Positions 1 to 22,653 of a stretch of DNA of 22,653 nt are shown piece after piece. This DNA comes from a virus. The translations under genes and the position numbers were made by a program. The stretch is taken from positions 1 to 22,653 of the IMG/VR virus record IMGVR_UViG_3300002145_000050; one strand, 5' to 3'. Within the stretch, counting starts at the first letter, position 1. Every line of letters starts with the position of its first letter. The notes under the pieces are model-generated. The model saw only the letters and a list, made by a program, of their open reading frames with translations, searched no databases and was not told where the DNA came from.

Positions 1-1
1 C

Positions 2-1837
2 CTTAGTCCTACATTAGTATCTGATATGATAAATACAGGAAAATATGGTGATGGTCTAATTCAAAAGATTGGAAGAGCTACAGAAAATAATTTAAATAAT
101 ATTATTAATCTACTTCCTGGAAGTTTTAACCCTAAAGATGGAGACAATAATGTTGATGGCTCTGAAATAGGAAAGTCTGACGATCAAGTAAAGGATCGTA
201 TTGGTTTCTCATTAGGTGTTATGAATACTTTTAACACTAGAGGATTTGTTGCATCCACTCCTGGAGACTCTGCTTTCTGGGTTAAGACTCAAGCACCTCT
301 ATATAACGCTTATTATAGAGGAGTAGGTTCTTCAGGAGATGCTTTGTCAGCTAATGATAAAGCTGCACTTGCTGGACAGATGAGTACATCTAATTTTATT
401 ACTAATCTTAAGACAGCTAGGGAGCTCTTTCCTAATGATACATCTAAGGTAGAGAGTTATGCTTTTGATGTAGTGTCAGAGGATGTTCAGAATAAGATTA
501 GAGAACTTAGTGGAACAGCAGGAGATTTTAGTCTTAAGTTTGATACAGCAAGTAATCAGTTTGTATTAGAGGATAAGTCTAAGCAACCTGCTGCTGGTAA
601 GCTTGGTACTCTGGCTAGATTTATGAATCCAGATGTTGATCTTCGTATGGACATGTCTGAGATTGCTAGAGTTAGAACCAGATTGGAAAAGATTAATAAG
701 GCTATTCCAGTTCTCTTAGAGACTAGGGGTTCTAAGTCTACATATAAGGAGGGAACTGATAGAGAGTTCTTAAATTCTATTTCAGATACTATGAATAGAA
801 CTTTATTTAATAAGGATCAATCTATAAACCCTAAGACATCCTCTACTACAGTAGGGAATCCCTCTGGGTTAGTAGAGTCTGGGAATATTGATATTAATAA
901 TAGACCTAGAGTAACAAATGAAGACGGATCAGTATCTACTGTTAGAACTATATCAGTAAATTTTGATGGAGTAGAGGTTCTTATTCCAACTGTTAGTGAA
1001 GATGGAAGAATTATGACAAATGAAGAGGCTATTGACACATATAGAAAAACAGAAAAACATTTGGGTAAGTTTGAAACACAAGATCAAGCCAGTGAGTATG
1101 CTGAAGAATTACATAACCAACAAGAGGAATCTATTTCAGGATTAAAGCCTGAAGATATGGTTGAGCCCCCTGTTGATAGAGTAAGTGATACTTCAGTAAC
1201 AATACCTATGCCTAGGCAAGATGGATTACCAGCCATAAGAGAATCTCTTTATGATGGAGAAGATTCTTATTTTAAAAATAATACCCATGTTACAGGGATG
1301 GCAGCAGAAGATGGCAACGTGATTTTAAATCCTTATTCTAAATTATCTAAATCAGAAAAAGATCAAGTAGTAAGGAATGAACAAGCCAGAATCTTAATTC
1401 GAGAAGGTAGGGTTAAAGCACCAACTTTTTCATTAACAGATGAACAGAGAGATTTATTTAAAGATACAGAATACTCCAAGGATGAACAAGCATTAAAAGA
1501 AACTATTGCTGCTAGGATTTTAACAGGAGATTCTTCATCAGGAAAAATAACTACTGAACAAAAAGAATATGTTAATAAAGAATTAAGACCAGCTTTCACT
1601 AATAATAAAGTTCAATCTATTATTGAAACTATGAAGGGAAAAGAAAGGGTAGCTTCTCTAGGATTACTTGAAGTCATTACAGATGAACAATTAATAGAAT
1701 GGCAGAAATATGGAGAGACAAGTGGAATCACTCTGGTTCAGAGAGCACTAGTGGCTCTGGGACACTTGGCTGAGAATGAAGTAACAGGTAAACTGGACAA
1801 AGCAACTAGAGCTGCTGTGGCAAGGGCTAAGAACTAA
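2..1837 (+). CDS. Virion-associated/ejection-type protein, C-terminal part (5' end outside window)
   Basis: The frame is open from base 2. The first ATG (26) has no ribosome binding site, so this is probably the 3' part of a longer gene. Residue numbers count from that ATG. Residues about 286-367 ([17 protein letters not shown], then a segment ending AEELHNQQ) match a module I recognise from large phage structural or internal proteins. Residues 419-462 form a second conserved-looking block ([20 protein letters not shown]). The last 40 residues ([11 protein letters not shown], then [16 protein letters not shown]) fit the PG_binding_1 peptidoglycan-binding fold. This suggests a virion protein that contacts the cell wall during DNA entry. 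It is the only plus-strand gene seen and ends just before a terminator facing the minus-strand array. No catalytic lysozyme motif is visible in this part. The exact role is inferred. Confidence 0.7.
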
Positions 1838-1843
1838 ATAAAA

Positions 1844-1873
1844 AAAGGGAGCTATATTTCTATAGCTCCCTTT
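1844..1873. terminator. Bidirectional intrinsic terminator between convergent genes
   Basis: A perfect 13-bp stem (AAAGGGAGCTATA at 1844-1856 pairing with 1861-1873) has a TTTC tetraloop. An A-run lies at 1840-1846 on one side and TTTATTATT on the other, so each strand has a U-rich tail after the stem. It lies 6 bases after the plus-strand stop and 7 bases beyond the stop of the last minus-strand gene. It can end transcription from both directions. Confidence 0.88.
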
Positions 1874-1880
1874 ATTATTG

Positions 1881-2090
1881 TCAATCTTTATATTCTAATT
1901 CAATTAGTAGATCAAGAAGATGAATAGCCTTTTCAATATCCAATCTCTTACCCTTATCTCTATGTCTTGTTACATACTTAATAACTTCTCCTTCTAACCA
2001 GGGGATATTATTAGCATGATTATATACTGCTGGTTGAATAGTATATCCCTTATAATGATCACCACCCACTTGTTTATCTTTATTACTCAC
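1881..2090 (-). CDS. DUF3310 phage protein (T7 gp1.7 C-terminal-like)
   Basis: A 69-residue protein begins at a GTG (2090) that overlaps the RNR stop in TGTGAGTAA and is preceded by AGGAA about 10 bases upstream. A longer in-frame extension lies inside the RNR gene and was rejected. Residues 7-11 (GGDHY), the QPAVYNHANN segment, GEVIKYVTRHRDKGKRLDIEKA and the Leu-rich C-terminal helix are the DUF3310 signature. In T7 this domain forms the C-terminal part of gp1.7, a nucleotide kinase. This protein is only the short domain, so kinase activity should not be assumed. It is the last gene of the array, next to RNR, which fits a nucleotide-related role. Confidence 0.8.
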   Translation of the reverse strand: MSNKDKQVGGDHYKGYTIQPAVYNHANNIPWLEGEVIKYVTRHRDKGKRLDIEKAIHLLDLLIELEYKD

Positions 2091-3783
2091 AGCTTTTAGT
2101 TCCTGTTGTAGGGTCAATAAAGCAAGCGAGTCCTTCTTGGTCTCCCTCTTCAACTGAGTTAAGAATACCAAAGCGTTTACCAGCAACCCTAAATGTCGTA
2201 ACACCCTTAGCCTTACCTTTCCATGCTGCCATATATACTCCTTTAAATTCCTCGAAGGATACGTTATCCTCAATATTGATAGTCTTAGAGATAGCTGAGT
2301 CTACATATGGAACACATGCCATCAACATATTAAGATGATCATTAACATTAAGATCATTTACAGTAGGACACTTCACACCCCAGAAGTTATAAGCATAATC
2401 CTTTACTCGTACAATCTTGTGTCCATCTTCTGTGAGCATGGTCCTATCGACCGTATGAGCAAAAGTTGGCTCAATCCCACTGCTAATATTATCAGCGGTA
2501 AAAGAAATAGTGCCCGTAGGTGCAATAGAAATGAGATGAGAATTTCTGATTCCATAATTATAAATATCTTCTTGGATATCTGAAGGAAGTCTTTGAATAA
2601 ACTTACCCTTAGCATACAGAGCTGGCATGAATAGTGGGAATGGTCCCTTATTCTTAGCAATATTAATGGAAGCTCTATAACATTCGTTACGAAGAACTAT
2701 CATAATGTTAGAAGTAAATTCAATTGCCTCCTCAGAGCCATAGCGAAGGCCAAGGAAGCCAAGTACATTAGCTAAGCCAGTGATGCCCAGCCCCATCCTG
2801 CGTTTCTGTAGCGCCTCTATATGCTGTTCTGGAAGGGGGAAGTCTGCTATGTCAATAACATTATCAACTGCCTTAACTACAGATGGGATATCATTATAGA
2901 ATAAATCCCAATTAAACTTACCTTCATCAGAGTTAGTATCAACCCAGATATACTTAGTTAGATTAAAGCTCCCAAGAAGACATGCACCATATGGAGGAAG
3001 TGGTTGTTCCCCACAAGGATTAGTAGCTTCAATCGTTTCACAATAGTAAAGATTGTTATCATCATTGATGTGATCTAAGAATAAGACACCTGGCTCTGCC
3101 CAATCCCAAGTAGCTCTCATAATCTCATCCCAAAGAGCAGGAGCATAGAGCTTCTTATAAACCTTACCTTCAAACTTTAATTCAAACTCTTCATTATTCT
3201 CTACAGCCCTCATGAATTTATCTGTAATACCTACTGAGATATTAAAGTTAGTGAGCTTATTCTTATTCTGTTTAGCTCTAACAAACTCTTCAATATCAGG
3301 ATGATCCACTCTTAGTACGGACATCATAGCGCCACGTCTATGACCTGCTGCCATAATAGTTTGACACATTGTGTCATAGGTATCCATGAAACTAATAGGT
3401 CCAGAGCTGAAGCTATCAAGAGTGACAATAGGACTATTTTTAGGACGTAAACGAGAGAAGTCATAACCAATACCACCACCCCTCTTCATGGTAAGAGCAG
3501 CTTCCTTCACCTTATCCATGATATCTTCAAGGTTATCTTCAATCACACCAGATACAAAACAATTGAATGGTGTAGACTTTCTAGCACTACCAACAGTGGA
3601 TTGAATCCTACCAGCAGGCATGAATCTTTGATTCAGAAAGATGTCTTTCAATTCTTTTCTATGTTGTTCATCATCAGACATAGCTGCTGCCATTCTACAC
3701 ATAGCCTCATAGAAGGATTCATTAGCTTGTCTATACTTTTGAGCGTGTGTTAATTCTGCAATCTTAGTTTGTGGACCATACAT
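2083..3783 (-). CDS. nrdJ: Class II (adenosylcobalamin-type) ribonucleotide reductase
   Basis: A 566-residue catalytic subunit that reduces ribonucleotides to deoxyribonucleotides in the cytoplasm. FNCFVSG places one substrate-site cysteine at C75. NPCGEQ (255-260) holds the radical-site Asn, Cys257 and Glu259. PLPPYGACLLGSFNL puts the partner cysteine at C268 and is typical of B12-dependent NrdJ enzymes rather than NrdA. The tail ACFIDPTTGTKSCE supplies two cysteines that could regenerate the active-site disulfide. There is no N-terminal ATP-cone, so overall activity control by dATP is probably absent. No NrdB-like radical subunit or NrdG activase lies in the window, which supports class II. 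The ATG at 3783 follows GGGAGA with 9-base spacing and overlaps the MazG-like gene by 20 bases. Cobalamin dependence is inferred from family motifs. Confidence 0.9.
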   Translation of the reverse strand: MYGPQTKIAELTHAQKYRQANESFYEAMCRMAAAMSDDEQHRKELKDIFLNQRFMPAGRIQSTVGSARKSTPFNCFVSGVIEDNLEDIMDKVKEAALTMKRGGGIGYDFSRLRPKNSPIVTLDSFSSGPISFMDTYDTMCQTIMAAGHRRGAMMSVLRVDHPDIEEFVRAKQNKNKLTNFNISVGITDKFMRAVENNEEFELKFEGKVYKKLYAPALWDEIMRATWDWAEPGVLFLDHINDDNNLYYCETIEATNPCGEQPLPPYGACLLGSFNLTKYIWVDTNSDEGKFNWDLFYNDIPSVVKAVDNVIDIADFPLPEQHIEALQKRRMGLGITGLANVLGFLGLRYGSEEAIEFTSNIMIVLRNECYRASINIAKNKGPFPLFMPALYAKGKFIQRLPSDIQEDIYNYGIRNSHLISIAPTGTISFTADNISSGIEPTFAHTVDRTMLTEDGHKIVRVKDYAYNFWGVKCPTVNDLNVNDHLNMLMACVPYVDSAISKTINIEDNVSFEEFKGVYMAAWKGKAKGVTTFRVAGKRFGILNSVEEGDQEGLACFIDPTTGTKSCE

Positions 3784-4186
3784 CTTTTACTAAATCTCCC
3801 AATTCTACCTGCTTAAAATCATCAGGCTTCATAAGTTTACCATTAACAATTCTAATACTACCACTAACCTTAGTCATATTGTTCTCATGTACTCTTCTAT
3901 AGGCTTCTTCAAAGATGTCTTCTAAACCTAATGATGTGACAGTACCAGATAAAACATACTGAAGATCACATAACTCTTTAATTAAATGAGCTACTGTTTC
4001 TTTTCTAGGAAACTTACTATAAGCTATCTCCATTCTCACATCTGATAGTGCATCAATAGTTTCCTTCCCCTCTTCATTAATCAAATTGATTCTAACATTA
4101 AGAGTATCAATAATAGAATTAGGGGAGACAAGCTCCCCCAATCTATTCTCGAACTCCTTAACAAGAAGCTCTCTAATATTAGACAT
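3764..4186 (-). CDS. MazG-like nucleotide pyrophosphohydrolase
   Basis: A 140-residue helical protein with the all-alpha NTP-pyrophosphohydrolase (MazG/PRA-PH) pattern: INEEGKETIDAL near residues 36-47, then HLIKELCDLQYVLSGTVTSL, in which the E-x2-D type residues would complete the Mg-binding site. Relatives hydrolyse (d)NTPs to monophosphates and may also act on nucleotide alarmones. It lies between RNR and the metallophosphoesterase with overlaps at both ends (20 and 8 bases), so the three are probably translated together. Here it could balance the nucleotide pool or feed dCMP/dUMP to dCMP deaminase and ThyX. The substrate cannot be read from the sequence. Confidence 0.75.
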   Translation of the reverse strand: MSNIRELLVKEFENRLGELVSPNSIIDTLNVRINLINEEGKETIDALSDVRMEIAYSKFPRKETVAHLIKELCDLQYVLSGTVTSLGLEDIFEEAYRRVHENNMTKVSGSIRIVNGKLMKPDDFKQVELGDLVKDVWSTN

Positions 4187-4937
4187 ATGTTCTCAACACT
4201 GTATCCATATTAATGGTCTCAAGATCATAAGAACCATTGTTGACATTACGCTTGACAATCACTCCACTCCACCATTGGTTATTAGCATCACCAGCAAAGT
4301 CAGCAAAATAATCAATGTAAACTCCTGCCACTAAGCCATGAATCTTTTCACCTCTGGCATTGGTTCTGATAGAATAATCCAGTGTATGAGTATGTCCCTG
4401 AGTACAAGACATGTATTGCTTATTCAGTAGATGTGATGCTGGATGATTTCCTGAGATGGGTCTACCCATAATTCCTGAAGTAAAGTAATGAGAATAAGCG
4501 ATCCCATCAAGTACAGCAATACCAGGAGTGCTCCCATTATAAGGAACAAAGTTCCATCCAAACCTCTTGAACTTAAGATCATCAATGGAGATAACACCAT
4601 CAAGAACGGCAGCATCATAGCTGATAGCACGAGAGATACGATGTTCATGATTACCCTCTAACATAAAGAACTTAGGCTTCTTCTTCTTAGCTTTATTTAA
4701 TGGAGCAAACAACTTCTCTTGTGCATCGAGAACTGCTTCAACATCCTTCTTATATCGTCTACCTTCAAACCCCTTAGTTCCTTTATCATAGGAACACAGA
4801 CTAGGCATGTCTGCCATATCACCAAGACAGATAACAACATCAGGTCTTTCATCTAGAATCATATTACCTAGAGCAGTAAACCTAACATTATTATAATCTG
4901 GATGAGCATGGGGATCAGGAATAACTAGGTGCTTCAT
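4179..4937 (-). CDS. Calcineurin-like metallophosphoesterase
   Basis: A 252-residue protein with all the usual metal-binding motifs: D8-x-H10 (IPDPHAH), G39-D40 (ICLGDMAD), G95-N96-H97-E98 (LEGNHEHR), H150 and G181-H182-T-H184. The size is typical of single-domain phage phosphoesterases. Family members hydrolyse phosphomonoesters, phosphodiesters or cyclic nucleotides, and the substrate here is unknown. The start ATG overlaps the preceding stop as TAATG, consistent with coupled translation. Possible roles include clean-up of DNA ends or removal of a nucleotide second messenger. Family assignment is firm and function is not. Confidence 0.88.
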   Translation of the reverse strand: MKHLVIPDPHAHPDYNNVRFTALGNMILDERPDVVICLGDMADMPSLCSYDKGTKGFEGRRYKKDVEAVLDAQEKLFAPLNKAKKKKPKFFMLEGNHEHRISRAISYDAAVLDGVISIDDLKFKRFGWNFVPYNGSTPGIAVLDGIAYSHYFTSGIMGRPISGNHPASHLLNKQYMSCTQGHTHTLDYSIRTNARGEKIHGLVAGVYIDYFADFAGDANNQWWSGVIVKRNVNNGSYDLETINMDTVLRTYV

Positions 4938-5203
4938 TAATGTACTTGCTCTTTAGGTTGAATAGTATTGAAAGAAATACCAAGAGATTGTAACTGATTA
5001 AGAAAACCTAAAAAGCAATGAATTCTTTCTTGCTCTGGGATCATAGAGAAGTATTCTAGTAATGTCTTACGACCCTCTTCTTCTAATTCTCCGTTCTTCC
5101 TATATGCTAGGACGATATTAGTCATTGTCTTAGAACGATTCAACAACCTTGTCTCATCTTCTAGGATATCATCATATAGAAACCATCCATTAACTTCTCG
5201 CAT
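4937..5203 (-). CDS. Hypothetical protein, 88 aa
   Basis: The ATG at 5203 (MREVNGWFLYDD) is preceded by AAAGGAGA at good spacing, so it is preferred over an in-frame ATG at 5281 inside the HNH gene. It overlaps the HNH gene by 14 bases and joins the phosphoesterase through TAATG. The protein is a mix of acidic and helical segments, with NRSKTMTNIVLAYRKNGEL in the middle and a leucine- and phenylalanine-rich helix (CFLGFLNQLQSLG) near the C-terminus. No signal peptide, membrane segment or catalytic motif is visible and I do not recognise the family. Confidence 0.65.
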   Translation of the reverse strand: MREVNGWFLYDDILEDETRLLNRSKTMTNIVLAYRKNGELEEEGRKTLLEYFSMIPEQERIHCFLGFLNQLQSLGISFNTIQPKEQVH

Positions 5204-5585
5204 TCTTAGAAATCTCCTTTTCTTCTTGTGTTTTTCTAGTGTGGCAGTCATAGCACAGCACTTGGAGATTATCTTCTTCACAAAATAATCTATTAATTAC
5301 TTCATCCCAAGTAGTGAACCCTTTAGTCGGATTAATAACAGGATTGATATGATCAACCAAAACATTATTAGTTCTCTTCTTTTTATCTTCTAATTGAATA
5401 GAAGCAGGTACTTCATGAGGGAGTGTTTTAAATCCACTACATAAGTAGATACCCCTAGTTAATCTAGCTTTCTTTTTAATCTTATTCTTTGGAGGCCATC
5501 TAGTAGATGCTTGTCGCAATGCACTCTTAATGAAAGAATTAAATCTACTCTGTGTCCACTCTCCATTATTAAATGATGTTCGCAA
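5190..5585 (-). CDS. HNH endonuclease
   Basis: A 131-residue protein. The HNH core is VDHINPV (D78-H79), EEDNLQVLC with N106, and C111-YD-C114-H115 followed by RKTQEEK. The N-terminal segment (WTQSRFNSFIKSALRQASTRWPP) is the basic helical lead-in common in phage HNH proteins. Relatives usually have two CxxC knuckles binding structural zinc. Here the first is represented only by C49 (YLCSG), so the zinc site may be incomplete. It sits between dCMP deaminase (17-base overlap) and the 88-aa gene. It could be a free-standing homing nuclease or a nuclease for host DNA or packaging, and context does not decide this. Confidence 0.85.
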   Translation of the reverse strand: MRTSFNNGEWTQSRFNSFIKSALRQASTRWPPKNKIKKKARLTRGIYLCSGFKTLPHEVPASIQLEDKKKRTNNVLVDHINPVINPTKGFTTWDEVINRLFCEEDNLQVLCYDCHTRKTQEEKEISKNARS

Positions 5586-6039
5586 TTAACTGCCCAGTAT
5601 CTAAATCTGAATGAACATAGACACACTCGATACCAACTTGCTTAAACATATCCATTGATCTCTCTATATCCTTCTCTCTTCTCTCCATATATTCTGAATG
5701 ATTAATAAAACAAATTACTCTCTTTATTCCAGACTGTATAATGCAAGCACTACAAGCACTACAAGGAGGAACAGGGTTGGTATATATAGTAAAGTTATCT
5801 AAATCTCTCTTAGCTGACAGGATAGCATTAACTTCAGCATGAATAATTCTTGGATACTTTTCATTCCTATCCTTCAATAAAGAATAATCATCTTTAATAC
5901 CAGATGGAAACCCATTAAACCCTAAGCTAATAATCTTATTACCATCTGCAATGACAGCACCTACACAAGTAGATGGGTCTTTAGACCAACTACTAACTAC
6001 ATTAGCAAGAGATAGGAATCTTTCATCCCACTTATCCAT
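5569..6039 (-). CDS. dCMP deaminase
   Basis: A 156-residue zinc-dependent deaminase that would convert dCMP to dUMP, the substrate for thymidylate synthase. The catalytic motif H67-A-E69 and the zinc cysteines in PPCSACSAC (C93, C96) are intact, and the N-terminal DPSTCVGAVI strand is typical of the cytidine/dCMP deaminase fold. GGAGG lies about 10 bases before the ATG. The gene overlaps the exonuclease gene by 8 bases and the HNH gene by 17. Its position close to ThyX and RNR supports a role in dTMP supply rather than tRNA or cytidine deamination. Confidence 0.92.
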   Translation of the reverse strand: MDKWDERFLSLANVVSSWSKDPSTCVGAVIADGNKIISLGFNGFPSGIKDDYSLLKDRNEKYPRIIHAEVNAILSAKRDLDNFTIYTNPVPPCSACSACIIQSGIKRVICFINHSEYMERREKDIERSMDMFKQVGIECVYVHSDLDTGQLIANII

Positions 6040-6841
6040 ACAAGCCTAACCTCCATATCTGAGGACTACCATCAGTCTCCCATCTGCGAACCATCCATAA
6101 GAGTTGACCTTGCTCAAGCAACCTCTCCTCCCAAACATCCCCGTAGAAGGCTCTATAAGCTTCACTGACAGCTTGTTCCATGTCCTCAGCTACTACCCTA
6201 CCTGATAGTATGTCAAAGGTTTTCACAGGCCCACACTTTGGTAACCCAGGGACATTATCTACTGGGTCTCCCATTAAACATTGAGCATAGAAGAAAGAAA
6301 CACCACATCCTTTAATCTTAGGACCACTCTTAGTATTTACTAAATTTAACCAACCAATATTATCTACGAGTTCAGGTCCAAAGGATGGTATGTCACCAAG
6401 CTCCCATCCATATTGCCAACCAGGACATTGACGTAAGTCTTTATCTCTGGATACAATGATAGTTTGATCAGGTATATTAGTAGACAGTGCCCCTGTCTGT
6501 GCGATACACATAAGATCATCCGCCTCTACTCCATCACTAATGATGTGAGGCATCATTCCAGTGATGTAGGCTGTTAGATTATCAAAGTGATAAGGCTTAT
6601 GTGAAACTCGTGTACCTTTATATACCTTAGTTTTAGCTATATCGTTACGAAAATTCTTACTACCAGATAGGAAAATTGTGAAGTCATTAGCTTTAGTCTC
6701 ATTCATAATCATTTCTAATCTGGAATCGAATAACTCTTGGACATAATTGAATGGAGGAACTTCATCTTCTGTCTTCCATCCTGTCTCAGCAGCAAATCCT
6801 AATTCATATCTGAGAATATCTCCATCAATTAAAGCTTTCAT
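6032..6841 (-). CDS. 5'-3' exonuclease (FEN/T7 gp6-like)
   Basis: A 269-residue nuclease. The ATG at 6841 forms an ATGA overlap with the thyX stop. The longer frame would need a TTG and is not favoured. The acidic metal site appears as LIDGDI (D6, D8), VEADDLM (E106, D108, D109) and SRDKDL (131-136). GDPVDNVPGLPKCG (191-204) is the helix-hairpin-helix DNA-binding motif of the 5'-nuclease family. It probably removes RNA primers and degrades host DNA, as gp6 does in T7. Its neighbours are ThyX and dCMP deaminase in the replication and nucleotide block. Confidence 0.9.
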   Translation of the reverse strand: MKALIDGDILRYELGFAAETGWKTEDEVPPFNYVQELFDSRLEMIMNETKANDFTIFLSGSKNFRNDIAKTKVYKGTRVSHKPYHFDNLTAYITGMMPHIISDGVEADDLMCIAQTGALSTNIPDQTIIVSRDKDLRQCPGWQYGWELGDIPSFGPELVDNIGWLNLVNTKSGPKIKGCGVSFFYAQCLMGDPVDNVPGLPKCGPVKTFDILSGRVVAEDMEQAVSEAYRAFYGDVWEERLLEQGQLLWMVRRWETDGSPQIWRLGLYG

Positions 6842-7461
6842 TCCATTAACATTCTCCAACTAAGAGGAAACTTTTCTTTCATAATATCATTGACACCATT
6901 GGCAATGATAGAAGTTTCATATTGAGTATCTTCTTTCATTCTAAGTGAGCACATTCTAGCCCATGCTGCTAAGGAACCAGACCAGAACCAAGAGGTATAG
7001 GTACCAAGAGGCAGCACCATTCTTGCTTGTTCCCTAGATACACCAGATTCAATTAGAAAATCATATATATCTCTACACTGATCGTAGATATATCCAAGAG
7101 CTTCATACTGTCCAATATCTTCTAAATCTTTTCCTCTTCCTTGTTTATTTTCTGAATCCTTTCTCCAACTATCTGGATGATAGAAGGTAGGTTCTACTGG
7201 TACATATCTAGCACTAATCTCATTCCATGAGAAACCAACAGTATGTTTAACTAATTGTCTGGCTACAAATATAGGAGCATCCACCCTCACTGTCATGAAA
7301 CAGTGAGCAAAGGGGGACCAATGATCATGATCAGCTAGAAATTTAATAAGCTTACTGTTCTGTAAGTCTGTATATTCATTGGCTCTCTTACCAAACGAAA
7401 CCCTAGCTGCATCACAAACTCTATTGTCATCCCCCATGTGGTCTACATATTCAATCTTCAT
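6838..7461 (-). CDS. thyX: Flavin-dependent thymidylate synthase (ThyX)
   Basis: A 207-residue enzyme converting dUMP to dTMP with FAD, NADPH and methylene-tetrahydrofolate. The signature region (68-86) reads RQLVKHTVGFSWNEISARY: the N-E-x-S-x-R-Y half is canonical, while the usual RHR triad is replaced by residues around K72-H73-T74, a variation I associate with phage ThyX proteins. HWSPFAHC (47-54) and the C-terminal SWFWSGSLAAWARMCSLR segment also fit the family. The start overlaps the SSB stop as TAATG. With dCMP deaminase and class II RNR it completes a route to dTTP precursors. Confidence 0.93.
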   Translation of the reverse strand: MKIEYVDHMGDDNRVCDAARVSFGKRANEYTDLQNSKLIKFLADHDHWSPFAHCFMTVRVDAPIFVARQLVKHTVGFSWNEISARYVPVEPTFYHPDSWRKDSENKQGRGKDLEDIGQYEALGYIYDQCRDIYDFLIESGVSREQARMVLPLGTYTSWFWSGSLAAWARMCSLRMKEDTQYETSIIANGVNDIMKEKFPLSWRMLME

Positions 7462-8123
7462 TAAAAAGGTCTCTCGTCTTCATCCTTCTCTTCTACTTCC
7501 TTATTCTCCTTAGGTGCCATCTTTAAAAGATTCTGAAGAACACTACCATTGAAGTTAAGGTTAGCTGTAATCTTCTTACGAATCCATTCAGGAAGCTTAT
7601 TGAAAGTCACCAAGTCAGGAGCATCAAGATCAAAGAACACTGGGTCGTTAACAAGATCAGGAAGTTTCTCAGCCTTCTTCTTCTGTACCCCCGCAATACC
7701 TGCGATATTCTCAAACTTCTTTCCAGCATTCTTACCACTACCCTCATTAATAACTACAGTGATATTACAAGGAGCCCCAAGAAGCTTGGAAAAATCTCCA
7801 CCATAAACGAAGTCAGGATCAAGTACACGATATCTCTGTGTACTCTTAGCCTTATCAGCACCGATATTATGAAGAGGCATGGACTCACTAATCCAACGAG
7901 GCTTGTCCTCGATATCCTCACCATCTTCATCCTTCATGAACTCTTCACTAAGTTCATAAGTCAACATAATCTCATGTGCAGGTGGCTTATCCTGTCCCTT
8001 AAAAGGACGCTGTTCTTGAAGACCTAAGTCTAGAACCTGAACCAATCGTCCAGTGTAAACACCAGCCTCCATAACTTCTCGATTAAAATTACCACCACCT
8101 TCAACCTTACTTGCATTCAGCAT
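7461..8123 (-). CDS. Single-stranded DNA-binding protein (T7 gp2.5-type role)
   Basis: A 220-residue protein with an acidic C-terminal tail (EVEEKDEDERPF) ending in phenylalanine, as in replication SSBs that use such a tail to contact polymerase and helicase. The body has alternating hydrophobic strands (GVYTGRLVQVLDLG, CNITVVINEG) consistent with an OB-fold, followed by a lysine-rich stretch. The ATG at 8123 follows AAGGAGA. It lies directly downstream of DNA polymerase with a 10-base gap. The assignment rests on tail, size and context. I see no unique sequence signature. Confidence 0.75.
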   Translation of the reverse strand: MLNASKVEGGGNFNREVMEAGVYTGRLVQVLDLGLQEQRPFKGQDKPPAHEIMLTYELSEEFMKDEDGEDIEDKPRWISESMPLHNIGADKAKSTQRYRVLDPDFVYGGDFSKLLGAPCNITVVINEGSGKNAGKKFENIAGIAGVQKKKAEKLPDLVNDPVFFDLDAPDLVTFNKLPEWIRKKITANLNFNGSVLQNLLKMAPKENKEVEEKDEDERPF

Positions 8124-8133
8124 TCATATCTCC

Positions 8134-10020
8134 TTAATGAATTTCCCACCAATTGTTTCCAATCTTAGATTGCCCAAGGTGAGGACAAGCAATCTTAAAA
8201 TACTCACCAGCCCATGTAATAGCATTCTTTGCTAACTCAGCTACATGTTCTGCAATCTCTTCTCTACATTCTGTAGTCCATTCATCATGATACCAACAGA
8301 CAATACCATAGTCTTCTCCCCACTTATATCCAGCCTTATTCATCCATTGATAGAACTTTAAATAAGCAGCACTCATCATAATGGCTTCATCAGATTGTAG
8401 AGCGTATACAAGTACCATATGTTCTGATGGTACATAGATAGGTCTACCATCTAGACCAATGATATATCCATCAGCATATTCCATACGATTGAATTTAGGA
8501 TTGTAAACTTTCTTTGCAGTGGCTCTCCACTCATCTGTCAACTTATCTACAAGATTTTTTAAAGCAGGTAATCCTTCAAAGAATTTCTCTTTCAATCTCT
8601 TACCATCATCAGCATTACCTTTTACAATCTTACCAGTTTTCTTATCACCAGCTCCAAAGATAATACCATAAAAGAAAGTCTTGGCATCGTCTCTAGATGA
8701 TAGACCAGCAGCTCTCATGTTTACGGAGTGTTGATCAGAACCATCTTCTTTCTTACCATTCAATACAGAATCTGTATAATTATCGTCTCCCATTCTAGCA
8801 GCTAACATTCTAATCTGGCAAGCATCACTATCAGTACCAACTAGTTTCCATCCTGGTTTAGTGATGAAACATTTTCTCATCCACTTACCGAAGAAGGATT
8901 TTCCACCAGGAACATTTACAATATTCTGATGTCTGGCTCTGGCAGTAGTAGTTAATCCTACAACGATAGAAGGAATTCTCCCATCATCTCTAATAACTTG
9001 AGACCACCCAACAAGAGTAGCCCTCCTATGCTTGCACTGAACACGCTTAGCAACAAGCTTGCCAAGCTTGTTATCAATTCCCTCAAAGGGATCATCATGG
9101 GAGAGTTTCGGACTTGTCCTCTCTCCTTCACTATTATAATTCCAGTCTACAGGAGACCAGCCATAAGATAGAAGGAACTCTTTAGTTTCTTTATTGCTTT
9201 CAAGATTTACTGGACGAAAGCTAATGCGACTAAAAGGACCGCCAATAATACCAGACCTGCTGTCAATGGATACTTCTTCACACCATCGTAAAGCAGACTC
9301 ACTGTAGCTGCCGTCTTTCTTAAAAGGCTTACGAACATAATTGTATTCTCCATTCTTTTTTGTTTCTTCTATTTCTAAAATGATAGGAAGATAAGGAATG
9401 ACAACCCTATCAATCATACTAATCCATCTAGTAAGCATGTAGATACTAAAATCCATATGCTCTTTATCTACAAGCCATCCGTATTCCTCACTCATATTGA
9501 GGACATCAAATAGCTTATATGTCATTTGTAAAGCGTCTTTCCAATTCTTCCCATTGGCTTCTTTAATTAATTCTTTTAGAATTAAATGTTGAATCTCTAC
9601 ATCTTCATCACATCTATGAAGCATCTCTTCAGAGAATTGAGACCAATCATTATGTTCAGGTTTTCCTCTACCAACACGATAGCCCCAAGCTTCTACTGAA
9701 TGAGGAGCAATCTTATTAGGACAATGTGGTGGTGATCTTCGATTAGGGTCCTGAAGTCTAGACATAATAAGAGTATCTACTTTCCTACCCCTATACACAT
9801 ATCCATGAAGTTTCTTAAGTAATCTCCAATCATATCCAATACCATTATGCATAATTAATACATCAATGGTATCCATAAAGGTAAGCATTTCTTCTATCTG
9901 ATGTGGCCTAAACTTATATTTCTCATTAGTATCTACATTTTTAAATACTCCACACCAAACCCTAGTTGCTGTATCTAATAGACCATCTGCTTCTATGTCA
10001 CCGATAAAGACTTTCTCCAT
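8134..10020 (-). CDS. DNA polymerase, family A, with 3'-5' exonuclease
   Basis: A 628-residue replicative polymerase of T7 type. The proofreading domain is N-terminal: D8-I-E10 (Exo I), the MHNGIGYDW region (Exo II) and CDEDVEIQ (Exo III, near 137-144). In the polymerase domain, motif A is VGTDSDACQIRMLA (catalytic D397), motif B is RDDAKTFFYGIIFGAG (R443, K447, Y451) and motif C is WYHDEW (D579). TTTARARHQNIVNVP (357-371) is the conserved primer-template segment. AAGGATAAGT precedes the ATG. The gene overlaps the sigma-factor gene by 23 bases, and SSB follows. Confidence 0.96.
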   Translation of the reverse strand: MEKVFIGDIEADGLLDTATRVWCGVFKNVDTNEKYKFRPHQIEEMLTFMDTIDVLIMHNGIGYDWRLLKKLHGYVYRGRKVDTLIMSRLQDPNRRSPPHCPNKIAPHSVEAWGYRVGRGKPEHNDWSQFSEEMLHRCDEDVEIQHLILKELIKEANGKNWKDALQMTYKLFDVLNMSEEYGWLVDKEHMDFSIYMLTRWISMIDRVVIPYLPIILEIEETKKNGEYNYVRKPFKKDGSYSESALRWCEEVSIDSRSGIIGGPFSRISFRPVNLESNKETKEFLLSYGWSPVDWNYNSEGERTSPKLSHDDPFEGIDNKLGKLVAKRVQCKHRRATLVGWSQVIRDDGRIPSIVVGLTTTARARHQNIVNVPGGKSFFGKWMRKCFITKPGWKLVGTDSDACQIRMLAARMGDDNYTDSVLNGKKEDGSDQHSVNMRAAGLSSRDDAKTFFYGIIFGAGDKKTGKIVKGNADDGKRLKEKFFEGLPALKNLVDKLTDEWRATAKKVYNPKFNRMEYADGYIIGLDGRPIYVPSEHMVLVYALQSDEAIMMSAAYLKFYQWMNKAGYKWGEDYGIVCWYHDEWTTECREEIAEHVAELAKNAITWAGEYFKIACPHLGQSKIGNNWWEIH

Positions 10021-10513
10021 ACTTATCCTTTAACTCTTCCTTAAACCTATATACCATAGTCTTAACAGTACCAACATTGATATCAACAATCTCACTTACA
10101 TCCTTAGGAGAGAATTCTTCTAGAAGAACCAAAGAGATAACATACCTCTTGTCCTTTGGTAGTAAATTGATATCTGTTTTAATTTCATTTAGTAGTGATG
10201 TGAAATATGCTGAAGGATAGAATACATGGAGGCTATCAATACGATCATCTGATAATGTCATACCCTTATTTCTTTTTGTATTCATAAAAGTATTGCAACA
10301 ATTACCAAGGATACGAATGAACCATTGTTCAAAAGAATCATATTCGGGCTTATAACTTTTCCAGTATAAGCAAGCCTTTAAGAAGGCTTCTTGAACAACA
10401 TCTTCAGCATTATGAATAGAATTTCCAGCTCTCTTATATGTAGACTTAATTAGATTAGTACGATTATTACGATAATAATATTCAATGACTTTAAATACTT
10501 CATGACGTTCCAT
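9998..10513 (-). CDS. ECF-type RNA polymerase sigma factor
   Basis: A 171-residue protein with sigma-70 family regions 2 and 4 only. Region 2 covers about 8-82, including NAEDVVQEAFLKACLYW (core-binding helix) and FEQWFIRILGNCCNTFMNTKR (-10 recognition helix). Region 4 covers about 117-165: LLPKDKRYVISLVLLEEFSPKDVSEI, then the helix-turn-helix VDINVGTVKTMVYRFKEEL. It would direct host RNA polymerase to phage promoters. phiEco32 (gp36) is the established precedent for a podovirus ECF-family sigma. AAGGATTAAT precedes the ATG, one base after the primase-helicase stop, and it overlaps the polymerase start by 23 bases. Target promoters are unknown. No anti-sigma is identifiable in the window. Confidence 0.87.
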   Translation of the reverse strand: MERHEVFKVIEYYYRNNRTNLIKSTYKRAGNSIHNAEDVVQEAFLKACLYWKSYKPEYDSFEQWFIRILGNCCNTFMNTKRNKGMTLSDDRIDSLHVFYPSAYFTSLLNEIKTDINLLPKDKRYVISLVLLEEFSPKDVSEIVDINVGTVKTMVYRFKEELKDKYGESLYR

Positions 10514-10514
10514 A

Positions 10515-12161
10515 TTAATCCTTCAATTCATTGAACAAACTTGTGTTATCATCCCAGTAAAGACGGAAGTATCCGCTATTACCAAACTCTCTATCTTCAA
10601 GAATAACAATCTTACGAATGTTCTTTTCTTCTTTAGTTAAGTCAGGGTCTTTATTACCCTCAATACCAATCATATAATTACAGCTTCTCATCATGGCTCT
10701 ACTACCAGAGAACTGATGACTCTGTACCTTACCCCCTCTTTCATGTGGTGGTCCAGCATCTGGTGCCTTAAGATGACAGAAGATAAAGATACAAATATCT
10801 AAATCCTTAGCCATAGCTGAGAGGTCTTGAGCAATAGACTGAAGAATAGTGTTGGTATCTCCTGATGAAATACCATTAGTTAGATTGGTAATAGGGTCGA
10901 TGAACACAGCTTTACAACCCATACCTACAGCAGCAAGGATATCCTTACGAAGAGTTTCCCATCCTAGATGTTGATAGAGATTAACTAAGCACAACTTATC
11001 AGCTAAGATATCTTTACACTTATCGAATGCTTCATAATCAAATTCAACTTCAGGATCATGGAAGATTCTACCAGCCACCTTACTAGCTACCATTTTATAA
11101 CTTTTATTATTAGCTTCTTCTGGTTTAGCAAGAAAGACTTTTAGATTATGTTCAATAATAAGATGAGCAGCAATGCTATTAACAATCTCACTCTTACCCA
11201 TCTTAACACCAGCACCTAGATAATAGGTCTCTCCAAACCTAATACCTCTAGTCATCTTAGTCATGGCCTCCCAGGGCCAGGATAAGCCCCACTGAGCAGG
11301 CTCTCTAGCCTTCTCGTGTAGGTCCCTACCCCATACTAGATTAGTATTCTTAGGAGCCTCAGAACGGAACAAGACAGCATCAGAAAGTCCTCTCTTACGT
11401 CCATCAATCAGACATTGATTGGCATCCTTAGATGGAAGAGTAGCTGATGTAGCTTTGGGAATAATTTGCATCACTCTCTTAACTGCATCTTGTCCTACCT
11501 TATCATTATCAAAGACAAGAACAATCTCAGTAAAGATAGATTGGATATCATTAACCTTAGACGAGATACACTTATCTGCACTGCTAGCACCAGAGGTTAC
11601 ACTTACTACTGAGGGAAGAAACTTTTCCCATTGGGTACCCTTTGATCTATCTGTCAGGGCTATGAACAATGCTAATGTATCAAACTCTCCTTCAGTAATA
11701 AATAACTTCTTACCACCAGAATCTAATGCCCTATCCCATCCAAACATATCAGCTTCTTTTAGATTACCAATAGCCCACATGGTTTTCTTTTCTAGAAGTC
11801 TAGCCTTGTAAGCTACAAGCTTACCATCCTTATGGTATGGGAAGTAAACAGCTACAGGTGTGACACCATCGGCTTCGGATAGGGCTACCTTAACACCGTA
11901 ATAGGATAAGGCGTCTTTAGTTAACTTCCTAGATGGGATACCAACAGAGGGATAAGAATTGATTTCTTCTATCTCTTCTTGAATTTCTTCAGGAGATTTA
12001 GTAATCTTAACTGGCTTATAATCTTTAGGCTTGTCTTGGTAGGGATCATCAATATAGGTAGAGCAAGCAAAACAGAAACCAGTGTACTTACCCCCTTCTT
12101 CAAATACTTGAAGAGCATCTCTAGTCCCACAGATATGTGGGAGTTTTTCAACACATGACAT
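10515..12161 (-). CDS. Primase-helicase (T7 gp4-like)
   Basis: A 548-residue bifunctional protein. The N-terminal zinc module has LPHICG (H9, C11) and FCFAC (C30, C33). The TOPRIM primase core shows TEGEFDTLAL (E157, D161) and VFDNDKVG (D218, D220). The DnaB/gp4 helicase domain has Walker A GAGVKMGKS (316-324), Walker B AVFIDPITNL (D422) and the SHQFSGSRAMMRSCNYMIGI segment (481-500) expected for the RecA-like core. It synthesises primers and unwinds DNA at the fork with the polymerase. The ATG follows a strong GGAGG that lies within the end of the preceding 53-aa ORF. Confidence 0.95.
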   Translation of the reverse strand: MSCVEKLPHICGTRDALQVFEEGGKYTGFCFACSTYIDDPYQDKPKDYKPVKITKSPEEIQEEIEEINSYPSVGIPSRKLTKDALSYYGVKVALSEADGVTPVAVYFPYHKDGKLVAYKARLLEKKTMWAIGNLKEADMFGWDRALDSGGKKLFITEGEFDTLALFIALTDRSKGTQWEKFLPSVVSVTSGASSADKCISSKVNDIQSIFTEIVLVFDNDKVGQDAVKRVMQIIPKATSATLPSKDANQCLIDGRKRGLSDAVLFRSEAPKNTNLVWGRDLHEKAREPAQWGLSWPWEAMTKMTRGIRFGETYYLGAGVKMGKSEIVNSIAAHLIIEHNLKVFLAKPEEANNKSYKMVASKVAGRIFHDPEVEFDYEAFDKCKDILADKLCLVNLYQHLGWETLRKDILAAVGMGCKAVFIDPITNLTNGISSGDTNTILQSIAQDLSAMAKDLDICIFIFCHLKAPDAGPPHERGGKVQSHQFSGSRAMMRSCNYMIGIEGNKDPDLTKEEKNIRKIVILEDREFGNSGYFRLYWDDNTSLFNELKD

Positions 12162-12167
12162 TAATAT

Positions 12168-12329
12168 CTATTCCTCCGTCCTGCCAGCGAGATAAGTATC
12201 TTCTTCTTTCTTCTTTCCTTTAATTAAATCATAACACTTTCTACATTCATATAACTGGTGAAATAGCCATACGAAAAAGAATAAAGATACAATCAGAAAT
12301 AAATAAGATAGTAATAGATATATACTCAT
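12168..12329 (-). CDS. Small single-pass membrane protein, 53 aa
   Basis: A short open frame starting MSIYLLLSYLFLIVSLFFFV. Residues 4-24 form one hydrophobic membrane segment. A charged tail follows with C29-RK-C32 and a Lys/Glu cluster (KGKKKEED). AAAAGG lies about 7 bases before the ATG, and the stop is 6 bases before the primase-helicase ATG, so the ORF end carries that gene's GGAGG. It fills what would otherwise be the only sizeable gap between the ATP-grasp and helicase genes. No family is recognised. The short positively charged tail after one membrane span might suggest inhibition or lysis, but there is no lysis context here. Confidence 0.6.
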   Translation of the reverse strand: MSIYLLLSYLFLIVSLFFFVWLFHQLYECRKCYDLIKGKKKEEDTYLAGRTEE

Positions 12330-12344
12330 CGTCTAGCCTTTTCG

Positions 12345-13088
12345 TCACATGAATTTCTTAAAAAATTCTGTATACTTCTCTAGTGTAGTCCCCTCTAGAC
12401 CAGGAGCTGTATTGATTTCAAGTACATATGCCATTTCTTCCTTACTATTCCAGATTACATCAACAGCACCAAAATCAAGACCAATAGAATTAATGGAATC
12501 AATAGCACACTGTACCACCTTATCATCTGGGTCCACATCATTACGCTTATAAATAAATCCATTAGCATGATTACGAATTCTCCAATTGACTTCCCCAATC
12601 TCAATCTTTCTTGCCTTCTTTTGTATATCAAATACACCATCCTTACTACAATGGATTCTATATTCATCCTTCTTTTTAATGTACTTGGTATACAATGGGG
12701 CTTCAATCATATCAGCTTCATCATCAATCAATACAATACCTTTACCACTATGCCCATTCAAAATAGTACGGGCAACAGCAGTATCTCCATTACGAATCCA
12801 AGAGATGGCTTCTTCCTTATCTGTTGTAAATGGTGGAATAGATACACCAATCTTTAACATATTACTAAAACATGTTAACTTATTAGATGCTTCCTTAACA
12901 AGATTAGGAGGATTAATAACAAGACACTTCATTACCTCTACTGGTAGAGAAGAAGAACCCCAATTAATTACAGTCTTATTAGCATTCCCTCTAAACTTAC
13001 TACCCTCCACCTTAATCCTCTTAGCATCAAGAGAATGAGAAAGACCCTTAGCACTCTCACTATTAAAATTATAAGAATAAATAAACAT
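12345..13088 (-). CDS. ATP-grasp ligase (RimK-like)
   Basis: A 247-residue protein with the ATP-grasp fold: R107 and the glycine-rich loop GHSGKGI (112-118), the lysine/acidic strand YTKYIKKKDEYRIH (133-146), then GLDFGAVDVIW (203-213) and LEINTAPGL (223-231) bearing the Mg-binding D, E224 and N226. These enzymes activate a carboxylate as acylphosphate and join it to an amine, typically adding amino acids. The start overlaps the amidoligase stop as TAATG, so the two are translationally coupled. The substrate is unknown. The neighbouring GS-fold ligases and amidotransferases point to a multi-step amide or peptide synthesis. Confidence 0.88.
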   Translation of the reverse strand: MFIYSYNFNSESAKGLSHSLDAKRIKVEGSKFRGNANKTVINWGSSSLPVEVMKCLVINPPNLVKEASNKLTCFSNMLKIGVSIPPFTTDKEEAISWIRNGDTAVARTILNGHSGKGIVLIDDEADMIEAPLYTKYIKKKDEYRIHCSKDGVFDIQKKARKIEIGEVNWRIRNHANGFIYKRNDVDPDDKVVQCAIDSINSIGLDFGAVDVIWNSKEEMAYVLEINTAPGLEGTTLEKYTEFFKKFM

Positions 13089-14320
13089 TATTCTTCCCCT
13101 TCTTCCTCTATAATCTGAAATAATGGATTTCTATTTTGATAATGGATTTCTGGCACTACTTTATTTAATGGTGGCATAACCTTTACAGGTTCTTTTTCTA
13201 CCCTATCCATTCTCTTAATTAGATGTGGGTAATATTTATTTCGGAAGGAATAGAACTCTTCAGTAGGCATAATATTTTCTTCATTATTATGAGGATCATA
13301 AACATGAAGTTTCTTCTTGTTAGAATTATAATGAGAAATGATAAGAGTTTCAGGATGATTTAACAAAGTATTAAATTCAATTAGATAGAACACTCCATCA
13401 GATAATTGGATAGGAACAAACCCACCTTCATACTTCTCTTCTATTTTTTTTTTTACAATCAAATCCCTATATCTATTTAGATACCCCTCATATAGTTCAT
13501 CATTACAAATCATTGGATGAAAAGCGATAGGTTGAATCCTTCTCATTGATTCGTTGATTAGTCCACTCATATTAGGACATTGGAGATACTCAGAATATTC
13601 TCCCATAACATTATGAAAGAATCTTTCTGAACCAAGAGCAGACATGTTCATAAGGATATCTCTAGGAATTCTATATTCCATAGACTTATCCTTAATATGA
13701 AGAAGCATATTAACCCAAAGATTAATTAGTTCAACATCTAATATCCCCCTCATACTACGGAACTCTATAGAACCATACTTCTGGATAGCTGCCATGTTAA
13801 TAGCAGAGTATCTTAAATCCTTATCAATTTTTAAGATAATACCATTGTCTAATCCAGACTCTATTGTTTCAAGAAGGTATTGAGCATCTTTACTTCTCAA
13901 GCAAAATAGATTTCCTTCTCTCTCCTTACCACAGAACTTAACAAAAAGGTCTTCAAACATCTGATAGAGACAAAAGAAAGTAAACATTTGTCTTGGTGTT
14001 AATTTTTGACAATTGATATGGACATGGACACTTGTTCTGGGGGATAGATTATCTACATTAGAATTATTATATTCTAAAGCTTCTCTCAATTCTTCTAGAA
14101 CTTCTTTAATCTTTACCCTACTGACAGGCTTCTTAAGGACATATTCAGCATTGTCTTCTCCTCTAAGAGAGCCATCTGCTTCTACTCTCCAACTTCTTAG
14201 TCTACCTTTATAAAGATTATTTCCTTCTACTTCAATCTCAATACCCACTTCACCAGAAGTTTCCTTTAATGCCTTGAAATCTGCATTAAACATATCAAAA
14301 ATAGTTACAGTCTCAGACAT
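13088..14320 (-). CDS. Amidoligase (GS-fold COOH-NH2 ligase, Amidoligase_2-like)
   Basis: A 410-residue protein. The first 200 residues carry the amidoligase pattern of the glutamine-synthetase fold: GIEIEVE (26-32), RVEADGSLRGE then EYVL, SVHVHIN (H99, H101) and YGSIEFRSMRG (E186, R188). These correspond to the acidic metal/ATP ligands, the H-x-H pair and the E-x-R phosphate-binding pair. Residues about 300-410 add a strand-rich C-terminal domain (VPIQLSDGVFYLIEFNTLL, HYNSNKKKLHVYDPHNN) that I do not recognise. AGGAGG precedes the ATG. It overlaps the unknown 197-aa gene by 8 bases and the ATP-grasp gene by a TAATG. Predicted to form an isopeptide or amide bond, substrate unknown. Confidence 0.85.
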   Translation of the reverse strand: MSETVTIFDMFNADFKALKETSGEVGIEIEVEGNNLYKGRLRSWRVEADGSLRGEDNAEYVLKKPVSRVKIKEVLEELREALEYNNSNVDNLSPRTSVHVHINCQKLTPRQMFTFFCLYQMFEDLFVKFCGKEREGNLFCLRSKDAQYLLETIESGLDNGIILKIDKDLRYSAINMAAIQKYGSIEFRSMRGILDVELINLWVNMLLHIKDKSMEYRIPRDILMNMSALGSERFFHNVMGEYSEYLQCPNMSGLINESMRRIQPIAFHPMICNDELYEGYLNRYRDLIVKKKIEEKYEGGFVPIQLSDGVFYLIEFNTLLNHPETLIISHYNSNKKKLHVYDPHNNEENIMPTEEFYSFRNKYYPHLIKRMDRVEKEPVKVMPPLNKVVPEIHYQNRNPLFQIIEEEGEE

Positions 14321-14906
14321 TTAATTCCTCCTGAAGCATCTCTTTCAAATAAAAATAATCTTCATCAATATTAAATTTATTTTTTGAATTTAGTTTACCA
14401 ATTACTTTTCTACATTTAAATACTAAACTAAATTCTCTCTTATCAGTTCTTATAATAGAAAAATTTCTAGAGAAGGCGATATGACCTGGTCTAATTTTCA
14501 AATCTTCTAAGATAGATTCAACATCAGGATACTCTCCTCTGATAGTAGGAGCTAGTCCTTTTAAAGTAATAGTAGATTTCCTAAAGGAAAAACCTAATTG
14601 TTTTGTATAGAAATTACCAGTGTTTAATCCAACCTTCCACATTCTTGCTGGTGATCTACAAGAAAACAAACAATCATTTTGATGATTGATATTCCCCAAA
14701 GGTACTGGTTCTAGATTGAAATCCTCATTCAATCTCTTCCTAATTACCTCAGGATTAGGAGTATCTACATTAGGAAGATAGATAAATTCTAAGATATAGA
14801 AGCCATCTCTAGCACTATCAACTGATTGAATATAAATAGGTTCTTTCTTGTATCTGATAACACAATCTCTTAATCTAGATTGTGCATGATTTAAATCATA
14901 GAACAT
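14313..14906 (-). CDS. Conserved-looking unknown protein inside the amidoligase cluster
   Basis: The ATG at 14906 forms TGATG with the stop of the COOH-NH2 ligase (a TTG one codon upstream is less likely), giving 197 residues. The sequence opens MFYDLNHAQSRLRDCVIRYK and continues with strand-rich segments: GFYILEFIYLPN, CLFSCRSPARMWKVGLNTGNFY, LGFSFRKSTITLKGL. No known catalytic motif, signal peptide or membrane segment is visible. It is embedded between two amide-forming ligases and overlaps both, so it probably works with them as an accessory subunit, carrier or substrate. This is inference from position only. Confidence 0.7.
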   Translation of the reverse strand: MFYDLNHAQSRLRDCVIRYKKEPIYIQSVDSARDGFYILEFIYLPNVDTPNPEVIRKRLNEDFNLEPVPLGNINHQNDCLFSCRSPARMWKVGLNTGNFYTKQLGFSFRKSTITLKGLAPTIRGEYPDVESILEDLKIRPGHIAFSRNFSIIRTDKREFSLVFKCRKVIGKLNSKNKFNIDEDYFYLKEMLQEELNV

Positions 14907-15700
14907 CAATGAGCACCCACCATATTAATTCCAAGGATATCTACAATCTCCTTAGCTCTTTCCCTATTAGAAGAATTAATTACATCTTCTACATCAGGAA
15001 AGTCTCGACTGACAAGTCTACCACTAAACAGATTCTTAGCAGACTTAACAGCATAGTCATAGACAAACTTCATAAGCCCTTCTGATTGGAGCCATTTATT
15101 TGAAAGCACACGATACTCCATACCATACGGCTTAGGACGGAATGCTCCTGCCTTACCATACAACTCCCGTCGCTTATCGCAATCATCAAACAACAGGGAA
15201 GGAACACCAAGAAACACATCCATCTGACGTGCCAAAAAAGCGCATTCAATTAAATGATCTTCATCCCTAACATCTGCATTATTGGTCCATCCAACATGGA
15301 CGTGTCCGGCCGCAGTACGGAGAGGAGTATCTCCGCAAGGAGGAGGGTTATAAGAGATAGTATAAGCATTGAAGTCAGAATCACAACCAAGCATAGTAGC
15401 TTCTCTGGGTTGGACATTCATAATCTCCTCAGGAAATTCAACAGCAGCCTCGATAAGAAGATCATGATTGGGAATCATCTTTTTCATTTCTTCAATGACA
15501 GTGTTGATATTAAAAATGAATTCATTACGAGTCTTAGCTGGATTAATATTAAACTCCAATGCCATTCCATCAACCTGAACAGCACCCTTATTAACAGGAT
15601 GAGGCTCTTGCTTTGTACCAGGAATCAGATTGTATCCAGAAACAAGAGCACCACCAGAGGTAACAAAAACTTCAGGGTCAGCACCAATAAGAATCTGCAT
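14906..15700 (-). CDS. COOH-NH2 ligase type 2 (phiEco32-like family)
   Basis: A 264-residue second GS-fold amidoligase, distinct from the one downstream. IGADPEVFV opens the fold. VQVDGMALEFNINPA (41-55) supplies acidic ligands, AGHVHVGW (H133, H135) the H-x-H pair, and YGKAGAFRPKPYGMEYRVLSN (181-201) the E195-x-R197 pair. This matches the family named after a phiEco32 protein. GGAGAATTAA precedes the ATG, one base after the class II amidotransferase stop. It should catalyse ATP-dependent amide formation between a carboxylate and an amine. The direct upstream amidotransferase could provide ammonia, so one product may be a primary amide. Confidence 0.88.
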   Translation of the reverse strand: MQILIGADPEVFVTSGGALVSGYNLIPGTKQEPHPVNKGAVQVDGMALEFNINPAKTRNEFIFNINTVIEEMKKMIPNHDLLIEAAVEFPEEIMNVQPREATMLGCDSDFNAYTISYNPPPCGDTPLRTAAGHVHVGWTNNADVRDEDHLIECAFLARQMDVFLGVPSLLFDDCDKRRELYGKAGAFRPKPYGMEYRVLSNKWLQSEGLMKFVYDYAVKSAKNLFSGRLVSRDFPDVEDVINSSNRERAKEIVDILGINMVGAH

Positions 15701-15701
15701 T

Positions 15702-17030
15702 TTAATTCTCCAAGAGTTGAATAGCTTCGTTAACTGTCATTGTATCCCTTCCACTATCAAAAGTGGACACGCAATCACCACATATCATAGAGTTTCTTTT
15801 ACCAAATACAGCACCTAAATCTTTAAAGCTTGCCTTAGAAGAGCACCATCCACATTCTTTAATCCTATTATAAAATTCATCTTCCTTTAAAGCCACCCCA
15901 TCAACAATACGAGTAGCATATTGTGGAACAACAATATCAATATCTTTATCAGTCATAAAAAGATATTGTCTTCCATCTGCAAGTAATGTAATGGAATACT
16001 TACCATTAAATCGAACGATATTAAAAGTTTCAAAATGCTTCAATAACAAGTAAGGATCATCAGAAGCAGTAGATACTGTTAATTGAAGACCATCACCAGT
16101 ACAAGAAAACTTATGTCTAACTACCTCTTGAGTCTTAGTATTATAGACAGCAGTATGAGAGATTGGTGTAAAAGAACCCTTCAATTCTTTACCATCTAGT
16201 GGTAATTGTAGATTCTTAGAACCAGAACCAATGCTTCTTACCGTTCCTTGAGAAAAAGGGGCATTGTTATTTTGACTACCTCCATAAGTATAAGGAGGAT
16301 TATACGGCTTATAGACTACAGGAGGGGGTGGAACAAATTCCTTTACCATTCTTCCAGATTTAGAAATCTTATTAGTAACCTTATCATATTGAATAGTAAG
16401 AAGTTTATTTTCATTTAGAGAATAAATAGGACCATGTTTCAAATCCTCTCTCCGAAGCATAGCCTCAATAATCCAAGGCTCAGAAGCCCAGAACAATCCG
16501 CTATCATCCTTTAGTTGGGAATAGAATAGAGGACGTTCTTTGTTTCTAATAAAGTTCAAGCTACCCTCTTTCAAATTATAAAACACGAGAGCAGCAGCAC
16601 CTTCAAGCATCCCCCATACCTTATCAATGCCATGTTTATCTATATTAAAGATGAGGGTTTCACTATCAGTATCAAAATCTCTTTCACTATCATACTTATA
16701 TTTGTTTCGGATAGTTCCATTATGACATCCCAAAATTTCACCATGAATAAAGGGATGTGCATTAGAGGAATTAACCTTACCTACTGTGGCATATCTATTA
16801 TGTCCGATATAACATTCATAATAGAGGGAGCTAGCCCTCTTCCATTTAGGATTATCTAAAAGATCATCTGGCAAAACAGGAAGCTTAACCAAATCCCATG
16901 CTCCATTTGAGCTAGCCATTCCAACACCAGTAGAATGTGGTCCTCTAATAACATCTATTCTAAGCATGTTCTTAAAAACACTCTCCAATTTAATACCATG
17001 CTTACCGATGTATCCAACCAACCCACACAT
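15702..17030 (-). CDS. Class II glutamine amidotransferase with C-terminal zinc ribbon
   Basis: A 442-residue protein. The Ntn-hydrolase glutaminase domain starts MCGLVGYIG, with Cys2 as nucleophile after Met removal. IGHNRYATVG (R79), AHPF, CHNGTI (N104-G105 oxyanion) and DTDSE complete the glutamine site, so it should release ammonia from glutamine. It has no synthase domain of asparagine synthetase or GlmS type. Instead the C-terminal part ends with C393-GW-C396 and C417-GD-C420, a probable zinc ribbon. A middle Pro-rich linker (VPPPPVVYKPYNPPYTYGG) separates the domains. AGGAG precedes the ATG. Ammonia acceptors are probably the neighbouring ligases. Confidence 0.88.
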   Translation of the reverse strand: MCGLVGYIGKHGIKLESVFKNMLRIDVIRGPHSTGVGMASSNGAWDLVKLPVLPDDLLDNPKWKRASSLYYECYIGHNRYATVGKVNSSNAHPFIHGEILGCHNGTIRNKYKYDSERDFDTDSETLIFNIDKHGIDKVWGMLEGAAALVFYNLKEGSLNFIRNKERPLFYSQLKDDSGLFWASEPWIIEAMLRREDLKHGPIYSLNENKLLTIQYDKVTNKISKSGRMVKEFVPPPPVVYKPYNPPYTYGGSQNNNAPFSQGTVRSIGSGSKNLQLPLDGKELKGSFTPISHTAVYNTKTQEVVRHKFSCTGDGLQLTVSTASDDPYLLLKHFETFNIVRFNGKYSITLLADGRQYLFMTDKDIDIVVPQYATRIVDGVALKEDEFYNRIKECGWCSSKASFKDLGAVFGKRNSMICGDCVSTFDSGRDTMTVNEAIQLLEN

Positions 17031-17042
17031 AATAAACTCCTA

Positions 17043-17672
17043 TTACGGAATGAGACAATGTTCGATGAGATGAAAGTAGTAGTCAGTACATTCTTTTACA
17101 TTATTAAATTCTGGATGTGGTTGAAAACAGAGACTCTCAGTAGCTGGGTAAAACAACACTTCATGGTCTATGCATTCAACAACAGAATGAATTTCATTAC
17201 CATTCATATGTTGCTTTGTCTTAGAAATATTATCAGCAACTGCAATAACTTCTGCTGAAGGACTTGGTCTCATCATCTGATGATGGGTAGAAGATACTTG
17301 AATCCTCTTATCGGAACGTAGATCAATGATCTCATGAGTCCCACCAATAGCATGATTAAAGACATGTTGCCACATCTTACCACCATTCATGACATTCAAG
17401 AACTGTCCACCCCTACAGATACCAGCCATAGGAATTAGATTATCATTCCCATAATCAAAGAATGTCTTTTCCTTCTTATCCCTATCCCTCCACACTGAAG
17501 CTTTAGGATGTTGTTGTTCCCCATACAACTCAGGGGATACATCACTACCACCAGTGAACTGGATAAGAGATGCTTGATTGATGTCTTGTGTTACTCCCCA
17601 CCCATACCTCATAAACATCTGACCATATTCACATAGGCTACCATGTTGTCCAACAATATATACATATCTCAT
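17043..17672 (-). CDS. Class I glutamine amidotransferase-like / peptidase C26 (PuuD-type)
   Basis: A 209-residue protein. The nucleophile elbow GICRGGQ gives C86, and CFQPHPEF gives H186 and E188, a complete Cys-His-Glu triad. The N-terminal FTGGSDVSPELYGE and STHHQMM segments resemble gamma-glutamyl hydrolases (PuuD/C26) more than ammonia-channelling GATases. It may therefore cleave, or transfer, gamma-glutamyl amides made by the adjacent ligases. ATGA overlap with the preceding 283-aa gene indicates coupled translation, and the class II amidotransferase follows 12 bases later. The distinction between hydrolase and amidotransferase is not decided by the sequence. Confidence 0.85.
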   Translation of the reverse strand: MRYVYIVGQHGSLCEYGQMFMRYGWGVTQDINQASLIQFTGGSDVSPELYGEQQHPKASVWRDRDKKEKTFFDYGNDNLIPMAGICRGGQFLNVMNGGKMWQHVFNHAIGGTHEIIDLRSDKRIQVSSTHHQMMRPSPSAEVIAVADNISKTKQHMNGNEIHSVVECIDHEVLFYPATESLCFQPHPEFNNVKECTDYYFHLIEHCLIP

Positions 17673-18520
17673 TTCATTTTCTCCTCTCTGAACTTATTAA
17701 AAAATGAAACAAGTTCATTAACATTATTATCACAGAAGAAGTTTAATTCAGGACCATCATAATATTTATTTCTTGGCTTTTTAATTTTAGACTCAGGAAA
17801 TTTTATATTACTCTGCTCTCCTCCCCAATGAAAACCCTTCTCTCCACTGAAAAGAACCTGTATCCCATTATAATTAGTACATTCTCTCATTGGTATAAGA
17901 TCATCAAGAATGGGTTTATTATCAAACCATCTCTTGAATATTCTCTTATCCCTCCATCGTCCAACATCTAATGCCATATGATTAGAATTATATGGGCATC
18001 TATTAGTAACTTGCCAACCTTCTCTACTTTCTCTAAGGTAATAGGAAATCAGATAAGCAACATCAGGATGCATACCATTATCAACCAACCAAGTCCAACA
18101 CTTAACCTTCTCACTCTGCTCATCACACTCTCTAGCTACACTCAATGCTCCAACAATATATTGGGGAGAGTGAGAGACATCCATAATCATACCAGTATCA
18201 TAGTATGAGACATTAGGGATAGTAATGAATGCCTTAGAAAAGGGGCTCCAATAGATCAACCAATTAAGAAACTTCTCTGTGTCTTTACTATTATTATAGC
18301 GAGGGTTGAAAGTAGAAAGGAAATAATTGATAGGCATTTTATCCTTAGGTGTTTGTCTTATCATGGCATAACATACAAAGTTACCATAATAATTAAAAGA
18401 ATTATCCTTTCCATATATGGCACCATAAGTATTTACACCATCTTTGCCTTTATTATTCATATCTTTTAAAAACTTAAAACAAACTTCTTTATCCTTCTCA
18501 GGGATATCATTAATATCCAT
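17669..18520 (-). CDS. Unknown protein, 283 aa, upstream of the amidotransferases
   Basis: A hydrophilic 283-residue protein rich in aromatic residues (FLNWLIYWSPFSKAF, FKRWFDNKP, GFHWGGEQ) and with several cysteines. A notable block is REGWQVTNRCPYNSNHMALD (about residues 168-187). No membrane segment, signal peptide or known motif was found. It overlaps the gene on each side (4 and 11 bases), so it belongs to the same translational unit as the class I amidotransferase and could be a substrate-binding or regulatory partner. I do not recognise the family. Confidence 0.68.
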   Translation of the reverse strand: MDINDIPEKDKEVCFKFLKDMNNKGKDGVNTYGAIYGKDNSFNYYGNFVCYAMIRQTPKDKMPINYFLSTFNPRYNNSKDTEKFLNWLIYWSPFSKAFITIPNVSYYDTGMIMDVSHSPQYIVGALSVARECDEQSEKVKCWTWLVDNGMHPDVAYLISYYLRESREGWQVTNRCPYNSNHMALDVGRWRDKRIFKRWFDNKPILDDLIPMRECTNYNGIQVLFSGEKGFHWGGEQSNIKFPESKIKKPRNKYYDGPELNFFCDNNVNELVSFFNKFREEKMK

Positions 18521-18827
18521 AAGTCTTCTCCATATACCTCTTTACTACATCAAGAGAAGAAAGATTACCACCATCCCATCCGTCTTCCATCTCATAATAT
18601 CCCTTACTTAATAGGTGAATAAACTTATCACCCTTATCTGTATTAACATAGAACATCCATCCATTACTAGTCTTATAGTGTGAATAAACTTGATTGATTG
18701 AAAGGGAAGAACATGCCTTCCTCATCTGCTGAGAGAGAAAGATATTATTCTTCTTACAATAGGTAAACAATACATCCATGAGATGCCTCTGTGAGTGTGT
18801 AGGAGAGGCAAGGAGAGGGGTTAACAT
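18510..18827 (-). CDS. Unknown protein, 105 aa
   Basis: A 105-residue protein first in the run before the tRNA genes. The ATG at 18827 has only a weak AAGG. An alternative ATG at 18779 (MDVLFTYCKK, 89 aa) has AGAGG at 6-base spacing and may be the true start. The C-terminal half (NGWMFYVNTDKGDKFIHLL, then YYEMEDGWDGGNLSSLD) is aromatic and acidic. It overlaps the 283-aa gene by 11 bases. No motif or family is recognised. Confidence 0.6.
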   Translation of the reverse strand: MLTPLLASPTHSQRHLMDVLFTYCKKNNIFLSQQMRKACSSLSINQVYSHYKTSNGWMFYVNTDKGDKFIHLLSKGYYEMEDGWDGGNLSSLDVVKRYMEKTYGY

Positions 18828-18860
18828 CTACCTTGGCTACTACCCTACCTGTTAGGGAAT

Positions 18861-18937
18861 TGGTGCCCCCTGAAGGACTCGAACCTTCGACCTACAGATT
18901 AGAAGTCTGTTGCTCTATCCATCTGAGCTAAGGAGGC
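18861..18937 (-). tRNA. tRNA-Arg (anticodon UCU)
   Basis: The minus strand folds as a complete cloverleaf: acceptor GCCTCCT pairing with AGGGGGC, D arm GCTC/GAGC, anticodon stem ACAGA/TCTGT with loop CTTCTAA (anticodon TCT), T arm GAAGG-TTCGAGT-CCTTC, discriminator A and encoded CCA. It reads AGA/AGG codons, which are frequent in the AT-rich phage genes here. Confidence 0.95.
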
Positions 18938-18947
18938 ATAAGAAAAT

Positions 18948-19031
18948 TGGTGCGGACGAAGGGACTCGAACCCATACACCATAAGGCAGGAGATTTTAAG
19001 TCTCCCATGTCTACCATTCCATCACGTCCGC
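18948..19031 (-). tRNA. tRNA-Leu (anticodon UAA)
   Basis: A class II tRNA on the minus strand: acceptor GCGGACG pairing with CGTCCGC, anticodon stem GGAGA/TCTCC with loop CTTAAAA (anticodon TAA), a long variable arm (about TGCCTTATGGTGT), T loop TTCGAGT, discriminator A and encoded CCA. The outer T-stem has one apparent mismatch. It reads TTA codons and lies 10 bases from tRNA-Arg, so both probably come from one transcript. Confidence 0.92.
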
Positions 19032-19040
19032 ACTAGATAA

Positions 19041-19415
19041 TTAATTACCGCCTCTCTCCATACCAACACCATCAAAAATAACTTGATTATCTACAATAAG
19101 AGAACCAAACCTACAATCATTTACATATACAATTAATAGATTTCTATTAAAGATATGTAAGTTCTTGATGACTAGAATACCAGTAATGTCATTAAAATAT
19201 TCTTTATCTTCACCACCAGTACGAATAGCAAACATCTTTGCATCCCCCTCATCCAATTCTAATACAACAGAGCCTGGAATAATGAGAGCATCATCACTGT
19301 CCTGTTTAAAAGTGATGCACTCTTGGCTGAGTGCAGGATGGGGTGCAGAGAAAACGATTGCGATTGTGATGAAAAATAAGAACCATATGATAATAAATCT
19401 TGGATCAATACTCAT
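19041..19415 (-). CDS. Exported or membrane-anchored small protein
   Basis: A 124-residue protein with a hydrophobic N-terminal segment (residues 8-23, FIIIWFLFFITIAIVF) after a short charged start, followed by SAPHPALSQE, which looks like a signal-peptidase region ending near residue 31. The remaining ~90 residues are strand-rich and contain two cysteines (C33 and one in VNDCRFG) that could form a disulfide in the periplasm. There is no lipobox. ATGA overlap with the preceding 65-aa gene. Family and role are not recognised. Early phage envelope proteins of this type can act in superinfection exclusion, but that is speculation. Confidence 0.65.
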   Translation of the reverse strand: MSIDPRFIIIWFLFFITIAIVFSAPHPALSQECITFKQDSDDALIIPGSVVLELDEGDAKMFAIRTGGEDKEYFNDITGILVIKNLHIFNRNLLIVYVNDCRFGSLIVDNQVIFDGVGMERGGN

Positions 19416-19609
19416 TTTAATACCACTCCCTTCTCATAATTATTCTTTGCATGTTCAATCACACTCAGAGGCAATGAACCCCCACCATATGAGACAATAT
19501 CTAACTCACATAGAGGAACACTCTTATGTGGGTCAGCATAAAGATGGAAGACAGCATCACGAATGTAATTATCTTGTTCTGTCTCTGAGAGAGAAGACCA
19601 ATCTTTCAT
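19412..19609 (-). CDS. Unknown protein, 65 aa
   Basis: The ATG at 19609 (MKDWSSLSETEQDNYIRDAVFHL) follows GAGGAATAATACT and begins 4 bases after the stop of the upstream gene, so it is preferred over longer in-frame starts. The small acidic protein has a central DPHKSVPLCELDIVSYGGG segment. It overlaps the exported-protein gene by 4 bases (ATGA). No family is recognised. Confidence 0.6.
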   Translation of the reverse strand: MKDWSSLSETEQDNYIRDAVFHLYADPHKSVPLCELDIVSYGGGSLPLSVIEHAKNNYEKGVVLK

Positions 19610-19613
19610 AGTA

Positions 19614-19805
19614 TTATTCCTCATAGTGAGAAAGGAAGGAAAGAACTCTACTCTTCTGTTCTTCTGAAAAGTTATCATTTGATAGGATGAAGGTAGAATT
19701 CTTCCAATGATCTTCCAAATCCTTTTTCATCCTATCAATAAGCTTCTTAATGGCTACCTTAACAAGCTCATCATGAAGCTTAAGAAGATGTAACTTGTTT
19801 AACAT
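19614..19805 (-). CDS. Unknown helical protein, 63 aa
   Basis: The ATG at 19805 (MLNKLHLLKLHDELVKV) has GGAG 8 bases upstream. An ATG at 19817 lacks a ribosome binding site. The protein is mostly one charged amphipathic helix (KVAIKKLIDRMKKDLEDHW) followed by NDNFSEEQKSRVLSFLSHYEE. It lies just after a terminator-like hairpin, so some of its expression may depend on readthrough. No family is recognised. Confidence 0.58.
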   Translation of the reverse strand: MLNKLHLLKLHDELVKVAIKKLIDRMKKDLEDHWKNSTFILSNDNFSEEQKSRVLSFLSHYEE

Positions 19806-19814
19806 TACTGTCTC

Positions 19815-19849
19815 CATTAAAGAAATGGGGAGGACATTACGCCCTCCCC
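19815..19849 (-). terminator. Terminator-like hairpin inside the early gene run
   Basis: On the minus strand GGGGAGG-(9 nt)-CCTCCCC forms a 7-bp GC-rich stem (19827-19849) followed by ATTTCTTTAAT. It starts 10 bases after the stop of the 104-aa gene. The tail is U-rich but interrupted, so termination is probably partial. Confidence 0.55.
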
Positions 19850-19858
19850 TAGTATAGA

Positions 19859-20173
19859 TTAGTAGTTGATATCTTGAGGGGTATATGTGCCACAAAAGAG
19901 ATGGTTCTTGGTTCGACGACCAATAAAAGGATCGCTCTTATCCTTCTCAGCAGCATAGCGGCTGATGTTATGAGCGAATGCAGCACGATCAACACGCCGC
20001 ATCTTCCCATTCACAATGGTAAACCCATTGTTCCAGGCTTCACGTTCCTTGATGAGCTTATCAATCTCCTTATCAGGGGTTGTGACACTCACATTCTGAT
20101 GAGGGAAAGAGGGATAAGAGCCGGGGCTCAATTGAATACCCTTGCTCTCAAGAATCTCAGAGATAGTAGCCAT
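19859..20173 (-). CDS. Unknown protein, 104 aa
   Basis: The ATG at 20173 (MATISEILESKGIQLSPG) has AAGGA about 9 bases upstream. Longer in-frame starts lie in the preceding spacer. The middle part has a charged helix (DKEIDKLIKEREAWNNG) followed by basic segments (NGKMRRVDRAAFAHNISRYA, DPFIGRRTKNHLFCG). No signal peptide or known motif is visible. It follows the beta-helix gene by 29 bases and is followed by the terminator-like hairpin, so the two genes may form one early unit. Confidence 0.65.
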   Translation of the reverse strand: MATISEILESKGIQLSPGSYPSFPHQNVSVTTPDKEIDKLIKEREAWNNGFTIVNGKMRRVDRAAFAHNISRYAAEKDKSDPFIGRRTKNHLFCGTYTPQDINY

Positions 20174-20202
20174 TGATATGTTCCTTATGTTTAAATTGTA
20201 AA

Positions 20203-20997
20203 TTACCAATACACCCAGGCATCCCCATACACCCTGGCATTCCCAAACACCATAGCATCCCCATACACCATGGCATCCCCAAACACCCTGGCATTCCCAG
20301 ACACCCAGGCATTATCAGACACCCTGGCATTCCCATACACCTTGGCATTCAGATACACCCTAGCATTCCCATACACCCAGGCATTCCCATACACCTTGGC
20401 ATTCTCAGACACCCTGGCATTCTCAGACACCCTGGCATTCCCAGACACCTTAGCATCCCCAGACACCCTGGCATTATCAAACACCCTGGCATTATCATAC
20501 ACCTTGGCATTCCCAGACACCTTGGCATTCCCATACACACTGGCATCCCCAAACACCCTGGCATTATCAGACACCCAGTCATCCCCATACACCCTGGCAT
20601 TCCCAAATACCCTGGCATCCCCATACACCCTGGCATCCCCAAACACCCTGGCATTATCAGACACCCAGGCATTATCAGACACCCTGGCATTCCCATATAC
20701 CTTGGCATTCAAATACACCCTGGCATTATCAGACACCCAGGCATCCCCATACACCTTGGCATTCTCAGACACCCTGGCATCCCCAGACACCCTGGCATCC
20801 CCATACACTTTGGCATTATTAGACACCCAGGCATCCCCATACACCTTGGCATTCTCAGACACCCTGGCATTATCAGACACAGAAGAAGTATCGGCAACCC
20901 AACCACCACCATTGGAATGCCTATGAGCAGGAACAGGTCCATTACCGTCCTCGAAATCAAACATATTTTTCTGCACAGGCTTAGTTAGATCAACCAT
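20203..20997 (-). CDS. Hexapeptide-repeat (left-handed beta-helix) protein
   Basis: A 264-residue protein. The N-terminal cap (HRHSNGGGWVADTSS, about 25-39) is a motif I associate with phage and bacterial hexapeptide-repeat proteins. From V40 to residue 261 there are 37 consecutive hexapeptides of the form V-[SYF]-[DEGN]-[ND]-A-[RKW], such as VSDNAR, VYGDAW, VFGNAR, then VYW. Each triple of hexapeptides would make one coil of a left-handed beta-helix, giving about 12 coils. No acyltransferase loop or catalytic histidine interrupts the repeats, so it is probably a structural or binding solenoid rather than an enzyme. GAGGAG sits 6 bases before the ATG. The role is unknown. Confidence 0.85.
   Translation of the reverse strand: MVDLTKPVQKNMFDFEDGNGPVPAHRHSNGGGWVADTSSVSDNARVSENAKVYGDAWVSNNAKVYGDARVSGDARVSENAKVYGDAWVSDNARVYLNAKVYGNARVSDNAWVSDNARVFGDARVYGDARVFGNARVYGDDWVSDNARVFGDASVYGNAKVSGNAKVYDNARVFDNARVSGDAKVSGNARVSENARVSENAKVYGNAWVYGNARVYLNAKVYGNARVSDNAWVSGNARVFGDAMVYGDAMVFGNARVYGDAWVYW
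20206..20881 (-). repeat. 18-bp tandem repeat array encoding hexapeptides
   Basis: About 37 tandem copies of an 18-bp unit, plus-strand consensus near CCATACACCCTGGCATTC with degenerate positions. The unit length equals six codons, so copy-number change keeps the frame. Stop codons are lacking in several frames because of the repeat, which makes long false ORFs on both strands. Confidence 0.9.
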
Positions 20998-21165
20998 GAC
21001 TATCTCCTCATTATAAGAAATGAATTGGAGAGTACTAACCCGTACAAATCCTCACGAACCGTACCGATCATTAGCAGTATTCTATAAACATCATCCTACA
21101 TTATCAGATGGTGGAATAGGACCGCCTCTCTCCAAAGAGAAACCCTGTGCTAGCCTTAATGTATG
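20998..21165. other. Intergenic spacer upstream of the hexapeptide-repeat gene
   Basis: No ORF with a ribosome binding site is seen. On the minus strand a short imperfect hairpin (GCC-TAA/TTA-GGC, 21154-21172) overlaps the stop of the upstream gene, and TATAAT occurs just before the GAGGAG, too close to the start codon to serve as its promoter. No convincing -35/-10 pair was found. Confidence 0.4.
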
Positions 21166-21654
21166 TTAGGCAGCGGCTTTGTTAGCACGAGCCATGTTTT
21201 TGATGAGGCTATCGACAGCATCGACCAGCTTCTTGCCAGCCTCATCCTTCATCTTGACGTTGTCCCGACGAAAGAACTTGACTGCCGCCTGGAACTTCTT
21301 GAACGCATCCTCCGAAGTGACGATGATGTCCTCTTGGTCCGGAGCATATTCCCAGAAGGGCATGGCAAGAGCTGCCTTAGTATTGAAAGGGACAGCATTC
21401 TCGCCCTTGTCCTTGACCAGCTTGGCCTGCTCCACCAGTACCGGAGCATGAGCAGCCAGCCACTTAACGAACGCAACACGACGGACATAATTCTTGGGCA
21501 TTGCCTCAAGGAACCGCTGAGCATAGCTCAAGTCCCCATGCTGCTCAAAATGCAGGATGGCAAGCTTGGAACAATCCAAGGCCGCCGCCATGCTGCTCTT
21601 AGTCGCCTTAACAAAAGCGATCAAGCGTGCATCGAAAGAGATATTCTTAGCCAT
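21166..21654 (-). CDS. Conserved-type early phage protein of unknown function, 162 aa
   Basis: The ATG at 21654 (MAKNISFDARLIAFVK) follows AAGGAA at about 8 bases. A longer in-frame extension reaches into a spacer with no ribosome binding site. The protein is helical, with HGDLSYAQRFLEAMPKNYVR and AFVKWLAAHAPV blocks resembling a family of small early proteins in many T7-like podoviruses. The C-terminus is Ala/Lys-rich (KKLVDAVDSLIKNMARANK). There is no catalytic motif. Base composition is clearly higher in GC than the replication genes, suggesting a different history or codon selection for early expression. The family resemblance is from memory and moderately certain. Confidence 0.75.
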   Translation of the reverse strand: MAKNISFDARLIAFVKATKSSMAAALDCSKLAILHFEQHGDLSYAQRFLEAMPKNYVRRVAFVKWLAAHAPVLVEQAKLVKDKGENAVPFNTKAALAMPFWEYAPDQEDIIVTSEDAFKKFQAAVKFFRRDNVKMKDEAGKKLVDAVDSLIKNMARANKAAA

Positions 21655-21831
21655 GTGTGTATTCCTTTCCAGAGAAAGGCCAGCACAGGGCTTGTCTTCA
21701 GAGAGGGAAATCGTATGGATCACCAGCCTTGCTAATCTTATGCCGTATAGAGCCGGAGATAGGACAGGCACCAATGAAGGCCCCCTATTAATCTCCACCC
21801 GTGCATAGCCTTAGCATCACTCCCCTGACGC

Positions 21832-21856
21832 ATAGAGGGAGTGTCAATCCCTCTAT
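21832..21856 (-). promoter_or_regulatory. Stem-loop with TTGACA in the loop
   Basis: A 9-bp perfect stem (ATAGAGGGA/TCCCTCTAT) has a 7-nt loop. Read on the minus strand the loop region contains TTGACA. No matching -10 box lies 16-18 bases downstream and no U-run follows, so it is neither a plain sigma-70 promoter nor an intrinsic terminator. It resembles the hairpin at 21980-22007. Confidence 0.45.
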
Positions 21857-21900
21857 ACGCTAGGCATTCATAGACAAGGCATAACCTTGCCTACAGGATT

Positions 21901-21915
21901 TATATAGCTTGCGCG
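21901..21915 (-). repeat. 15-bp direct repeat, copy 1 (TATATAGCTTGCGCG)
   Basis: Identical over 15 bases to 22353-22367. On the minus strand it reads CGCGCAAGCTATATA. Both copies lie upstream of early genes, so a shared protein-binding or promoter element is likely. Confidence 0.6.
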
Positions 21916-21979
21916 CATTCTTCATGCGCTAGGCTAACACCTAGGCTAGCGAAAATGTATCCCAGCACAAGGCCAGGCT

Positions 21980-22007
21980 ATAGGACAGGGTATCAATCCT
22001 GTCCTAT
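21980..22007 (-). promoter_or_regulatory. Stem-loop with TTGATA in the loop, after the first early gene
   Basis: A 10-bp perfect stem (ATAGGACAGG/CCTGTCCTAT) has an 8-nt loop containing TTGATA on the minus strand. It starts 3 bases after the stop of the 69-aa gene. No U-tail follows. The 10-mer ATAGGACAGG recurs exactly at 21759-21768. Confidence 0.45.
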
Positions 22008-22010
22008 CGT

Positions 22011-22220
22011 CTAGACTTTACTTATACGTTTGACATTGCGCCCTCTATATGACCAATCTATTCTTTGATTAGACACAGGCATAACGCATCCGTCCATCCT
22101 CGACCAAGCCGTAGCATATTTTCCGCCATGATCCTGAACCCTATCCGCACGAATAGCTATAGCCGCTCGTTTGGCAATCTCCAGTCTCAAAGCTTGGCGC
22201 TCTTTCTTGCCAAGTCTCAT
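22011..22220 (-). CDS. First early gene, small basic protein of 69 aa
   Basis: The ATG at 22220 (MRLGKKERQALRLEIAKRAA) is preceded by GGGAGATAGAT. A longer in-frame start would be a TTG and is not supported. The N-terminal half is a strongly basic helix with regularly spaced Arg/Lys, followed by HGGKYATAWSRMDGC and a basic C-terminus (YRGRNVKRISKV). Nucleic-acid binding is plausible, but no known domain is recognised. The best sigma-70-like promoter of the window lies just upstream, so it would be the first gene transcribed after infection. Base composition is GC-richer than the replication genes. Confidence 0.7.
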   Translation of the reverse strand: MRLGKKERQALRLEIAKRAAIAIRADRVQDHGGKYATAWSRMDGCVMPVSNQRIDWSYRGRNVKRISKV

Positions 22221-22265
22221 ATCTATCTCCCAGTTAGGATTTACAAGCAATCACCTAACAACATG

Positions 22266-22294
22266 ATTAAACCACAGGACCAATAAGATGGCAA
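22266..22294 (-). promoter_or_regulatory. Sigma-70-like early promoter
   Basis: On the minus strand TTGCCA (22294-22289), a 17-base spacer and TTTAAT (22271-22266) each match the consensus in five of six positions. Transcription would start near 22259, about 38 bases before the first early gene's ATG at 22220. This is the best promoter in the window. Confidence 0.6.
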
Positions 22295-22352
22295 GTGTTA
22301 TTTTATTGCTTTGTTTCATTAGTTTTTGAAATAATATTACTATTCTAAATGG

Positions 22353-22367
22353 TATATAGCTTGCGCG
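22353..22367 (-). repeat. 15-bp direct repeat, copy 2 (TATATAGCTTGCGCG)
   Basis: An exact copy of 21901-21915. On the minus strand it lies just downstream of a weak TTGTGT-16-TATACT pair (22398-22371), so it could sit at the start of a transcript or be an operator. Confidence 0.6.
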
Positions 22368-22524
22368 TGCAGTATATATATACTTATTTATTACACAATA
22401 ACCGGTGTAAAACACAAGGTATTACAGCAGGTCTTGTGTGGATATAGGTATATCAATTTATTCCCATAATGGGAGAGAATATATCTGTGATATTTCAGCA
22501 ACATAAGGGAATGTGCGTAGTGTT

Positions 22525-22577
22525 GCATATTTGTCACACATAAATGATACATTATAACATAACTGTGACATATATGC
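22525..22577. repeat. 14-bp near-perfect inverted repeat around an AT-rich core
   Basis: GCATATTTGTCACA (22525-22538) and TGTGACATATATGC (22564-22577) are inverted copies differing at one position. The 25-bp core is AT-rich. It could bind a dimeric protein as an operator or mark an origin. Confidence 0.65.
22531..22558 (+). promoter_or_regulatory. Possible rightward sigma-70 promoter
   Basis: TTGTCA, a 16-base spacer and TATAAC on the plus strand, each five of six to consensus, would start transcription toward the right edge. It lies within the 14-bp inverted repeat, so that repeat could act as its operator. No plus-strand gene is seen within the window to confirm it. Confidence 0.3.
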
Positions 22578-22605
22578 TACATATACACTAATCCTAGTGT
22601 GAATA

Positions 22606-22623
22606 TGCATACAGGGGTATGCA
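22606..22623. repeat. Perfect 7-bp hairpin beside a G-rich tract
   Basis: TGCATAC and GTATGCA are perfect inverted arms around AGGG, followed by GGGGGTATGGGGGG. The compact stem with a 4-nt loop may form in single-stranded DNA or RNA. Confidence 0.55.
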
Positions 22624-22653
22624 GGGGGTATGGGGGGTGCCTGTATTATATTC

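Follow-up and report, generated by a model that had tools for sequence, protein, structure and literature searches.

A packed amide-ligation module in a viral contig

The window analysed here, a 22,653-nucleotide stretch of viral DNA (IMG/VR record IMGVR_UViG_3300002145_000050), carries between positions 12345 and 17672 six open reading frames, all on the minus strand, an arrangement for which chance is excluded (Table 1). From low to high coordinates, these frames are joined by overlaps of 1, 8 and 4 bases and then by gaps of 1 and 12 bases, and the packing described in an earlier note, which was made from the sequence alone, is thus borne out. The cluster is larger than the six genes counted there, however, as the next gene upstream overlaps the C26 gene by 4 bases and brings the total to at least seven. 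Five core genes, encoding the ATP-grasp protein, Amidoligase_2, the COOH-NH2 ligase type 2, the class II glutamine amidotransferase (GATase) and a 198-aa protein, are contiguous, and the window harbors a copy of the phage 'phiEco32-type' amide-ligation module. None of the seven proteins contains a long hydrophobic segment, and none matched the anti-phage defence proteins of PADLOC-DB at E 0.01.

Table 1. Genes of the amide-ligation module in the window.
Gene product	Position	Strand	Length	Basis
ATP-grasp ligase, RimK/MptN-like glutamate ligase branch	12345..13088	-	247 aa	phrog_2599, conserved residues
Amidoligase_2, GS-fold amide ligase, hypervariable C-terminal tail	13088..14320	-	410 aa	PF12224
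Conserved partner, N-terminal SH3/Tudor-like small beta-barrel	14313..14909	-	198 aa	phrog_11055, AF2 model
COOH-NH2 ligase type 2, phiEco32 family, GS-fold	14906..15700	-	264 aa	PF14395, phrog_3815
Class II glutamine amidotransferase (Cys2), zinc-ribbon-like C-terminus	15702..17030	-	442 aa	GATase_6
Peptidase C26-family gamma-glutamyl hydrolase, putative	17043..17672	-	209 aa	PF07722
Seventh module gene, invariant Cys50 and Arg130	17669..18520	-	283 aa	Neighbourhood in relatives, AF2

Three ligases, a class II amidotransferase and a putative gamma-glutamyl hydrolase

We assigned families by comparison with Pfam profiles at their curated cut-offs, PHROG profiles and NCBIfam models, and measured active-site conservation in 75-97 aligned homologues per family. 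This profile check, which the earlier note had proposed, upheld its ligase folds, class II GATase and C26 family but probably not its second amidotransferase, and the catalytic residues that it had judged intact proved near-invariant. The ATP-grasp protein scores 19.6 bits against Pfam RimK (PF08443), just below the 21-bit cut-off, and is nearest to the NCBIfam models for MptN (56 bits) and the RimK family (44 bits), both again below cut-off; the assignment is retained because the protein matches phrog_2599 (E=2.4e-87) and has the conserved K, E, D and ExN residues, with K70, E142, R144, K158, D210, E224 and N226 found at 98-100% across 89 rows. Amidoligase_2 is recognized by PF12224 (45.3 bits, cut-off 22) and its ExExE (E28/E30/E32), HxH (H99/H101), R134 and ExR (E186/R188) positions are kept in 97-100% of homologues. 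Its C-terminal tail (residues 285-410, 126 aa) is hypervariable, ranging from 0 to 307 aa among homologues, and sets the window apart from the phiEco32, LUZ24 and PA11 modules, as it had no match in phages and only chance-level matches in the PDB and PHROGs. Extensions of other module proteins had no Pfam match. The COOH-NH2 ligase matches PF14395 (34 bits, cut-off 25) and phrog_3815 (E=1.5e-81), and D8, E10, E49, H133, H135, E195 and R197 are present in all 97 aligned rows.

The class II GATase exceeds the GATase_6 cut-off of 27 with 58.7 bits, and its C2 is found in 88 of the 95 aligned rows; six of the remaining rows have a gap there. Although its PHROG bears the name GlmS, the protein reaches 40.1 bits against 418 for the GlmS equivalog, in a match confined to residues 2-126. 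Its C-terminus carries a CxxC...CxxC zinc-ribbon-like motif, overlooked in the earlier note, of which C393, C396 and C417 are conserved in 89/95 rows; the fourth cysteine is C420 in the window. The C26 protein matches Peptidase_C26 (PF07722; 61.7 bits, cut-off 20.5), shares the Cys86-His186-Glu188 triad of C26 gamma-glutamyl hydrolases (98%, 100% and 100% of aligned homologues) and has PDB relatives 3fij and 7d4r. The curated models closest to it include those for gamma-glutamyl-CDP-amidate and gamma-glutamyl-GABA hydrolases, although it falls far below both equivalog cut-offs (NF045546 and NF008471; 26.5 versus 250 and 25.1 versus 266 bits). Because these models are gamma-glutamyl amide hydrolases, the protein fits a gamma-glutamyl hydrolase better than the C26-like GATase I of the earlier note, and the module, judged from these profiles, probably has one amidotransferase rather than two.

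The 198-aa protein belongs to no Pfam family but matches phrog_11055 (E=4e-27), and its AF2 model (mean pLDDT 95) resembles EF-P domain I and Tudor-like barrels weakly (best VIA Z 6.1 over 60 residues). Only G72 is invariant, with R85, R89, G94 and G171 at 92-97%, and no recognisable catalytic residues were seen; the protein is likely an adaptor or scaffold. An EF-P-like role as a carrier or target mimic was set aside because it has no invariant modifiable residue. PDB profile searches with this protein and with the 283-aa protein hit fragments of designed repeat proteins and of phosphotriesterases, at chance level only.

A seventh gene with an invariant cysteine

Relatives of the 283-aa protein occur in 78 related loci; C26 is the next module gene in 72 of them, closely spaced in 70. 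Cys50 and Arg130 are invariant in this family and His181 is frequent. No PDB structure was a credible match to its AF2 model (pLDDT 81.5): the best Foldseek hit had E 0.86 with TM about 0.12, and the best VIA Z was 2.6. Scattered beta-lactamase rows among the structure matches were rejected. In the viral structure library BFVD, by contrast, the model matched proteins of CVT22, CW02, RIO-1, GAP52, Aeromonas LAh and Proteus 3H10_20; the confident matches that carry a name all come from module-bearing phage groups, and the matched proteins adjoin the module wherever the locus was examined. The window's relatives have one copy of the gene, whereas phiEco32, LUZ24 and Grimontviridae phages have two tandem genes in the same place. 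It is not among the module components named in the excerpted earlier descriptions (PMC5498523, PMC11945000).

The module is widespread in phages and keeps a nearly fixed order

Related loci were found with an alignment as query, as a single window protein retrieved no viral relative. The COOH-NH2 ligase was detected in 317 phage records and 450 IMG/VR contigs, and neighboring genes recur in the same succession: GATase II is followed by the COOH-NH2 ligase in 95 cases, the ligase by the 198-aa protein in 92, that protein by Amidoligase_2 in 92, Amidoligase_2 by ATP-grasp in 72 and the 283-aa protein by C26 in 72. Of 50 large records bearing the module, 46 have all five core genes, the exceptions being three with a diverged 198-aa protein and one contig end. 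PA11, CW02, CVT22 and Bjorn have the same set, as do phiEco32 and LUZ24 judging by gene position. The module is inherited together, in nearly fixed order and with intact active sites.

The synteny that the earlier note suggested looking for is found in PA11, which has C26, GATase II, COOH-NH2 ligase, the unknown protein, Amidoligase_2 and ATP-grasp in the window's order, placed as in the window before primase-helicase, sigma factor and polymerase genes. The order of the module and the following replication genes likewise agrees among PA11, CW02 and CVT22 (Zobellviridae), although CVT22 and CW02 have small ORFs inserted between module genes; their proteins are 43-48% (COOH-NH2 ligase) and 32-42% (Amidoligase_2) identical to those of the window. 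PhiEco32 and LUZ24 share the five core genes, but in them GATase II follows Amidoligase_2 and a gamma-glutamyl cyclotransferase (GGCT) takes the place of C26. Our scan of bacterial genomes returned only 10 loci. All come from metagenome-assembled genomes, several of them lie on phage-sized contigs, and no pathway of cellular origin with an established product is therefore available as a guide.

The module is thus already known from many phages, and what is new here is the seventh gene and the gamma-glutamyl evidence. In the excerpts consulted, the module is described as the 'peptidoglycan modification' module of phiEco32, LUZ24, CW02 and RIO-1, citing Iyer 2009 and Hardies 2013 (PMC5498523, PMC11945000), and the earlier proposal for its relatives also appears in PMC10580990. 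No measured product was found for any of the relatives.

A putative gamma-glutamyl-cleaving enzyme accompanies the module

C26 or GGCT is present in 49 of the 50 large module-bearing records: C26 only in 31, GGCT only in eight and both in 10, giving 41 with C26 and 18 with GGCT. Eight of the nine records without C26 have GGCT, and the ninth is a contig with the module at its end. This association is significant by Fisher's test (p=0.0006) when kinship is ignored; a sign test that took the tree into account was underpowered, with too few independent pairs. Among 50,697 phage records, only 143 have GGCT-like matches, and most of these are Pseudomonas phages. The enzyme of this kind in the window is C26, and the absence of GGCT from this 22.6 kb fragment carries no meaning. 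Both families cleave gamma-glutamyl bonds; therefore, the pathway probably forms a gamma-glutamyl bond and cleaves it at a later point, and such a bond is probably central to the module product. The earlier note had proposed an amide or gamma-glutamyl product, and this either-or pattern strengthens the gamma-glutamyl part.

Proposed pathway and its possible acceptor

We consider it highly probable that these genes form a coherent pathway making a gamma-glutamyl or amide product. From the chemistry of their families, the three ligases would activate carboxylates with ATP and join them to amines, namely glutamate and/or ammonia from glutamine. The acceptor would be cytoplasmic, at least one gamma-glutamyl linkage would be created, and C26 (in other phages GGCT, or both) would later cleave it in trimming or recycling. 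The weakest step concerns the acceptor, which may be a peptidoglycan-precursor peptide, as proposed earlier for relatives; this is our leading guess, held tentatively, and if correct the wall of the infected cell would be altered, leading to superinfection exclusion or preparation for lysis. Members of the C26 and GGCT families also act on free metabolites, and peptidoglycan is not singled out. We regard the pathway with peptidoglycan as only its most likely acceptor as reasonably probable. A bolder proposal, which we find doubtful, is a six-component core machine plus hydrolase, in which the invariant-Cys protein would be a new class of enzyme or carrier aiding the three ligases in a gamma-glutamyl-linked modification of a host molecule, by a chemistry for which cellular organisms offer no known example.

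The product might instead be a free gamma-glutamyl-amine or short peptide, recycled by C26 or GGCT and serving as a signal, a protectant or a block on some process of the host or of a rival phage. Substrates of the two families are mostly small gamma-glutamyl compounds, and the curated models closest to C26 point the same way, but the module has no exporter, and the Amidoligase_2 tail (0-307 aa) and small-barrel partner hint weakly at a larger partner; we think this reading unlikely. Somewhat less likely still is modification of a host or phage protein, for instance by glutamyl addition, in favor of phage takeover. RimK adds glutamyl residues to ribosomal protein S6, the ATP-grasp protein falls in the RimK/MptN/peptide-maturase branch within a PHROG named S6 glutaminyl transferase, and the 198-aa partner weakly resembles EF-P domain I and Tudor-like barrels. 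Against this reading, the ATP-grasp protein reaches 18.4 bits where the RimK equivalog NF007764 (ribosomal protein S6-glutamate ligase) has its cut-off at 331, and the 198-aa partner lacks an invariant Lys, Glu or Ser as a modifiable residue; it is also hard to see why a single such modification should call for two GS-fold ligases and a gamma-glutamyl hydrolase.

An amide-linked group on nucleotides or DNA, shielding the phage from restriction, appears very improbable. The module sits among replication genes, and Gordonclarkvirinae, the group of the module-bearing phiEco32, resist restriction-modification from a cause not known (PMC11990801), but the BASEL authors favor a dCTP deaminase and nucleotidyltransferase (PMC11990801), and DNA of the module-bearing LUZ24-like phage tf is cut by RsaI, HpaI, EcoRV, SmaI and HaeIII (PMC3517423). 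The window encodes ThyX, dCMP deaminase and ribonucleotide reductase, and no recognised base-modifying gene was found in it.

The module, its active sites intact, is retained in hundreds of phages whose hosts include Pseudomonas, Escherichia, Vibrio, Klebsiella, Proteus and Aeromonas. Kuraviruses are able to infect an E. coli K-12 derivative, which makes a test of the module practical (PMC11990801); O16-restored K-12 supports their growth, and Bas92 of the BASEL collection encodes the COOH-NH2 ligase. The added Cys protein provides a fuller gene set for deletion or reconstitution, and the either-or occurrence of C26 and GGCT narrows the chemistry to look for to a gamma-glutamyl bond.

Results

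In this IMG/VR virus record of 22.6 kb, the six contiguous open reading frames that an earlier note had read as an amide-bond synthesis cluster lie on the minus strand at the positions it gave; neighboring frames overlap at three junctions, by 1, 8 and 4 bases, and stand 1 and 12 bases apart at the other two. Profiles place five of them as ATP-grasp, Amidoligase_2, COOH-NH2 ligase type 2, class II GATase and Peptidase C26, in agreement with that note's family reading, and the remaining one, which encodes a 198-aa protein, is phrog_11055, a PHROG without a known function. What the note overlooked is a seventh adjoining gene, which shares four bases with the C26 gene and encodes a 283-aa protein. 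Downstream, on the same strand, lie genes for a primase-helicase, a sigma factor, a 628-aa ORF, a conserved protein, ThyX, a 5'-3' exonuclease, a dCMP deaminase, an HNH protein, a metallophosphatase, a nucleotide pyrophosphohydrolase and ribonucleotide reductase. Two tRNA genes are found directly upstream of the cluster, and a 264-aa repeat ORF elsewhere in the window matches phrog_7964 and phrog_5070, both of no known function.

Coordinates of features in the window and in related loci
Feature	Record or locus	Position	Strand
Six ORFs of the cluster	window	12345-17672	-
Amidoligase_2 C-terminal tail	window	13088-13468	-
198-aa protein	window	14313-14909	-
GATase II zinc-ribbon-like CxxC...CxxC end	window	15702-15857	-
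Peptidase C26	window	17043-17672	-
Seventh gene (283 aa)	window	17669-18520	-
105-aa ORF overlapping seventh gene, with its sole relative in the nearest locus, L013	window	18510-18827	-
tRNA genes Arg(tct) and Leu(taa)	window	18861-19031	-
264-aa ORF of NARVxGNAxV hexapeptide-like repeats, over an 18-base tandem array of 37 copies	window	20203-20997	-
ATP-grasp ligase longer by about 350 unassigned residues (Slicky01-type phages)	L003	20477-22360
Same	L071, L078
Two diverged ATP-grasp genes	L022, L026, L028, L030, L032, L034, L041, L044, L048

The Pseudomonas phage PA11 (Zobellviridae) carries C26, GATase II, COOH-NH2 ligase, an unknown protein, Amidoligase_2 and ATP-grasp genes in the order seen in the window, followed by primase-helicase, sigma factor and polymerase; the window's cluster has the same neighbors, with the 628-aa ORF in the position of the PA11 DNA polymerase. 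The module is also present in CW02, CVT22, Bjorn, LUZ24, phiEco32, RIO-1, Slicky01, GAP52, Proteus 3H10_20 and Aeromonas LAh_9, and tblastn detected the COOH-NH2 ligase in 317 of 50,697 phage records, always at below 60% identity. PMC5498523 and PMC11945000, with reference to Iyer 2009 and Hardies 2013, describe it as a cassette or module for peptidoglycan modification, and PMC10580990 proposes this role for it. We conclude that the cluster is a real, intact member of a described module and not a new system.

Our alignment query matched 450 IMG/VR contigs, of which 80 were kept, plus 10 contigs in bacterial genome bins, and gene order was counted by scanning these and reference phages with profiles built here. 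GATase II comes ahead of the COOH-NH2 ligase 95 times, and the steps from that ligase to the 198-aa protein and from the 198-aa protein to Amidoligase_2 each occur 92 times. All five core genes (those of the cluster other than C26) were detected in 46 of 50 large records; the other four comprise three whose 198-aa gene has diverged beyond the reach of the profile and one contig that breaks off. The active sites, which the earlier note had called intact, are 97-100% conserved among homologues of the ligases and C26. Nine loci have two ATP-grasp genes, 22-34% alike, one ahead of GATase II and the other after Amidoligase_2. The 198-aa protein, whose N-terminal part is confidently modeled as a small SH3/Tudor-like barrel (pLDDT 95) with weak structural matches only (Z 6.1 over 60 residues), shows no invariant catalytic side chain among aligned homologues and is probably an adaptor. 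The Amidoligase_2 tail, for which no relative was found, ranges from 0 to 307 aa among homologues and is possibly a targeting part. In GATase II, which weakly matches the ergothioneine enzyme EgtC, 89 of 95 aligned sequences retain C393, C396 and C417 of the zinc-ribbon-like end.

The profile of the seventh gene matches 78 loci. Where upstream sequence suffices, it occurs with C26 in 55 loci, alone in 5 and not at all, like C26, in 4, with C26 alone in 2. Two residues, Cys50 and Arg130, are fully or almost fully conserved, and a third, His181, in 84-93%. Its AlphaFold2 model (mean pLDDT 81.5) matched no solved structure: the best Foldseek hit has E 0.86, and the top VIA hit has Z 2.6 over 93 residues. 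Predicted viral structures gave 18 matches before a steep fall-off; those with names are proteins of CVT22, CW02, RIO-1, GAP52, 3H10_20 and Aeromonas LAh_6, LAh_8 and 4_4572. Judged by position and length, the matching genes of CW02 (gp70, 503 aa), GAP52 (290 aa) and 3H10_20 (304 aa) adjoin the module on its upstream side; gp70 closes a record that starts with C26. LAh_9 has two tandem genes upstream of the module, equal in length to the LAh_6 and LAh_8 matches. Two tandem genes are likewise present in phiEco32, LUZ24, GAP52 and 3H10_20; in profile comparison the second gene of these phages and LAh_9 aligns with the seventh-gene family (hhalign probability 87%, E 4e-6), and it has an invariant CFG motif, while an invariant Cys is found in the first as well. 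We conclude that this family is a sixth core component, present in one or two copies.

C26 and gamma-glutamyl cyclotransferase (GGCT) are unrelated folds that both cut gamma-glutamyl bonds. Of the 50 large module-bearing records, 41 encode C26 and 18 encode GGCT (C26 only, 31; GGCT only, 8; both, 10), and the single record with neither is a contig with the module at its end; GGCT-like matches are scarce among phages in general (143 of 50,697 phage records). The association gives Fisher p=0.0006 with records counted as independent; on the COOH-NH2 ligase tree the GGCT-only state takes five changes by parsimony, only one forced by well-supported branches, and a paired test has only one supported pair. 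That two unrelated gamma-glutamyl-cleaving folds replace each other is the best clue to the module's chemistry.

Discussion

Active sites are intact in the ligases, the amidotransferase and the hydrolase, and the genes are inherited together. Long hydrophobic segments are absent from the module proteins, which points to a cytoplasmic pathway. From family chemistry, the ligases would join glutamate and/or ammonia to carboxylates at the expense of ATP, forming at least one gamma-glutamyl bond that C26 would later cut. The class II GATase may supply ammonia to a ligase or, like EgtC, may instead cleave a gamma-glutamyl group.

The published guess for the acceptor is a peptidoglycan precursor, with a free metabolite or a protein as rivals. 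DNA is the least likely and is disfavored, since five ordinary restriction enzymes cut the DNA of phage tf (PMC3517423), even though Gordonclarkvirinae show an unexplained resistance to restriction (PMC11990801). What the analysis adds to a module already described is the overlooked Cys protein and the C26/GGCT exchange; with these, the question of the module's product becomes more directly testable.
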